Assembly (NCBI RefSeq): GCF_002198735.1
Contig: NZ_MWLO01000161.1
Location: 22,242 to 80,007 of the forward strand
From: Ideonella sp. A 288
GTDB taxonomy: Bacteria; Pseudomonadota; Gammaproteobacteria; Burkholderiales; Burkholderiaceae_C
Direction of reading: 5' to 3'
Length of the DNA stretch: 57,766 nt
Shown piece by piece: positions 1 through 57,766 of the stretch (its first letter is position 1; every line of letters begins with the position of its first letter). Below the pieces are notes generated by a model that saw only the letters and a program-made list of their open reading frames with translations, did no database searches and was not told the origin of the DNA. A program made the position numbers and the translations under genes.

Positions 1-82
1 CGCGCTCCCGCGCCACTCATCGAACGACGGCTGTTCAGCAGTGCAGCAACGGCCGCAACGAGCCCTTACCCGAACGCCAGCC
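1..82. other. non-coding edge of window
   Basis: These bases follow the stop codon of the minus-strand riboflavin synthase gene. I see no start codon with a plausible ribosome binding site, no hairpin followed by a T-run, and no recognisable protein. In many Burkholderiales the next gene would be another riboflavin gene, but nothing here shows it. Confidence 0.4.
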
Positions 83-790
83 TCAGGCCGACGGGAGCCT
101 CAGCGCGGCCCCAAGCTCATCGACCGAGCTGCCCTGCGCCGCCAGCAGCTTCTCCAGCGCCGGCAGCAGCGGGCCCAGGCGCTCGTCCAGCGCGTCGCGC
201 ACGGTGTCGACCACCACCTGGGTGCCGCGCTCGATCTCGAGGTTCAACGCGTCGCCGACGGCCTTGTCGCCGAAGGTGGTCATGCGCAGCGTCTCGGGGA
301 TCAGCCACACCTCGAACCAGCCGGCGCGGCGGTCGGCTTCGGCCACGGTGAGGCTGGCGCCGTTGACGGCGATGTAGCCCTTGGCGAACACGTAGCGGCG
401 GTGCGACGGCGGCACCTCGATGCGCAGCACCTGGTTGTTCTCGGGCCGGCGGATGTCGATGACGCGGGCCAGGCAGTCGATGTGGCCCGACAGCGGGTGG
501 CCGCCGATCTCGGCGCCGTCGCGCGCGGCGCGTTCGACGTTGAGGCGGCTGCCGACGGCCAGCGTGCCCAGCGTGGTCAGCGCCAGGCTCTGCTGCATCA
601 CGTCGAAGCAGGCGATGCCCGGCGACGGGCGCGCGGTGACGGTGAGGCACACGCCGTCGCAGGCGACGCTGGCGCCGATCTCGAGACCGCTGTCGAAGCC
701 CTCGGGAAAGGCCAGCTCGAAGCTGCGCAGGCCGGGCCGGTCGACGATCGCGGCCACGCGGGCCATGCCTTGAACGATGCCGGTGAACAT
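83..790 (-). CDS. ribE: riboflavin synthase, alpha chain
   Basis: Last enzyme of riboflavin synthesis: it dismutates two 6,7-dimethyl-8-ribityllumazine molecules into riboflavin and a pyrimidinedione, in the cytoplasm. The protein (235 aa) begins MFTGIVQG, the signature N-terminus of the family, and shows the family's two tandem lumazine-binding barrel halves (the second begins near the GHIDCLARV segment). An in-frame extension 28 codons upstream exists, but MFTGIV is the universal start. The gene is divergent from the crotonase gene at 898, leaving about 107 bp. I do not see an FMN riboswitch in that gap, so regulation is not evident. The protein is slightly longer than the usual 200-220 aa because of its C-terminal tail. 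Confidence 0.96.
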   Translation of the reverse strand: MFTGIVQGMARVAAIVDRPGLRSFELAFPEGFDSGLEIGASVACDGVCLTVTARPSPGIACFDVMQQSLALTTLGTLAVGSRLNVERAARDGAEIGGHPLSGHIDCLARVIDIRRPENNQVLRIEVPPSHRRYVFAKGYIAVNGASLTVAEADRRAGWFEVWLIPETLRMTTFGDKAVGDALNLEIERGTQVVVDTVRDALDERLGPLLPALEKLLAAQGSSVDELGAALRLPSA

Positions 791-897
791 GGGCGGGATC
801 CTGGTGTGAAAGGTCTGGGCGCAGCCGTCGACGTCGCCTGGGCGGCAGCTTATCAGCGCCCACCGCGCGCACACTGGCCCGTCACCAGGAGACGACC

Positions 898-1710
898 ATG
901 TCGCACGGACAAGACGCCGTTCGCTTCGAGGCCGATGGCCCGATCGCCACCCTCACGCTGCACCGCCCGCAGTGCCGCAACGCGGTCGACGGCCCCACCG
1001 CGGCCGCGCTGCGCGAGGCCTTCCAGCGCTTCGAGGCCGACGACGACCTGCTCGTCGCGGTGTTCACCGGCGGCGGCGGGCACTTCTGCGCCGGCGCCGA
1101 CCTGGCCGCGCTGGGCGACCCCGGGCGGCGCAACGTGGTGGCCCCCGATGGCAGCGGACCCGGCCCGATGGGCCCCACCCGCATGCACTTTGCCAAGCCG
1201 GTGATCGCGGCGATCGAAGGCTACGCGGTGGCCGGCGGGCTGGAACTGGCGCTGATGTGCGACCTGCGCGTGGCCGGCCGCAGCGCCACCTTCGGCGTGT
1301 TCTGCCGGCGCTGGGGCGTGCCGCTGATCGATGGCGGCACCATCCGCCTGCCGCGCCTGGTGGGCATGGGCCGCGCGCTCGACCTGATCCTCACCGGCCG
1401 TCCGGTCGGCGCCGACGAGGCGCTGGCCATGGGCCTGGCCAACCGCGTCGTCGACGATGGCCAGGCGCTGGCCGCGGCGCAGGCGCTGGCGCGGCAGATC
1501 GCCGCCTTTCCGCAGGGGTGCCTGCGCGCCGACCGCGCATCGGCCTTCGCGCAGTGGGACCTGCCACTGGCCGAGGCGCTGCAGCGCGAGGGCGCCGGCG
1601 GCGTTGCCGTGGTGGCGGCCGAAGGCCTGTCGGGCGCCGCGCGCTTTGCCGGCGGCGCCGGTCGGCATGGGGCTTTCCGCGAGGGCGGCGAGGCCGACGG
1701 CGCGGCATGA
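898..1710 (+). CDS. enoyl-CoA hydratase/isomerase (crotonase) family protein
   Basis: Crotonase-fold enzyme of 270 aa acting on an acyl-CoA thioester. The first oxyanion-hole segment is GGGGHFCAGADLAAL (residues 58-72) and the second is EGYAVAGGLELALMCD (107-122). Glu116 matches the first catalytic Glu of enoyl-CoA hydratase (rat Glu144), but the position of the second (Glu164, 20 residues on) is Cys136. Classical hydration is therefore uncertain, and isomerase, hydrolase or another crotonase chemistry is possible. The stop lies 7 bases before the P450 start, so the two are very likely co-transcribed and may act on one substrate. The last 30 residues are rich in Gly and Ala. Confidence 0.9.
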   Translation: MSHGQDAVRFEADGPIATLTLHRPQCRNAVDGPTAAALREAFQRFEADDDLLVAVFTGGGGHFCAGADLAALGDPGRRNVVAPDGSGPGPMGPTRMHFAKPVIAAIEGYAVAGGLELALMCDLRVAGRSATFGVFCRRWGVPLIDGGTIRLPRLVGMGRALDLILTGRPVGADEALAMGLANRVVDDGQALAAAQALARQIAAFPQGCLRADRASAFAQWDLPLAEALQREGAGGVAVVAAEGLSGAARFAGGAGRHGAFREGGEADGAA

Positions 1711-1717
1711 TCGGCGC

Positions 1718-2989
1718 ATGACCCCGTCCGCCCCGTCACCCAGCGCCGCGCCGCCTGCCGCCCCGTTCACTGCGGAGGAGGCCGAGGCCATCGCCCGCGG
1801 CTTCACGCTGGCCAACGCGCCGCCCGGCTTCATCGACGACCCCTACCCCACCTTCGCGGTGCTGCGCGAGCGCGACCCGGTGCACGCGATCGCGGCCGAC
1901 CAGTGGCTGCTGACGCGGCACGCCGACATCGAGGCGATGTACCGGCTGGCCACCGCCAGCTCCGACAAGCACCGCGAGTTCGCACCCAAGTTCGGCCTCG
2001 GCACGCCGCTGTACGAGCACCACACCACCAGCATCGTGTTCAGCGATCCGCCGCTGCACACGCGCGTGCGGCGCCTGCTGATGGGTGCGCTCAACCAGCG
2101 CGCCATCACGCGCATGGAGCCGGGCCTGGTGGCCCTGGTCGACGGCCTGCTCGACCGCCTGGCCGACGAACCCGCCCCCTGCCTGATCGAGCATTTTGCG
2201 GCGCAGATCCCGGTGGAGGTGATCGGCAACCTGCTCGACGTGCCGCACGACGAACGCGGCCCGCTGCGGGCGTGGTCGCTGGCCATCCTGTCGGCCCTCG
2301 AGCCGGCGCCGTCGGCCGAGCTGCTGGCGCGCGGCAACGCCGCGGTGAGCGAGTTCTCGCTGTACATGACCGACCTCATCGCACGGCGCCGCGCCCACCC
2401 CGGCGACCCCGAGGCCGACGTGCTGACCCGGCTGATCCAGGGCGAGGTTGCCGGCGAAAAGCTGGGGCAGACCGAGCTGATGCAGAACTGCATCTTCCTG
2501 CTCAATGCCGGCCACGAGACCACCACCAACCTGATCGGCAACGGCGTGCACGCGCTGCTGACCCACCGCGACCAGTGGGACCGCCTGCGGGCCGAGCCCG
2601 CGCTGATCAATCCGGCGGTGGAAGAACTGCTGCGCTTCGAAAGCCCGATCCAGCTGAACAACCGGCAGCTCACCGTCGACAGCGACGTGGGCGGCCGCCG
2701 CCTGCCGGCGGGCCACTACCTCACGCTGGCCGTCGGCGCGGCCAACCGCGACCCCGCGGTGTTCGCCGACCCCGACCGGCTCGACATCGCGCGCAAGCCC
2801 AACCCGCACCTGGCGTTCGGCCAGGGCGCGCACGCCTGCTCGGGCATGAACGTGGCGCGGCTCGAGGGCCGCATCGCCATCGGCGCGATGGCGCGGCGCT
2901 ACCCGAAGCTGGATCTCGCCGCGCCGGCCACGCGCGACCGGCGCATGCGCTTCCGGGGCTTCCGCGCCGCGCCGCTGGCGCTCGGCTGA
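1718..2989 (+). CDS. cytochrome P450
   Basis: Soluble bacterial class I P450 of 423 aa, expected to hydroxylate or otherwise oxidise a small organic substrate with electrons from a ferredoxin. Visible motifs are the I-helix oxygen-activation segment AGHETT (264-269), the K-helix ExxR as EELLR (302-306), and the haem loop FGQGAHACSG with ligand Cys374. There is no N-terminal membrane anchor. The ATG at 1718 sits just after the crotonase stop; an in-frame extension into the crotonase gene reads Arg-rich and is rejected. No ferredoxin or ferredoxin reductase gene is adjacent, so redox partners must be encoded elsewhere. The substrate cannot be read from the sequence. Confidence 0.95.
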   Translation: MTPSAPSPSAAPPAAPFTAEEAEAIARGFTLANAPPGFIDDPYPTFAVLRERDPVHAIAADQWLLTRHADIEAMYRLATASSDKHREFAPKFGLGTPLYEHHTTSIVFSDPPLHTRVRRLLMGALNQRAITRMEPGLVALVDGLLDRLADEPAPCLIEHFAAQIPVEVIGNLLDVPHDERGPLRAWSLAILSALEPAPSAELLARGNAAVSEFSLYMTDLIARRRAHPGDPEADVLTRLIQGEVAGEKLGQTELMQNCIFLLNAGHETTTNLIGNGVHALLTHRDQWDRLRAEPALINPAVEELLRFESPIQLNNRQLTVDSDVGGRRLPAGHYLTLAVGAANRDPAVFADPDRLDIARKPNPHLAFGQGAHACSGMNVARLEGRIAIGAMARRYPKLDLAAPATRDRRMRFRGFRAAPLALG

Positions 2990-3044
2990 AGGAGGCAGGA
3001 CCGACGGAACGCGCGCCGCCATCCGGGCCGCGCTCGCATCACGC

Positions 3045-4757
3045 TCACTGCAGCGAGATCCGCGACTGGATCGAGTTGAAGGTGCCCGGCTCGGCGTAGT
3101 ACAGGTTGTATTCGGTGTAGCTCTTGCCGTTCTGGCCGGGCCGCGCCGCCGTCACCGGAAAACCAGAGGTCGATGTCGCGGTCGTGCCCGGATAGGTGAA
3201 GTTGATCGTGCGGAAGGCCGGGTTGAAGGCCCCGCCCGCATTGCCGACCTGGGCCCCTTGGTGGAACTCCCAACCCTGGAAGAGGTGCATCGAGCGTCCG
3301 GACGGCAGCAGGCCCGGCCGCGTCCAGGCGATCGACAGCGGCGTCGGTGAAGCGCTGGTGGCATTTGCCGCCAGTTGCGCGGTGCTCATGCCGCCGAGGT
3401 CGATGCGCGGGTACTTGTCGGCCATCTCGACAAAGGTGTAAGGCAGCCGGTCGAGCGTGGCGTGGTAGGTGCCGATCGGCGTCTTGCCGACATGCCCGTT
3501 CACCGTCTTCCAGCCGTCGTCGGCATAGACGTCGAAGCGATAGACGCCGCCGGCCACCCAGCCCTGGGCCGCGAAGGACTGGTCGGACGCCGCATTGGCA
3601 TTGGCGGTGAAGCCGAAGCCCCAGGAGCTGTTCGTGGCCCCCTGCGCCACGCAGTCGACCACGGCCACCACCGGCAGGGCGCCGCTCGCCAACCGGCAAT
3701 TGCGGAATCCGTCGGTGTCGAGCCAGTTGACGAAGTTGCCGGGCTTGCCCTGCAGCTCCGGCGCCGACATGAGCAACCGCGGCGACAGGAACTTCAACGA
3801 GAACGGGTGCACCGTGCCGTCGATCGTCGTCGTTGGCCCTGGTCCGGTGACGATCACGTAGTTCGCGTTGCCCATCGGGTCGACGATCTGGAATTGCACC
3901 TCGCGTCGGTACTGCACCGCGGGCGACAACGCGTTGCCGCTGGCCAGGCTGTAGCGCTCGTCGCGCAGGTTGTTGGCACGCACCGCCGTCTGCACCAGCT
4001 GCTGGTTGCCCAGCGCCCGCAACGCAGGGCTGTTCTGCGCCACGCCGCAGCCAGGCGTCCCGAACGAACTGCCGCTGATCAGAGTCTGCGTGTCGCGCTG
4101 CACCGTGCCGTCGCGGTAGAACAGGTCGTACTGAAGCTCGATCTCGCGACGCGTACTGCCGTCGGGGTTGACGCCATTGCGCAGCGCCAGCACCTGCAGG
4201 TTGCGCACGGTGCGGCCGATGGCGAAGGCATCGCGCTGCGCATAAGCAGCGATGTTGATGTCGTAGTCGGCGATGAAGTTGCCGCGCGTACGGCCATTGT
4301 TGCGCCAGCAGTTGTCGGTGAGCGCCATGCGGGCGACACCGGTCGGCGGTACCCCCGCGGCGAACTGCCTCTCGAGTTCGCGCGCGAACGCCTCCAATTC
4401 GGCGGTGACGCTCGCGGACAGTTCGGTCGCCGTCTGCAGCGTGAAGACATAGTTGCCGACATCCTTCAGCGTGACGTCGAGAAAGGTGGCGGCGCCGACC
4501 TTCACTGCCGGCAGCGTCAGCACGCGCGTGCCCACGTCGTAGCGGGCCATGCCTGGCGCTGCCGGCTTCTGCTCGGTCGCACCCAGCAACTCGAATACGA
4601 ACTCACCGCGGTTGCGCAGGGTGACATTGGTGTACGAGGCAGTGCCCACGCTCACCGACGGAATCGTCACCACGTTGGTATCGGCGTCGTAGGTGGTCAC
4701 CTGAGCCTGAGCCGTTGCCCCGACCAGGAGCGCAGCCATGAATGCCATCTGGTACAT
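3045..4757 (-). CDS. secreted protein of unknown function with duplicated N-terminal module
   Basis: I do not recognise a family. The 570-aa product starts with a short signal peptide (MYQMAFMAALLVGATAQAQ; likely cleavage after residue 18 or 19), so it should be exported. Residues about 23-61 and 73-111 are two copies of one module: YD...T..V.T.P.V.VG.A.(Y/F)..VTL...G.(Y/F)VF.L..ATE. The rest is rich in Thr, Asn and aromatic residues with few charged stretches and no membrane segment, typical of a beta-rich extracellular or periplasmic protein. The chosen ATG has an AGGGG ribosome binding site about 8 bases upstream; a 26-codon upstream extension lacks signal-peptide character. It converges with the P450 gene and diverges from the dioxygenase gene, so it is probably monocistronic. 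Confidence 0.8.
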   Translation of the reverse strand: MYQMAFMAALLVGATAQAQVTTYDADTNVVTIPSVSVGTASYTNVTLRNRGEFVFELLGATEQKPAAPGMARYDVGTRVLTLPAVKVGAATFLDVTLKDVGNYVFTLQTATELSASVTAELEAFARELERQFAAGVPPTGVARMALTDNCWRNNGRTRGNFIADYDINIAAYAQRDAFAIGRTVRNLQVLALRNGVNPDGSTRREIELQYDLFYRDGTVQRDTQTLISGSSFGTPGCGVAQNSPALRALGNQQLVQTAVRANNLRDERYSLASGNALSPAVQYRREVQFQIVDPMGNANYVIVTGPGPTTTIDGTVHPFSLKFLSPRLLMSAPELQGKPGNFVNWLDTDGFRNCRLASGALPVVAVVDCVAQGATNSSWGFGFTANANAASDQSFAAQGWVAGGVYRFDVYADDGWKTVNGHVGKTPIGTYHATLDRLPYTFVEMADKYPRIDLGGMSTAQLAANATSASPTPLSIAWTRPGLLPSGRSMHLFQGWEFHQGAQVGNAGGAFNPAFRTINFTYPGTTATSTSGFPVTAARPGQNGKSYTEYNLYYAEPGTFNSIQSRISLQ

Positions 4758-5009
4758 CACACATCCCCTTGCGATCGAATCGACTGACCGCTGATCCACG
4801 ATAGCGCCCGGGGCTGTCGACAACAATGACCACACTCATTGGGATCGCTCCGGCGGTCCACAGATGTGCGGATGGCGCGGTCAGGCATTCCGACCTGGCA
4901 TGGCAGCCGCGCCTGACGCGGGTCTGCCCCAGCACCGGGCGCCACCCTTCCTGCGCTACGCTGCACCCGGACCACAGCCATGCCTGCCCGCGTGGAAAGG
5001 ATTCGCCCA
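4758..5009. other. divergent intergenic region
   Basis: This gap separates the minus-strand secreted protein gene from the plus-strand dioxygenase gene and should hold both promoters. I can point to a likely ribosome binding site (GGAAAGG at 4994-5000) for the dioxygenase. I do not see a convincing -35/-10 pair, an operator dyad or a structured RNA. Confidence 0.4.
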
Positions 5010-5912
5010 ATGAAACTCACGCCCGCACAGATCGACGCCTTCCACACCGACGGCTACCTGTTCTTCCCCGGCCTTTTCAGCCCTGAGGAGGTGGCCACGC
5101 TCACCGACGCCGTGCCGGCGCTGTATGCCCGCCGAGAGGCCTGGAACGTGCGCGAGAGAGGCTCCGACGCGGTGCGCACCAACTTTGCGGCCCACCTGTA
5201 CAGCGAGCCCTTCGCCCGGCTGGCGCGTCACCCGCGCATGGTCGAGCCGGTGGAAGACCTGTTGGGCGAGAAGCTCTACATGCACCAGTTCAAGATCAAC
5301 GGCAAGATGGCCTTCGAGGGCGATGTCTGGCAGTGGCACCAGGACTACGGCACCTGGAAGAACGACGACCTGATGCCCACCGAGCGGGCCATGAACGTGG
5401 CCATCTTCCTGGACGACGTGAACGAGTTCAACGGCCCGCTGATGTTCATCCCCGGCAGCCACCGCAAGGGCGTGGTCGACGCGAAGCACGACCTCACCAC
5501 CACCAGCTACCCGCTGTGGACGGTGGACAACGACCTGATCCGCCAGCTGGTGCAGCGCGCCGGGGGCCCCGGCGGCTTCGACGACGCCGGTCGGTACGTC
5601 CCGGGCGGCATCGTCTCGCCCAAGGGCCCGGCGGGCTCGATGATCCTGTTCCACTCGTGCCTGGTGCACGCGTCCACCAGCAACCTCTCGCCTTGGAACC
5701 GCGTCAGCGTGTACCTGAGCTTGTGCGCGGTCAGCAACCACATCCGCCGCCACAAGCGGCCCGAGTACATCGCCCACCGCGACTTCACGCCGATCGAGTG
5801 CCTGCCCGACGACTGCCTGCGCACCCCCTACCCGGTCGACCTGCCCTGGAAGGACGGGCTGCCGGCCAGCGCACTGGTCACCTCGCTCGACGAACTGCCG
5901 CAAGCCGCCTGA
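5010..5912 (+). CDS. phytanoyl-CoA dioxygenase (PhyH) family protein, EctD-like
   Basis: Fe(II)/2-oxoglutarate-dependent dioxygenase of 300 aa. The iron-binding triad is visible: HxD as His110-Gln-Asp112 (WQWHQDYGTW) and distal His220, in the segment HASTSNLSPWNR whose Arg231 would bind 2-oxoglutarate. The spacing and the H-(G/A)-S..N..P..R arrangement resemble ectoine hydroxylase and phytanoyl-CoA hydroxylase; the substrate is unknown. The ATG at 5010 is preferred over one 10 codons upstream because GGAAAGG lies 9 bases before it and homologues begin near LT..Q...F..DGYLF. The next gene, a SAF-domain oxidoreductase, starts 39 bases downstream, suggesting a two-gene catabolic unit. Confidence 0.9.
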   Translation: MKLTPAQIDAFHTDGYLFFPGLFSPEEVATLTDAVPALYARREAWNVRERGSDAVRTNFAAHLYSEPFARLARHPRMVEPVEDLLGEKLYMHQFKINGKMAFEGDVWQWHQDYGTWKNDDLMPTERAMNVAIFLDDVNEFNGPLMFIPGSHRKGVVDAKHDLTTTSYPLWTVDNDLIRQLVQRAGGPGGFDDAGRYVPGGIVSPKGPAGSMILFHSCLVHASTSNLSPWNRVSVYLSLCAVSNHIRRHKRPEYIAHRDFTPIECLPDDCLRTPYPVDLPWKDGLPASALVTSLDELPQAA

Positions 5913-5951
5913 GCGCCCCCACCACGGACGACACCACCGACGACACCTGCC

Positions 5952-7304
5952 ATGCACAACCTCCACCGCAAACTGCAGCAGCGCGCCGCCGACGGCCGTC
6001 CCATCCGCATCGGCCTGATCGGCGCCGGCAAGTTCGGCTCGATGTACCTGGCCCAGGTGCCGCGCACGCCGGGCGTGCACCTGGTGGGCATCGCCGACCT
6101 GTCGCCCGAGGCCGCCTGCCGCAACCTGGCCCGCGTCGGCTGGGACCCGCAGCGCGTGCAGGCCGCCAGCCTGGACGCCGCGCTCCGCGACGGCACCACC
6201 CACGTCGGCGACGACTGGGAGGCGCTGGTGCGGCACCCGGCCATCGACATCATCGTCGAGTGCACCGGCGCACCCATCGCCGCGGTCGACCACTGCCTGG
6301 CCGCCTTTGCGCAGCGCAAGCACGTGGTCAACGTCACCGTCGAGGCCGACGCCTTCTGCGGCCCGCTGCTGGCGCGCCGCGCGGCCGAGGCCGGCGTGGT
6401 GTACTCGCTGGCCTTCGGCGACCAGCCGGCGCTGATCTGCGACCTGGTCGACTGGGCCCGCACCTGCGGCTTCCCGGTGGTGGCCGCCGGCCGCGGCCAC
6501 AAGTGGCTGCCGCACTTCAGCCAGAGCACGCCCGAGACGGTGTGGGGCCACTACGGCCTGACGCCCGAGCAGGCGGTGCGCGGCGGCCTGAACCCGAAGA
6601 TGTTCAACAGCTTCCTGGACGGCAGCAAGCCCTCGATCGAGAGCACCGCAGTGGCCAACGCCACCGGCCTGGACGTGCCCAGCGACGGACTGCTCTACCC
6701 GCCGGCCAGCGTCGAAGATATCCCGTACGTGACGCGTCCACGCAGCGAAGGCGGCGTGCTCGAGAAGAAGGGCATGGTCGAGGTGATCTCCTCGCTCGAG
6801 CCCGATGGCCGCAAGATCCCCTACGACATCCGAATGGGCGTGTGGGTGACGGTGGAGGCCGAGACCAACTACATCAAGCACTGCTTCGAGGAGTACAACG
6901 CCCACACCGACCCGAGCGGCCGCTACTTCACGCTGTACAAGCGCTGGCACCTGATCGGCCTGGAGGTGGGCTTCTCGGTGGCCAGCGTGGCGCTGCGCGG
7001 CGAGCCCACCGGCGTGGCCGAGGGCTGGCGCGCCGACGTGGTGGCCACCGCCAAGCGCGACCTGGCGCCGGGCGAGCGACTCGACGGCGAAGGCGGCTAC
7101 ACCGTGTGGGGCAAGCTGCTGCCGGCGGGCACGTCATTGGCCATGGGCGGCCTGCCGCTGGGCCTGGCCCACGACGTGGCGGTGGTGCGCCCGGTGCGCC
7201 AGGGCCAGAGCCTGTGCTGGGCCGACGTGGCCATCGACACCGGCACCCGCGCCTACCAGCTGCGCAAGGAGATGGAAACGAGCTTCGTGCCGCAGCGCGG
7301 CTGA
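5952..7304 (+). CDS. NAD(P)-dependent oxidoreductase with homoserine-dehydrogenase-like fold and SAF domain
   Basis: A 450-aa protein with an N-terminal Rossmann domain (IRIGLIGAGKFGSMYLAQ, residues about 20-37), a central catalytic region resembling homoserine dehydrogenase and other Gfo/Idh-like enzymes, and a C-terminal SAF domain (about 360-445, from RADVVATAKRDLAPGERLDG). SAF domains occur in sialate synthases, altronate dehydratase and FlgA-type proteins. This domain combination is known from putative sugar- or polyol-derivative dehydrogenases, but its substrate is generally not established. It is not a true homoserine dehydrogenase: that family has neither the SAF tail nor this core. 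It follows the PhyH-type dioxygenase by 39 bases, so the two probably act on the same pathway. Confidence 0.85.
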   Translation: MHNLHRKLQQRAADGRPIRIGLIGAGKFGSMYLAQVPRTPGVHLVGIADLSPEAACRNLARVGWDPQRVQAASLDAALRDGTTHVGDDWEALVRHPAIDIIVECTGAPIAAVDHCLAAFAQRKHVVNVTVEADAFCGPLLARRAAEAGVVYSLAFGDQPALICDLVDWARTCGFPVVAAGRGHKWLPHFSQSTPETVWGHYGLTPEQAVRGGLNPKMFNSFLDGSKPSIESTAVANATGLDVPSDGLLYPPASVEDIPYVTRPRSEGGVLEKKGMVEVISSLEPDGRKIPYDIRMGVWVTVEAETNYIKHCFEEYNAHTDPSGRYFTLYKRWHLIGLEVGFSVASVALRGEPTGVAEGWRADVVATAKRDLAPGERLDGEGGYTVWGKLLPAGTSLAMGGLPLGLAHDVAVVRPVRQGQSLCWADVAIDTGTRAYQLRKEMETSFVPQRG

Positions 7305-7349
7305 GGGCGCGAGACGCGTGCGTGCCTCCGCGCGACCGGCCGCGGCCGC

Positions 7350-7703
7350 TCAGGCCATCTTCACCGCCGTGCCGCTGACGGCGACCATCATCATGCCGTT
7401 GGTCTCGCCGAGCACCTCATAGTCGAAGTCGATGCCGACCACGCCGTCGGCGCCCAGTTCCTTGGCCGCCTCGACGAGGCCTTCAAGTGCCGCCTCGCGG
7501 GCGCCGCTCAAGGCGCGCTCGTAGCCGCCGGCGCGGCCGCCGACCACGTCGCGCACCGACGAGAACAGGTCGCGGAAGATGTTGGCGCCGATGATGGCCT
7601 CGCCGTTGACCACGCCCAGGTACTGCGCCACGCGGGCGCCCTCGCCGTTGGGCACCACCGTGGCGAGAAAGAAGCCTTCGTCCTTCTTCGAGAACCAGCC
7701 CAT
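7350..7703 (-). CDS. YbjQ/UPF0145 family protein
   Basis: A 117-aa cytoplasmic protein of the YbjQ (UPF0145, putative heavy-metal-binding) family. The recognisable core is GxVxGEAIIGANIFRDLFSSVRDVVGG followed by YE..L..AR..AL..L...A.ELGADGVVGI.FDYE, typical of the family's pentameric fold. The role is unproven in any organism. It converges with the SAF oxidoreductase gene. The flavin-reductase gene ends 35 bases upstream of this start on the same strand, so the two may be co-transcribed. Confidence 0.9.
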   Translation of the reverse strand: MGWFSKKDEGFFLATVVPNGEGARVAQYLGVVNGEAIIGANIFRDLFSSVRDVVGGRAGGYERALSGAREAALEGLVEAAKELGADGVVGIDFDYEVLGETNGMMMVAVSGTAVKMA

Positions 7704-7737
7704 GCCAATCTCCTTGCAGTGAATGTGAGCGACGACC

Positions 7738-8406
7738 TCAACGGTACACGCCGTCCCAAGGCCCCGGCTGCAGCGTGGCCGACTGGCGGTCGTCGCTGGC
7801 CACCGGGCGGTTCATCGTGAACACGCTCTCGGGCGACACCGCCGAGTAGTCCATGTAGCCCAGGCGCGCCAGCGGCCGCATCGCGCCGGTGTCCACCAGG
7901 CCGTCGCGGATGAAGGCATCGTCGATGTACACGCCCACCACCAAGCCGAAGATCACCGTGTTGCCTGTCTCGGCGCGGCCCTCGGGCGCGGGCATCTGCA
8001 GCGTCTGCCAGAGCCGGCACTCGAAGGCCGCCGGCGCGCCGGCCACCCGCGGCGGCGCTACGAAGCGCGACGGCGCAGGCACCAGCCCCGCCAGCACGAA
8101 CTCGTCGACGCCCGGGGCCACCGAGGCGGAACTCATGTTCATCGCCTCGCGCTGGTCGAAGCAGGCCATCGAGCAGGTGAACTCGCCGGTGGCCTCGATG
8201 TTGCGCAGCGAATCCTTGCCGCCGCCGGACGAGAACATCACCATTGGCGGGCGCTCGTTCACCGCGTTGAAGAAGCTGTAGGGCGCCAGGTTGGCGCGCC
8301 CCTCGCGGTCGAGCGTGGCCACCCAGCCCACCGGGCGGGGCACCACCAGGGCCTTGAAGGGGTCGTGGCGCAGTTCGGGCGGGCGATGGCGGGGGTCGTA
8401 GTGCAT
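7738..8406 (-). CDS. flavin reductase family protein (FMN-binding split barrel)
   Basis: A 222-aa member of the flavin reductase-like family. The N-terminal part has the family's (F)KALVVPRPVGWVATLD..G..NLAPYSFFNAV segment, where FMN phosphate and isoalloxazine bind, and the ASVAP-DEF-LAG segment downstream. Such proteins reduce FMN with NAD(P)H for a partner monooxygenase or bind flavin with no known reaction. No two-component monooxygenase gene is adjacent. The start MHYDPRH is chosen over a start 9 codons upstream because homologues begin with HYDP. The gene lies immediately upstream of the YbjQ gene on the same strand. Confidence 0.88.
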   Translation of the reverse strand: MHYDPRHRPPELRHDPFKALVVPRPVGWVATLDREGRANLAPYSFFNAVNERPPMVMFSSGGGKDSLRNIEATGEFTCSMACFDQREAMNMSSASVAPGVDEFVLAGLVPAPSRFVAPPRVAGAPAAFECRLWQTLQMPAPEGRAETGNTVIFGLVVGVYIDDAFIRDGLVDTGAMRPLARLGYMDYSAVSPESVFTMNRPVASDDRQSATLQPGPWDGVYR

Positions 8407-8467
8407 GCGCCCGAGTATGCCGCCGGGCGCCACCGCCGGGTTCGGCGGGCCCCGGCGGCACGACGCG

Positions 8468-9967
8468 TCATGGCAGCGTGTACTTCTGGAAGAAGCCCCA
8501 CAGCACCTCGGCCATCTTGAATGGGTGGCTGCCGGTCCGGCCCGTGGGGTAGCTGTGGAACAGTTCGCCGACGACCGCTACGTGCAGCACGTCGGTGGTG
8601 CGCAGGCCTGCGTCGGTGGTGGAGTAGGTGTGGATGCCCAGTGTGCTGGTGCGCTGGTCGTCGGGGTTCTCGTAGGTGTACGGTGTGAAGGTGTAGACCG
8701 ATTCGTTCAGTTTCTTGGGGTCCGAGAAGGGTTTGACGAAGACCGCCTGGAAGGTCGGGTCCGCGCCGGAATCGGTGAGCGGCAGCCGAGGCACCTGCGG
8801 CGGCGTCACCGCGGGCAGGAGCGTGGTGGCGCGGTCGTCGCGCTCGCCGACCGAGAAAACGAACGGCACCGATCGCGGCGGCAGCGGCTGGCCGATGTCC
8901 TCGGTGCGGCCGGCCGAGGCCGCCAGCGCAGCGTAGGTGGTGGAGCGCTCCACGGCCAGCCGGCCAGTGAACTCGCCGCCGTTCGAGAAGCCGGAGGCAT
9001 ACACGCGCCGCCGATCGGCGCCGTAGTCCTGGATCAGCAACGCCACCATGCGGTCGAAGAAGGCCAGGTCGTCAGCCAGCTGAGGCTGACGCAGGAGCTG
9101 AGCGGCCAGCGCCGGGTCCTGCAGCGCCGCCACCTCGGCCGGCGTGCACAGCGGCCGCTGCGTGGGGTCGCCCAGCGCACCCCCCGCCCATTTGGTGGTG
9201 GTGTGCGGCTTCGTGGTGTTGGCGCCTGTCCAGACACCATCCCGGCCATCGGCGTCCTCCCAGAAGCAATGCACCAGGGCCTGCGGGAAGACGGCGACGA
9301 AGCCGTCGCGGTCGGCCAGTTCGCGCCAACCCGATCCGCCCGGCATGTCGTCGGGGCTGCCGCCGTAGAAGGTCTCAGCGTTCTGGCCCGTGCCATGCAG
9401 CATGAACACCACCGGCACCGTGCCTTCTGCCTTGTAGGCCTTCCAGGGCACGTAGACGATGAACTGCCGATCCTGTCCACTCACGTTGATCGTCTTCACC
9501 TGCTTGGTGCCGCAGAAGTGCGCGGTGGCCGGCCTGGCGCAGAACTCGTCCAGCCTGGCATAGGTGACGGGGTTGGTGAGGCTGTCCACCACCGGGCCCA
9601 TCAGCACGATCTCGGTGTCGGTGAGCGCCAGGTAGTTGCCCGTGGTGGCGTCGTGGCGGTAGGTGTAGCGGCCAGCGGTCTGCGTCGGCCCCAGGTGGCC
9701 GAAGAACTGCGGGTAGGCCGCCGCCGCCTCGTCGAAGAAGGTCGGGTCCTGGATCTGGAACTGCAGCATCGCGGTGGCGCGCCGGCGCAGGTCGGGGACC
9801 GGCGCCGTGGTGGCGGTGGCCGTGGTGACGGAGGCCGTGGTGGCGCCCGCAGCGGCGCGGGCCGTCGGGGGTTCGTCACCGCCGCCGCAGGCGGCCAGCG
9901 CAAGCACCAGGGGCAGCGACGCCCAACCGGGCAGGCGTGCAGCAACAGAGTTGGGCATCGGGATCAT
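8468..9967 (-). CDS. lipoprotein esterase of the PHB-depolymerase/feruloyl-esterase (LpqC) type
   Basis: A 499-aa alpha/beta hydrolase exported as a lipoprotein: the signal peptide ends in the lipobox LAAC with Cys27. Residues about 160-230 hold the oxyanion region (PVVFMLHGTGQNAETFYG), and the nucleophile elbow is GFSNG with Ser328 (ASGFSNGGEFTGRL). The C-terminal His is probably in the VVGELFHSYP segment. The family cleaves polyhydroxybutyrate or aromatic esters outside the cell; the actual substrate is unknown. A Thr/Ala-rich linker follows the lipobox. AAGGA lies about 10 bases before the ATG. The gene lies 122 bp downstream of the Ser/Thr kinase on the same strand, so it may be part of the kinase/sigma output. 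Confidence 0.88.
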   Translation of the reverse strand: MIPMPNSVAARLPGWASLPLVLALAACGGGDEPPTARAAAGATTASVTTATATTAPVPDLRRRATAMLQFQIQDPTFFDEAAAAYPQFFGHLGPTQTAGRYTYRHDATTGNYLALTDTEIVLMGPVVDSLTNPVTYARLDEFCARPATAHFCGTKQVKTINVSGQDRQFIVYVPWKAYKAEGTVPVVFMLHGTGQNAETFYGGSPDDMPGGSGWRELADRDGFVAVFPQALVHCFWEDADGRDGVWTGANTTKPHTTTKWAGGALGDPTQRPLCTPAEVAALQDPALAAQLLRQPQLADDLAFFDRMVALLIQDYGADRRRVYASGFSNGGEFTGRLAVERSTTYAALAASAGRTEDIGQPLPPRSVPFVFSVGERDDRATTLLPAVTPPQVPRLPLTDSGADPTFQAVFVKPFSDPKKLNESVYTFTPYTYENPDDQRTSTLGIHTYSTTDAGLRTTDVLHVAVVGELFHSYPTGRTGSHPFKMAEVLWGFFQKYTLP

Positions 9968-10089
9968 TGGGGTGTCCTTTCGGGGGCTGGCTTCGGCATC
10001 GGGGTCGGCGTTCGACCCTGTGCTCGTCTGGACGCGGTGATCCCCGCGATCCGGCCATGCCCGCGTTGACCCCCCCGCGGATCGGGGGG

Positions 10090-12795
10090 TCAGGGCTTCG
10101 ACGGCGCCGTGGGCTGCGGTGCCAGCTGGGCCAGGGCCGTGCGCACCTCGGCCTGCATCGGCGTGGGTTCCACCTCGAGCCGGCCGGCCTCGGCCAGCGC
10201 ATCCGACCACGCCTGGGCGGCCGCCTCGGTCTGGCCCAGGGCCAGCCGGGCATGGCCCAGTTCGGCCAGCCCGCGCATGCGCTCGCAGCGCGCGCGGGGC
10301 GAACCCGGCGGGGCATCGACCAGCGGCTGCAGCAGGGCCACCGCGCCGGCCGCGTCGCCCGAGCGCCGCAGCACCATGGCCTGCGCCACCACGGCCTTGG
10401 CACGGATGTGCGGCGCCATCCTGGGCCCGGCGGCCCCTGCGGCCAGGCCGGGCAACGCGGCGCGGGCCGGGTCCAGCCGCCCCAGCAACACCAGCGCCTG
10501 CACGCGCAGGGCATCGGCATAGACGGTGAACTCGTGCGCCGGCCCGATCGCTGCCTTCAGGTGCCCGATGGCGGGCTCCAACATGGCCAGGGCCTCGGCG
10601 GCCTGTTGGCGCGCCAGCAGCGCCGCGCCCCGCGTCGCCACGGTGAAGGCGTGGCTGAACGCCTCGGGCGGGAGGTGGCGGCCCAGCACCTGCAGCGCTT
10701 CGGCCGAGCGGGCTTCGGCGGTGTCGAGCCGCCCCAGGTCGATGTAGTAGCCCACCATGTTCTGCAGGAACATGCCCACCGCCACGTGGTCGGCGCCCAT
10801 CATGCGGCGGCCGTCGGCCGCGGCGGCCTCGATCTCGGCCACGCCGCCGGCCACGTCGCCCAGGTCGGCCAGCGCCCGCCCGTGCATGGCCAGCGCCTCC
10901 ATGCGGCGCGGATGCGGCTGGTCGCCGTAGGTCAGCCGCACCTGGCGCAGCGCCTGCTCGGCGGCATCGCGCGCCTGCGCATGCCGGCCCAGCACGCGCA
11001 GCACCAGGGCCTCGAGCGTGTGCACGCCGATGCGCTCGGGGTGGGTCTCGGGCAGCCTGGTCATCGCGATGCCCTTGGCCTCGGTCACCGCGGCCAGGGC
11101 GCGCTCGAACTCGCCGCGGTCGTTGGCGTGCAGGGCCAGGTTGCCCAGGCCCAGCACCAAAGGCTCGGGATCGTCGGCCGCACGCCGCCGCAGGCGCGGC
11201 AGCAGGTCGTCGAGGTCGCGCGCCAGCGCGTCATGCCGTCCCTTGTTGCGGTGCATCTGCAACTGCACCAGGCGCGCCTGCAAGGTGTCGCGGTGGTCGT
11301 CACCGAGGCTGCTGCGGCTGTAGGCCACGGCCTTGTCGACCAGCGTGTCGGCGCCGGCGATGTCACCGAAGATCATCAGGGCCTCGCCGACGACGCTGTG
11401 CAGTTCGGCGGCCACGGCGGGCTGCATGGCCTTTGAATCGGCCAGCCGCTGGCTGGCCTGGTGCAGCAGGTCGACCGCGCTGACCTTGGACAGGTCGCCG
11501 CCGTGGTAGGGGTTGGCATCATGCAGCAGGCGGACGATGAAGCCCTTGACCTGGTCGGCGCGCTCGCGCTCCAGCCCGGCCACGTGGGCCTGCCACAGCG
11601 CCAGGCCCGCGCCGGCCAGCACCGCCACCAGCGCGGCGCCGGCGGCCCCGAACCCCAGCCGGTGCCGCGCCAGCAACTTGCGCAGCACGTAGCCCACGCT
11701 GTCGGGCCGTGCCAGCACCGGGCGGCCGTCGAGGTGGCGCTCGATGTCCTCGGCCAGGGCCTCGACCGTGGGGTAGCGCTCGGCGGGCGACTTCTTCAGC
11801 GCCTTCAGCACGATGGTGTCGAGGTCGCCGCGCAGCGCCCGGCCCACCGTGCGATCGGCCGCCGCCTCGCTGGGCCGCACGGGCTCGGTGTGCAGGATGG
11901 CCTCTTCCATCGCCGCCGCCGACGGTCGCACCCCGCGGTACAGCCGGGTGTCGCTGAGCAGTTCGTACAGCAGCACGCCGAGCGAATAGACGTCGGCCCG
12001 GGTGTCCACCTCCTGGCCCGCCACCTGCTCGGGTGCGGCGTAGTCGGGCGTCATCGGGCGCGCATGGTCGCGGGTGAGGGTGGAGTCGGTCGCCGCGCCG
12101 GAGTCCAGCAACTTGGCGATGCCGAAATCGAGCAGCTTGACCTGGCCTTCGCCATCGACCAGCAGGTTCGACGGCTTCAGGTCGCGGTGCACGATCAGCC
12201 GCGCATGGGCATGCGCCACCGCTCGTGCGGCCTGCAGGAACAGGCGCAGGCGCGCCGACACATCCAGCCCGCGCGAGGCACAGTGCGTGTCGATGCGCTC
12301 GCCGGCCACCAGTTCGAGGGCCAGCCAGGGCTGGCCGTCGGCCGCCAGGCCGGCATCGTGCAGGCGCGCGATGTTGGGGTGGGTCAACGAGGCCAGCAGG
12401 TCGCGCTCGCGCGCCATGCGCTCGGCCAGGCCGGGCCGCATGGCCGCGGCCCGCGGCAGCTTGAGCGCCACCGGACGCTGCAGCACGCCGTCGGCCCGCT
12501 GCGCCAGCCACACGCTGCCCATGCCGCCCTGCCCGAGCAGGCTGTCCAGGCGGTACGGTCCGACGGTGTCGCCGGTGTGCCAGGCGTCCTCGTCCCCGTC
12601 ACCGAGTCCGGGCAGCGTCAACCCGGCGCGCGACACCGGGTGCAGCATGTCCTGCAGCACGCCGCGCAGGTCGGCGTGTTCGGCCGGCAGGGCCGCCAGC
12701 CAGGCGCTGCGCTCGGCCTCGGGCAAGGCCAGCGCCTGGTCGAGCAGCGCGCTCAGCCGGGGCCACTGCGCCGCATCGAAGCCGAGCACACCCAT
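10090..12795 (-). CDS. membrane-anchored serine/threonine protein kinase with TPR-like C-terminal half
   Basis: A 901-aa eukaryotic-type kinase. The kinase domain spans about 80-355: glycine loop LGQGGMGSVW (88-97), VALKL with Lys112, catalytic HRDLKPSN with Asp205, and DFG at 223-225, all intact, so it should be active. One transmembrane helix follows (about 381-401). The C-terminal 480 residues form Ala/Leu-rich helical repeats of tetratricopeptide type, probably outside the cytoplasm. The N-terminal 75 residues resemble the helical region found before many such kinases. The gene starts 3 bases after the ECF sigma factor stop, so they are translationally coupled. Kinases paired this way are thought to control the sigma factor or share its regulon; that is inference here. 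Confidence 0.94.
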   Translation of the reverse strand: MGVLGFDAAQWPRLSALLDQALALPEAERSAWLAALPAEHADLRGVLQDMLHPVSRAGLTLPGLGDGDEDAWHTGDTVGPYRLDSLLGQGGMGSVWLAQRADGVLQRPVALKLPRAAAMRPGLAERMARERDLLASLTHPNIARLHDAGLAADGQPWLALELVAGERIDTHCASRGLDVSARLRLFLQAARAVAHAHARLIVHRDLKPSNLLVDGEGQVKLLDFGIAKLLDSGAATDSTLTRDHARPMTPDYAAPEQVAGQEVDTRADVYSLGVLLYELLSDTRLYRGVRPSAAAMEEAILHTEPVRPSEAAADRTVGRALRGDLDTIVLKALKKSPAERYPTVEALAEDIERHLDGRPVLARPDSVGYVLRKLLARHRLGFGAAGAALVAVLAGAGLALWQAHVAGLERERADQVKGFIVRLLHDANPYHGGDLSKVSAVDLLHQASQRLADSKAMQPAVAAELHSVVGEALMIFGDIAGADTLVDKAVAYSRSSLGDDHRDTLQARLVQLQMHRNKGRHDALARDLDDLLPRLRRRAADDPEPLVLGLGNLALHANDRGEFERALAAVTEAKGIAMTRLPETHPERIGVHTLEALVLRVLGRHAQARDAAEQALRQVRLTYGDQPHPRRMEALAMHGRALADLGDVAGGVAEIEAAAADGRRMMGADHVAVGMFLQNMVGYYIDLGRLDTAEARSAEALQVLGRHLPPEAFSHAFTVATRGAALLARQQAAEALAMLEPAIGHLKAAIGPAHEFTVYADALRVQALVLLGRLDPARAALPGLAAGAAGPRMAPHIRAKAVVAQAMVLRRSGDAAGAVALLQPLVDAPPGSPRARCERMRGLAELGHARLALGQTEAAAQAWSDALAEAGRLEVEPTPMQAEVRTALAQLAPQPTAPSKP

Positions 12796-12798
12796 GGC

Positions 12799-13311
12799 TC
12801 AGCCCCGCAACGCCAGCGCGAGCACGTGGCGCGCCTTCTCCCAGTCGCGGCGCACGGTGCGTTCGGACACCGCCAGCGCGCAGCCGATCTCGGCGTCGCC
12901 CAGGCCCGCGAAGAAGCGCATCTCCACCACCTGCGCCAGGCGCGGGTCGATGGACTCGAGCTCGAGCAGCGCGTCGTGCACGCGCACGATCTGGTCGGCG
13001 CCGGCCGGTGCGCGCTGGTCGAGGCCGTCGGTCAGCGTGACGACGCAGGCATCGCCGCCGCGGCGCTCGGCCTGGCGGCGGCGAGCGGTGTCGACGATGA
13101 CCGAGCGCATGGTCTTGCTGGCATAGGCCAGGAAGCGCCGCTGCTCGTCCACCGTGGCCTGCACGCCGCCCATGCGCAGGTAGGCCTCGTGGACCAGCAC
13201 GGTGGTGTCGAGCAGCGTGTTACGGCCGCCGTCGCGCAGCCGGCTGCGGGCCAGCACCCGCAGACGCTGGTAGGCCGTGTCGGACAGGTCGGCGGCATCG
13301 GCGTCATCCAT
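12799..13311 (-). CDS. ECF-family RNA polymerase sigma factor (kinase-associated type)
   Basis: A 170-aa sigma factor with regions 2 and 4 only. Region 2 covers about residues 10-80 (AYQRLRVLARSRLR to FLAYASKTMRSVIVDTARRRQAERRG). Region 4 covers about 110-165, with the helix-turn-helix GLGDAEIGCALAVSERTVRRDW. The R..LL..T.LVHEAYLR and MR..(I)(V)D.AR..(Q)A..RG patterns match the subgroup of ECF-like factors (TIGR02999 / ECF43 type) known to sit next to Ser/Thr kinases rather than anti-sigma factors. The next gene is indeed such a kinase, starting 3 bases downstream. No anti-sigma gene is present, consistent with control by phosphorylation, although that is not shown by the sequence. Confidence 0.93.
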   Translation of the reverse strand: MDDADAADLSDTAYQRLRVLARSRLRDGGRNTLLDTTVLVHEAYLRMGGVQATVDEQRRFLAYASKTMRSVIVDTARRRQAERRGGDACVVTLTDGLDQRAPAGADQIVRVHDALLELESIDPRLAQVVEMRFFAGLGDAEIGCALAVSERTVRRDWEKARHVLALALRG

Positions 13312-13382
13312 GGCGCCTGGAGATTAGCGCATGGGTCGCCCGCGTCGGCTCGGGACTGGCCCGAGGCCGACCCCTGCCTGTG

Positions 13383-14924
13383 TCAGAAGAAGGTGACCGT
13401 CTCGGACGACGCGGGCGATGCCGCCGCGGGGGCACTGGGGGCCACCCGTGCCGGCGCGCGGGCCGCCACAGGCACCGGGGCGGGGGCGGGCACGGCCGGC
13501 GGCGGCACGAGGGCATCGCCGTCGCCCAGCCTGAAGGCGCCGAGCACCTGCTCGAGCTGTGAACCCTGGTCGAGGAGGTGTTCGGCAATGCTTTGCGTGG
13601 TCTCGGCCATCGTCACGTTCTGGCGGGTCAGCTCGTCGAGTTCCATCACCGACCGCGTGACGGCGTCGATGCTGCCGGCATGCTCGCTGGTGTCGGCCGA
13701 CAGGCTGGCGAAGACCTCGCCCACCTTCGACACCGAGTCGACCAGTTCCTTGATGCGCGCGTCGGCAACGCGGACCAGCTCGGTGCCGTCGCGCACGGTG
13801 GCCATGGAGGCGTTGATCAGCGTCTTCACCTCGCCGGCCGCCTGCGAGGCCCGAAGGGCCAGATTGCGCACTTCGGCCGCCACCACGGCAAAGCCGCGGC
13901 CCTGTTCGCCGGCCCGCGCCGCCTCCACCGCCGCGTTGAGCGCGAGGATGTTGGTCTGGAAGGCGATGCCGTCGATGACCCCGACGATGTCGGTGATCTT
14001 GCGCGAGGAGGCGTCGATGTCGTGCATGCGCTGCGACACCTGCGCGAACGATTCGGCACCGGCCTGCGCCTGGCTGGAGGCACTCTCGGCCATCACCCGC
14101 GCCTCCATCGCCGCGTGCGCGCTGGCCTGCACGATGGTGGTGATCTGCTCCAGCGTCATCGCGGCGTCGCGCAGGCCGGTGGCGCTGCGCTCGGTGCGCT
14201 CCTTGAGCTGCTCGCTGCCGGACTGCAGCACCCGCGAATCGGACTGCACGCCCGAGGCCGCCGTGCGCACCTGGCGCAGCACGCCGGCCATGCGCTCCTG
14301 CACCTGCTTGAGCCGCTGGCCCATCGCCGACTCGGCGCGCACCACGTCGAAATTCAAACGGATGGCCCCCTGTGCGCCCATCGCGCGCACCAGGAACTCG
14401 ATGTCGAAGCGCTCGCGCATGCCCTGCTTGGCCGCCGCGGCGGTCTGCGCGAGCACGACGATCTGCACGCACAGCAAGCCCAGCATGCCGTAATCCACCG
14501 CGGCCAGCGGCGCGGCGGTCGGCGGCCAGCCCAGCAGTTGCGAGAGGAAGGGCTGCACCAGCAGCGCGGCGCCACCGGCCAGCACCGCCAACGGGCTGTG
14601 CAGTTGCGGCATCACGCTCATGGCCAGCATGGCGTCGATGACGCCCAGGCCGCGCACCGGGTTCAGTTGCATCGGCACGGCGGCCATCAGCACCAGTGCG
14701 GCCGCCGTGCCGGGCACGGCCAGGCCGCCGGCGCGGCGGCTGTGCTGGCAGTACAGGCCGAACAGCGCCGCCACCACCAGCGTCGCCGCAGCGACCGTGA
14801 AGTGCGGTGAGGACCAGCACAGCGCCAGGGCGATCGCGGCCTGCATCACCAGCGCCACGGGCAGCAGCGGCAGGCGCAGGCCGGGCGCACCGGCAGCGGG
14901 AGAGGGATCGGGGGAGTGAGCCAT
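13383..14924 (-). CDS. methyl-accepting chemotaxis-type transducer with integral membrane N-terminus
   Basis: A 513-aa receptor. Residues about 18-165 form several consecutive hydrophobic segments with short loops and no large periplasmic domain, suggesting a multi-pass membrane sensor. No clear HAMP domain follows; instead comes a helical linker and the MCP signalling domain, with the highly conserved hairpin tip [20 protein letters not shown] and the following [16 protein letters not shown]. The C-terminus has a Pro/Ala-rich tail ending ETVTFF, not the canonical NWETF pentapeptide for CheR binding. ATG 14922-14924 is chosen over a start 26 codons upstream that would read Arg-rich. No che genes are nearby. 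It converges with the sigma-factor operon direction only at its 3' side. Confidence 0.92.
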
Positions 14925-15150
14925 GGGAAAGGAATCTATCCGCGGCGCCGACCGCGAAAGCCGAGAGAAGCGGCGCATTGGCCCCGGTGTTCGGCCCGAC
15001 ACGGCCCGGGGTCCGGCCTAGAGTGACCCTCGTTCGTCGGTCCCGACGCCAGGCCCCACACCGGCCGGGCGTCCGCCGATCCCCGACCGTGACCGGCCGC
15101 CACCAGGCGACAGACCGCGGGCGGCTCGCAACCTCTGTCCCAACGCCACC
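14925..15150. other. divergent intergenic region between MCP and response regulator
   Basis: 226 bp expected to hold promoters for the minus-strand transducer and the plus-strand regulator/kinase pair. A TAGAGT hexamer near 15019 resembles a -10 box for the plus strand, but the -35 is unconvincing. I see no ribosome binding site of strong consensus, repeat or RNA structure. Confidence 0.35.
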
Positions 15151-15513
15151 ATGAAGCAGATCCTCATCGTCGAAGACCAGGCCGACATCCGCGAGCTCAT
15201 CCGCATGACGCTCGAGATGGGCGGATTCGAAGTGCACGAGGCGGCGGACGGCGACGCCGCGCTGCTGATGATCGACCGCATGACGCCCGACCTGATGCTG
15301 CTGGACGTGATGATGCCCGGCACGATCGACGGCCTGGGGGTGTGCCGCCGCGTCAAGGCCAGCGCCCGCCACCGGCGCACGAAGGTGGTGATGCTGTCGG
15401 CGCGCGACCAGCCCGGCGATCGCCAGGCCGGGCGCCAGGCCGGCGCCGACGAGTACCTGACCAAGCCCTTCAGCCCGCGCCAGCTGCTGCAGGTGGTGGA
15501 GCGCGCCATCTGA
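15151..15513 (+). CDS. single-domain response regulator (receiver only)
   Basis: A 120-aa CheY-like receiver domain with nothing after it. Acidic pocket residues lie in IVEDQ (Glu8-Asp9), the phosphoacceptor is Asp52 (DLMLLDVMMPG), the conserved switch Ser is in MLSARD, and the conserved Lys is in LTKPFSP. With no DNA-binding or enzymatic output, it must work by protein contact or as a phosphate relay. It is followed 13 bases downstream by a CHASE histidine kinase that itself lacks a receiver, so the two most likely form one pathway. Confidence 0.95.
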   Translation: MKQILIVEDQADIRELIRMTLEMGGFEVHEAADGDAALLMIDRMTPDLMLLDVMMPGTIDGLGVCRRVKASARHRRTKVVMLSARDQPGDRQAGRQAGADEYLTKPFSPRQLLQVVERAI

Positions 15514-15526
15514 GCACGGCCTGGCC

Positions 15527-17722
15527 GTGGAAGTCATCGAGCACCACGCCGCCGGCAAGGCAAACGCCGAGCCGCCGGCCGAGCCCCAGAGCGGCCTGAG
15601 CCGACTGCTGCAGCGCCCGTCCGCGGCCGGCGCGATCCTGGCCTGCGCGATGTTGCTGAGCCTGGCCACCTGGTGGGTGGCGCAGGACTATGCGCGCCGC
15701 GAGGAGCGCCGCCACTTCGAGCACCAGGCCGACGAACTGCACGAGCGCATCGCCGACCGCATGGACACCTACGAGACGCTGCTGCGCGGCGGCGTGGCGC
15801 TGTTCGCCGGGTCGGGCGACGTCACGCGCGACGACTGGCGCAGCTTCGTCCAATCGCTGGGACCGCGGCAGCACTACCCCGGCATCCAGGGCATGGGCGT
15901 GGCCCGGCGCATGGACGATGCCATCCTTCCCGCCCAGGTGCAGCGCCTGCGCGAGCAGGGCCTGCACGACTACACGGTGCGCCCCCCAGGCCCTCGGGCC
16001 GTCTACGGGCCGATCATCTACCTGGAACCCCAGGACGCCCTCAACCAGCGGGCCCTGGGCTTCGACATGACCACCGAATCCAACCGGCGCGAGGCGATGG
16101 AACGGGCGCGCGACACCAGCCGCGCTGCGCTGTCGGGCCCCGTGCGGCTGGTGCAGGAGGTAGGCAGCGTGCCTCAGGTCGGCTTCCTGCTGTACCTGCC
16201 GCTGTACCGCGACATCGGCGGCCACTACCAGGACAGCGGCACGGCCGATTCGCTGTGGGGCTGGGTCTATGCCCCGTTCCGCGCCGGGGACCTGATGGAA
16301 GGCATCCTCGGCAAGAGCGACCCCGGCCTGGGCCTCACCATCGAAGACATGGGCCGTGGCCCCGGCACGGCGACCGTGCTGTTCCACCGCCCCCTGCCGG
16401 GAAATCCCGGCCGCGGTGCCCAGCGCACGCGAGCCCGCGAGCTGCAGTTTGCCGGCCGCGAGTGGCGGGTCACGTACCAGGGCGCGCACAACGGGCTGTT
16501 CTCCGCCGACATGGTGTCGGCGGCGGCGGCGGCGCTGGGCCTGGTCATCAACCTGGCGCTGTACCGAACGATCCAATGGCTGTCGCGACGCCGCCAGGAC
16601 GCCGAGGACGCCGTCGCCGACGGCAAGGAACAGTTGCGCGCGCGTCACCGCTGGCTGGACGCCCTGAGCGGGCTGTCGCCCGACGGCGCGCTGGTGTTCG
16701 AACGCGACCGCGCGGGCGACTTCCGCCTGGTCTTCACCAACCCGGCATTCAGCCTGCTGTTCGGGCTGCGGCCCGACGACCTGCTGGGCCTGAGTGAGCC
16801 GGCCGTCGACGAATGGCTGCAGGGCCTGGCCGCCGAGGGCGGCGCGATGCCCACGCTGGACGGCCATGCCGCCCAGCTGAGGCTGGTCGGCCCGCCGCTG
16901 CGCGAACTGCAGCGCACCTGCCGCGAGGACGGCGTGCAGCGGGTGTACTACTTTCGCGACATGACGCGCGAATCAGAGGTCGACCGCCTGAAGAGCGAGT
17001 TCATCACCACCGCCGCTCACGAGCTGCGAACGCCGCTGGCCAGCGTCTACGGCTATGCCGAACTGCTGGCCACCGGCGCCCTGCCCCCGGCGCGGCGCGA
17101 CAAGGCCGCCGAGGTGGTGTACCGCCAGGCCGGTGTGCTGAAGCACCTGGTGACCGAGCTGATGGACCTGGCCCGGCTGGATGCCCGCGGCGGCAACGAT
17201 TTCGACCGTGCGCCGCACCGCCTCGGCGAGGTGCTGGAATCGGCGATCGAGTCGCTGGCCGACCCGCTGGGGCCGCCGCGCATCACGCTGGTGGCCCCGG
17301 CCGAGGACCTGTGGGCCGACATCGACGCGCCCAAGGTCCACCAGGTGGTGGTGAACCTGCTGTCCAACGCGTTCAAGTACTCGGCGGCCGGCACCCCGGT
17401 GACCGTGACGCTGCGCCGCGCGGCGTCCACCGAGCGGTCGATGGCCGAGGTCGAGGTGGCCGACCAGGGCATGGGCATGACGCCCGACCAGTGCGCTCAC
17501 GCCTTCGAGCGCTTCTACCGCGCCGACCCCTCGGGCCACGTGCTGGGCGCCGGGCTCGGGCTGGCCATCGCCAAGGAGATCGTCGAACTGCACGGCGGCT
17601 GCATCGACCTGCGCAGCCAGCCCGGCGTGGGCACGACGGTGACGCTGAGCGTGCCGCTGGCGCCGGCGCCAACGACGGCCGCGGTGGTGGCGGCAGAGTC
17701 GGCGGACCTTGCCGTGCTGTGA
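15527..17722 (+). CDS. CHASE-domain sensor histidine kinase
   Basis: A 731-aa membrane sensor kinase. It has TM1 at about 33-52, a periplasmic CHASE-type ligand domain (about 75-310, with GIQGMGVARR and GFDMTTESNRREAM), TM2 at about 326-348, a PAS-like region (about 375-480), HisKA with phospho-His498 (ITTAAHELRTPLASVYG), and a HATPase domain ending with GAGLGLAIAKEIVELHGG. The start appears to be GTG at 15527, 13 bases after the receiver gene stop; no better ATG lies before TM1. CHASE domains sense small extracellular ligands. Its likely partner is the preceding receiver-only protein. It converges with the amt gene, with only 14 bp between the two stops. Confidence 0.94.
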   Translation: MEVIEHHAAGKANAEPPAEPQSGLSRLLQRPSAAGAILACAMLLSLATWWVAQDYARREERRHFEHQADELHERIADRMDTYETLLRGGVALFAGSGDVTRDDWRSFVQSLGPRQHYPGIQGMGVARRMDDAILPAQVQRLREQGLHDYTVRPPGPRAVYGPIIYLEPQDALNQRALGFDMTTESNRREAMERARDTSRAALSGPVRLVQEVGSVPQVGFLLYLPLYRDIGGHYQDSGTADSLWGWVYAPFRAGDLMEGILGKSDPGLGLTIEDMGRGPGTATVLFHRPLPGNPGRGAQRTRARELQFAGREWRVTYQGAHNGLFSADMVSAAAAALGLVINLALYRTIQWLSRRRQDAEDAVADGKEQLRARHRWLDALSGLSPDGALVFERDRAGDFRLVFTNPAFSLLFGLRPDDLLGLSEPAVDEWLQGLAAEGGAMPTLDGHAAQLRLVGPPLRELQRTCREDGVQRVYYFRDMTRESEVDRLKSEFITTAAHELRTPLASVYGYAELLATGALPPARRDKAAEVVYRQAGVLKHLVTELMDLARLDARGGNDFDRAPHRLGEVLESAIESLADPLGPPRITLVAPAEDLWADIDAPKVHQVVVNLLSNAFKYSAAGTPVTVTLRRAASTERSMAEVEVADQGMGMTPDQCAHAFERFYRADPSGHVLGAGLGLAIAKEIVELHGGCIDLRSQPGVGTTVTLSVPLAPAPTTAAVVAAESADLAVL

Positions 17723-17736
17723 CGGCCGGCCGGGGC

Positions 17737-18939
17737 CTACCAGCTGACCTCGCGGTCGGGCGTGGCGCCGATCTTGTGGATCGACAGGTCGGCACCCTCG
17801 AACTCTTCTTCCGCCGACAGCCGCAGACCCATCGTGGCCTTGAGCACGCCGTAGACCGCGAAGCCACCGGCCAGCGCCCAGGCCACGCCGAGCAGCGTGC
17901 CGATGAACTGTGCCCCGAAGGTGACACCGCCCAGGCCGCCCAGCGCCTGGCTGCCGAAGATGCCGCAGGCCAGTCCACCCCAGGCGCCGCACAGGCCGTG
18001 CAAGGGCCACACGCCGAGCACGTCGTCGACCTTCCACTTGTTCTGCGTCAGCGTGAACATCGCGACGAAGATGGCACCGGCCACGCCGCCCACCACCAGG
18101 GCGCCGGCCGGGTGCATCACGTCCGAGCCCGCGCACACCGCCACCAGCCCGGCCAGCGGGCCGTTGTAGGCAAAGCCGGGGTCGTTCTTGCCCATCAGCA
18201 CGGCCACCAGCGTGCCGCCCACCATCGCCATCAGCGAGTTCACCGCCACCAGGCCCGAGATCTTGTCGATGGTCTGCGCGCTCATCACGTTGAAGCCGAA
18301 CCAGCCCACCGCCAGCACCCAGGCGCCCAGCGCCAGGAACGGGATCGACGACGGCGGGTGCGCGCTGATGCCGCCGTCCTTGCGGTAGCGGTTGGCGCGG
18401 GCGCCGAGCAGCAGCACGGCGGTCAACCCGATCCAGCCGCCCACGGCGTGCACGACCACGCTGCCGGCGAAATCGTGGAACTCGGCGCCGGTGGTGGCCT
18501 TGATCCAGGCCTGGATGCCGAACTTCTGGTTCCACACGATGCCCTCGAACACCGGGTAGATCAGGCCCACCAGCACCGCCGTGGCGATGAGCTGCGGCCC
18601 GAAGCGCGCCCGCTCGGCGATGCCGCCCGAGACGATGGCCGGGATGGCCGCCGCGAAGGTGAGCAGGAAGAAGAACTTGACCAGCTCGTAGCCGTTCTTG
18701 GCGGCCAGGGCTTCGGCGCCGGTGAAGAAGCTCACGCCATAGGCCACGCTGTAGCCGACGAAGAAGTAGGCAATGGTCGACACCGCGAAATCGACCAGGA
18801 TCTTGACCAGCGCATTGACCTGGTTCTTCTTGCGCACCGTGCCCAGTTCGAGGAAGGCAAAGCCCGAGTGCATCGCCAGCACCATGATGGCGCCGAGCAA
18901 GATGAACAGGGCGTCGGTGCCCTGCTTGACCTGATCCAT
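17737..18939 (-). CDS. amt: ammonium transporter
   Basis: A 400-aa Amt/Rh family channel for ammonium uptake, with eleven predicted membrane helices. Key family residues are visible: the Asp in FHDFAGSVVVHAVGG (E. coli Asp160 equivalent), the His eight residues later (His168) in the pore, and the second pore His in VWPLHGLCGAWGG (His318). The start MDQVKQGTDALF has GGAG just upstream; a longer frame reaching 19056 crosses the promoter and is rejected. Unlike many Amt proteins it shows no cleavable signal peptide. No glnK gene precedes it. A sigma-54 type promoter lies 77-90 bp upstream, so expression is probably nitrogen-controlled through NtrC. Confidence 0.97.
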   Translation of the reverse strand: MDQVKQGTDALFILLGAIMVLAMHSGFAFLELGTVRKKNQVNALVKILVDFAVSTIAYFFVGYSVAYGVSFFTGAEALAAKNGYELVKFFFLLTFAAAIPAIVSGGIAERARFGPQLIATAVLVGLIYPVFEGIVWNQKFGIQAWIKATTGAEFHDFAGSVVVHAVGGWIGLTAVLLLGARANRYRKDGGISAHPPSSIPFLALGAWVLAVGWFGFNVMSAQTIDKISGLVAVNSLMAMVGGTLVAVLMGKNDPGFAYNGPLAGLVAVCAGSDVMHPAGALVVGGVAGAIFVAMFTLTQNKWKVDDVLGVWPLHGLCGAWGGLACGIFGSQALGGLGGVTFGAQFIGTLLGVAWALAGGFAVYGVLKATMGLRLSAEEEFEGADLSIHKIGATPDREVSW

Positions 18940-19015
18940 GGGAGTCTCCAACGGGTTGTTCGCGCCGCATCGGGGCATGAACGCACCAGAGCAGGCCAGA
19001 AACGCACCACTGGCA

Positions 19016-19029
19016 GCAAGTTGTGTGCC
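19016..19029 (-). promoter_or_regulatory. sigma-54 (RpoN) -24/-12 promoter of amt
   Basis: Read on the minus strand this is GGCACACAACTTGC, which has GG and GC exactly 10 bases apart, with GGCAC at -24 and TTGC(T) at -12. That matches the sigma-54 consensus TGGCAC-N5-TTGC(A/T) except for one base in front of GG. The predicted transcription start is near 19004, giving a leader of about 65 bases before the amt ATG. Ammonium transporter genes are classic NtrC/sigma-54 targets, so sequence and context agree. Confidence 0.85.
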
Positions 19030-19032
19030 TTT

Positions 19033-19053
19033 GTTGGTGCAGTGGTTTTGCAC
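19033..19053 (-). promoter_or_regulatory. inverted repeat of NtrC-like half-sites upstream of the amt promoter
   Basis: A 21-bp dyad, TGGTGCA-N7-TGCACCA, ends 4 bases before the -24 element. Its half-sites match those of NtrC (TGCACCA), although the canonical arrangement is TGCACC...GGTGCA, the reverse order. A second GGTGC/TGCAC pair occurs at about 19092-19105, and GGTGCGTT occurs twice in the amt leader (about 18980-19010). An activator site is plausible, but the closeness to the -24 box is unusual for an enhancer. Confidence 0.5.
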
Positions 19054-19149
19054 CATGACAGATCAAAGATGTCGCCGGGTCGCATCACTATGGTGCGCGA
19101 TGCACTGATTCGAGTGGCGGCGCCGTCCGGGAGCCGCGCGGATATCTCG

Positions 19150-19305
19150 GAGCTTCGGCGCCTGCAGGCGCCGAGAGCCTTCGCCAGGCACGAGCCAGCA
19201 CGCAGGTGCTGTCTCGTGTCCGGGCCCGAGCTTCGGCGCTTGCAGGCGCCGAGAGCCTTCGCCAGGCACGAGCCAGCACGCAGGTGCTGTCTCGTGTCCG
19301 GGCTC
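19150..19305. repeat. tandem duplication of a 78-bp two-hairpin element
   Basis: Two adjacent copies, 19150-19227 and 19228-19305, differ at only two positions. Each copy contains two strong inverted repeats: an 18-bp palindrome, CGGCGCCTGCAGGCGCCG in copy 1 (one mismatch in copy 2), and a longer stem made of CACGAG-C-CAGCAC, a GCAG loop, and GTGCTG-T-CTCGTG. Copy 2 abuts the stop codon of the minus-strand MFS gene; copy 1 lies upstream of the amt promoter region. There is no T-run, so it is not a standard intrinsic terminator, though it could block read-through or stabilise the 3' end. It resembles REP/BIME-type intergenic elements. Confidence 0.85.
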
Positions 19306-20884
19306 AGCGCTCGGCGATGTAGTGCTGCATGGTCACTGGCACGCCCTCGACGACGTGGCGGCGCACCTCGGCCTCGAGCTCCTGGTCGGCCAGCGTGGCG
19401 CGGGCGCGCTGGTGCAGGTAGTCGGCCCAGCTGGTGACGATGAAGCGTTCGACGAAGCGCGTGGGATCGCCCAGGTCGCGGTAGACGCGCCAGAAGGTGG
19501 CCCCGTCGCGGCGCCGCGGCGCGCGCAGCTGCTCGATCGCCGACAGGAAGGCCGGCGCGTCCTCGGCGGCGATGCGGTAGTGCAGTTCCACCGCCACCGG
19601 GCCGTCCTCGTGCGCGGGCACGTGGGCGATCAGCAGGTCCTCGAACGGCACCGCCTGCGTCACCTCGGGCGCGCCGCCCATGCGCAACGGAAAGCGCCGG
19701 GCCAGCAGCATGCCGGCCAGCATCAGCGCCGCGGCCAGGCACAGTGCCATCGGCAGCCCGGCCACGCCGGCCACTGCGCCCCAGAAGGCCGAGCCGATGG
19801 CGAACGAGCCCAGCGCGCTGAGCACGTGCAGCGCCGTGGCGCGCGAGCGCACCCAGGGCGGCGCGCTGGTCTGGGTGGCGGTGTTGAAGGTGGACATCAC
19901 CGCCATCCAGGCCGCGCCGCCGGCGGTCAGCGCCAGGTACACCGGCAGCGCCCAGCGCGACAGCGCGGCCACCAGCATCACCACCGCGAAGACCACGCAG
20001 CTGCCGGCCACCAGCGGCTCGAGCCCGACACGGTGGCGCAGCGGCCCGATCACCAGGCCGACGGCCACCGCCCCGGTGCCCAGGCAGCCCATCAGCAGGC
20101 CGAAGCCTTCAGCGCCCAGGCCGAGGCGCTGCTGGCCAATGGCGGGCAGCAGCGCCCACAGGGCCGAGCCGGCGCCGCTGTAGGCCGCCGTGCGCACCAG
20201 TTGCGCCAGGATGGTCTCGGAGTGCCAGGCGTAGCGCAGGCCGGCCAGGGTGCCGCCCCACAGCCGTTCGGCGGGCAGGCGGCTGGGCGGGTGCGGCCTG
20301 GGCGGCCAGCGGTGCACCGCGGCCATCATCACGCCGGTGCCGGCCACCGCCAGCGCGAAGACCCAGCCGCCGCCGACCCAGGCGTAGATGAAGCCGGCCA
20401 GCGCCGGGCCCAGCGCCCGGGCGGCGTTGTAGGCGATGCTCATGGCCACGATGGCCTGCGGCAGCTCCTCACGCGGCAGGATCTCGCCGACGGTGGAGTT
20501 CCAGGCCGGCGACAGCATCGCCGTGCAGCAGCCGGCGACGAAGGTCAGGAACAGGATCGTGCCGCCGCCGGCCACGCCGGTCAGCAGCAGCACGGCCAGC
20601 AGCGTCACCGCCACGGCCTGCGTGGCCAGCGAGGCCAGCAGCAGGTGGCGCCGGTCGGTGGTGTCGGCCAGCACGCCGGCCGGCAGCGACAGCAGGAACA
20701 TCGGCAGGAACACCGCCGTCTGCACCAGCGCCGCCAGGAAGGTGGACCCGGTGCGCTCCACCATCAGCCACGCCGCCGCCATGGTCTGCATGGCGTTGCC
20801 GATGAAGTAGATGCCGCTGGCGCCCCAGAACCCGCGGAAGGTGTCGTGGCGCAGCGCCTTCCAGATCGAGGGCGAGGCGCTCAT
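19304..20884 (-). CDS. MFS permease (EntS/MFS_3-like) with C-terminal soluble domain
   Basis: A 526-aa major facilitator. Residues about 15-405 form 12 membrane segments, with the family's loop 2-3 signature as GVLADTTDRRHLL. The EntS/MFS_3 subgroup exports siderophores or drugs, but the substrate here is unknown. The last 110 residues form a hydrophilic domain (from FEDLLIAHVPAHEDGPVAVELHY, with FWRVYRDLGDPTRFVERFIVTSW) that resembles antibiotic-biosynthesis-monooxygenase-like ferredoxin folds; such fusions recur in this MFS subgroup. It stands alone, and its stop codon lies inside the second copy of the tandem repeat. Confidence 0.9.
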   Translation of the reverse strand: MSASPSIWKALRHDTFRGFWGASGIYFIGNAMQTMAAAWLMVERTGSTFLAALVQTAVFLPMFLLSLPAGVLADTTDRRHLLLASLATQAVAVTLLAVLLLTGVAGGGTILFLTFVAGCCTAMLSPAWNSTVGEILPREELPQAIVAMSIAYNAARALGPALAGFIYAWVGGGWVFALAVAGTGVMMAAVHRWPPRPHPPSRLPAERLWGGTLAGLRYAWHSETILAQLVRTAAYSGAGSALWALLPAIGQQRLGLGAEGFGLLMGCLGTGAVAVGLVIGPLRHRVGLEPLVAGSCVVFAVVMLVAALSRWALPVYLALTAGGAAWMAVMSTFNTATQTSAPPWVRSRATALHVLSALGSFAIGSAFWGAVAGVAGLPMALCLAAALMLAGMLLARRFPLRMGGAPEVTQAVPFEDLLIAHVPAHEDGPVAVELHYRIAAEDAPAFLSAIEQLRAPRRRDGATFWRVYRDLGDPTRFVERFIVTSWADYLHQRARATLADQELEAEVRRHVVEGVPVTMQHYIAER

Positions 20885-20953
20885 CGAGAGGGCGCGGTCG
20901 GGCGATGCAGTCGGGCGATGGTCATCGGGTTCTGGACCGCCGACAAGCCCGCG

Positions 20954-23689
20954 TCATGGCGCCGGTGCCGGGCCGAACTGCGCGTCCAGCTCGGCCATGA
21001 ACGCGGCGAAGTCGAGCGGCTTGGTCCAGTAGGCGTCGAAGCCGGCCTCGAGTGCGCGCTGGATGTCGGCCGGCATGGCGTTGGCCGACAGCGCCACGCA
21101 GCGGATGCCGTCCATCACCCGCTCGGCGCGCAGGCGGCGCAGCACCTCGATGCCGTCGATGTCGGGCAGTTGCATGTCCACCAGCACCAGGTCGGGGCGG
21201 GTCTGCAGCGCCAGGGCCACGCCGCTGTGGCCGTCGGTGGCCCCATGGAAGGCCAGGTCGGCACGGCGGCCGATCAGTTCGCCGACGATCAGCATGTTGA
21301 CCGCGTTGTCCTCGATGTACAGCACGCCTCGCGCGCGCGGCGACGGCGGCTGCGCCGGCGCGGCCGGCGGCAGCGCCGCGGCACCGCTGCCCGGCAGCGG
21401 TGCATCGGCCGCGGCCAGCCGCACCTCGAAGCACGACCCCACGCCGGGCTGGCTGGACACCTGCACCGTGCCGCCCATGTGCAGCACCGCGGCGCGCATG
21501 ATGGCCAGCCCGATGCCGGTGCCCTCGATGCCTTCGCCGGCCACGCCCAGGCGGTTGAAAGGCTCAAACAAGTGGCGCAATTGTTCCTCCGTCATGCCAC
21601 GGCCGGTGTCGCGCACGCGCAGCACCACCTGCGGCCCTTCGGCTCCGGATTCGACGCTGACGCGGCCACCGCGGCGGTTGTATTTGACGGCATTGCTCAG
21701 CAGGTTGATCAGCACCTGGCGAAGGCGCGTGGGATCGGCGTGCACGGTGTGGGCCAGCGCGTCGGTGCACAGCGTGACGCCATGCCGCACGGCCAGGTTC
21801 TCCACCAGCGGCAGCACCTCGGCCACGACCGCGTCCAGTGGCAGTGCACTGAGCTGCAGCGGCAGCTCGCCGGATTCGAGGCTGGACAGGTCGAGCACCT
21901 CGTTGATCAGCTCCAGCAGGTGCTCGCCGGCCGACTGGATGTGGCGCACACGCTGCCGCGCGGTGTCGGCGTCGATGCGCTCGCCATCGACCATCAGCAA
22001 CTGTGCAAAGCCGAGCACGGCGTTCAGCGGCGTGCGCAGCTCATGGCTCATGCGCGCCAGGAACTGCGACTTGGCCTGGCTTTCGCGCCGGGCCAGCAGC
22101 TTCTCCTGGCGCTCGGCGGCGGCGGCGCGCACATCGGTCACGTCCCAATTGATGCCGATGCGGCGCAGCGGGCCACCGGGCTCGTCGCGCATCGCGGTGG
22201 AGCGCGACGCCAGCCAGCGCACCCGGCCGTCGGGCCAGACGACGCGGAACTCGTAGTTCGCCGTCTCGCCCTCGGCCAGCGGCAGGGCAATGGTGCGGTC
22301 GATGGGGTCGCGGTCGTCGGGGTGCAGGTGCCGCAACGAGTCTTCGCGGCGGATCGGCACCGGTGCGGGCTCGAGCCCGCGCAGTCGGAACATCTGTTCG
22401 TCCCACCAGACGAAGTCGTGCTCGAGCGACAGCTCCCAGGTGCCGATGCCGGCGCCCCGGGTGGCCAGGGCGATGCGTTCGTCGGCCTCGCGCAGCCGTG
22501 CCTCGGCGGCATGGCGCTCGGTGACATCGAGCATCACGCCGTGCAGCATCTGCCGACCATCGGTGGTTTCGACCGAGGTGCGCGAGGCCACGCGCCGCTC
22601 GGTGCCGTCGGTGCGGCGGATGCGGAAATCGAGGTCGAGCAGGCCGCTGCGCCGCCGGATCAGCATGTTCATGCCGTCGGCGACGGCCGAGCGGTCCTCG
22701 GGATGGACGTGCTGTGCCAGGTAGGTGGCCAGATCGGGCACCGGCTGGCCGGCGATGGCGCCATGCAGGCGGCGCATCTGGGCGTCCCAGTGCACTTCGG
22801 TGCCGGTGGTCTGGTGGCTCCAGATGGCCACGCCGGCGGCAGACGTGGCCATCTCGAGGCGGCGCGCCAGTTCGGACGTGCGCTGCGTCTGCTCGAAACG
22901 CTCGGACAGGTCGAGCGACACGCCCAGCAGGGCCGCGGTCTTGCCGTCCGGTCCGCGCTGGGCCACGGTGCGCGTCAGCACGTAGCGCCAGCGGCCGTCG
23001 CTGCGAAGGTAGCGGGCGCCGATGTCCACCGGCCCGCGCTGCACCGAGGCCTGGCGCGACAAGCGCAGCACCTCGCCCAGGTCGTCGGGGTGGATGCGCT
23101 CTCGCACCGCCTGTGACGTCAGGCCTTCGGGCCGTGCATCGAGCCCCAGCACCGCCCAGCCCTGGGCATTGACCTCGACCCAGTGCGTGGCCAGGTCGTG
23201 ACGCCACACCGTGATGCCCGCCAGGTCGACCGCCAGGCGCAGCTGCGCCTGCACGTCCTCGACCTGCACCGACCGCGGCAGGGCCCCGTCGGGACGCTCC
23301 ACCGGGTGCGGGGCGGGGGGCCAGACGACGGTCGGGGCGCTGGGCTGCAGCGTGAAGACCCGCGCATGGCCATCGTGGCAGCGCATGCCGATCGCCCCGC
23401 ACAGCGGCCGGCCCCCGCGCGTGAGGCCTTCCAGGGCCATGCCCGAGAACGGCTCGGCCCGGCGGGCCAGTTGCACCCAGGCCTGGGCCATGGGGTCGCG
23501 AAGGCCCAGCACCTCGGTGAGCGGCAGGCCGACCGCGCCATCGGCCGACCAACCCGTGCACTGCAGGAAGGCCTGGTTGGCCACCAGCAACCGGCCCTGC
23601 GCATCGGTCACGGCCACGGCGACGTCCAGCCACTCGTAGGCGGAGGCGTCGGGTGCAGGTGCTGCCTTGGGCAAGGGCGCAGGAGGCAT
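20954..23689 (-). CDS. multi-PAS hybrid sensor histidine kinase with C-terminal receiver
   Basis: A soluble hybrid kinase of about 911 aa with no membrane segment. It carries four PAS/PAC-type regions (about 20-120, 150-265, 280-395 and 405-525), HisKA with phospho-His549 (RMSHELRTPLNAVLG), a HATPase domain (about 650-765, with GTGIGLAIMRAAVLHMGG), and a receiver with Asp838 (DLVLVDMQLPD) and Lys in WTKPLD. No Hpt domain is present, so phosphate must pass to a separate protein or act internally. The ATG at 23687-23689 is preceded by no strong ribosome binding site; an in-frame start 21 codons upstream would overlap the dyad region. The gene is divergent from eptA, with 120 bp between starts. 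Confidence 0.93.
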   Translation of the reverse strand: MPPAPLPKAAPAPDASAYEWLDVAVAVTDAQGRLLVANQAFLQCTGWSADGAVGLPLTEVLGLRDPMAQAWVQLARRAEPFSGMALEGLTRGGRPLCGAIGMRCHDGHARVFTLQPSAPTVVWPPAPHPVERPDGALPRSVQVEDVQAQLRLAVDLAGITVWRHDLATHWVEVNAQGWAVLGLDARPEGLTSQAVRERIHPDDLGEVLRLSRQASVQRGPVDIGARYLRSDGRWRYVLTRTVAQRGPDGKTAALLGVSLDLSERFEQTQRTSELARRLEMATSAAGVAIWSHQTTGTEVHWDAQMRRLHGAIAGQPVPDLATYLAQHVHPEDRSAVADGMNMLIRRRSGLLDLDFRIRRTDGTERRVASRTSVETTDGRQMLHGVMLDVTERHAAEARLREADERIALATRGAGIGTWELSLEHDFVWWDEQMFRLRGLEPAPVPIRREDSLRHLHPDDRDPIDRTIALPLAEGETANYEFRVVWPDGRVRWLASRSTAMRDEPGGPLRRIGINWDVTDVRAAAAERQEKLLARRESQAKSQFLARMSHELRTPLNAVLGFAQLLMVDGERIDADTARQRVRHIQSAGEHLLELINEVLDLSSLESGELPLQLSALPLDAVVAEVLPLVENLAVRHGVTLCTDALAHTVHADPTRLRQVLINLLSNAVKYNRRGGRVSVESGAEGPQVVLRVRDTGRGMTEEQLRHLFEPFNRLGVAGEGIEGTGIGLAIMRAAVLHMGGTVQVSSQPGVGSCFEVRLAAADAPLPGSGAAALPPAAPAQPPSPRARGVLYIEDNAVNMLIVGELIGRRADLAFHGATDGHSGVALALQTRPDLVLVDMQLPDIDGIEVLRRLRAERVMDGIRCVALSANAMPADIQRALEAGFDAYWTKPLDFAAFMAELDAQFGPAPAP

Positions 23690-23763
23690 CGCATCGCTCG
23701 TCAGGGCCGCACCGGGCAGGATGGCCCGCCCGCGGCGGGGACTCGACCGCAACGGCCGCGCCG

Positions 23764-23798
23764 GCAGTCTAGCGGTTCACGCGGACGGGCTAGACTGC
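23764..23798. promoter_or_regulatory. 9-bp perfect dyad with mirrored -10-like elements between hybrid kinase and eptA
   Basis: GCAGTCTAG (23764-23772) and its exact reverse complement CTAGACTGC (23790-23798) are separated by 17 bases. Each arm contains TAGACT read outward, a plausible -10 box: 23791-23796 for eptA, 14 bases before its ATG, and the mirror image for the minus-strand kinase. It may be a pair of divergent promoters, an operator, or both. Confidence 0.5.
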
Positions 23799-23809
23799 GC
23801 CGCCCTGTC

Positions 23810-25489
23810 ATGAGCCGATTGTTCCGCACCTTGTCACGACCTGGACTGTCCGCCGGCGCCTCGGCTGCCGGTCCGTCGCTGCCCACCGATGCGCTGGTGC
23901 TGCTGGTCTGCGTCTGGTTCGCGGCCACCGGCAACGGCGCCTTCTGGCGCGGCTGGCTCGACGGCCGCGCCCTGGCCGAGCCCGGCACCTGGGGGACGGT
24001 GGCTGCCGTGGGCCTGGTGCTGGTGGCCCTGCAGTTCATGCTGATCGCGCCGTTCGCCAACCGCTGGACGGTGCGGCCATTGCTGGCGCTGCTGGTTCTG
24101 GTCGCTGCATTTGCTGGCTATTACATCGACCGCTTCGGCATCGTCATCGACACCAGCATGCTGCGCAACGTGCTGCGCACCGACGTGAAGGAGGCCCGCG
24201 AGCTGTTCGCCTGGGCCCTGTTGCCGCACCTGCTGCTGCATGCCGTGCCGCCGTTGTGGCTGCTGTGGCGGGTGCAGCCGAGGCGGCGGCCGCTGGCGGC
24301 CTCGTGGTGGCGCCGCGTGCTGGCCTGGCTGGCCGTGGCGGCCATCGGCACCGCCGCGCTGCTCAGCGTGTTCCAGGATGCCGCGGCCACCATGCGCAAC
24401 CAGAAGGCGCTGCGCTTCCTGGTCACGCCGGCCAACGTGGCCTGGTCGCTGGCCGTGGTGCTGGGCCAGGACACGCGCACGGCCACCCGCCCGCGCGAGG
24501 CCATCGGACTGGATGCCAGCCGTGGCCCGCGCGCCTCGGCCCCGGGCCGCCGGCCGATGCGCGTGGTGCTGGTGCTCGGCGAGACGGCGCGCGCCGCCAA
24601 CTGGGGACTCAACGGCTACGCGCGCCAGACCACGCCCCGGCTGGCGGCGCTGCCCGACGTGATCCCGTTCGCACAGGTCACCAGCTGCGGCACCAACACC
24701 GAGGTGTCGGTGCCCTGCCTCTTCTCACCCTGGGGCCGGCGCCAGTACGACGAGGCGCGCATCCGTGGCAGCCAGACGCTGCTGCATGTGCTGCACCGGG
24801 CCGGCGTGCAGGTGTTCTGGCGCGACAACCAGAGCGGCTGCAAGGGGGTGTGCGACGGCCTGCCCAACGAGACGGTGAGCGCGGCCACCGCGCCCGGCTT
24901 CTGCGACGGCGAACGCTGCTTCGACGAAGGGCTGCTGCAGGGGCTGGACGCGCGGCTGTCGAGCCTGCCCGCCGGCGACCAGTTCGTGGTGCTGCACCAG
25001 CTCGGCAACCATGGCCCGGCCTATGACCGCCGCTACCCCGACGCCTTCCGACGCTTCGTGCCGGTGTGCGACACCGCCGACCTGCGGCGCTGCAGCCGCG
25101 AGCAGATCGTCAACGCCTACGACAACGCGCTGCTCTACACCGACCACGTGCTGGCGCAGGCGATCGAGTGGCTGCGCCGGGCCAGCGCCAGCCACGACAC
25201 CGTGCTGCTGTACGTGTCCGACCACGGTGAATCGCTCGGCGAGAACGGCCTTTACCTGCACGGACTGCCGTATGCGCTGGCGCCCGACGAGCAGACGCGG
25301 GTGCCGATGCTGGTGTGGTTCTCGGACGCGTTCGCCACGGGCCAGCACCTGGACCTGGCCTGCGTGCGCCAGCGCGCGGCGAAGCCGGCGTCGCACGACC
25401 ACCTGTTCCACAGCGTGCTGGGCCTGCTCGACGTGAGCACGCGCCTGCACGACCCGGCGATGGACCTCTTCGGCGCTTGCCGGCGGTGA
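23810..25489 (+). CDS. eptA: phosphoethanolamine-lipid A transferase
   Basis: A 559-aa inner-membrane enzyme that moves phosphoethanolamine from phosphatidylethanolamine to lipid A, lowering outer-membrane charge and polymyxin sensitivity. The N-terminal part has about five membrane helices (up to residue 190); the rest is the periplasmic alkaline-phosphatase-like domain. Zinc and catalytic residues match the EptA/MCR pattern: Glu258 (LGETARAANWG), nucleophile Thr297 (SCGTNTEVSVPC, 39 residues after Glu as in MCR-1), His401 (LGNHGPAY), Asp471-His472 (VSDHGES) and His485 (LYLHGLPYA). Paired Cys residues (CKGVC, CDGERC, VCDTADLRRC) fit the family's disulfides. The ATG at 23810 follows a TAGACT box closely. 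It is a stand-alone gene, divergent from a hybrid kinase. Confidence 0.95.
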   Translation: MSRLFRTLSRPGLSAGASAAGPSLPTDALVLLVCVWFAATGNGAFWRGWLDGRALAEPGTWGTVAAVGLVLVALQFMLIAPFANRWTVRPLLALLVLVAAFAGYYIDRFGIVIDTSMLRNVLRTDVKEARELFAWALLPHLLLHAVPPLWLLWRVQPRRRPLAASWWRRVLAWLAVAAIGTAALLSVFQDAAATMRNQKALRFLVTPANVAWSLAVVLGQDTRTATRPREAIGLDASRGPRASAPGRRPMRVVLVLGETARAANWGLNGYARQTTPRLAALPDVIPFAQVTSCGTNTEVSVPCLFSPWGRRQYDEARIRGSQTLLHVLHRAGVQVFWRDNQSGCKGVCDGLPNETVSAATAPGFCDGERCFDEGLLQGLDARLSSLPAGDQFVVLHQLGNHGPAYDRRYPDAFRRFVPVCDTADLRRCSREQIVNAYDNALLYTDHVLAQAIEWLRRASASHDTVLLYVSDHGESLGENGLYLHGLPYALAPDEQTRVPMLVWFSDAFATGQHLDLACVRQRAAKPASHDHLFHSVLGLLDVSTRLHDPAMDLFGACRR

Positions 25490-25576
25490 GGGGGGGCGCC
25501 TCGGCACAGCCACCACGCCGCCGCCAAAACGGATTCCCCGCGGCCCGGGGCCGCGATGCCGCAGGGCGGCGCGGGC

Positions 25577-25795
25577 TCAGGCTGCGGCGCTGCCCAGCAG
25601 GCGCTGCGCCAGCCGGTGCAAGACCGTCGACCGGGTGGCCAGCGCCAGCACGAGGCATTGCCGACCGTAGTCGGCGTCTCGTTGCAGGCGGGCGACGTCG
25701 ATGCGGTGGCCTTCGCTGGCCATCAGCCACTTGAAGTCGACGAAATCGACCAGCTGCGGCACCTGAATCTCGGGGTGAAATGCAATCGTGTTCAT
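25577..25795 (-). CDS. small protein of unknown function (72 aa)
   Basis: A compact 72-aa protein beginning MNTIAFHPEIQVPQLVDFVD, with a middle part rich in charged and aromatic residues (FKWLMASEGHRIDVARLQRD) and no membrane segment, Cys pair or known motif. Its amino-acid make-up looks like a real folded protein rather than an antisense frame: balanced Asp/Glu/Lys and few Arg/Pro runs. I recall similar short proteins in Burkholderiales but know no function. It is divergent from the 2OG-Fe dioxygenase gene with 105 bp between, a region noticeably AT-richer than its surroundings and likely to hold both promoters. It may be functionally linked to that enzyme. Confidence 0.7.
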   Translation of the reverse strand: MNTIAFHPEIQVPQLVDFVDFKWLMASEGHRIDVARLQRDADYGRQCLVLALATRSTVLHRLAQRLLGSAAA

Positions 25796-25900
25796 ATCGC
25801 TGACCAGACCTTAACGAGCCAGGACTTCGCGAGGCTGACACCGCTGACAGAAAATACTTTCCACGGGAATCGACCGAATTTCGACCAACTTGACCTGTCC
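25796..25900. promoter_or_regulatory. AT-richer divergent promoter region
   Basis: This 105-bp gap between the 72-aa protein gene and the dioxygenase gene is clearly lower in GC than the flanks (for example AGAAAATACTTTCCAC near 25851). It probably carries both promoters. I cannot assign -35 and -10 boxes with confidence. Confidence 0.35.
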
Positions 25901-26668
25901 ATGACCCTGACTCCCCCCCTGACGGCCCTGGCCGTGCTCGATGACCGCCTGGAGGCGACCGGCAGCGCCGTGCTCGAGGCCGACGCCTTGTCCCGGCTGG
26001 CCGACGTGCCCCCCACCACCTGGGCCCGCTGGCTGCCGATGTGGGATGACCTGCCGCCCGACACCTGCCTGCGCGACGGCGGTCGTTATCGGCGCCGCCG
26101 CCATGGCTGCTTCGTCGTCTCGCCCGGGGCCGGGCCGGCCACCAGCCGCCTGGCCGCCGTCCCCCACAGGGCACACTGGCAGCCGGTTGAATACAACGCA
26201 TTGCACGGTGGCATCGAACGTTGGTTCGAGCCCCTACCCCAGGCCCTGGCGCAAGACCCGGACTGGGCCCGACTGCTGGTCGCGCTGGCCGACCGCGCGG
26301 CGCGCCTGCGCCACGATCCGCAGGCGCGCTGGGCCGTCGAGGCGCATCCCTTCCGCATCGACACCACCGACGGCATCGGCCGCCCCACACCCGAAGGCGC
26401 CCACCGCGACGGGGTCGACCTGGTGGTGGTGATCCTGGTCTCGCGAGTGGGTATCAAGGGCGGCGAGACCCGTGTCTTCGATGCCCTGGGGCCGCAAGGC
26501 ATGCGCTTCACCCTGGGCGAACCCTGGAGTGCCCTGTTGCTCGACGACGAGCGGGTGATCCACGAGACCACGCCGATCCAGCCGCTCGACGCCACCGGGG
26601 GCCACCGAGACACCCTGGTGCTGACCTTCCGCCGCCACGGCTTCCAGGGCCCGGCGGCCGGCATGTAA
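25901..26668 (+). CDS. 2OG-Fe dioxygenase family protein (PF10014 type, BsmA / amino-acid hydroxylase-like)
   Basis: A 255-aa Fe(II)/2-oxoglutarate dioxygenase of the 2OG-Fe_Oxy_2 family, which includes bacterial L-isoleucine 4-hydroxylase and the biofilm-linked BsmA. Metal ligands are His168 and Asp170 (EGAHRDGVDLVVV) and His221 (RVIHETTPI); a basic residue at RDTLVLTFRR would hold 2-oxoglutarate. Upstream, LHGGIERWFEPLP fits the family's substrate-side region. Free amino acids are the likely substrates by family, but the specific one is not readable. ATG 25901 is chosen as the first Met before conserved sequence; an upstream in-frame extension would run through the AT-rich promoter. Confidence 0.88.
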   Translation: MTLTPPLTALAVLDDRLEATGSAVLEADALSRLADVPPTTWARWLPMWDDLPPDTCLRDGGRYRRRRHGCFVVSPGAGPATSRLAAVPHRAHWQPVEYNALHGGIERWFEPLPQALAQDPDWARLLVALADRAARLRHDPQARWAVEAHPFRIDTTDGIGRPTPEGAHRDGVDLVVVILVSRVGIKGGETRVFDALGPQGMRFTLGEPWSALLLDDERVIHETTPIQPLDATGGHRDTLVLTFRRHGFQGPAAGM

Positions 26669-26757
26669 AGCCCCTGTAAAACCGGTCCGCCGCGGTCGGC
26701 CGGGCGGGCGCACCGGGGCGTTGAGTCGGCATCGCCACGTCCACGACGGAGGTCCGC

Positions 26758-27117
26758 ATGCCCTCACCCACCCTGCACCGTCGCCGCGCCACCCTGGTGC
26801 TGGCCGGGGGCCTCGCGCTGGCCCTGGCCGGCTGCGTCGTCGCACCGGTCGGCGGCACCCCGTACGGCGGCGGCTACCCGGCCGCCGGCGAAGTGGTCGA
26901 CACGCCGCCGCCCGCGCCGCAGTACGAGCTTGTCGGTGTCGCCCCGGTGGCCGGCCACCTGTGGCTGGGCGGCTACTGGGGCTGGCGCGGCGGCCGCTAT
27001 CACTGGGTGCCAGGTCAATGGGCCGCGCCGCGGCACGGCCACGCCTGGGTGCCGCACGGCTGGGGCCGGGTCGGCAGGGGCTGGCGATTCAACCCGGGGT
27101 ACTGGCGGCGGCACTGA
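26758..27117 (+). CDS. YXWGXW-repeat lipoprotein
   Basis: A 119-aa envelope lipoprotein. The signal peptide ends LALAGC with the lipidated Cys at about residue 22, followed by a Pro/Gly-rich linker. The second half is the Trp/Gly/Tyr repeat region (WLGGYWGWRGGRYHWVPGQW, then HAWVPHGWG and FNPGYWRRH) that defines the YXWGXW family of Proteobacteria; function unknown. GGAGG lies 7-11 bases before ATG 26758. A perfect 7-bp hairpin (GGCCCGC-TGC-GCGGGCC, 27122-27138) just after the stop may mark the transcript end, although no T-run follows. Confidence 0.88.
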   Translation: MPSPTLHRRRATLVLAGGLALALAGCVVAPVGGTPYGGGYPAAGEVVDTPPPAPQYELVGVAPVAGHLWLGGYWGWRGGRYHWVPGQWAAPRHGHAWVPHGWGRVGRGWRFNPGYWRRH

Positions 27118-27121
27118 CCCC

Positions 27122-27138
27122 GGCCCGCTGCGCGGGCC
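27122..27138 (+). terminator. hairpin after the YXWGXW gene
   Basis: Perfect inverted repeat GGCCCGC / GCGGGCC with a 3-base loop, starting 4 bases after the stop codon. The absence of a T-run makes it at best a pausing or 3'-end stabilising structure in this GC-rich genome. Confidence 0.4.
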
Positions 27139-27178
27139 TGTCCCGATGGCCATGCCCTCGAGCCGGTATGCTCTCGGC

Positions 27179-28159
27179 ATGACCGAACTCGCGATCACTT
27201 TCGACGACGTGCTGTCGGCGGCAGAACGCCTGAAGGGCGTGGCCCACCGCACGCCGGTGCTCACCTCGCGCCACCTCGACGAGCGCACCGGCGCTCGGGT
27301 CTTCTTCAAGGCCGAACACCTGCAGCGCAGCGGCGCCTTCAAGTTCCGTGGCGCGTACAGCACGCTGTCGCGCCTGACACCCGAGCAGCGCCAGCGCGGC
27401 GTCGTCGGCTTCAGCTCGGGCAACCACGCGCAGGCGGTGGCATTGGCCGCGCAACTGCTGGACATGCCCTCGGTGCTGGTGATGCCGCGCGACGCGCCGG
27501 CGGCCAAGCTGGCCGCCACCCGCGGCTACCAGGGCCGGCGCCCCGGCAGCGAGGTGGTGCTCTACGACCGCCTCACCGAAGACCGCGCCGCGCTGTGCGC
27601 CCGCATCGCCGCCGAACGCGGCGCCACCGTCGTGCCGCCCTACGACCACCCGGACGTGATGGCCGGCCAGGGCACCGCCGCGCTCGAACTCATCGAGCAG
27701 GCCGGCCCGCTGGACGCGCTGCTGGTGTGCGTGGGCGGCGGCGGCCTGATCTCGGGCTGCGCCGTCGCGGCCACGCACCTGCTGCCCGGCATCGCCGTGC
27801 ACGGCGTCGAACCCGAAGCCGGCAACGACACCCAGCAGAGCCTGGCCGCTGGCCGCCTGGTGTCGATCGCGGTGCCGCAGACCATCGCCGACGGTGCGCA
27901 GACCACCTCCAGCGGTGCGCTCACTTTCCCTGTCATCCAGCGCCTGGTGCGCAGCATCGTCACCGTCACCGACGCGCAGCTCGTGGCCACGATGCGCACC
28001 CTGGCCGGACGGATGAAGCAGGTGGTCGAGCCCACGGGGTGCCTGGCCGCTGCCGCGCTGCTCGAGGGCGTGCTCGACCTGCGCGGTGCCCGTGTCGGCG
28101 TCGTGCTCTCGGGCGGCAATGTCGACCTGGCGCGCCTGGCGCAGTTCTTCGCCGATTGA
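27179..28159 (+). CDS. threonine/serine dehydratase family PLP enzyme
   Basis: A 326-aa fold-type II PLP enzyme. The Schiff-base Lys is Lys55 in SGAFKFRGAY, the substrate loop is SSGNHAQAVA, and the phosphate-binding glycine loop is VCVGGGGLISG. There is no C-terminal ACT domain, so it is not the isoleucine-feedback biosynthetic IlvA. Length and motifs fit catabolic threonine dehydratase, threo-3-hydroxyaspartate ammonia-lyase or serine racemase, which sequence alone does not separate. ATG 27179 is preceded by TATGCT only 6 bases upstream, suggesting a leaderless or near-leaderless transcript. The S10 peptidase gene follows after 72 bp. Confidence 0.9.
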   Translation: MTELAITFDDVLSAAERLKGVAHRTPVLTSRHLDERTGARVFFKAEHLQRSGAFKFRGAYSTLSRLTPEQRQRGVVGFSSGNHAQAVALAAQLLDMPSVLVMPRDAPAAKLAATRGYQGRRPGSEVVLYDRLTEDRAALCARIAAERGATVVPPYDHPDVMAGQGTAALELIEQAGPLDALLVCVGGGGLISGCAVAATHLLPGIAVHGVEPEAGNDTQQSLAAGRLVSIAVPQTIADGAQTTSSGALTFPVIQRLVRSIVTVTDAQLVATMRTLAGRMKQVVEPTGCLAAAALLEGVLDLRGARVGVVLSGGNVDLARLAQFFAD

Positions 28160-28231
28160 CGTTTGTATCGTCGGCCACGCAGCCTGCTCTGTCGAACTCG
28201 CCCTTCACTGCCCACCCGGACCGCCCACCCG

Positions 28232-29755
28232 ATGACCGACACCGTTCGACCTGCCTCCGCACCCGCGACCAAACCCGACGACGCTGCACGGCGACAGCGC
28301 GAGAAGGTCGAGGAATTGCTCACTCGCGCTCCGGTGCACAGCACCGGCTCGGTCCGTCTCGACGGTGGCCAGTCACTCGACTACGCGGTGCGAGCCGCGT
28401 TCGTGCCGGTGGCCAAGGCCGGCTTCGGCGCCGACCGCGGCGAGCCCCAGGCCGCCGTGTTCACCATCGCCTACACCGTGGCACCCACCGGGCCGGCACC
28501 GCGGCCGGTGTGCTTCGCCTTCAACGGCGGGCCCGGCTCGTCGTCGGTGTGGCTGCACCTGGGCGCCCTGGGGCCGAAGCGCGTGCCCATCCTCGACGAC
28601 GGCTCGATGCCGCGCTCGCCCTACCAGCTGGTCGACAACCCGCTCACCTGGCTGGTGCACTTCGACCTGGTCTTCGTCGACCCGCCGCACACCGGCTATT
28701 CGATCACCGCCAGCGACGAGGCACGCAAGAGCATGCTGTCGGTGGACGGCGACGTCGACGCGCTGGCCGAGGTGATGCGCGCCTGGCTGGCCGCCAACGG
28801 CCGCTTCGGCGCGCCGCTGTACCTGGCCGGCGAAAGCTACGGCACCACCCGCGGCGCGGCGCTGGCCGACAAGCTGCTCGACATGGGCATGGCGCTGGAT
28901 GGGCTCATCCTCGTGTCGTGCGCGATGGACCTGCAGTCGCTCGTCTTCGCGCCCCGCAACGACCTGCCCTTTGCGCTGTTCCTGCCCGGCTACGCCAACA
29001 CGGCGCAGTACCACGGCCTGCTCAGCGGGCCGCTGGGCACCTCGTCGCAGGCCGCGCGTGAGGCGGCCGAGGCCTTCGTGGCCGAGGAGTACCTGGCGGC
29101 GCTGCACCTGGGCGCCCGACTCGACGGCGCGCGGCGCCAGCGCGTCGCCCGGCGCATGGCCGAGCTCACCGGGCTGCCGCTGCAACTGATCGAGGAGCAG
29201 AACCTGCGCATCAGCGACCAGTGCTTCTTCACCGAGGCACTGCGCTCGCGCGGGCGCCTCGTCGGGCGGCTCGAGTCGCGCTGCACCGGGCCGGCCGCTG
29301 CCAGCCGCAGCGGGCAATGGGAGTTCGACCCCGGCATCGACGCGCTGAATGCGCCCTACACCGCGTCGGCGCTGGCCTACTACGCCTCGCTGGGCATCCC
29401 CGCCGATGCGCGCTACGAGGTGATGAACATGGACGTCAACAAGGCCTGGACGTGGCTGCGTGGCGAAGGCAAGGGCATGGGCGAGGCCAACGGCTTCACC
29501 TGCACCAGCACCGACCTGTCGCGCGCGCTGCGGCGCCACCCGCACCTGCGCGTGTTCGCGGCCAGCGGGCGCTACGACCTGGGCACGCCCTACTCCGCCA
29601 GCGACTGGTCGCTGGCTCAGCTCGATGCACCGGCCGACGTGCTGTCGCGCGTCACGCACCGCTACTACGATGCCGGGCACATGTTCTACACCCGGGCCCA
29701 GGACTTGCGACAATTCTCCGACGACCTGTCGTCCTGGCTCACCCTCATCGATTGA
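28232..29755 (+). CDS. S10-family serine carboxypeptidase-like peptidase
   Basis: A 507-aa member of peptidase family S10. Visible are the oxyanion segment FNGGPGSSSVW (97-107), the nucleophile elbow GESYG with Ser202, a late Asp in SGRYDLGTPY and a C-terminal His in YDAGHMFYTR, completing the triad. No signal peptide or membrane helix is seen at the N-terminus (MTDTVRPASAP), which is unusual because characterised S10 enzymes are secreted or vacuolar; the bacterial branch often lacks a clear leader. ATG 28232 fits the start of homologous sequence. The gene ends 11 bases before the phosphofructokinase ATG, so they are probably co-transcribed. Confidence 0.9.
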   Translation: MTDTVRPASAPATKPDDAARRQREKVEELLTRAPVHSTGSVRLDGGQSLDYAVRAAFVPVAKAGFGADRGEPQAAVFTIAYTVAPTGPAPRPVCFAFNGGPGSSSVWLHLGALGPKRVPILDDGSMPRSPYQLVDNPLTWLVHFDLVFVDPPHTGYSITASDEARKSMLSVDGDVDALAEVMRAWLAANGRFGAPLYLAGESYGTTRGAALADKLLDMGMALDGLILVSCAMDLQSLVFAPRNDLPFALFLPGYANTAQYHGLLSGPLGTSSQAAREAAEAFVAEEYLAALHLGARLDGARRQRVARRMAELTGLPLQLIEEQNLRISDQCFFTEALRSRGRLVGRLESRCTGPAAASRSGQWEFDPGIDALNAPYTASALAYYASLGIPADARYEVMNMDVNKAWTWLRGEGKGMGEANGFTCTSTDLSRALRRHPHLRVFAASGRYDLGTPYSASDWSLAQLDAPADVLSRVTHRYYDAGHMFYTRAQDLRQFSDDLSSWLTLID

Positions 29756-29766
29756 GACCACCTCCC

Positions 29767-30855
29767 ATGCACATCGGCATCCTCACCGGCGGCGGCGACT
29801 GCCCCGGCCTGAACGCGGTCATCCGGGCCGTGACGCTGGCGCTGATCAACGAATGCGGCGCCCGCGTCACCGGCATCGAACGCGGCTTCCTCGGCCTGAT
29901 GACGCGGCAGGTGCGCCCGCTCGACGTCGACGCGGTGGCCGGCATCCTGGCCCAGGGCGGCACCATCCTGGGCACGCACAACAAGTGCGATCCGTTCCAC
30001 TATTTCGGCGCCGGCGGCGCCGACAAATCGGGCGACGCGATGGACTGCGTGCGCGAGCTGGGGCTCGATGCGCTGGTGGCCATCGGCGGCGACGGCACCA
30101 TGGCCATCGCGCACCGCTTCGAGGCGCTGGGGCTGCCGGTGGTGGGCGTGCCCAAGACCATCGACAACGACCTGTGCCACACCGACCGCAGTTTCGGCTT
30201 CGACAGCGCCGTGGCCGTGGTGGCCGAGGCGCTGGACCGGCTCGAGACCACCGCCCGCAGCCATGGCCGCGTGATGATCGCCGAGACCATGGGCCGCTAC
30301 GCCGGCTGGATCGCGCTCGAGGGCGGCATGGCCGGTGCGGCCGACGTGATCCTGTTGCCAGAGCAGCCCTTCCAGCTCGAGGTGGTGGCCGAGCGCTGCC
30401 GGGCGCGCGAGAACCGCGAGGGCTACACGCTCATCTGCATCGCCGAGGGCGCCCGCGCCGAAGGCCAGGGCATGACGGTGGCCGCCACGCTGGCCGACAG
30501 CCCCGATCCGGTGCGCCTGGGCGGCGTCGGTGCCCTGCTGCAGCACCAGTTGCAGCCCTTGATCCGCAGCGAGGTGCGTGCCACCCTGCTCGGCCACGTG
30601 CAGCGCGGGGGATCGCCCACCCCCTTCGACCGCGTGCTGGCCACCCGGTTCGGCTACCACGCCGCCCAGCTGGTGCGGCGCGGCGAGTACGGCCGCATGG
30701 TCACCCTGACGGGCAGCGACATTGCCAGCGTGCCGCTGGTGGACGTGGCCGGGCGCACCCGTTCGGTGCCGGTCGACCACCCGCTGCTGGCGGCCGCCAC
30801 CGGGCTGGGCGTGTCGCTCGGCGTGTCGTCGCCCGGCACCGCCGCGGCGTTGTGA
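29767..30855 (+). CDS. pfkA: 6-phosphofructokinase, ATP-type with G/K signature
   Basis: A 362-aa phosphofructokinase that phosphorylates fructose 6-phosphate. N-terminal LTGGGDCPGLNAVIR binds the phosphoryl donor, and catalytic TIDND is at 131-135. Two donor-specificity positions are readable: Gly110 in GGDGTM (E. coli Gly104; pyrophosphate-using enzymes have Asp) and Lys130 in PKTIDND (E. coli Gly124; pyrophosphate enzymes have Lys). The Gly/Lys pair is typical of mixed-substrate group III enzymes, usually ATP-dependent. A functional glycolytic Pfk is notable because many Burkholderiales lack one and use the Entner-Doudoroff route. It lies downstream of the S10 peptidase; a strong terminator is at 31023-31060. 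Confidence 0.93.
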   Translation: MHIGILTGGGDCPGLNAVIRAVTLALINECGARVTGIERGFLGLMTRQVRPLDVDAVAGILAQGGTILGTHNKCDPFHYFGAGGADKSGDAMDCVRELGLDALVAIGGDGTMAIAHRFEALGLPVVGVPKTIDNDLCHTDRSFGFDSAVAVVAEALDRLETTARSHGRVMIAETMGRYAGWIALEGGMAGAADVILLPEQPFQLEVVAERCRARENREGYTLICIAEGARAEGQGMTVAATLADSPDPVRLGGVGALLQHQLQPLIRSEVRATLLGHVQRGGSPTPFDRVLATRFGYHAAQLVRRGEYGRMVTLTGSDIASVPLVDVAGRTRSVPVDHPLLAAATGLGVSLGVSSPGTAAAL

Positions 30856-31022
30856 GACCCTGTCCACGCCGAGCGCTTGGCCGAGGATTGTTCACGCCCC
30901 TGAAAGTTCCCCTGCATTTCTACCGATGCCAGGGCCGCAGCGTTGGCGTAAGGTCAAGTCGTCGTTGCGTTGGATGACGCTCACGCGAGATCCAGGCAGC
31001 GGCGCCAGCGATGAGGAGCATT
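30856..31022 (+). other. untranslated stretch upstream of a strong terminator
   Basis: No protein frame of note. It holds an imperfect hairpin, CCCTG-CAT / ATG-C-CAGGG, at about 30910-30934, and a GCGT...ACGC pair near 30967-30980, then leads into the intrinsic terminator. It may be the pfk 3' untranslated region or an independent small RNA. I cannot identify a promoter within it with confidence. Confidence 0.35.
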
Positions 31023-31060
31023 GCCCCCCGCGCCCTGGTGGCACGGGGGGCTCTTTTTTT
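31023..31060 (+). terminator. intrinsic (rho-independent) terminator
   Basis: An 8-bp GC stem, GCCCCCCG / CGGGGGGC, with a 13-base loop, followed by T-C and a run of seven T (31054-31060). This is the clearest intrinsic terminator of the window. It lies 168 bp after the pfk stop and 79 bp before the DUF3149 start. Confidence 0.9.
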
Positions 31061-31138
31061 ATGGATTGAGGCATCGCAAGGAAGCCTCTGCCCAATTGGC
31101 GTCTGATGGCGGGTGTCGACAACCCCCTGGAGTACCAG

Positions 31139-31297
31139 ATGCACGCACTGCGCGACTTCTTCACCACCGACTACGGCCTGATGAGCGCTGCGGTCATCGC
31201 CTTCACGCTCGGCATGGGGGTGTTCTTCAGCCGCTACATCTCGCGGCATATCCGCGAAGACACCGAAGCCGCGATGCGGGCCCAGAAGGGCCGCTGA
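31139..31297 (+). CDS. DUF3149 small membrane protein (52 aa)
   Basis: A 52-aa single-pass membrane protein matching the DUF3149 family of Betaproteobacteria. Residues about 13-33 (YGLMSAAVIAFTLGMGVFFS) form one hydrophobic helix, followed by a basic then acidic tail (RYISRHIREDTEAAMRAQ). The function is unknown. GGAG lies 8 bases before ATG 31139. An upstream in-frame Met at 31106 would add 11 unrelated residues and has no ribosome binding site. The gene converges with the crotonase operon, with 34 bp between stops. Confidence 0.85.
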   Translation: MHALRDFFTTDYGLMSAAVIAFTLGMGVFFSRYISRHIREDTEAAMRAQKGR

Positions 31298-31331
31298 AGG
31301 CCGCTGCGGGCCGGAAGGCCCGGCGGCAGGT

Positions 31332-32132
31332 TCAGCTGGCGCGGTTGCGCGCCAGCACCCCGGCGCGGCGCTGTTCCACCGCGTCGGCCGACACGGCCCC
31401 GTTGAAGGCGGTGGCGCGCTCGCGCTCCAGCGCCAGGCCGGCGCCCAGCGCCAGGGCATGGCCGTCGTTGATGACGGCCTTGTAGCGCACCAGCATCTCG
31501 GGCAGGCAGGCCAGCATCTCGCGGGCCATCGCCTCAGCCTCGGCCAGCAGCGCCTCGGCCGGCACCACGCGGTTGACGAAGCCCCAGGCCGCGGCCTCGT
31601 CCGCCGAGACCCAGCGCCCGGTGAGCGACACCTCGCGCGCCCGGTACACCCCGATGGCGCGCGACAGGCGCTGCGACAGGCCCCAGCCCGGCGCCACGCC
31701 GATGCGCGCATGCGTGTCGGCAAAGCGCGCCTGCGGGCTGGCCAGCAGCACGTCGCAGGCCAGCGCCAGTTCGAAGCCGCCCGTCACCGCCACGCCGTTG
31801 ACGGCGGCGATCACCGGCCCGCCGAAGCGGCCCAGGGCCTGCACCGGATCGCGTGCCGCAGCGCGGCCGCCCAGGCTGCCCTGGCCGGCGCCGATCTCCT
31901 TCAGGTCGAGGCCGGCGCAGAAGGCGCGGCCTGCGCCGGTGAGGATCAGCACCCGCACCGCCGGGTCGGCCACCGCCGCGTCGACGGCATCGGCCAGCGC
32001 CGTCATCAGCGCCACCGACAGGGCGTTCATCGCCTGCGGACGATTCAACGTGAGCACGGCGAAGCCGGCGGGGTCGATGCGGGTGGTCAGCACCGCAGGC
32101 ACCCCGGCCTCGGCGGGTGAATCGGTGGTCAT
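31332..32132 (-). CDS. crotonase / enoyl-CoA hydratase family protein
   Basis: A 266-aa crotonase-fold acyl-CoA enzyme. The oxyanion segments are GAGRAFCAGLDLKEIG (66-81) and NGVAVTGGFELALACD (112-127). Glu121 is the first catalytic Glu, but the position of the second (20 residues on) is His141, so standard hydratase chemistry is uncertain. It is the last gene of a six-gene minus-strand operon. Its ATG overlaps the stop of the diguanylate cyclase gene as ATGA, so its translation is coupled to that gene. Confidence 0.9.
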   Translation of the reverse strand: MTTDSPAEAGVPAVLTTRIDPAGFAVLTLNRPQAMNALSVALMTALADAVDAAVADPAVRVLILTGAGRAFCAGLDLKEIGAGQGSLGGRAAARDPVQALGRFGGPVIAAVNGVAVTGGFELALACDVLLASPQARFADTHARIGVAPGWGLSQRLSRAIGVYRAREVSLTGRWVSADEAAAWGFVNRVVPAEALLAEAEAMAREMLACLPEMLVRYKAVINDGHALALGAGLALERERATAFNGAVSADAVEQRRAGVLARNRAS

Positions 32133-33232
32133 TGCAGGATCTCCACGCGGTTGCGGCCGTTGCGCTTGGCCTGGTAGAGCGCCGCGTCGGCGCTGTGCAC
32201 CAGCGACGACACGCCGGCGCCGGCCATCGGCACGCTGGCGGCCACGCCGATGCTGACGCTGACGCTGTAGCCGCCGACCACGATGCTGCTGAAGTCTGCG
32301 CTGGCCACGGCCTGCCGGATGTGCTCGGCGATCTCCATCGCGCCGGCGACGGCCGTGCCGGGCAGCACGATGGCGAACTCCTCCCCGCCAAAGCGCGCGG
32401 CCATGTCGCCGGCCCGCCGCACGTTGTCGCGGATCACCGCGCCGACGCGGGCCAGGAACAGATCGCCCACCTGGTGGCCGAACAGGTCGTTCAGCGACTT
32501 GAAGTGGTCCACGTCGACCATCAGCAGCCCCAGCGGGGCGCCGTCGCGCAGGGCGCGGTACCACTCCTTCTGCAGCGTGGTGTCGAACTGGCGGCGGTTG
32601 GGCAGGCCGGTGAGTGCGTCGGTGGCGGCCAGCGCCGACAGTTCGGCGTTGACCTGGCCCAGCGCGTCTTCGGCGCGGCGCCGCTGTTCGGCGTCGCGCA
32701 GCGTGACCAGGTAGTCGCCCAGCCCGTTGCCCGGTGGCAGCGAGGCCACCCGGGCCTCCACCCACAGCGTGCTGCCGTCGCGCCGCTGCGCGCGGAACAG
32801 GTCGGGGCCGCGGCCCTGGCGGGCGGCGCGGGTGAAGTGGCGGGCGATGAACGCGGCACGCTCGTCGGTGACCAGCAGGTCGGCCACGGTCAGGCCGAGC
32901 AGGTCGCCCGGCTCCCAGCCCAGCATCGTGATCGCGGCCGGCGAGGCGTACTGGATGTTCAGGTCGAGGTCGGCCGCGATCAGCAGGTCGATCGAGTGCT
33001 CGGCCAGCAGCCGGAAGCGCGTGTCGGCATCGCCGGGGCCACGACGACCGGGGTCGACCGGCGCCCCGATGGTGAGCACGCTGCCGTCCACCAGCGTGGT
33101 CGACAGGCCGCGGTCGTCCGACCGGTGGTGCCGGTTGGCCAGTTGCAGCTGGCCCTGCGGGTCGCTGAGGGCGAAGCCCTGGCCCAGGCTCTCGAGCAGT
33201 TGCGACAGCGCCCGGGCGTCGTCGTCGGTCAT
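32129..33232 (-). CDS. PAS-GGDEF diguanylate cyclase
   Basis: A 367-aa cytoplasmic enzyme making cyclic di-GMP. An N-terminal region of about 65 residues looks like a degenerate sensory segment, then comes a PAS domain (about 70-185) and a GGDEF domain (about 200-365). The active site is GGEEF (282-286), and the product-inhibition I-site RxxD is intact as RAGD (273-276), five residues before it, so an active, feedback-limited cyclase is predicted. There is no EAL domain and no membrane helix. It is translationally coupled on both sides: its ATG overlaps the MFS stop and its stop overlaps the crotonase ATG. Confidence 0.94.
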   Translation of the reverse strand: MTDDDARALSQLLESLGQGFALSDPQGQLQLANRHHRSDDRGLSTTLVDGSVLTIGAPVDPGRRGPGDADTRFRLLAEHSIDLLIAADLDLNIQYASPAAITMLGWEPGDLLGLTVADLLVTDERAAFIARHFTRAARQGRGPDLFRAQRRDGSTLWVEARVASLPPGNGLGDYLVTLRDAEQRRRAEDALGQVNAELSALAATDALTGLPNRRQFDTTLQKEWYRALRDGAPLGLLMVDVDHFKSLNDLFGHQVGDLFLARVGAVIRDNVRRAGDMAARFGGEEFAIVLPGTAVAGAMEIAEHIRQAVASADFSSIVVGGYSVSVSIGVAASVPMAGAGVSSLVHSADAALYQAKRNGRNRVEILQ

Positions 33233-34503
33233 CGCGATGCCCCTGGCGGCGTGGCGACGCTCTCGGCCACGAGCCGGTCGCGCGCAGCCAGCGCTGGAAA
33301 CAGCCGAGTCCACACCCCCACGACGACCAAGGTACCGATCCCCCCCGAGACCACCGATCCTACCGCCCCCAGCCACGCCGCCATCGCGCCGGACTCGAAC
33401 TCGCCGAGCTGATTGCTGGCCCCGATGAAGATCGAATTGACCGCGCTCACGCGGCCGCGCATGGCATCGGGCGTTTCCAGCTGCACCAGGGTCTGGCGGA
33501 TCACGACGCTGACCATGTCGGCTGCCCCCGACAGCGACAGCGCCAGCATCGACAGCCACAGCTCGCGCGACAGGCCGAAGACAATGGTGGCCACGCCGAA
33601 GGCCGCCACCGAGCCCAGCAGCCAGCGGCCCGAGCGCCGCTGCACCGGCCAGCGCGCCAGCACCACCGACATGGCCAGCGCGCCCACCGCCGGCGACGAG
33701 CGCAGCAGCCCCAGCGCGGCCGGCCCGGCATGAAGGATGTCGCGCGCGAAGATCGGCAGCAGCGCGGTGGCCCCACCCAGCAGCACCGCGAACAGGTCGA
33801 GCGAGATCGCCCCCAGCACCACCGGCCGCTGGCGGATGAAGGCCAGCCCGGCCAGCAGCGTGCGCATCGACGCCGGCTCGCGCGAAGCCACCACCTCCCG
33901 GGGCCGCAGCCCGGCCGTCCAGGCCAGTGCCGCGACGAAACCCGCGGCCGACAGCGCATGCACCGCCTGGGGCCCGGCGGCATAGACCAGCCCGCCGATC
34001 GCCGGCCCGGTGATGATGGAGCCCTGGATGGCGCCGGACGACAGCGCCAGCGCACGCGGCAGCGCCGCCATCGGCACCAATTGCGGCAGCAGAGCCTGCG
34101 AGGCCGGCATCTGGAAGGCGCGCACCGCGCCCAGCACCATCGACAGCGCGAGCACGCCCTCGCGGCCCAGCACCTGCCGGTGCGAGGCCCAGGCCAGCAC
34201 CAGTGCCACCGCGCACTGCATGGCCAGCGCCAGCAGCAGCACGCGGCGGCGGTCGTGGCGGTCCACCAGATGGCCGGCCGGCAGCGCCAGCAGCAGCGCC
34301 GGCACGAACTGCGCCAGGCCCACCAGGCCCAGGTCCCAGGCGCTGCCGGTCAGGTCGTACATCTGCCAGCCCAGGGCCACCATCATCATCTGGCCAGCGG
34401 TGGTGGACGCCCACCGTGACAGCCAGAAGCGGCGGAAGCCGCGGTCGCGCAGCAGCGGGGGGCCGCGGTCGGGTTCGGCGGCGGGGTCGACGCCGCCGCT
34501 CAC
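33229..34503 (-). CDS. MFS permease (EntS/MFS_3-like)
   Basis: A 424-aa, 12-helix major facilitator. The loop 2-3 signature is GHLVDRHDRRRVLLL, and the N-terminus RDRGFRRFWLSRWASTTAGQMMMVALGW-type sequence fits the enterobactin-exporter-like subgroup. The start is GTG at 34503, overlapping the stop of the MdlB-type ABC gene (GTGA). The stop overlaps the cyclase ATG. Its position directly after a heterodimeric ABC exporter suggests both move related compounds, but the substrate is unknown. Unlike the MFS gene at 19304, it lacks the extra C-terminal soluble domain. Confidence 0.9.
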   Translation of the reverse strand: MSGGVDPAAEPDRGPPLLRDRGFRRFWLSRWASTTAGQMMMVALGWQMYDLTGSAWDLGLVGLAQFVPALLLALPAGHLVDRHDRRRVLLLALAMQCAVALVLAWASHRQVLGREGVLALSMVLGAVRAFQMPASQALLPQLVPMAALPRALALSSGAIQGSIITGPAIGGLVYAAGPQAVHALSAAGFVAALAWTAGLRPREVVASREPASMRTLLAGLAFIRQRPVVLGAISLDLFAVLLGGATALLPIFARDILHAGPAALGLLRSSPAVGALAMSVVLARWPVQRRSGRWLLGSVAAFGVATIVFGLSRELWLSMLALSLSGAADMVSVVIRQTLVQLETPDAMRGRVSAVNSIFIGASNQLGEFESGAMAAWLGAVGSVVSGGIGTLVVVGVWTRLFPALAARDRLVAESVATPPGASR

Positions 34504-36342
34504 TCGGCGGTCCCGGCTTCGAGCTGCTGCAGCGTCACCAGGCGCTGGTAGCGGCCGCCGTCCAGCGCCATCAGCTGGGCATGCGTGCCGCGCTCGACGA
34601 TGCGGCCGTGGTGCAGCACGACGATCTCGTCGGCGTCGCGGATGGTCGACAGCCGGTGCGCCACCGCCAGCACGGTGACCTGCCCGCGCAGCGCCGACAG
34701 TGCGCGCTGCACCACCGCCTCGGTGCCGCTGTCGATGTGCGAGGTGGCCTCGTCGAGCAGCAGCAGGCGCGGCTGGCCGGCCAGCGCGCGGGCCAGCGCG
34801 ACGAGTTGCTTCTCACCCACCGACAGCCGTGCGCCGCCTTCGCCCAGCGGCGTGTCGTAGCCGTGTTCCAGCCGCTCGATCACCCCGTGCACGCCGGCGG
34901 CGCGCGCCGCGGCCTCGACCTGTGCGCTGGTGATGAGTCGGCCCATCGCGATGTTCTCGCGGGCGCTGGCGGCCAGCAGGAAGGGGTCCTGCAGCACCAG
35001 GCCCACGGCCTGCCGGAAGTCCTCCTGGCCGATGGCGCCGGGCGCCTGGCCGTCGATCAGCAGCGTGCCGGGGGGCGCCTCGTAATAGCGCAGGATCAGC
35101 GCGAGCAAGGTGCTCTTGCCGCTGCCGGTGTGGCCGACCAGGCCGACGAAGCGGCCGGGCGGCACCTCGAGGTCGATGCCGTGCAGCACCGGGCGGCCCG
35201 GCTGGTAGGCGAAGTCCAGCCCGCGCACCGTCAGCCGGCCGGCGCTCACGCGGCCATCGGCCGTGGCCTGCGGTGCCTCGGCCTCGTCGAGCAGCGTGTT
35301 CACCCGCGCCGCCGACACCACCGCCTGCTGCACCTGCGAGAACTGCATGGTGATCTGGATGAGCGGCTCCACCACCCGTGCGATGTAGGCGACGAAGGCA
35401 TACAGCACGCCCACCTCGGCCGCGCCCAGCGCGCCGCCCGCGCTGCGCAGCCCGAACACCGCGATCACCGCGGCGATCATCGCCACGTTGAGGAAATCGA
35501 GCGCCGGCCGCAGCAGCCAGGCGTTGGCGCGCATCTCGTCGAGCCGGGCCCGGTAGTGCGCCTCGTTGACGCTGGCGAAGCGCTCGCGGAAGGCGCCTTC
35601 GGCCACGCAGGCCTGCACCGTGGCCATGCCGGCGATCGACTCGGCCGCCTGGGCATTGATGTCGCTGCGCAACGACCGCGCCCGCGTCACCGCCGGCGCC
35701 GACAGCCGCTGGTACAGCCAGACGATGCCCACCACCGCAGGCACCAGCAGCGCGACGATGAGCATCAGCTGCGCATCGAGCCAAGCCATCGCGGCCATCA
35801 TGCCGACCAGCATGATCACGCTGTCCAGGCCGACGAACAGCACCTGCACGTACAGCATCTTCACCGCCTCGGTGTCGTTGGTGACGCGGCTGACCAACTG
35901 GCCGGTGATGGCGCGGTCGAAGAAGGCCATGGGCAGCCGCAGCACATGGCCGTAGACCGCCTCGCGGATGCGCTGCACCGAGCGCATGGCCACGCCGGAC
36001 AGTCGCAGCAACTGGCGGTAGCGCACCCAGGTGGCCGCGCAGCCGGTGAGCCAGGCCCCCAGCAGCAGGCCGGCGATGGCCCACAGGTCGGCGTCGCGCG
36101 GCAGCAGGTGGCGGTCGATGAAGGCCTTGCCCAGCACCGGGCCGGCGGCCTCCAGCGCCGCGGCCAGCATCAGCCAGGGCACGGCCCGGCGCAGCGCGCC
36201 GATCTCGGGCCGCGCGGCCCGCCACAGCAGCGCCCGGGCGGCGCGGCGCTGGGCCGCCGCCGTGGCCGCCGTGAGCGGCGTGGATGGTGCGCCCGGGGCG
36301 TCCGCCGCCGCCTCACCCGCCGCCGATTCACCCGCCTTCGAT

Positions 36343-36353
<11 letters not shown>
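34500..36353 (-). CDS. mdlB: heterodimeric ABC exporter subunit, MdlB type
   Basis: A 617-aa half-transporter: a six-helix ABC exporter membrane domain (about 50-345) and a nucleotide-binding domain (about 370-600). Walker A is GHTGSGKST, Walker B LLLLDEATS keeps the catalytic Glu, but the signature motif is LSVGEKQ rather than LSGGQ. This is as in E. coli MdlB and is one half of a degenerate ATP site. The first 35 residues are Ala/Gly-rich. It overlaps the MdlA-type gene by 11 bases, and its stop overlaps the MFS start. The pair should act together as a lipid, peptide or drug exporter; the substrate is not known even for E. coli MdlAB. Confidence 0.92.
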
Positions 36354-38085
<1,732 letters not shown>

Positions 38086-38115
38086 GGGGGTCTGCAACGG
38101 CCGCCGGCGCAATGC

Positions 38116-38877
38116 TCAGGCCGCGTCGCGGATGTCGGCCACCGGCTCGTCGCCGAAGTCGGCACGCGCCAGGCGGGCCAGCAGCATCTGCGCACAGGCC
38201 TGCGGGCTGAGCAACAGGCCGTCGGCCTGCAGCTTGGCGAAGCGCTCGCGTTCGGGGAACAGCGCCGCATCGGCGCTGCGCAACTGCACCTGCATGTCGG
38301 TGTCGATGACGCCCGGCGCCATCGACACCACGCGCGCGCCGTGCGGCCGCGCCGCCTGCTCCAGCGCCACCGCGCGGGTGAAGTGGTCCATGCCGGCCTT
38401 GGCGGCGCAATAGGCCGCGCTGCCGGCCATCGCGCGGCGGCCCAGGCCGGACGAGACGTTGAGCACGCGGCGCGGCATGGTCCACCCGTCGGTGGCCTGC
38501 AGGAAGGCGGCGGTCAGCAGCAGCGCCGCCTCCAGCCCCACGCGCAGCGCGGTCGACAACTCGGCCAGCGGCGCCCGGCCCAGCGGCGCCGGGGTGCTGA
38601 CGACGCCGGCGTTGTTGATCAGTGTGACGCTGGCCAGGCCGGCCGGGGCCTGGCCCGACAGCCAGGCGATCAGGCGCTCGGCCACCGGGCCGGGCTCGGC
38701 CAGGTCGACCTGCCACTGGGTGAGCGACGCGCCCGCGGCCTCGGCGCGCGCCTGCAGCGCGTCGTTGCGCTGGCGCGCCAGGCCCAGCACGGCGTGGCCG
38801 GGTTGCAGCAGTTCGGCCACCAGGGCGGCGCCGACGCCGCGCGACGAGCCGGTGACGATGGTGAGGTGGGTGTTCAT
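38116..38877 (-). CDS. short-chain dehydrogenase/reductase (benzil/sepiapterin-reductase-like)
   Basis: A 253-aa classical SDR. The cofactor motif is TGSSRGVG (9-16), the structural NNAG follows, and the catalytic residues are Ser in LNVSSGLG and Tyr/Lys in YCAAK. The C-terminal part (GVIDTDMQVQLRSADAALFPERERF) resembles yeast/Bacillus benzil reductase and sepiapterin reductase-like SDRs that use NADPH; the substrate is unknown. It is the first gene of the minus-strand operon leading into the ABC exporter (30-bp gap). Its start is about 50 bp from the divergent plus-strand gene at 38927. Confidence 0.9.
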   Translation of the reverse strand: MNTHLTIVTGSSRGVGAALVAELLQPGHAVLGLARQRNDALQARAEAAGASLTQWQVDLAEPGPVAERLIAWLSGQAPAGLASVTLINNAGVVSTPAPLGRAPLAELSTALRVGLEAALLLTAAFLQATDGWTMPRRVLNVSSGLGRRAMAGSAAYCAAKAGMDHFTRAVALEQAARPHGARVVSMAPGVIDTDMQVQLRSADAALFPERERFAKLQADGLLLSPQACAQMLLARLARADFGDEPVADIRDAA

Positions 38878-38926
38878 GCCCGGCAGCATAAGGGCAACGC
38901 GACGCGCGTCCGCGACAATGGCCGCC

Positions 38927-39628
38927 ATGAAACACCCCATCGTGATCGCGCTCGGCGCCGGCCTGGCCGTGCTGCTGGTCGCCTTCCTGTTCCCGCTGCT
39001 GCACATGGGCCGCGGGGCCCCGCCCGCACCCGCCGCGACGGAGCAGCAACTGCCCTGGCAGGCCGAGGCGCGGCCCGATGGCACGCTGGCCGTGTTCGGC
39101 CTGGCGCTGGGCCGCGACACGCTGGCCGATGCGCAGGCCCGCTTCGGCGACAACCTGCAGACGGCGCTGGTGGCGCGGCTGGGCGAGGCCGGCGTGCTGG
39201 AGGCGCTGGTCGACCCGTTCAGTGCCGGCTTCGTCAGCGGGCGGCTGGTGCTGTCGTTCGACGTGCCGGCGTCCACGCTGCTGCGCTGGCGCGAGCAGTC
39301 GTCGAAGTCCGAACCGATGGAAGGTGGTGTGCGCCGCTTCGGCCTGCCCGCCGACGCCCTGCCCGAGGCCCGCGCCGCGCGCATCGCCGGCCTGAGCTTC
39401 GTGCCCGCGGTGAAGCTGGGCGAGGCCGACGTGCGGCAGCGCTTCGGCGCGCCGGCCCAGACGGTGGAGCAGAGCGACGGCTCGCGCGTGCTGCTGTACC
39501 CCGAGCGCGGCCTGTCGGTGGCCGTGGCCGCGTCGGCCACCAGCCGCGGCGTGCTGCAGTACGTGGCGCCACGCGACTTCGAATCAAGGCTGCGGGCGCC
39601 GCTGGCGGCCTCGGCGGTGGCGCGTTAG
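38927..39628 (+). CDS. membrane-anchored protein of unknown function
   Basis: A 233-aa protein with one N-terminal hydrophobic segment (KHPIVIALGAGLAVLLVAFLF) serving as an uncleaved anchor or signal, then a soluble domain. Two related parts are visible: LFGLALGRDTLADAQARFG-like at residues about 48-65, and the later PAVKLGEADVRQRFGAPAQT. Both have the pattern of LG.(D/A)..DA..RFG seen in proteins that judge a quotient of two terms, but I do not know a function. An alternative start at 38918 adds three residues (MAA); neither has a clear ribosome binding site. The gene is divergent from the SDR and converges with the flavin-reductase gene, 10 bp apart. Confidence 0.75.
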   Translation: MKHPIVIALGAGLAVLLVAFLFPLLHMGRGAPPAPAATEQQLPWQAEARPDGTLAVFGLALGRDTLADAQARFGDNLQTALVARLGEAGVLEALVDPFSAGFVSGRLVLSFDVPASTLLRWREQSSKSEPMEGGVRRFGLPADALPEARAARIAGLSFVPAVKLGEADVRQRFGAPAQTVEQSDGSRVLLYPERGLSVAVAASATSRGVLQYVAPRDFESRLRAPLAASAVAR

Positions 39629-39638
39629 CCTCGTCGGC

Positions 39639-40229
39639 TCATTTCGGGTCGATCACCCGCCCCAGCACCGCCTCGCCGGGCAGCAGGTAGGCCCCGCCGC
39701 TGGTGTGGTGCAGGGTGCGCAGCGCCGCATCGGCCCGGTCGAAGTGCCAGCGGCCGGCCGAGAACACGCGGTCGTCGGCCTGCGCCGCCACCACCTCGGC
39801 CAGGAACAGGTCGTGCGCGCGCTGCAGGTCGGGCCAGGCGATGACGCGGCATTCGAGCCAGGCCACGCAGCCGTCCACCAGCGGCGCATCGATGAGTTTG
39901 GCGTCGAAACAGCCGATGCCGTGCACCACGAACTTGTCGGTGCCGGCCTCGGCCAGCGGCCGGCCAGACGTGTTGCCGACGGTGGTGACCAGGTCGGCCT
40001 GCGCCGCGCAGGGCACCTGCAGCGCGAAGCTGCCGCTGGCCTCGATCAGCCCGCGGGTGAAGGTGCTCCTGTCGACCACCACCGCCACCTTGGGCGGATC
40101 GAAATCCAGCGGCATGGCCCAGGCCGCGGCCATCAGGTTGCGCTGGCCGCCGTGGGCGGCGCTGACGAGCACCGTAGGGCCGTGGTTCAGCAGTCGATAG
40201 GCCTGGGGCAGCGGAACGGGTTGGCGCAT
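39639..40229 (-). CDS. flavin reductase family protein (FMN-binding split barrel)
   Basis: A 196-aa flavin reductase-like protein. The N-terminal part (AYRLLNHGPTVLVSAAHGGQRNLMAAAWAMPLDFDPPKVAVVVD) is the FMN-binding strand-loop typical of the family, with STFTRGLIEASGSFALQVP following. It is shorter than, and only distantly similar to, the paralogue at 7738. The role may be NAD(P)H:flavin reduction for an unlinked partner. The gene runs after rluA on the same strand (26 bp gap), so the two may be co-transcribed. Confidence 0.88.
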   Translation of the reverse strand: MRQPVPLPQAYRLLNHGPTVLVSAAHGGQRNLMAAAWAMPLDFDPPKVAVVVDRSTFTRGLIEASGSFALQVPCAAQADLVTTVGNTSGRPLAEAGTDKFVVHGIGCFDAKLIDAPLVDGCVAWLECRVIAWPDLQRAHDLFLAEVVAAQADDRVFSAGRWHFDRADAALRTLHHTSGGAYLLPGEAVLGRVIDPK

Positions 40230-40255
40230 GGGTGACGGTCGGATGGGTGGCGGGC

Positions 40256-40891
40256 TCAGAACGGCGCCGGGCTGTCGAATCGGCAGCGCGTGCGCTGCAC
40301 CGGGTGCTCGAGCGACAGGTGGCAGGCGTGCAGCAGCAGGCGGGGCGCCGCGGCGGCCACGTCCGGCGACGCATACAGCGCATCGCCGACGATCGCATGG
40401 CCGATGGCCGACAGGTGCACGCGCAACTGGTGCGTGCGCCCGGTGACCGGTTCCAGCGACAGCCGGGTGCGGCCGGCGGCGAGGTCGCGCCCCAGCACGC
40501 GCCAGCAGGTCAACGACGGCTTGCCGGCCAGGCGGTCCACCTGGCGCCGCGGGCGCTGCAGCCAGTCGGCACCGATGGGCAGGTCGATCTCGCCGGCGTC
40601 GTCCGCCAGCAGGCCGTCGACCACCGCCACGTAGACCTTGTCGATGCGCCGCTGGGCGAAGGCCATCGACAACTGGCGCTGCAGGTCGGCACCGCGGGCC
40701 ATCAGCATCAGGCCCGAGGTGGCCATGTCGAGCCGGTGCACCACCTGCGCGTCGGCGTGCACCGCCTGCACCCGGGCCGCCAGGCAGTCGGCCTTGTCGG
40801 CACCGCGGCCGGGCACGGCCAGCAGGCCGGCGGGCTTGTCGGCCACGATGATCGCGTCGTCGAGGTGGATCAGCGGCGGCAGGGGCTTCAC
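40256..40891 (-). CDS. rluA: RluA-family pseudouridine synthase
   Basis: A 211-aa enzyme that isomerises uridine to pseudouridine in RNA. The catalytic Asp55 lies in HRLDMATSGL (52-61), the family signature, followed by the R.(V)(D)K.Y.A.V.G segment and the late GRTHQLRVH motif. The length and lack of an S4 domain fit RluA (23S rRNA U746 and tRNA U32) rather than RluC or RluD. The start codon is GTG at 40891; TATGCT lies 6 bases before it, so the message may be leaderless. Confidence 0.9.
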   Translation of the reverse strand: MKPLPPLIHLDDAIIVADKPAGLLAVPGRGADKADCLAARVQAVHADAQVVHRLDMATSGLMLMARGADLQRQLSMAFAQRRIDKVYVAVVDGLLADDAGEIDLPIGADWLQRPRRQVDRLAGKPSLTCWRVLGRDLAAGRTRLSLEPVTGRTHQLRVHLSAIGHAIVGDALYASPDVAAAAPRLLLHACHLSLEHPVQRTRCRFDSPAPF

Positions 40892-41007
40892 ACACCGAGC
40901 ATAGCGGCGACATGAAACGATACACGGCGATACCGCGGCGAAAGGACACCGGGGCCGCCAAGGCCGACCATGGCGACATGTTCAACCCGACCTCACGAAG
41001 GTTCACC

Positions 41008-41484
41008 ATGACACCCTGGATCAAGCGCACCCTCATCGGCCTGTTCGGCGCCAGCGTGCTGTTCGGCGGCCTGGCCGCCTGCTCACACCGCCCGCACGGC
41101 CCCGGCGGCTGGAGCATGTCCGAAGCCGATTCGGCGCAGATGCGCGAGCGCATCATCGACAAGGCCACGCGCGAACTGTCGCTCGACGAGGCGCAGAAGG
41201 CCAAGCTGGGCACGCTGGCCGACGCGGTGAAGGCCCAGCGCGCCGCGCTGATGGCCGGCGGCACCGAGCCGCGGGCCGAGTTGCAGTCGCTGGTGGCCGG
41301 CGCGCAGTTCGACCGGGCCAAGGCCCAGTCGCTGATCGAGTCCAAGACCGCCGCGGTGCGCGACAAGTCGCCCGCCGTCGTCACGGCGATGGCCGACTTC
41401 TACGACAGCCTGAAGCCCGAGCAGCAGCAGAAGGTGCGCGACTTCATGGCCCGCGGCCGCGGCCACCGCGGCTGGCGCGGCTGA
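41008..41484 (+). CDS. Spy/CpxP-like periplasmic protein (lipoprotein-type leader)
   Basis: A 158-aa exported protein. The signal peptide (MTPWIKRTLIGLFGASVLFG...) ends GGLAAC, a lipobox-like site with Cys at about residue 25. The mature part is all-helical with the Spy/CpxP features L(S)LDEAQKAKL..L...V and FYDSLKPEQQQKV, the second being the LTxxQ-type motif. Spy/CpxP proteins act as envelope chaperones or stress-sensor inhibitors. It is followed 81 bp downstream by a response regulator and histidine kinase on the same strand, the layout of a Cpx-like system whose auxiliary protein is encoded first. Upstream in-frame Met codons are rejected because the signal peptide begins here. Confidence 0.88.
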   Translation: MTPWIKRTLIGLFGASVLFGGLAACSHRPHGPGGWSMSEADSAQMRERIIDKATRELSLDEAQKAKLGTLADAVKAQRAALMAGGTEPRAELQSLVAGAQFDRAKAQSLIESKTAAVRDKSPAVVTAMADFYDSLKPEQQQKVRDFMARGRGHRGWRG

Positions 41485-41504
41485 TCCCGCCGGCAGGCGC
41501 CGGC

Positions 41505-41555
41505 ACTTGAAACCAGGGCGCGTGTGCGAGCATGCGCCCTGCCCCCGCTTCAAGT
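41505..41555 (+). promoter_or_regulatory. large stem-loop between Spy-like gene and response regulator
   Basis: Inner arms CAGGGCGC (41514-41521) and GCGCCCTG (41534-41541) are perfect complements with a 12-base loop. Outer arms ACTTGAA (41505-41511) and TTCAAGT (41549-41555) extend the structure. It lies 11 bases before the response regulator ATG and has no T-run, so attenuation, mRNA processing or control of regulator translation is more likely than termination. Confidence 0.55.
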
Positions 41556-41565
41556 CCCCCCAGCC

Positions 41566-42249
41566 ATGCACCGACTGCTGCTGATCGACGACGACGAGCA
41601 CCTCGCGCCACCGCTGGCCGCGTACCTGCGGCGCTTCGACTTCGAGCTGGTGTCCGCGCTGCGCCCCAGCGACGGCCTGGCGCGGCTGGCCGAAGGCGGC
41701 ATCGACGCGGTGATCCTGGACGTGATGCTGCCGGAGATGGACGGCTTCGAGCTGTGCCGGCGCATCCGCCGCGACAGCGACATCCCGGTGCTGATGCTCA
41801 CCGCCCGCGGCGACCTCACCGACCGCGTCGTCGGGCTGGAACTCGGCGCCGACGACTACCTGCCCAAGCCGTTCGAGCCGCGCGAACTGGCGGCGAGGCT
41901 GCAGACCATCCTGCGGCGCGCGCGGCCGACCGCGCCGGACGCGTTGTCGCAGGTACTGCGCTTCGACGGCCTGGACATCGACGTCGAGCGGCGCGAGGTG
42001 CGGCGCCGGGGTGAGGTGCTGGCCCTCACCGGCACCGAGTTCGAACTGCTGCTGATGCTGGCGCGCGAGCCGAACAAGGTGTGGAGCCGCGACGACATCC
42101 TCAACCGCCTGCGCGGCCGCGAGGCCGACCTGCACACCCGCGCGGTGGACATCCTGGTGAGCCGGCTGCGGCGCAAGCTGGAGCCGCTGCAGTGCATCAA
42201 GACGCTGCGCAACGCGGGCTATGCCTTTGCCGCGGGACGGGCGGGATGA
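41566..42249 (+). CDS. OmpR-family response regulator (Cpx-like)
   Basis: A 227-aa regulator with an N-terminal receiver (acidic pocket IDDDE, phospho-Asp52 in DAVILDVMLPEMDG, Lys in LPKPFEPREL) and a C-terminal winged-helix DNA-binding domain (LTGTEFELLLMLAREPNKVWSR, VDILVSRLRRKLE, TLRNAGYAF). It acts as a transcription factor. Its stop overlaps the ATG of the histidine kinase (ATGA), and the Spy/CpxP-like gene precedes it; together these suggest an envelope-stress system related to CpxPRA. The ATG at 41566 begins the conserved HRLLLIDDD sequence. Confidence 0.94.
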   Translation: MHRLLLIDDDEHLAPPLAAYLRRFDFELVSALRPSDGLARLAEGGIDAVILDVMLPEMDGFELCRRIRRDSDIPVLMLTARGDLTDRVVGLELGADDYLPKPFEPRELAARLQTILRRARPTAPDALSQVLRFDGLDIDVERREVRRRGEVLALTGTEFELLLMLAREPNKVWSRDDILNRLRGREADLHTRAVDILVSRLRRKLEPLQCIKTLRNAGYAFAAGRAG

Positions 42250-43601
42250 CGGCGGCACAGGCGCCCGCCGCGTCCTCCCAGCCGGGCCGCCGGCACGGCT
42301 GGCGCGCGCTGCGGCATTCGCTGCGCCATTCGCTGCGCCATTCGCTGCAGTGGCGGCTGGTCGCGCTGTTCCTGGCGCTGGCGCTGGGCACGACGCTGGT
42401 GTTCGTCGCCGGCACGCGCGAGGTCTTCTCCACCGGCTGGCGCGAACTGGTGCGGCCGCTGGTGGCCGACTACATCGACCGGCTGGCCGCCGAGGTGGGC
42501 GACCCGCCCGACCTGGCCCGCGCCCAGGCGCTGGCGCAGCGGCTGCCGGTGTCGGTGGCCGTCCAGGGCCCGCGGCTGCAGTGGGCCTCGCGCCCGTCGC
42601 GGCGCGACGGCCCGCACGACCCCGCCTGGCGCGCCCTGCTCACCCGCCACACCGCCGACGGCCACGAGCTGCGTTTCGGGCTGGACGCCTGGCGCTGGGC
42701 CGACGAGCGGCCGCGCTGGTTCGGCGGCCTGACGCTGGCCGCGCTGCTGGCGCTGACCGGCGCGGCCTACCTCACCGTGCACCGGCTGTTCCGGCCGCTG
42801 AACGACATCCGCGCCGGCGCCCGGCGCTACGAGGCCGGCGACTTCAGCCAGCCGATCCCGAAGCGCCGCCGCGACGAGCTGGGCGAACTGGCCGACCAGG
42901 TCAACGCGATGGCCGGCGGCCTGCAGCGCATGCTCGAAGGCCAGCGCGGCCTGCTGCTGGCCATCAGCCACGAACTGCGCTCGCCGCTGACCCGCGCCCG
43001 CCTCAACACCGAACTGCTGGACGACAGCCCCGAACGCCAGGCGCTGCTGCGAGATCTGGCTCAGATGCGCGACCTGATCGCCGGCCTGCTGGAAGGCGAG
43101 CGGCTCACCGGCGGCCGGGCCACGCTGCACTGCGAGCCCACCGACCTGAACCGCCTGGTGCGCGAGCTGGTGGACGCTCAGTTTGCCGGCCAGGCCGTGA
43201 CGCTGGACCTGGACCCTGCCGTGCCGGCCCTGATGCTCGACCCGGCCCGGGTGCAGTTGCTGGTGCGCAACCTGCTGGACAACGCATTGCGGCATGGCGC
43301 CGACGCGGCACGGCCGCCGGTGCTGAGCACACGCGTCGATGCCGACGCGCTGACGCTGACCGTGCGCGACCACGGCCCCGGCGTCGAGGCCGCGCAACTG
43401 GCGCGCCTGGCCGAGCCGTTCTACCGGCCCGACGCCGCGCGCACGCGCGACCGTGGCGGCGTCGGCCTGGGGCTGTACCTGTGCCGCCTGGTGGCCCGGT
43501 CGCACGGCGGCCGGCTGGACCTGCGCCGGGCCGAGCCCGGGCTGGCGGCGAGCGCGGTCCTGCCGCTGGCCGCAGTGGCCGTGGCGACACGGCCGGATTG
43601 A
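42246..43601 (+). CDS. sensor histidine kinase (Cpx-like)
   Basis: A 451-aa membrane kinase: TM1 about 37-56, a short periplasmic domain (57-157), TM2 about 158-178, HAMP (about 180-232), HisKA with phospho-His242 (LLLAISHELRSPLTRARLN), and a HATPase domain ending GVGLGLYLCRLVARSHGG. Its ATG overlaps the regulator stop. Just before TM1, residues 22-33 are three copies of LRHS, encoded by a 12-bp tandem repeat (42309-42344), unusual for a kinase N-terminus. The periplasmic part is small, comparable to compact CpxA-type sensors. Confidence 0.94.
   Translation: MTAAQAPAASSQPGRRHGWRALRHSLRHSLRHSLQWRLVALFLALALGTTLVFVAGTREVFSTGWRELVRPLVADYIDRLAAEVGDPPDLARAQALAQRLPVSVAVQGPRLQWASRPSRRDGPHDPAWRALLTRHTADGHELRFGLDAWRWADERPRWFGGLTLAALLALTGAAYLTVHRLFRPLNDIRAGARRYEAGDFSQPIPKRRRDELGELADQVNAMAGGLQRMLEGQRGLLLAISHELRSPLTRARLNTELLDDSPERQALLRDLAQMRDLIAGLLEGERLTGGRATLHCEPTDLNRLVRELVDAQFAGQAVTLDLDPAVPALMLDPARVQLLVRNLLDNALRHGADAARPPVLSTRVDADALTLTVRDHGPGVEAAQLARLAEPFYRPDAARTRDRGGVGLGLYLCRLVARSHGGRLDLRRAEPGLAASAVLPLAAVAVATRPD
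42309..42344 (+). repeat. 12-bp x3 in-frame tandem repeat in the kinase gene
   Basis: Three consecutive units of CTGCGCCATTCG (the first with one base change) encode (Leu-Arg-His-Ser)x3 in the cytoplasmic N-terminus of the histidine kinase. The repeat keeps the frame at any copy number. Confidence 0.9.
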
Positions 43602-43613
43602 ACGCGACAGCGC

Positions 43614-44447
43614 TCAGGCGGCGGTCAGCGTGATGTCGCCGTAGAAGGCCTCGAGGTCGAGCTTGAGCGCTTCGCTGTCGGTGAGCACGCCGACGCTGTC
43701 GATGCGGCCCGGCGCCTCGCCGAAGACCTTGGCGTAGTCGGCCACCACGTCGCGCTGATGGTGGCGCCAGGGGCCGGTGCGCGCGTCGCCGCTCTCGACC
43801 GTGAGGTAGCGGATGCGGCTGGTGCGGTGGTTGACGATCACCGTGCCCGGGGGCACCTGGCTGTCCCACACGTACATCAGCGTCGCATAGGGCAGGCGGT
43901 GGCCGGTGAACAGTTCCACCTGCTCGTAGAACAGCCGCTCGCGCACCGACAGGCGGGCGATGTCGCCGTCGAAGGCCAGGATCACACGGGCCGGGCTGTC
44001 ATCGAGGTGCGGGTCGGCCACCGTCGCGCCCACCGGCGCGCGCGGCACGCGCCAGCTGAAGCGCAGCACGCCCTGGCGCTGCGGGTCGATGTCGACGGGG
44101 CAGCGCAGGCCACTGGTGGACGATGAGGCATGGGCCCGCAGCACCGGCGACCGACCTTCGTCGACCAGCGCATAGTGGGTGGTGCTGCGATCGCGGCGCA
44201 TCACATAGGGCTGCCAGCCGGGTGGCAGGCCACCCGCCGAACCGGCAGAAAACGGCGCCACGGCATCGGCCGGCGGCGGCGCGGGACCATCGACCGGAAG
44301 GGCCGGCAAGGCCGCCGTCCGCGGCGTGGCGCAGCCGCTCAGTCCCGCCGAACCGGCCAGGCCCGCCACACCGGCCAGCCCCCAGCGCAGCAGGGAGCGT
44401 CGGGCCAGGCGGGGCTGTTCGATCGTCGGGGCTTGTGCGTGAACCAT
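43614..44447 (-). CDS. DUF3047 family protein with Tat lipoprotein signal
   Basis: A 277-aa exported protein. The leader has a twin-arginine motif (ARRSLLRWG), a hydrophobic core and a lipobox LSGC (Cys at about residue 38), so Tat export followed by lipidation is predicted. The mature part matches the DUF3047 family: L.FSWRVP...(G)A....DDSPARVILAFDGD, YVWDSQVPPGTV, and a late VFGEAPGRIDSVGVLTDSEALK segment. The last is also found in beta-sandwich carbohydrate-associated proteins. The function is unknown. It converges with the kinase gene (12 bp apart). ATG 44445-44447 places the Arg pair about 15 residues from the start, as usual for Tat signals. Confidence 0.88.
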   Translation of the reverse strand: MVHAQAPTIEQPRLARRSLLRWGLAGVAGLAGSAGLSGCATPRTAALPALPVDGPAPPPADAVAPFSAGSAGGLPPGWQPYVMRRDRSTTHYALVDEGRSPVLRAHASSSTSGLRCPVDIDPQRQGVLRFSWRVPRAPVGATVADPHLDDSPARVILAFDGDIARLSVRERLFYEQVELFTGHRLPYATLMYVWDSQVPPGTVIVNHRTSRIRYLTVESGDARTGPWRHHQRDVVADYAKVFGEAPGRIDSVGVLTDSEALKLDLEAFYGDITLTAA

Positions 44448-44680
44448 CTCTGGGTATCGGCGGCGGCAGGACGGCTTTGAGCCTCCCGTCGCGACATTGC
44501 TGAGGCATGACGCACACATTCTGCCGCCGTTCGCCCGCCATGCGAGCCCTGGCGAACCCGGCACGACCAGGTGGCCAACCCGCGAGAGCGATCAGGGGCC
44601 GGACGACGTCGGCAGGGCCGCGGCGTCTGGGACGCCGCGGGAGGCAGGCCGCCCCCTGGGTGCGGCCAGCCCCGGAGGGC
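44448..44680. other. intergenic, nothing identified
   Basis: 233 bp upstream of the DUF3047 gene and downstream of the 86-aa protein gene. I see no convincing gene, hairpin terminator or repeat; the promoter of the DUF3047 gene should be within it. Confidence 0.35.
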
Positions 44681-44941
44681 TCAGTGGCCGCTCTGGCTGT
44701 TCGACCGCTGCACCGCGCCACGCAGGTCGGCGGCGAAACTGGGGTCCGACGCCTCGATGCGGCTGGCCCAGGCCAGCACTTCCTCGGGCGTCTGCGGCTC
44801 GTTCTGGCGGTGCGCGAGCTGCCAGCGGTCGATGCGGCGGATGCCGTTGATCAGGGCGGCCGCCATGTTGGCGAACCAGAGCGACCCGCGCGGAATCGTG
44901 ATCCGAGTGGGGCGACCGAAGCTCATCGAAGCGGAGGACAT
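44681..44941 (-). CDS. small protein of unknown function (86 aa)
   Basis: An 86-aa basic protein beginning MSSASMSFGRPTRITIPRGS, with a middle part LWFANMAAALINGIRRIDRWQLAHR that could form an amphipathic helix and an acidic C-terminal part (TPEEVLAWASRIEASDPSFAADL). It has no membrane helix, Cys pair or known motif. The composition looks protein-like rather than antisense. ATG 44939-44941 is used; a TTG four codons upstream is possible. A good -10 box (TATACT) lies about 50 bases upstream, and the leader can form a GACCCG-CTT-CGGGTC hairpin (44964-44978). It is divergent from the rsgA leader. Confidence 0.65.
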   Translation of the reverse strand: MSSASMSFGRPTRITIPRGSLWFANMAAALINGIRRIDRWQLAHRQNEPQTPEEVLAWASRIEASDPSFAADLRGAVQRSNSQSGH

Positions 44942-44963
44942 GGTGTTTTCCAATCTGCTGCGC

Positions 44964-44978
44964 GACCCGAAGCGGGTC
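44964..44978 (-). promoter_or_regulatory. leader hairpin upstream of the 86-aa protein
   Basis: Perfect 6-bp stem GACCCG / CGGGTC with a 3-base loop, in the leader between the putative -10 box (44991-44996) and the ATG. It may influence translation or mRNA stability. Confidence 0.4.
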
Positions 44979-44990
44979 TTGCTGCGGTGC

Positions 44991-44996
44991 AGTATA
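44991..44996 (-). promoter_or_regulatory. -10 box of the 86-aa protein gene
   Basis: On the minus strand this reads TATACT, one base from the sigma-70 consensus, in a locally AT-rich stretch (ATAAGTAAAAACCC just upstream). No clear -35 is seen 17 bases upstream, so the assignment is moderate. The predicted start is near 44984. Confidence 0.5.
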
Positions 44997-45142
44997 GGGT
45001 TTTTACTTATCCCGGTTGCACCGAACAGGTATAGGAAATGCCGTCAATCGAGATCCTTCACACGGTGGACGCCACGGGCTCCCGGCGCTTGACGGCGGTG
45101 TGGCGCCCGCCGCACACTTCCAGTCCTCTCGACACCGACCCC

Positions 45143-45352
45143 AGGAGGCTGCCATGACGCCGATTGCCCAAGCCCCCCTGTCGGGCCGCCCGCGCTGACG
45201 CCTTAGCGCCTGCTGGCCGGTCGCCGGTTCCGCCGGTTCCCGTTCTCACGCGCCGCCCCTCGGCGCGCGTCCGTCCCGACCTTCCCCCTGCCTTGGCCAC
45301 CGCGTGAGTTCACGCGGGGCTGCCTGGTGCCGCGTGCCGGCACCGCCTTCGC
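45143..45352 (+). promoter_or_regulatory. structured leader of rsgA with three hairpins
   Basis: The leader opens with a perfect AGGAGG Shine-Dalgarno (45143-45148) serving a 14-codon frame, then a direct repeat CGCCGGTTC x2 (near 45220). Three strong hairpins follow: CGCGCCG/CGGCGCG (45249-45267), CCGCGTG/CACGCGG (45300-45317) and GTGCCG/CGGCAC (45327-45343). The last ends 9 bases before the rsgA ATG and would cover its ribosome binding site. This has the build of a translation-dependent attenuator or RNA sensor, but I know no matching described class. Confidence 0.5.
45154..45198 (+). CDS. possible leader peptide upstream of rsgA (14 aa)
   Basis: A 14-codon frame, MTPIAQAPLSGRPR, with AGGAGG 6 bases before the ATG, the strongest ribosome binding site in the window. 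It contains three Pro and ends in Arg-Pro-Arg, residues that can slow ribosomes. It lies 155 bp before rsgA and ahead of three hairpins. Leader peptides with Pro codons control Mg2+-transport genes in enterobacteria; whether that parallel applies here is speculation. Confidence 0.4.
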   Translation: MTPIAQAPLSGRPR

Positions 45353-46462
45353 ATGGATGGTTCGACCGACATGAACGGTTTCCTCGATCTCACCGCGCTC
45401 GGCCGCCTCGGCTGGACAGGCGCGCTCTCCCCCACCGATCTCGACCGGGCCGGCGCCGATGGCCTGCGGCCGATGCGCGTCGTCGAAGTGCAACGCGATC
45501 ACCTGCTGCTGCACGATGGCCACGACACGCACCGGGCCGGGCTGAGCCGACCGCTGGCCGAGGCCACCGCGGCGCAGCACGATGCCCTGGCTGTGGGCGA
45601 CTGGGTGCTGGCCCGGCCGCACGGCAGCCCGGGCTGGCTGGCCAGCGAGCTGCTGCCCCGACACAGCGTCGTTGCCCGGCGCACCCACGACGGCCGCGGC
45701 GGCGTGCAGCGCCAGGTGCTGGTGGCCAACGTCGACACGGCGGTGCTCGTGATGGGCCTGGACCACGACTTCAACCTGCGCCGGCTCGAGCGCTACCTGG
45801 CGCTGGCGCAGTTGTCCGGTGTGGCCGCGGTGCTGATGCTGACCAAGGCCGACAGCCTGGGCGACGGCGCCGTGCACGATCGGCTGGCCGACGCCCGCGG
45901 CGTGCTGCCGGCGCAGGTGCCGGCATTTGCCGCGGACGGGCGAGACGCCCACGCGGCGCAGGTGCTGTCGCCCTGGCTCGGGTCGGGCCGCACCGTGGTG
46001 CTGCTGGGCTCCAGCGGCGCCGGCAAGAGCACGCTCACCAACACCCTGCTGGCCGATCAACGCCAGGACACCGGCCCGGTGCGCGAGGACGACAGCCGGG
46101 GCCGCCACACCACCACGGTGCGCACGCTGCAGCTGGCGGCGCAGGGCGGCTGCATCATCGACACACCGGGCCTGCGCGCCCTGCGCCTGGACGTGACCGA
46201 CGAGGACGACCTGGCCGCCACCTTCGGCGACATCGCCCAGTGGGCCGAGCGCTGCCGCTTCCGCGACTGCCGCCACACGACCGAGCCCGGTTGCGCCGTG
46301 CGCGAGGCCGTTTCGCCGGAGCGCCTGCGCAACTACCACAAGCTGCTGCGCGAATCGATGCGCGACTCGCGCAGCGCGCTGGAACGGGCGGCCGAGGTGG
46401 CGCAGTGGAAAGTGCGCCACAAGGCGGCGACCCGGCGTGCCCACGCGAAGCGTGGGGATTGA
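45353..46462 (+). CDS. rsgA: ribosome small subunit-dependent GTPase A
   Basis: A 369-aa circularly permuted GTPase that helps mature the 30S ribosomal subunit. It has an N-terminal OB-like domain (to about 115), then G motifs in permuted order: TKAD (164-167; G4), GSSGAGKST (219-227; G1), DTPG (270-273; G3), and a C-terminal zinc-binding knuckle with Cys301, Cys306, His308 and Cys314. The N-terminal part differs from E. coli RsgA and is closer to the YloQ-like, often stand-alone paralogues, so a second rsgA may exist in the genome. ATG 45353 or 45371 (MNGFLDL) could be the start; both lie after the structured leader. Confidence 0.92.
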   Translation: MDGSTDMNGFLDLTALGRLGWTGALSPTDLDRAGADGLRPMRVVEVQRDHLLLHDGHDTHRAGLSRPLAEATAAQHDALAVGDWVLARPHGSPGWLASELLPRHSVVARRTHDGRGGVQRQVLVANVDTAVLVMGLDHDFNLRRLERYLALAQLSGVAAVLMLTKADSLGDGAVHDRLADARGVLPAQVPAFAADGRDAHAAQVLSPWLGSGRTVVLLGSSGAGKSTLTNTLLADQRQDTGPVREDDSRGRHTTTVRTLQLAAQGGCIIDTPGLRALRLDVTDEDDLAATFGDIAQWAERCRFRDCRHTTEPGCAVREAVSPERLRNYHKLLRESMRDSRSALERAAEVAQWKVRHKAATRRAHAKRGD

Positions 46463-46502
46463 GGCCTCAGGCCATCGGCCGTTACCATGGCCGTTCACTC
46501 CC

Positions 46503-47693
46503 ATGACCCTGCACGTCCCCACCCTGATCCTGGCCCTGCTGCTGGGCTTCCTGCTGCTCACGCTCGAGCTGGCGGTGTCGCTGCCACGTCTGCGCAACCG
46601 TCCCGAGTTGCGCATCTGGACGATCGGCTGCTGGGCCCTGCTGGCCGGGTTCTGCGCGCTGGCGCTGCGGCCGGTGATCCCGATGTGGCTCTCGGTGGTG
46701 GCCGGCAACAGCCTGATCTGCATCGGGATGCTGCACTACAACAGCGCCTTGCATCGGCTGCTGGGCCGCCCGGTCAACCGCCTGTGGATGACGGCCGGCA
46801 TGGTCATCGCGCCGCTGGGCATCGTGGCGATGCTGGGGTGGCCGTTGAACCAGCGCACGTCGGTGCTGTCGCTGGTGTTCGCGGCGATCCTGGTGCCGTG
46901 CGTCGTGCTGATCGTGCAGTACGGCTGGCGCGCCGAACGCTCCTTGCGCACCGTGGCCGTCACCATGGCCCTGGCGGTGGCCGCGCTGCTGGTGCGTGCA
47001 GCGCACAGCTGGACGCACCCGCTCGAGTACACCGACCTCATGCAGGCCAGCCTGGGCCAGGGCCTGACCTTCCTGATGGCCTTCATGTGCATGATGGGCG
47101 CCGGCGTCGGCTTCGTGCTGGCGGTGTTCGAGCGCGTCGCCAGCCAGCTCGAGGCGCTGGCCACCACCGACGGCCTGACCGGCTGCGTCAACCGCGCCAC
47201 CACCGACGCGATGCTGGTGCACGAACTCCAGCGCGGTCGCCGCATCGGCGCGCCGGTGACCTTCGTGCTGCTCGACCTCGACCACTTCAAGAAGATCAAC
47301 GACCGCCACGGCCACCGCACCGGCGACACCACGCTGCGCATGACGGCACGCACGATCCGCGACTGCCTGCGCCAGTCCGACGTGCTGGGGCGCACCGGCG
47401 GCGAGGAGTTCGGCCTGGTGCTGCCCGGCACCGACCTGCCCGGCGCCATGCGCCTGACCGAGAAGATCCGCGCCGCCGTCGAGGCCATGCCCATCATCGA
47501 TGACCGGGCTCAACCCGTGCGTGTCACGCTGTCGGCCGGCATTGCGGTGGCCACGCCCGATGACACCGTGAGCCCCGACCACCTGTATGGCCGCGCCGAC
47601 AAGGCGCTGTACGCCGCCAAGCGGGCCGGCCGCAACCGCGTGCAGACCTACGGCGGCAAGGACGTGTCCACCTTCGCGCCGCTGGGCCCCTGA
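46503..47693 (+). CDS. membrane GGDEF diguanylate cyclase
   Basis: A 396-aa inner-membrane enzyme. Six or seven hydrophobic segments cover residues about 5-210 with short loops, forming a membrane sensor. The GGDEF domain (about 215-380) has the active site GGEEF (299-303) and an intact I-site RQSD (290-293), so feedback-regulated cyclic di-GMP synthesis is predicted. ATG 46503 starts the first membrane helix and lies 40 bp after rsgA. It converges with trpS, 42 bp between the stops. Confidence 0.93.
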   Translation: MTLHVPTLILALLLGFLLLTLELAVSLPRLRNRPELRIWTIGCWALLAGFCALALRPVIPMWLSVVAGNSLICIGMLHYNSALHRLLGRPVNRLWMTAGMVIAPLGIVAMLGWPLNQRTSVLSLVFAAILVPCVVLIVQYGWRAERSLRTVAVTMALAVAALLVRAAHSWTHPLEYTDLMQASLGQGLTFLMAFMCMMGAGVGFVLAVFERVASQLEALATTDGLTGCVNRATTDAMLVHELQRGRRIGAPVTFVLLDLDHFKKINDRHGHRTGDTTLRMTARTIRDCLRQSDVLGRTGGEEFGLVLPGTDLPGAMRLTEKIRAAVEAMPIIDDRAQPVRVTLSAGIAVATPDDTVSPDHLYGRADKALYAAKRAGRNRVQTYGGKDVSTFAPLGP

Positions 47694-47735
47694 CGGGCCG
47701 GGGGCCTTGGCAGCCCCGGGCGGCGAACTGCTCCG

Positions 47736-48941
47736 TCAGTAGTTGAGGCCCATCGCCTCGCGCACGTCCTTCATCGTCTGCCGGGCCACGGTTCGCGCGC
47801 GCTCGGTGCCCATCTCGACGATCCAGTGCACCTGCTTGGGGTTGGTCAGGTAGGCCTCGGCGCGCTCGCGCCAGGGCTGCTGCTCCTTCAGGATGGCGTC
47901 GATCACGGGCTGCTTGCAGTCGAGGCAGCCGATGCCGGCGGTGCGGCAGCCATGGGCGGCCCATTCGCGGGTGGGCTCGTCCGAGTAGACCTGGTGGAAC
48001 TTCCACACCGGGCAGCGGTCGGGGTCGCCGATGTCGGTGCGGCGCACGCGCTGCGGGTCGGTGGGCATGCGGCGCACCTTCTGCGTGACCATCGCCGGCT
48101 CTTCGCGCATGTCAATGGCGTTGCCGCGGCTCTTGCTCATCTTGTCGCCGTCCAGGCCCGGCAGCTTGCTGGTCTCGGTGAGCAGCACGCCGGGTTCGGT
48201 GAGCACGCTCTTGCCGGCGCCCTTCAGGTGGCCCAGCAGCAGCTCGGCGGTGTCGCTGTCGATGGCGCCGGCGGCCTGCGCCTTGCGCACCACCGATTCG
48301 CCCCGGGCCAGCACCTCGGGGGCGCCGTCCTGGCCGTAGGCCTTGCGCTGCTTCTCCACATAGCGGGCGTCGTCCTTGCCCAGGCGCACCAGGGCGTCGG
48401 CCACCTGCTGGTCGTGGTCGAAGGCGCGGCCGTAGAGGTGGTTGAAGCGGCGCGCCACCTCGCGGGTGATCTCGACGTGCGGCGCCTGGTCTTCGCCCAC
48501 CGGCACGAAGGCCGCCTTGTAGATCAGGATGTCGGCGGCCTGCAGCAGCGGGTAGCCCAGGAAGCCGTAGGTGGCCAGGTCCTTGTCCTTGAGCTTCTCG
48601 ATCTGGTCCTTGTAGGTGGGCATGCGCTCCAGCCAGGACAGCGGCGTGCCCATGGCCAGCAGCGTGAACAGTTCGGCGTGCTCGGGCAGGCGGCTCTGGA
48701 TGAAGATGGTGGCGCGCTCGGGGTCCACCCCCGCGGCGATCCAGTCGATGACCATGTCGTAGACGGTCTTCTCGATGATCGAGCGGTCTTCGTAGTGCGT
48801 GGTCAGCGCGTGCCAGTCGGCGACGAAATAGAAGCAGTCGTAGTCCTGCTGCAGCTTCACCCAGTTCTTCAGGGCGCCGTGGTAGTGGCCGAGGTGCAGC
48901 GCGCCGGTGGGGCGCATGCCAGAGAGAACGCGTTGTCGCAT
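47736..48941 (-). CDS. trpS: tryptophanyl-tRNA synthetase with putative [4Fe-4S] motif
   Basis: Charges tRNA-Trp with tryptophan. The 401-aa protein has the HIGH-like motif GALHLGHYHG (13-22) and KMSKS (267-271). It is longer than E. coli TrpS (334 aa) because of an insertion at about 175-245 and a C-terminal region with Cys310, Cys332, Cys339 and Cys342. The spacing C-x21-C-x6-C-x2-C closely matches the C-x22-C-x6-C-x2-C that holds a [4Fe-4S] cluster near the anticodon-binding site of Thermotoga maritima TrpRS. The ATG lies 126 bp from the divergent purN start. A 240-codon upstream extension on this strand runs antisense through purN and is rejected. Confidence 0.95.
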   Translation of the reverse strand: MRQRVLSGMRPTGALHLGHYHGALKNWVKLQQDYDCFYFVADWHALTTHYEDRSIIEKTVYDMVIDWIAAGVDPERATIFIQSRLPEHAELFTLLAMGTPLSWLERMPTYKDQIEKLKDKDLATYGFLGYPLLQAADILIYKAAFVPVGEDQAPHVEITREVARRFNHLYGRAFDHDQQVADALVRLGKDDARYVEKQRKAYGQDGAPEVLARGESVVRKAQAAGAIDSDTAELLLGHLKGAGKSVLTEPGVLLTETSKLPGLDGDKMSKSRGNAIDMREEPAMVTQKVRRMPTDPQRVRRTDIGDPDRCPVWKFHQVYSDEPTREWAAHGCRTAGIGCLDCKQPVIDAILKEQQPWRERAEAYLTNPKQVHWIVEMGTERARTVARQTMKDVREAMGLNY

Positions 48942-49067
48942 GGTGGGTCGCTTCGGTGAAGGCCCGGATTCTCGCAGACGTAAACTGACCACTGCGCCGC
49001 CCTCCCGCCCGTCCGCCGGCGCGCTCGTCAGCCCGCTCGCCCGCCGTTCCGACCCCCCTGTCCCGCC

Positions 49068-49700
49068 ATGAAGCGCATCGTCCTCCTCGTCTCCGGCCGC
49101 GGCAGCAACATGCAGGCCATCGTGCAGCGCTGCGCCGCCGAGGGCTGGCCGGCCGAGGTGGCCGCGGTCATCGCCAACCGCCCCGGCGCTGCGGGCCTGG
49201 ACTTCGCGGCCTCGCAGGGCATCGCCACCGCGGTGGTCGACCACCGCGCCCACCCCTCGCGCGAGGCCTTCGACGAAGCCTTGGCCGCCGAGATCGACCG
49301 CCACCGCCCCGACCTGCTGGTGCTGGCGGGCTTCATGCGCATCCTGGGCGATGCCTTCGTGCAGCGCTACGCGGGCCGCCTGCTCAACATCCACCCGTCG
49401 CTGCTGCCGGCCTTCCCGGGGCTGCACACGCACCGGCGGGCGCTGGAGGCCGGCTGCAAGGCGGTGGGCGCCACGGTGCACTTCGTGACGCCTCAGCTCG
49501 ACCACGGGCCGATCGTGATGCAGTCGGTGGTGCCGGTGCAGCCCGGCGACGACGAGCACTCGCTGGCCGACCGGGTGCTGGCCACCGAGCACGTGATCTA
49601 CCCGCTGGCCGTGCGCTGGTTCGTCGAAGGCCGGCTGCAGGTGGACGCCGCCGGCATCGTGCACCAGACCGACGGTGCCTCTCAGCTGCTGCTGGGCTGA
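49068..49700 (+). CDS. purN: phosphoribosylglycinamide formyltransferase
   Basis: Third step of purine synthesis: transfers a formyl group from 10-formyl-tetrahydrofolate to GAR. A 210-aa protein with the N-terminal phosphate loop SGRGSNMQA (9-17) and the catalytic triad Asn107, His109 (LLNIHPSLLPAF) and Asp145 (LDHGPIV), at the same spacing as E. coli Asn106/His108/Asp144. It is monocistronic, divergent from trpS, and ends 7 bp before the stop of the DUF1653 gene. Confidence 0.97.
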   Translation: MKRIVLLVSGRGSNMQAIVQRCAAEGWPAEVAAVIANRPGAAGLDFAASQGIATAVVDHRAHPSREAFDEALAAEIDRHRPDLLVLAGFMRILGDAFVQRYAGRLLNIHPSLLPAFPGLHTHRRALEAGCKAVGATVHFVTPQLDHGPIVMQSVVPVQPGDDEHSLADRVLATEHVIYPLAVRWFVEGRLQVDAAGIVHQTDGASQLLLG

Positions 49701-49706
49701 CCGGCC

Positions 49707-49943
49707 CTAGCCGACGCGCGTGAAGCGCGGCTGCGCCACGCCGTCGATCACCACCGTCTCGAAGAACATCGCGTGCGGCCGCACCCACCAGCCACCGTCG
49801 GCCTGGTACAGCGGCCGGTAGACCACCAGCGGCTCCAGCGTCTCGCTGTGGCGGGCCACGCCGATGAGCTCGTAGTCCAGGCCCTTGTAGTGGCGATAGC
49901 GGCCCAGGGGGGTGGCGGGCAGCGGCGGCAGGTCGTCGGTCAT
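49707..49943 (-). CDS. DUF1653 family protein
   Basis: A 78-aa protein of the DUF1653 family, marked by G.YRHYKGLDYELIGVARHSETLEPLVVYRPLY and the W(V)RP..MF.E.V core. It folds as a small beta protein; the role is unknown. ATG 49941-49943 lies 34 bp from the divergent RNA methyltransferase start. Confidence 0.9.
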   Translation of the reverse strand: MTDDLPPLPATPLGRYRHYKGLDYELIGVARHSETLEPLVVYRPLYQADGGWWVRPHAMFFETVVIDGVAQPRFTRVG

Positions 49944-49964
49944 GTCGATGCGGGGCCTGGGCGG

Positions 49965-49970
49965 GATAAT
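49965..49970 (+). promoter_or_regulatory. -10 element suggesting a leaderless methyltransferase mRNA
   Basis: GATAAT lies 7 bases before the ATG of the RNA methyltransferase. Transcription would start at or within a base or two of the start codon. No ribosome binding site is present, which fits a leaderless message. Confidence 0.45.
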
Positions 49971-49977
49971 CGGGCCG

Positions 49978-51237
49978 ATGCATCCTACCGCCCTGCTCGA
50001 CCTGGCCACTGAACTGCTGCGCTCGTTGCAGAAGCTGGACGCTCCCGCCGACAGCATGGTCTCTGCCTTCTTCCGCCGCCACCGCGCACTGGGCCCGCGC
50101 GAGCGCCACGCGCTGGCCGAGACCGCCTACGCCGTGCTGCGGCGCCGCCCGCTGATGCTGCACCTGGCGCAAAGCGGCACCGGCGCGCTCGAGCGCCGCC
50201 TGGCCATCCTGGCCTGGGCGGGCACCGACAGCCTGCTGCGCGGCGCGCTCGGCCCGAAGGAGATCCAGTGGAAAGCCCAGGTGCTGGCCCTCGACCGTGC
50301 GGGCTTTTCCGACAAGCTGCGCCACAACCTGCCCGACTGGTTCGCCGGCCAGTTGCGCAAGGAACTCGGCGACGAGACCTTCTGGAAGCTGGTCGACGCC
50401 ATGGACGCCCAGGCCCCGCTCGACCTGCGCGTCAACATCCTCAAGGCCAAGCGCGAACAGGTGCAGGCCGACCTGGCCGCGGCCGGCATCGAGGCCGAGA
50501 TCACCCCGTTCTCGCCCTGGGGCCTGCGCATCCACGGCAAGCCCTCGCTGAACAAGCTCGAGCTGTTCAACCGCGGCGACGTCGAGGTGCAGGACGAAGG
50601 CAGCCAGTTGCTGGCGCTGATGGTCGACGCCAAGCGCGGCGAGATGGTGGTCGACTTCTGCGCCGGTGCCGGCGGCAAGACGCTGGCCCTGGGCGCATCG
50701 ATGCGCAACACCGGCCGGCTGTACGCCTTCGACGTGTCGGGCCACCGGCTCGAGTCGCTGAAGCCGCGGCTGGCGCGCAGTGGCCTGTCGAACGTGCACC
50801 CGGCGCAGATCGCCCACGAGCGCGACGACCGCATCAAGCGCCTGGCCGGCAAGATCGACCGCGTGCTGGTCGATGCCCCCTGCTCGGGCCTGGGCACGCT
50901 GCGCCGCAACCCCGACCTGAAGTGGCGGCAGTCCCCGCAGGCCGTGGTCGAGTTGCAGGCCAAGCAGACGGCCATCCTCGACAGCGCGGCGCGGCTGCTC
51001 AAGCCGGGCGGCCGCCTGGTCTACGCCACCTGCAGCCTGCTGCGGGCCGAGAACGAGGACGTCGCCACCGCCTTCACCGAAGCGCACCCCGACTTCGTGC
51101 CCTTGCCGCTGGACAAGGCCCTGGCCGCTGCCCACATCGGCCGACCGGCCGAGCTGATCGAGGGTGGTTATCTGCGCATGTGGCCCCATGTGCATGGAAC
51201 GGACGGCTTCTTCGCCGCCGGATGGCTGAAGCGCTGA
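49978..51237 (+). CDS. RsmB/NOP-type RNA m5C methyltransferase
   Basis: A 419-aa S-adenosylmethionine-dependent RNA cytosine-5 methyltransferase. The SAM-binding motif is VVDFCAGAGGKTLALG, motif IV is DAPCSGLGTLRRNPDLKWR with one catalytic Cys, and motif VI is YATCSLL with the second (nucleophile) Cys. The N-terminal 70 residues are helical (FRRHRALGPRERHALAETAYAVLR), as in RsmB, but less NusB-like than in E. coli, so the exact rRNA target is not certain. The ATG has no ribosome binding site and sits 7 bases after a GATAAT box. It is divergent from the DUF1653 gene. The desaturase gene follows after 127 bp. Confidence 0.92.
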   Translation: MHPTALLDLATELLRSLQKLDAPADSMVSAFFRRHRALGPRERHALAETAYAVLRRRPLMLHLAQSGTGALERRLAILAWAGTDSLLRGALGPKEIQWKAQVLALDRAGFSDKLRHNLPDWFAGQLRKELGDETFWKLVDAMDAQAPLDLRVNILKAKREQVQADLAAAGIEAEITPFSPWGLRIHGKPSLNKLELFNRGDVEVQDEGSQLLALMVDAKRGEMVVDFCAGAGGKTLALGASMRNTGRLYAFDVSGHRLESLKPRLARSGLSNVHPAQIAHERDDRIKRLAGKIDRVLVDAPCSGLGTLRRNPDLKWRQSPQAVVELQAKQTAILDSAARLLKPGGRLVYATCSLLRAENEDVATAFTEAHPDFVPLPLDKALAAAHIGRPAELIEGGYLRMWPHVHGTDGFFAAGWLKR

Positions 51238-51364
51238 GCCGTCGATCGCTGGGCCAGGCGCCCTGCACGACCGGGTGTGGGCGTGGATTTCCCCCGATCG
51301 ACGCGGGGTGGTCGACGCCTACAATTGAAACATCGCCCGCTCCTTGGGCGGCAAGGCACTGCAC

Positions 51365-52588
51365 ATGATCGATTTCTCGGTGGTCCACAACGCATTGGTC
51401 AACTGGCTGGCCGATGGCCTGTGGTCGACCGCCACCTGGTGGCAGGTGCTGCTGGCGGCACTGGCGATGACGCATGCCACGATCCTGGGCGTCACGATCT
51501 TCCTGCACCGGGCGCAGGCGCACCGGGCGCTCGAACTGCACGCCTTGCCGGCGCACTTCTTCCGCTTCTGGCTGTGGCTGACCACCGGCATGGTCACCAA
51601 GGAGTTCGTCGCGGTGCACCGCAAGCACCACGCCAAATGCGAGACGGTGGACGACCCGCACAGCCCGCAGACCCGCGGCCTGAAGGCCCTGCTGCTCACC
51701 GGCGTGGAGCTGTACCGCGCCGAGGCCAAGATCCCCGAGACCATCGCCAAGTACGGCCACAACACGCCGGACGACTGGATCGAGCGCAACCTCTACACCC
51801 GCTTCAGCTGGCAGGGCGTGGGCGTGATGCTGATCCTGGACGTCGCCATCTTCGGCGCCATCGGCCTGACCATCTGGGCGGTGCAGATGGCCTGGATCCC
51901 GATCATGGCCACCGGCATCATCAATGGCCTGGGCCACTGGTGGGGCTACCGCAACTTCGAGAGCGCCGACGCATCGACCAACGTGTCGCCCTGGGGCATC
52001 GTCATCGGCGGCGAAGAGCTGCACAACAACCACCACACCTACCCCACGTCGGCCAAGTTCTCGGTCAAGCCCTTCGAGTTCGACATCGGATGGGGCTACA
52101 TCCGCCTGATGGAACTGGTGGGCCTGGCCAAGGTGCGCAAGACCATCCCGCAACTGCAGACCGGCCCACTGAAGCCGGTGGCCGACTCCAAGACGCTGGA
52201 AGCGCTCATCGCCAACCGTTACGAGGTGATGGCCAAGTACGCCAAGGAACTGCGCGCCGCCTGTGCCACCGAACTCGAGCGGCTGCAGGCGCAGGGCAAG
52301 GGCAGCCGCGTGGCCGCCGATCTGCAGATCGCCAAGCGCTGGCTGCACCGCGACGACGCCAAGATCCCGGACGAGGTGAAGCCGCAACTGGCCAGCGCGA
52401 TGGACGCCAGCCCGCAGCTCGCCAAGCTGGTCGCCATGCGCGAGGAACTGCGCCTGATCTGGACGCGCACCAACGTCTCGGCCGAGCAACTGGTGCTCGA
52501 CCTGCAGGCCTGGTGCAAGAAGGCCGAGGCCAGCGGCATCGTTGCGCTGGAAGAGTTCTCGCTGCGTCTGCGGGCCGCACGGGCCTGA
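51365..52588 (+). CDS. membrane fatty-acid desaturase (acyl-CoA desaturase family)
   Basis: A 407-aa di-iron membrane desaturase introducing a double bond in acyl chains. Three histidine boxes are present: HRAQAH (48-53), HRKHH (85-89) and HNNHH (220-224), with membrane helices at about 25-45, 65-80, 150-172 and 175-195. The C-terminal 140 residues form a soluble helical extension rich in Lys, Glu and Ala that many family members lack. A TTG 7 codons upstream is possible; ATG 51365 is preferred because MIDFS begins the conserved region. It probably stands alone. Confidence 0.92.
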   Translation: MIDFSVVHNALVNWLADGLWSTATWWQVLLAALAMTHATILGVTIFLHRAQAHRALELHALPAHFFRFWLWLTTGMVTKEFVAVHRKHHAKCETVDDPHSPQTRGLKALLLTGVELYRAEAKIPETIAKYGHNTPDDWIERNLYTRFSWQGVGVMLILDVAIFGAIGLTIWAVQMAWIPIMATGIINGLGHWWGYRNFESADASTNVSPWGIVIGGEELHNNHHTYPTSAKFSVKPFEFDIGWGYIRLMELVGLAKVRKTIPQLQTGPLKPVADSKTLEALIANRYEVMAKYAKELRAACATELERLQAQGKGSRVAADLQIAKRWLHRDDAKIPDEVKPQLASAMDASPQLAKLVAMREELRLIWTRTNVSAEQLVLDLQAWCKKAEASGIVALEEFSLRLRAARA

Positions 52589-52694
52589 ACCGCCCGCCCA
52601 GCAGCGCGCAGGCCGGACTGCGGCCTGGCCTTCGCGACCTATGGCGCAGCGTCGTTCCGGGTCGATCGCCCGGCCATGACACTGGACGTCTGCG

Positions 52695-53735
52695 ATGACC
52701 GCACCGATCGACCTGCGCTCCGACACCGTCACCCGGCCAACCGACGCCATGCGTGCGGCCATGGCCAGCGCACCGGTCGGTGACGACCAGTACGGCGAAG
52801 ACCCCAGCACCAACCGCCTGCAGGCCCGCATGGCCGAACTGCTGGGCAAGGAAGCCGCCGTGTGGCTGCCCACCGGCACCATGGCCAACCAGGTGGCCCT
52901 GCGCACACTGACACGGCCGGGCGACGAGGTGGTGGCCTGCCGCGAATCGCATGCCGCATGGCACGAGCTGGGCGGTGCGGCGGCCAATGCCGGCGTGCAG
53001 ATCCACGAAATCGGCCAGGGTGGCCTGTTCACCGCCGAAGACCTGCGCGCCGCCACGAAGCCCCGCAACTTCGCGATCTTCCCGACCACCACGCTGGTGC
53101 AGATCGAAAACACGCACAACCGGGCCGGCGGCGTGGTGGTGCCCCAGCCCGAGGTGCTGCGCATCTGTGCCGTCGCGCAAGAGCTGGGCCTGTCCACCTT
53201 CCTGGACGGTGCCCGCCTGTGGAATGCCAGTGCCGCCAGCGGCCTGGCGCTCGACGCCCTGGCCGCACCCTTCGACCTGGTGGCCGTGGCCTTCAGCAAG
53301 GGATTGGGTGCCCCCGGCGGGTCGCTGCTGGCAGGCTCGAAGTCGTTGATCGCCGCGGCCGACCGGCACCGTCGGCGCATGGGCGGCGCGATGCGGCAAA
53401 ACGGCATCTTCAGCGCCGCGGCGCTGCATGCGCTGGACCACCACCTGGCGCGCCTGCCCGAGGACCATGCCAACGCGCGGGCCTTCGCCGAGCGCCTGGT
53501 GGCCGGTGCCCCGGTGCAGCTGGACCTGTCCACGGTGCAGACGAACATCGTGGTCTTCCACCTGCCGGCGTCTCTGGCGCTCGACGCGCCAACCCTCAGC
53601 GCCCGCGCCCGCGAGCACGGCGTGCTCGTCAACGCCTTCGGCGCACGCACCGTGCGTGCCGTGACGCACCTGGACGTGACACGCGCGCAGTGCGAGTCTG
53701 CGGCCGACGTGCTGGTGGCCTTGCTGACCCGCTGA
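52695..53735 (+). CDS. ltaE: low-specificity L-threonine aldolase
   Basis: A 346-aa PLP enzyme cleaving L-threonine or L-allo-threonine to glycine and acetaldehyde. It starts with the family signature DLRSDTVTRPT and GDDQYGEDPS. The PLP-binding Lys is Lys202 (VAVAFSKGLGAPGGS), and PLP-contacting Asp/Arg residues are in FLDGARLWNA. Length and motifs fit LtaE well. ATG 52695 is 106 bp after the desaturase stop. It converges with the dctM gene, about 31 bp apart. Confidence 0.95.
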   Translation: MTAPIDLRSDTVTRPTDAMRAAMASAPVGDDQYGEDPSTNRLQARMAELLGKEAAVWLPTGTMANQVALRTLTRPGDEVVACRESHAAWHELGGAAANAGVQIHEIGQGGLFTAEDLRAATKPRNFAIFPTTTLVQIENTHNRAGGVVVPQPEVLRICAVAQELGLSTFLDGARLWNASAASGLALDALAAPFDLVAVAFSKGLGAPGGSLLAGSKSLIAAADRHRRRMGGAMRQNGIFSAAALHALDHHLARLPEDHANARAFAERLVAGAPVQLDLSTVQTNIVVFHLPASLALDAPTLSARAREHGVLVNAFGARTVRAVTHLDVTRAQCESAADVLVALLTR

Positions 53736-53766
53736 GGCGGCCATGGCCGGTGCGGGCAGGCCTGCG

Positions 53767-55035
53767 CTAGAACTTCCCGTCCACCAGGTACATCGCGATC
53801 CAGGGCTGCCAGATCACCATGGCCAGGCACAACATCATCAGCAGGATGAACGGCACGGCGGCCTTCACCAGCAGGCCGAAGGGCTGCTTGAAGGCGGACA
53901 TGGCCACGATCAGGTTCAGCCCCACCGGCGGCGTGAGGAAGCCGATCTCGAGGTTCAGGATCATGATGATGCCGAACACCACCTTGTTGAAGCCGTAGGC
54001 CTCGGCCACCGGCGCCAGCAGCGGCGCCAGGATCAGAATGGCCTCGCCGGTGGTCATCAGGCAGCCCACGCCCAGCAGCAGCAGGTTGACCAGCAGCATG
54101 AACATCAGCGGGCTGGAGATGAAGCTCTGCATGAAGGCCACCATCTGGCCCGGCACCCGGTGCTCGATGAGCACGATGTTCAGGCTCAGCGCCACCGCCA
54201 GCACCGGGAACAGCGAGCCGCCGAGCTTCGACTGCTCGAGCACCACGTTGTAGAAGTCGCGCGGCTTCAACTCGCGGTGGATGAACATCTCGACGAACAT
54301 CGCATACACCAGCGCCACGGCCGCGGCCTCGGTGGCGGTGAAATAGCCGCTGTAGATGCCGCCCAGCAGGATCACAGGCATGGCCATGGCCCACACGCCC
54401 TCGCGCAGCGCGGTGGTCAGCTCGCCCCATTCGAACGACTGCGTGGGCATGTGGCGGCACATCACCATCGCGTAGACCGACATGACGGCCAGGATGAGCA
54501 GGCCCGGGCCCACGCCGGCCAGGAACAGGTCGGTGATCGACGCCTCGGTGACCAGGCCGTAGATGATCATCGGGATCGACGGCGGGATCACGATGCCCAG
54601 GGTGCCGCCCGACATGATCGTGCCCAGCGAGAACTTGTTGTCGTAGCCGGCGGCGCGCATCGCCGGGTACATCACCGAGCCAATGGCCAGCATGGTGACG
54701 ATCGACGAGCCCGAGATCGCCGCGAACACGCCGCAGCTCAGGATGGCGGCCACGGCCAGGCCGCCGGGCAGCGGCCGCGTGATGGCGGCCACCACGCGGA
54801 TCAGCCGCTTCGCGGTGCTGCCCTGCGTCATCACGTTGCCGCACAGGATGAACAGCGGGATCGACAGGATCAGCTCCTTGTCGAGCGCCACCCACATGTC
54901 CTCGAGGATGTAGTCGAGCTGGCCCTTGCCCCAGGCGATCTGGACGAAGGCGGCGATGGCCAGCAGCAGCACCACCAGCGGCTGCCGCAGCAGCAGCAGC
55001 ACGGCCACCAGGGCCAACAAGGCGACGATCGTCAT
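53767..55035 (-). CDS. dctM: TRAP transporter large permease subunit (DctM type)
   Basis: A 422-aa inner-membrane protein with about 12 helices that forms the ion-coupled translocation channel of a TRAP transporter. Typical segments are PLFILCGNVMTQGS, SGSSIVTMLAIGSVMYPAM, GGTLGIVIPPSIPMIIYG and the late TPPVGLNL. Its ATG overlaps the dctQ stop (ATGA). The order dctP-dctQ-dctM on the minus strand is complete. The substrate class is usually an organic acid, but nothing here fixes it. Confidence 0.95.
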   Translation of the reverse strand: MTIVALLALVAVLLLLRQPLVVLLLAIAAFVQIAWGKGQLDYILEDMWVALDKELILSIPLFILCGNVMTQGSTAKRLIRVVAAITRPLPGGLAVAAILSCGVFAAISGSSIVTMLAIGSVMYPAMRAAGYDNKFSLGTIMSGGTLGIVIPPSIPMIIYGLVTEASITDLFLAGVGPGLLILAVMSVYAMVMCRHMPTQSFEWGELTTALREGVWAMAMPVILLGGIYSGYFTATEAAAVALVYAMFVEMFIHRELKPRDFYNVVLEQSKLGGSLFPVLAVALSLNIVLIEHRVPGQMVAFMQSFISSPLMFMLLVNLLLLGVGCLMTTGEAILILAPLLAPVAEAYGFNKVVFGIIMILNLEIGFLTPPVGLNLIVAMSAFKQPFGLLVKAAVPFILLMMLCLAMVIWQPWIAMYLVDGKF

Positions 55036-55586
55036 TCCTGGAACTCGGGCGGCAGCGGCCGCAGCGCCGGCCAGGCGGCGAAGAAGAAGTAGCGCAGGCC
55101 GGCCGACAGGAAGCCCAGCGGGATGGCCAGCTGGATCGGCCAGATCGGGATGTCGAAGGCCTGGGCGCGCAGGTCGGCCGCCATCGTCGAGCGCACGTAG
55201 ACCCAGCCGTACCAGGCCACGCCGAGCATGAACACACCGGTGACGACGTCGGCCAGCCGGTTCATCGTCGGCCCCCAGGCCGCCGGCACCCAGCCGAAGC
55301 CGATGCGCGGCAGCAGGTGGCTGCCGGTGGCGGTGGCGATGCCGATGCCCACGAAGCTGCCCACCACCAGCGCGTAGACGCTCATCTTCTGCGAGGCGAA
55401 CACGCCGGCCTGGCCCTTGATGTCGAAGGCGCGGAAGATCGGGCCGATGAGTTCGCGCCCCACCACGTCGGCAATCAGCACCACGGCGATGAAACCGAAG
55501 GCGCACACGGCGATCAGGCACTCGGTGCGGTGCCACAGCCCGACCACGCGCCGGGCCAGCGCAGGTGCGGCGGGGTCGGCGCTCAC
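55032..55586 (-). CDS. dctQ: TRAP transporter small permease subunit (DctQ type)
   Basis: A 184-aa four-helix membrane protein that partners the DctM subunit. Family features include the helix AVCAFGFIAVVLIADVVGRE near the start and W..PIQLAIPLGFLSAGLRYFF near the end. The loop between helices 1 and 2 is somewhat longer than in short DctQ proteins. The start is GTG at 55586; its stop overlaps the dctM ATG. The gap to dctP is 69 bp. Confidence 0.92.
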   Translation of the reverse strand: MSADPAAPALARRVVGLWHRTECLIAVCAFGFIAVVLIADVVGRELIGPIFRAFDIKGQAGVFASQKMSVYALVVGSFVGIGIATATGSHLLPRIGFGWVPAAWGPTMNRLADVVTGVFMLGVAWYGWVYVRSTMAADLRAQAFDIPIWPIQLAIPLGFLSAGLRYFFFAAWPALRPLPPEFQE

Positions 55587-55655
55587 GAGACCACCCTCCG
55601 CGCGGCGCGCGCCGGGGTTCGCGCCTGGCGGCCCGGCGCGCTCACGGCCGCCGCG

Positions 55656-56690
55656 TCACTTGGCGCAGGCCTTGCGACCGGCTTCCATCGTGGCGAAGAA
55701 GGCCTCGGACGTGCCGCCGGTCTCCTTCACGATCTTCGGGTACACCGGCTCGAGCTGCTTGCGCCAGGCGTCGCGCTGCTCCTGTGTGGCCACCACGATC
55801 TGGCCGCCGGCCTTCTCGTGCATGCCGTAGAGCACGCCTTCGAAGCCGCGCACCTCGGCGCGGTACTGCGACGACGGCGTGCGCTCGCCCGCCTTCACCA
55901 GCGCGTCTTGCAGGTGCTTGGGCAGCTTGTCGAAGGTGGCCTTGTTCATCAGCGTCAGCGCCGGCGAGTCGTACACGCCCAGGCGCGTGGCCACCGGCGC
56001 CACCTTGGTCAGGCCGGAGGGCAGCGCGAAAGTGATTGGCGTCATCACCACGTCGGCCATGCCGGTCTGGAACGCCGGGATCCACTCGGGCAGGCCCAGC
56101 GGCGTGGGCGACGCACCCAGCGACGAGAAGAACAGCGATTGCGTCTTGTTGGCGTAGATCGCGGCCTTGGCGCCGTTGAGGTCCTTAGGCGCCAGGAAGG
56201 GCTTCTTGCCGAACAGCTCGATCGAGCCGACCTCGGTCCAGCCGAGGAACTTGACGCCCTTCTTATCGTAGAGCTCGGCCACCGGCTTGGTCATGTGGTT
56301 GTCGAGCACGCAGTCGAACTCGGCCACGTTGCGGAAGTAGAAGGGCATCACCAGCAGCGCCACCTCGGGCACCACCAGCGCCGCGGCGCCCGAGGCATAG
56401 CCGCCCATGTCGATGCGGCCGCGGGCCACCTGCTGCACCGTGTCCTGCTCGCTGCCGAGGGCCGAGTTGAGGAAGGGCTGGATCTTCAGCTCGCCCTTGC
56501 TCTCTTCCTCGACATGCTTGGCGAAGCGCTCGATCTGCGTCACCCAGGGGTTGCCCTTGGGCGGGGCGCCCGAGCTGTAGCGCAGCTCGATCGGCTTCTT
56601 GTCCTGCGCTGCCACGCCGGTCGACATCGACAGCATCGCACACCCCACGGCGGCCATCAAGGCGGCCGCCGGCACGTGGGTTTGCATCAT
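55656..56690 (-). CDS. dctP: TRAP transporter substrate-binding protein (DctP type)
   Basis: A 344-aa periplasmic binding protein. The signal peptide is MMQTHVPAAALMAAVGCAML... with likely cleavage after VAA near residue 28. The mature protein shows the DctP pattern: WVTQIERFAKHVEE.SKGELKI at the start, V.RGRIDMGGYASG with the conserved Arg, and the W.EVGS, MNKATFDKLPKHLQDAL and AWRKQLEPVYPKIV segments. The first of two adjacent ATG codons is used because AGGAGA lies about 8 bases before it. It delivers the substrate to DctQM, encoded next. A 149-bp gap separates it from the upstream SDR. Confidence 0.94.
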   Translation of the reverse strand: MMQTHVPAAALMAAVGCAMLSMSTGVAAQDKKPIELRYSSGAPPKGNPWVTQIERFAKHVEEESKGELKIQPFLNSALGSEQDTVQQVARGRIDMGGYASGAAALVVPEVALLVMPFYFRNVAEFDCVLDNHMTKPVAELYDKKGVKFLGWTEVGSIELFGKKPFLAPKDLNGAKAAIYANKTQSLFFSSLGASPTPLGLPEWIPAFQTGMADVVMTPITFALPSGLTKVAPVATRLGVYDSPALTLMNKATFDKLPKHLQDALVKAGERTPSSQYRAEVRGFEGVLYGMHEKAGGQIVVATQEQRDAWRKQLEPVYPKIVKETGGTSEAFFATMEAGRKACAK

Positions 56691-56839
56691 GGGCTGGTCT
56701 CCTGGGGTTCTTCTGGCACGGGGCGTCCGATGGTCGCCCGCTTTCGGCCGATGTTGCGAGGCCGGCCCAGGGGCCGCCATCCAGATCGGCCCTAGGGCCT
56801 CGGGCAATCCCCGAGATCCCGGGCCCGCTGGCGCCATGC
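56691..56839. other. intergenic between SDR and dctP
   Basis: 149 bp that may carry a promoter for dctPQM. I see a weak inverted repeat around the CCTAGGGC stretch near 56792 and the ribosome binding site AGGAGA for dctP, but no clear operator. Confidence 0.3.
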
Positions 56840-57622
<783 letters not shown>

Positions 57623-57766
57623 GGTGGCGTGTGGCGGGTGCAGTGGATCAACTGCCACGCTACCCCGTCCACCGCCGGCTGCCCATCGTCGAAAGCCCGC
57701 AGGCCGGCGCGACGGCCGCCCGTGGGTGCGGGCTCAGCCGGCGCGGCGCAACGTGCCCGCCCAGCC
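57623..57766. other. window edge, no complete gene
   Basis: 144 bp upstream of the SDR gene. It should hold its promoter; nothing definite can be assigned, and any neighbouring gene lies beyond the window. Confidence 0.3.

Follow-up and report, generated by a model that had tools for sequence, protein, structure and literature searches.

A conserved leader open reading frame and alternative RNA pairings upstream of a second RsgA paralogue resemble a translational attenuator

Enterobacterial Mg2+ leaders of the mgtL/corL type carry a short leader open reading frame (ORF) 5' of the regulated gene and are translation-coupled, and their hallmark is a leader peptide whose proline codons are conserved. 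To our knowledge, few leader-peptide attenuators are known beyond genes for antibiotic resistance, amino acids and Mg2+. In ermC, as described in PMC13148051, a short leader ORF is combined with exclusive stem-loops, and the ribosome binding site (RBS) is exposed once a ribosome stalls on the leader. Within the literature open to full-text searching, which leaves subscription journals mostly outside, no leader or attenuator of rsgA is described by title or abstract. In the portions of the retrieved papers that are accessible, the "two RsgA" of PMC8579695 are crystal monomers, RsgA appears in PMC10502375 only as a (p)ppGpp target, PMC2375449 concerns a similarly named gene for a small RNA, and PMC13159725 contains no RsgA. 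We have found an RNA element with a leader ORF before a second RsgA gene that, judged by comparison among relatives, is real, conserved and unreported in the searchable papers. The balance tips slightly toward reading the approximately 220 nt before this gene as a cis-acting translational attenuator of the ermC type.

The window, a 57,766-nt stretch of the Ideonella sp. A 288 genome (G000), carries on its forward strand a gene (45371-46462) whose product matches RsgA_GTPase (PF03193, E=2.5e-42) and scores 136.7 bits against TIGR00157, for which the cut-off is 100. The other RsgA copy of this genome (G000:C30, the window copy being on G000:C70) has 33% identity to it and is presumed to be the canonical RsgA. 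The gene in the window, here called RsgA2, thus encodes a further member of the family and is not the housekeeping rsgA. Its start was set by homology: the N-terminus MNGFLDLTALGRLG read from 45371 aligns with MIEHIDFEALSTIG-type relatives, and the gene probably begins there instead of at the in-frame alternative, 45353. RsgA2 was detected in 83 of 399 genomes of the family to which the window belongs (E<=1e-60). At the level of the class, a first search in other orders returned homologues in 19 of 274 genomes and a second (E<=1e-55, one query) in 31 of 369, the window genome being included in both counts. The distribution is patchy and covers a minority of genomes in the class, a pattern that may hint at purpose.

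Both the AGGAGG Shine-Dalgarno (SD) sequence (45143-45148) and the 14-codon frame MTPIAQAPLSGRPR behind it (45154-45198, forward strand; ATG at 45154, TGA at 45196-45198) are present as the first-pass annotation had claimed. Conservation was assessed in 167 regions upstream of RsgA2, a partly redundant set. One search contributed 75 of its 78 loci, the Thermoplasmatota matches L110-L112 having been removed beforehand, and further genomes supplied the rest. One of these regions (L027) is wrongly oriented, and four (L113, L120, L228 and L233) hold no candidate even by a loose rule. Dropping L021, L027, L028 and L116, and then near-duplicates, gave a non-redundant set of 112 loci. Under a strict rule (AGGAG or GGAGG, an ATG, 8-30 codons and at most 400 nt from the match), a leader was found in 144 of the 167 regions, whereas ten rounds of dinucleotide shuffling yielded 0.7 on average. 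The leader shares with the ermC type a short ORF that has an SD of its own and lies 5' of the target gene. On this comparison, the leader ORF before RsgA2 is real and conserved. It distinguishes RsgA2 from canonical RsgA (YjeQ), with which RsgA2 shares the RsgA_GTPase domain and a TIGR00157 score above cut-off; an AGGAG or GGAGG leader is absent from all 10 presumed canonical loci (31-38% identity), of which a single one shows a weaker candidate with GAGG. The absence of a conserved frame and of covariation, which the first-pass annotation had named as what would count against its proposal, was tested for in relatives and did not occur.

A promoter-like pair lies further upstream (45089-45118, forward strand), with TTGACG at 45089-45094 and CACACT at 45113-45118 separated by an 18-nt spacer; a stricter consensus promoter scan of the window did not report it. 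As a raw count, 75 of the 112 non-redundant loci contain a similar pair (score >=9). In relatives the TTGAC-17/18-CACACT pair ends a median of 35 nt before the leader ATG, and TTGAC occurrences peak 70-60 nt 5' of it. The pair would set the 5' end of the RNA approximately 25-30 nt before the leader ATG, and the mRNA would begin just 5' of the short ORF. Among ten genomes of known members, the leader motif HTTGCCNNCYTGTCGGC occurs once in eight and is absent from two, five of the eight occurrences coinciding by coordinates with the rsgA2 leader; across the order it was found in 57 of 300 genomes. DNA similarity comparison of 44900-45420 with 60 genomes returned 15 matches besides the window itself, of which 13 span only about 44903-45014, covering the 5' end and promoter side of a divergent ORF, and the other two are short and on the minus strand (45277-45334 and 45172-45201). 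This divergent ORF (44681-44953, minus strand, 90 aa) has no Pfam or NCBIfam match. The gene directly 5' of the leader in one Massilia relative (L114:829-1227, plus strand) resembles S-adenosylmethionine decarboxylase (SpeD) by eye.

Typical leader peptides are MRTLDIALLSAA, MHTNDIALLSAA and MKTLDLALLSACAR, with MTQIAIAALSVRAR typical of loci near the window. The commonest residues across the 112 loci are D at codon 5 (52 loci), I or L at codon 6 (69), A at codon 7 (69), L at codon 9 (54), S at codon 10 (58) and A at codon 11 (57), with a single Asp/Glu at codon 5 in 54 of the 112. The C-termini are variable, and the frame can shift, as between L060 and L109. Codons 5-8 (45166-45177; ATG+12 to +23; consensus GAY HTT GCC NNC) are conserved at their third positions (T at +17, 0.74; C at +20, 0.83; C at +23, 0.73), which points to an RNA constraint beyond amino acids alone; no pairing partner for these codons was found in the Burkholderiales loci.

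The window peptide contains three prolines, and the first-pass annotation had speculated from Pro-containing leader peptides toward Mg2+. Maturation of ribosomes requires Mg2+, and a leader before rsgA2 that senses Mg2+ through Pro codons, as in mgtL/corL, would fit that need. Proline occurs at least once in 73 of the 112 leader peptides, most frequently at codon 8 (30 of 112, a count exceeded at no position of the first 13), but 39 peptides lack proline altogether, and no more than 9 contain at least three. The Mg2+ idea is left without specific support because the prolines have no fixed place. The likeness to mgtL/corL extends to a short, translation-coupled leader ORF before the gene; the conserved proline codons were not found among the 112 peptides, and the downstream gene, RsgA2, is no Mg2+ transporter. 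We therefore regard a Mg2+ leader at this locus as very unlikely.

The first-pass annotation had sought the structure of the leader in a direct repeat and three local stems, the last said to end 9 bases before the rsgA start. The tandem repeat of CGCCGGTTC was confirmed (45222-45230 and 45231-45239, forward strand). All three stems are present as paired segments (45192-45198/45203-45209, 45249-45255/45261-45267 and 45326-45332/45338-45344, with an additional stem at 45300-45306/45311-45317), but as a set they are no better than chance, since the fold of 45130-45370 (-106.7 kcal/mol) has a z of -1.06 and 27 of 200 dinucleotide shuffles fold as well or better. In the minimum-energy fold, the first stem, GCGCTGA/TTAGCGC (45192-45209), contains the leader stop codon. 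The stem before rsgA2, GGTGCCG/CGGCACC (45326-45344), would not end 9 bases from the gene start because RsgA2 probably starts at 45371. The middle stem, a 7-bp hairpin here called P2 (45249-45267), overlaps with its 3' strand the 5' end of the right arm of the pairing P1 described below, and its position is supported in relatives (p=8e-4, 75 loci), though less strongly than the long-range pairings. The additional stem, P4, is a 7-bp hairpin 3' of the same arm (45300-45317); when 21 offset pairs were tried for a hairpin after the right arm in relatives, the best one gave an uncorrected p=4e-4 (75 loci), again weaker support. As working parts the three local stems are unsupported, and the best-supported pairings are longer-range. 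Of the translation-coupled attenuator layout proposed at first, the conserved leader ORF and the leader RNA have held, but the local stems and the Mg2+ link have not.

The pairing P1 joins a left arm in leader codons 9-14 (GTCGGG...CGCGC, 45180-45195, forward strand) to a downstream right arm (GCGCG...CCCGAC, 45265-45280, forward strand), which is followed by CTTCCCCC; in the window it is the inverted repeat I1, 16 nt long and 81% complementary. Among relatives, complementarity is highest at leader offsets 24-31 and is raised to a lesser degree at -9, -4 to -2 and 57, and a perfect 6-nt partner at offset 26 was found in 29 of 64 loci against 7.1 expected. The longest perfect complement is 6.67 nt for the own downstream region and 6.05 nt for swapped segments (p=3e-5, 112 non-redundant loci), and the comparison with shuffled sequence gave p=7e-7; eight further leader offsets were flat in the swap test (112 loci). 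The arms vary as GTCGGC/GCCGAC, GCCGGC/GCCGGC, CGGTCGGATA/TATCCGACCG and GGAACGGC/GCCGTTCC. In alignment A1 (25 loci, 24 distinct), whose 3' ends were cut with an arm-like motif so that its P1 result depends on that choice, 99.5% of P1 cells pair, above 500 of 500 shuffles. One P1 pair in A1 switches from U-A to C-G in 3 of 23 rows; counted by pairs, this two-sided change (one) was matched by 239 of 500 shuffles, and counted by cells by 5 of 500. One locus in A1, L077, misfits the cutting motif and has a shortened arm. The right-arm anchor E was picked by left-arm complementarity, so E-anchored P1 rows are circular and were not used for P1. In the Burkholderiales loci, leader codons 1-7 paired neither with the region downstream nor with the start of rsgA2, and pairing of the right arm with later segments was marginal (p 0.009-0.04). 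RNA duplex energies were also tried as a pairing test and rejected as too permissive.

A second pairing, P0, joins the leader SD region to leader codons 7-12. Its 5' strand (45135-45148, forward strand) consists of CCGAC (45135-45139) and the leader SD, and its 3' strand lies inside the leader ORF (45174-45184, forward strand), where GTCGG (45180-45184) faces CCGAC and CCCCCT (45174-45179) faces AGGAGG with one mismatch, by eye. In relatives P0 exceeds swapped (p=2e-7) and shuffled (p=2e-9) sequences, with distant control windows flat; examples are ACAGGAG/CTCCTGT, CGAGGAGG/CCTCCTCG, CAGGAGAAG/CTTCTCCTG and TAAGGAAA/TTTCCTTA. Two-sided changes in P0 are absent inside A1, where P0 also fails to exceed its shuffles, and its support is therefore between clades and not within the clade of A1. 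P0 and P1 share one strand, and in the window each pairs the same GTCGG with a CCGAC.

The third pairing, P3, joins the intervening segment to the start of rsgA2. It was analyzed in 96 loci with assigned start codons, taken from the 112 after setting aside 8 without an assigned start and removing 8 doubtful starts by hand; L121 (<150 nt to the gene) was left out and L170 was restored with a hand-found start. At -18 to 0 relative to the rsgA2 start, own complementarity was 5.98 against 4.89 swapped (p=5e-10, 96 loci), and against shuffled sequence p=2.5e-9 with a flat control window; other windows were flat except overlapping ones and a marginal +12 to +30 (p=0.02). A perfect partner of at least 7 nt is present in 37 of the 96 loci, 26 of which have a confident right arm, and in 11 of those 26 the 5' strand of P3 lies 31-44 nt before the right-arm end. 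In the Ideonella window P3 is weak, at only 6 bp. The candidate 5' strand is CCGTTC (45240-45245, forward strand), which can pair with GAACGG (45373-45378). It is located 40 nt ahead of the P1 right-arm end, in the range common among relatives; a second candidate is CGGTCG (45218-45223) with CGACCG (45363-45368). Because the 5' strand of P3 is typically inside the loop of P1, P1 and P3 cross. Sequestration of the target RBS in one state, an ermC-type feature, is seen here via P3 complementarity only (96 loci). Each of P0, P1 and P3 beats both swapped and shuffled controls and, by that comparison, is sequence-specific complementarity.

These results bear on two rival readings of the locus. Chance GC-rich pairing around a non-functional short ORF, with no regulation, would agree with the window fold, which does not rise above shuffles, and with single-locus P1 scores, which in this GC-rich DNA are mostly non-significant (of 80 loci, with a mean z of 0.99, only 20 reach p<=0.05). 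Set against it are the family-level pairing tests, which are positive while control segments are flat, and the excess of strict leaders over shuffles, and we hold this reading to be extremely unlikely. Transcription attenuation or Rho-dependent control would take the C-rich untranslated stretch after the P1 right arm as a Rho site that translation of the leader uncovers or masks. It draws on the pyrimidine-rich stretch seen there by eye in many relatives, as well as in the window, and on the leader ORF located upstream; however, P3 targets the start region, as translation control needs, and a simple terminator scan of the plus strand between leader and gene gave no site. Control of this kind is in our view quite doubtful.

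With one strand common to P0 and P1, and with P1 crossing P3, the leader resembles an ermC-type attenuator. In the translational mechanism that we propose, segment 2 (leader codons 9-13) would pair either with the leader SD region as P0 or with the downstream arm as P1, and P1 would compete with the P2 hairpin and topologically cross P3, which covers the rsgA2 start region. On a leader without a ribosome, P0, P2 and P3 would hold rsgA2 closed, and a ribosome moving across codons 9-13 would block P1 and likewise leave rsgA2 closed. A ribosome held near the leader start would remove P0 and free segment 2, so that P1 would form, P3 would open and RsgA2 would be made. The signal, as a guess, may be ribosomes that are slow or stuck at initiation or in the first codons, as with immature 30S subunits or start-stalling inhibitors. 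We infer the mutual exclusion of the pairings, the direction of the switch and this signal. Besides its short leader ORF, the scheme would share with ermC/ErmCL mutually exclusive stem-loops and exposure of the downstream RBS after a ribosome stalls on the leader. It differs from ermC in that the target is a ribosome-assembly GTPase paralogue and does not confer resistance, P0 pairs the leader SD with codons of the same leader, the anti-RBS strand in Burkholderiales lies inside the P1 loop, and no stalling site or drug is known for the rsgA2 leader.

The proposed states were compared by folding 91 loci with the RNA under the ribosome masked, using software that cannot form pseudoknots, so that the exclusivity of P1 and P3 was assumed by construction. 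In this model the expected number of P1 pairs was 2.9 with the leader free, 4.8 with a ribosome initiating, 0.2 with one elongating and 0.7 with one at the stop codon, and the corresponding accessibility of the rsgA2 start was 0.463, 0.495, 0.424 and 0.436. Predicted accessibility was higher in the initiating than in the elongating state in 54 of 91 loci and lower in 13 (p=6e-8); relative to the stop state it rose in 52 and fell in 23, and relative to the free state it rose in 39 and fell in 14. The mean changes are small. The window copy (L017) formed almost no P1 in any state of the model, and its accessibility did not rise: it was 0.29 with the leader free, 0.24 with a ribosome initiating, and 0.27 both with one elongating and with one at the stop codon.

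P1 and P3 could instead coexist as a pseudoknot. The P1+P3 RNA would then be bound by a protein or ligand, with RsgA2, a ribosomal protein or the 30S subunit repressing rsgA2 and the leader ORF being secondary. The H-type manner in which P1 and P3 cross is compatible with this, as are the third-position conservation of codons 5-8, expected of a bound RNA motif, and the variable C-terminus of the leader peptide. Yet a strong leader SD, ATG and short ORF are kept in 144 of 167 regions, and P0 covers the leader SD specifically, which would be of little use if the leader were untranslated. Nor does any Rfam family rise above threshold: no Rfam 15 model reached its gathering score in the window, none matched six loci at E<=1, and seven loci of other orders gave only a sub-threshold RcsR1 (25.4 bits, gathering 60, minus strand). 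We consider a bound pseudoknot unlikely.

RsgA2 genes in other orders, from genomes taken to be Gammaproteobacteria in the usual sense, allow the attenuator reading to be compared across lineages. A leader was accepted by eye in 10 of 18 loci from the first class-level search and 11 of 28 from the second, the two sets overlapping; the remaining loci of each set had no acceptable leader by eye. Their peptides include MIVIKTFRVTE, MIVVKTLRADS, MIVFRCLQARDQAELIAIK and MDIAAAAGLRT. In several of these loci, alternative helices follow one another as a chain. The leader helix of L267 and L270 is GCAGGCC:GGCCTGC (CAGGCC:GGCCTG in L270), with further helices CCCGGC:GCCGGG, GGGATTC:GAATCCC and ATCCCAA:TTGGGAT at the rsgA2 RBS; this chain is absent from L264. 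The leader arm and its partner co-vary in L250, L260 and L262 (CCGGGCAA/TTGCCCGG, CCGGGTTA/TAACCCGG and GCCGGGTAGA/TCTACCCGGC). Swap tests in 12 of these loci, some of them close relatives, gave p=0.003 for the leader start with the rsgA2 RBS, p=0.016 for P1 and p=0.004 for the anti-RBS helix; P0 was non-significant in the same 12 (0.38), and of two controls one was flat and one reached 0.08. The leaders of other orders are thus similar in layout to those of Burkholderiales, with different pairings. The mask model applied to the 12 loci gave mean accessibilities of 0.26 free, 0.40 initiating, 0.34 elongating and 0.31 at stop, and in both lineages the open state was on average most favored with the ribosome covering only the leader start. 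The switch logic may be shared by both.

We tentatively suggest, as a possibility rather than an expectation, that the leader is a gauge of initiation health, with rsgA2 exposed only while a ribosome occupies the first leader codons. The same logic would then be carried by different base pairs, by a P0 guard with P1/P3 in Burkholderiales and by a guard between leader start and RBS with a 2:3/3:4/4:5/5:6 cascade in the other orders. If this is true, the cell would produce a back-up factor for 30S maturation at times when ribosomes initiate but fail to proceed. The pairings are explicit enough for testing by point mutants. If an attenuator controls this relative of the 30S checkpoint GTPase, ribosome assembly would be linked to a direct readout of how ribosomes behave on an mRNA, which would offer a first handle on the reason for which some Beta- and Gammaproteobacteria retain a second RsgA.
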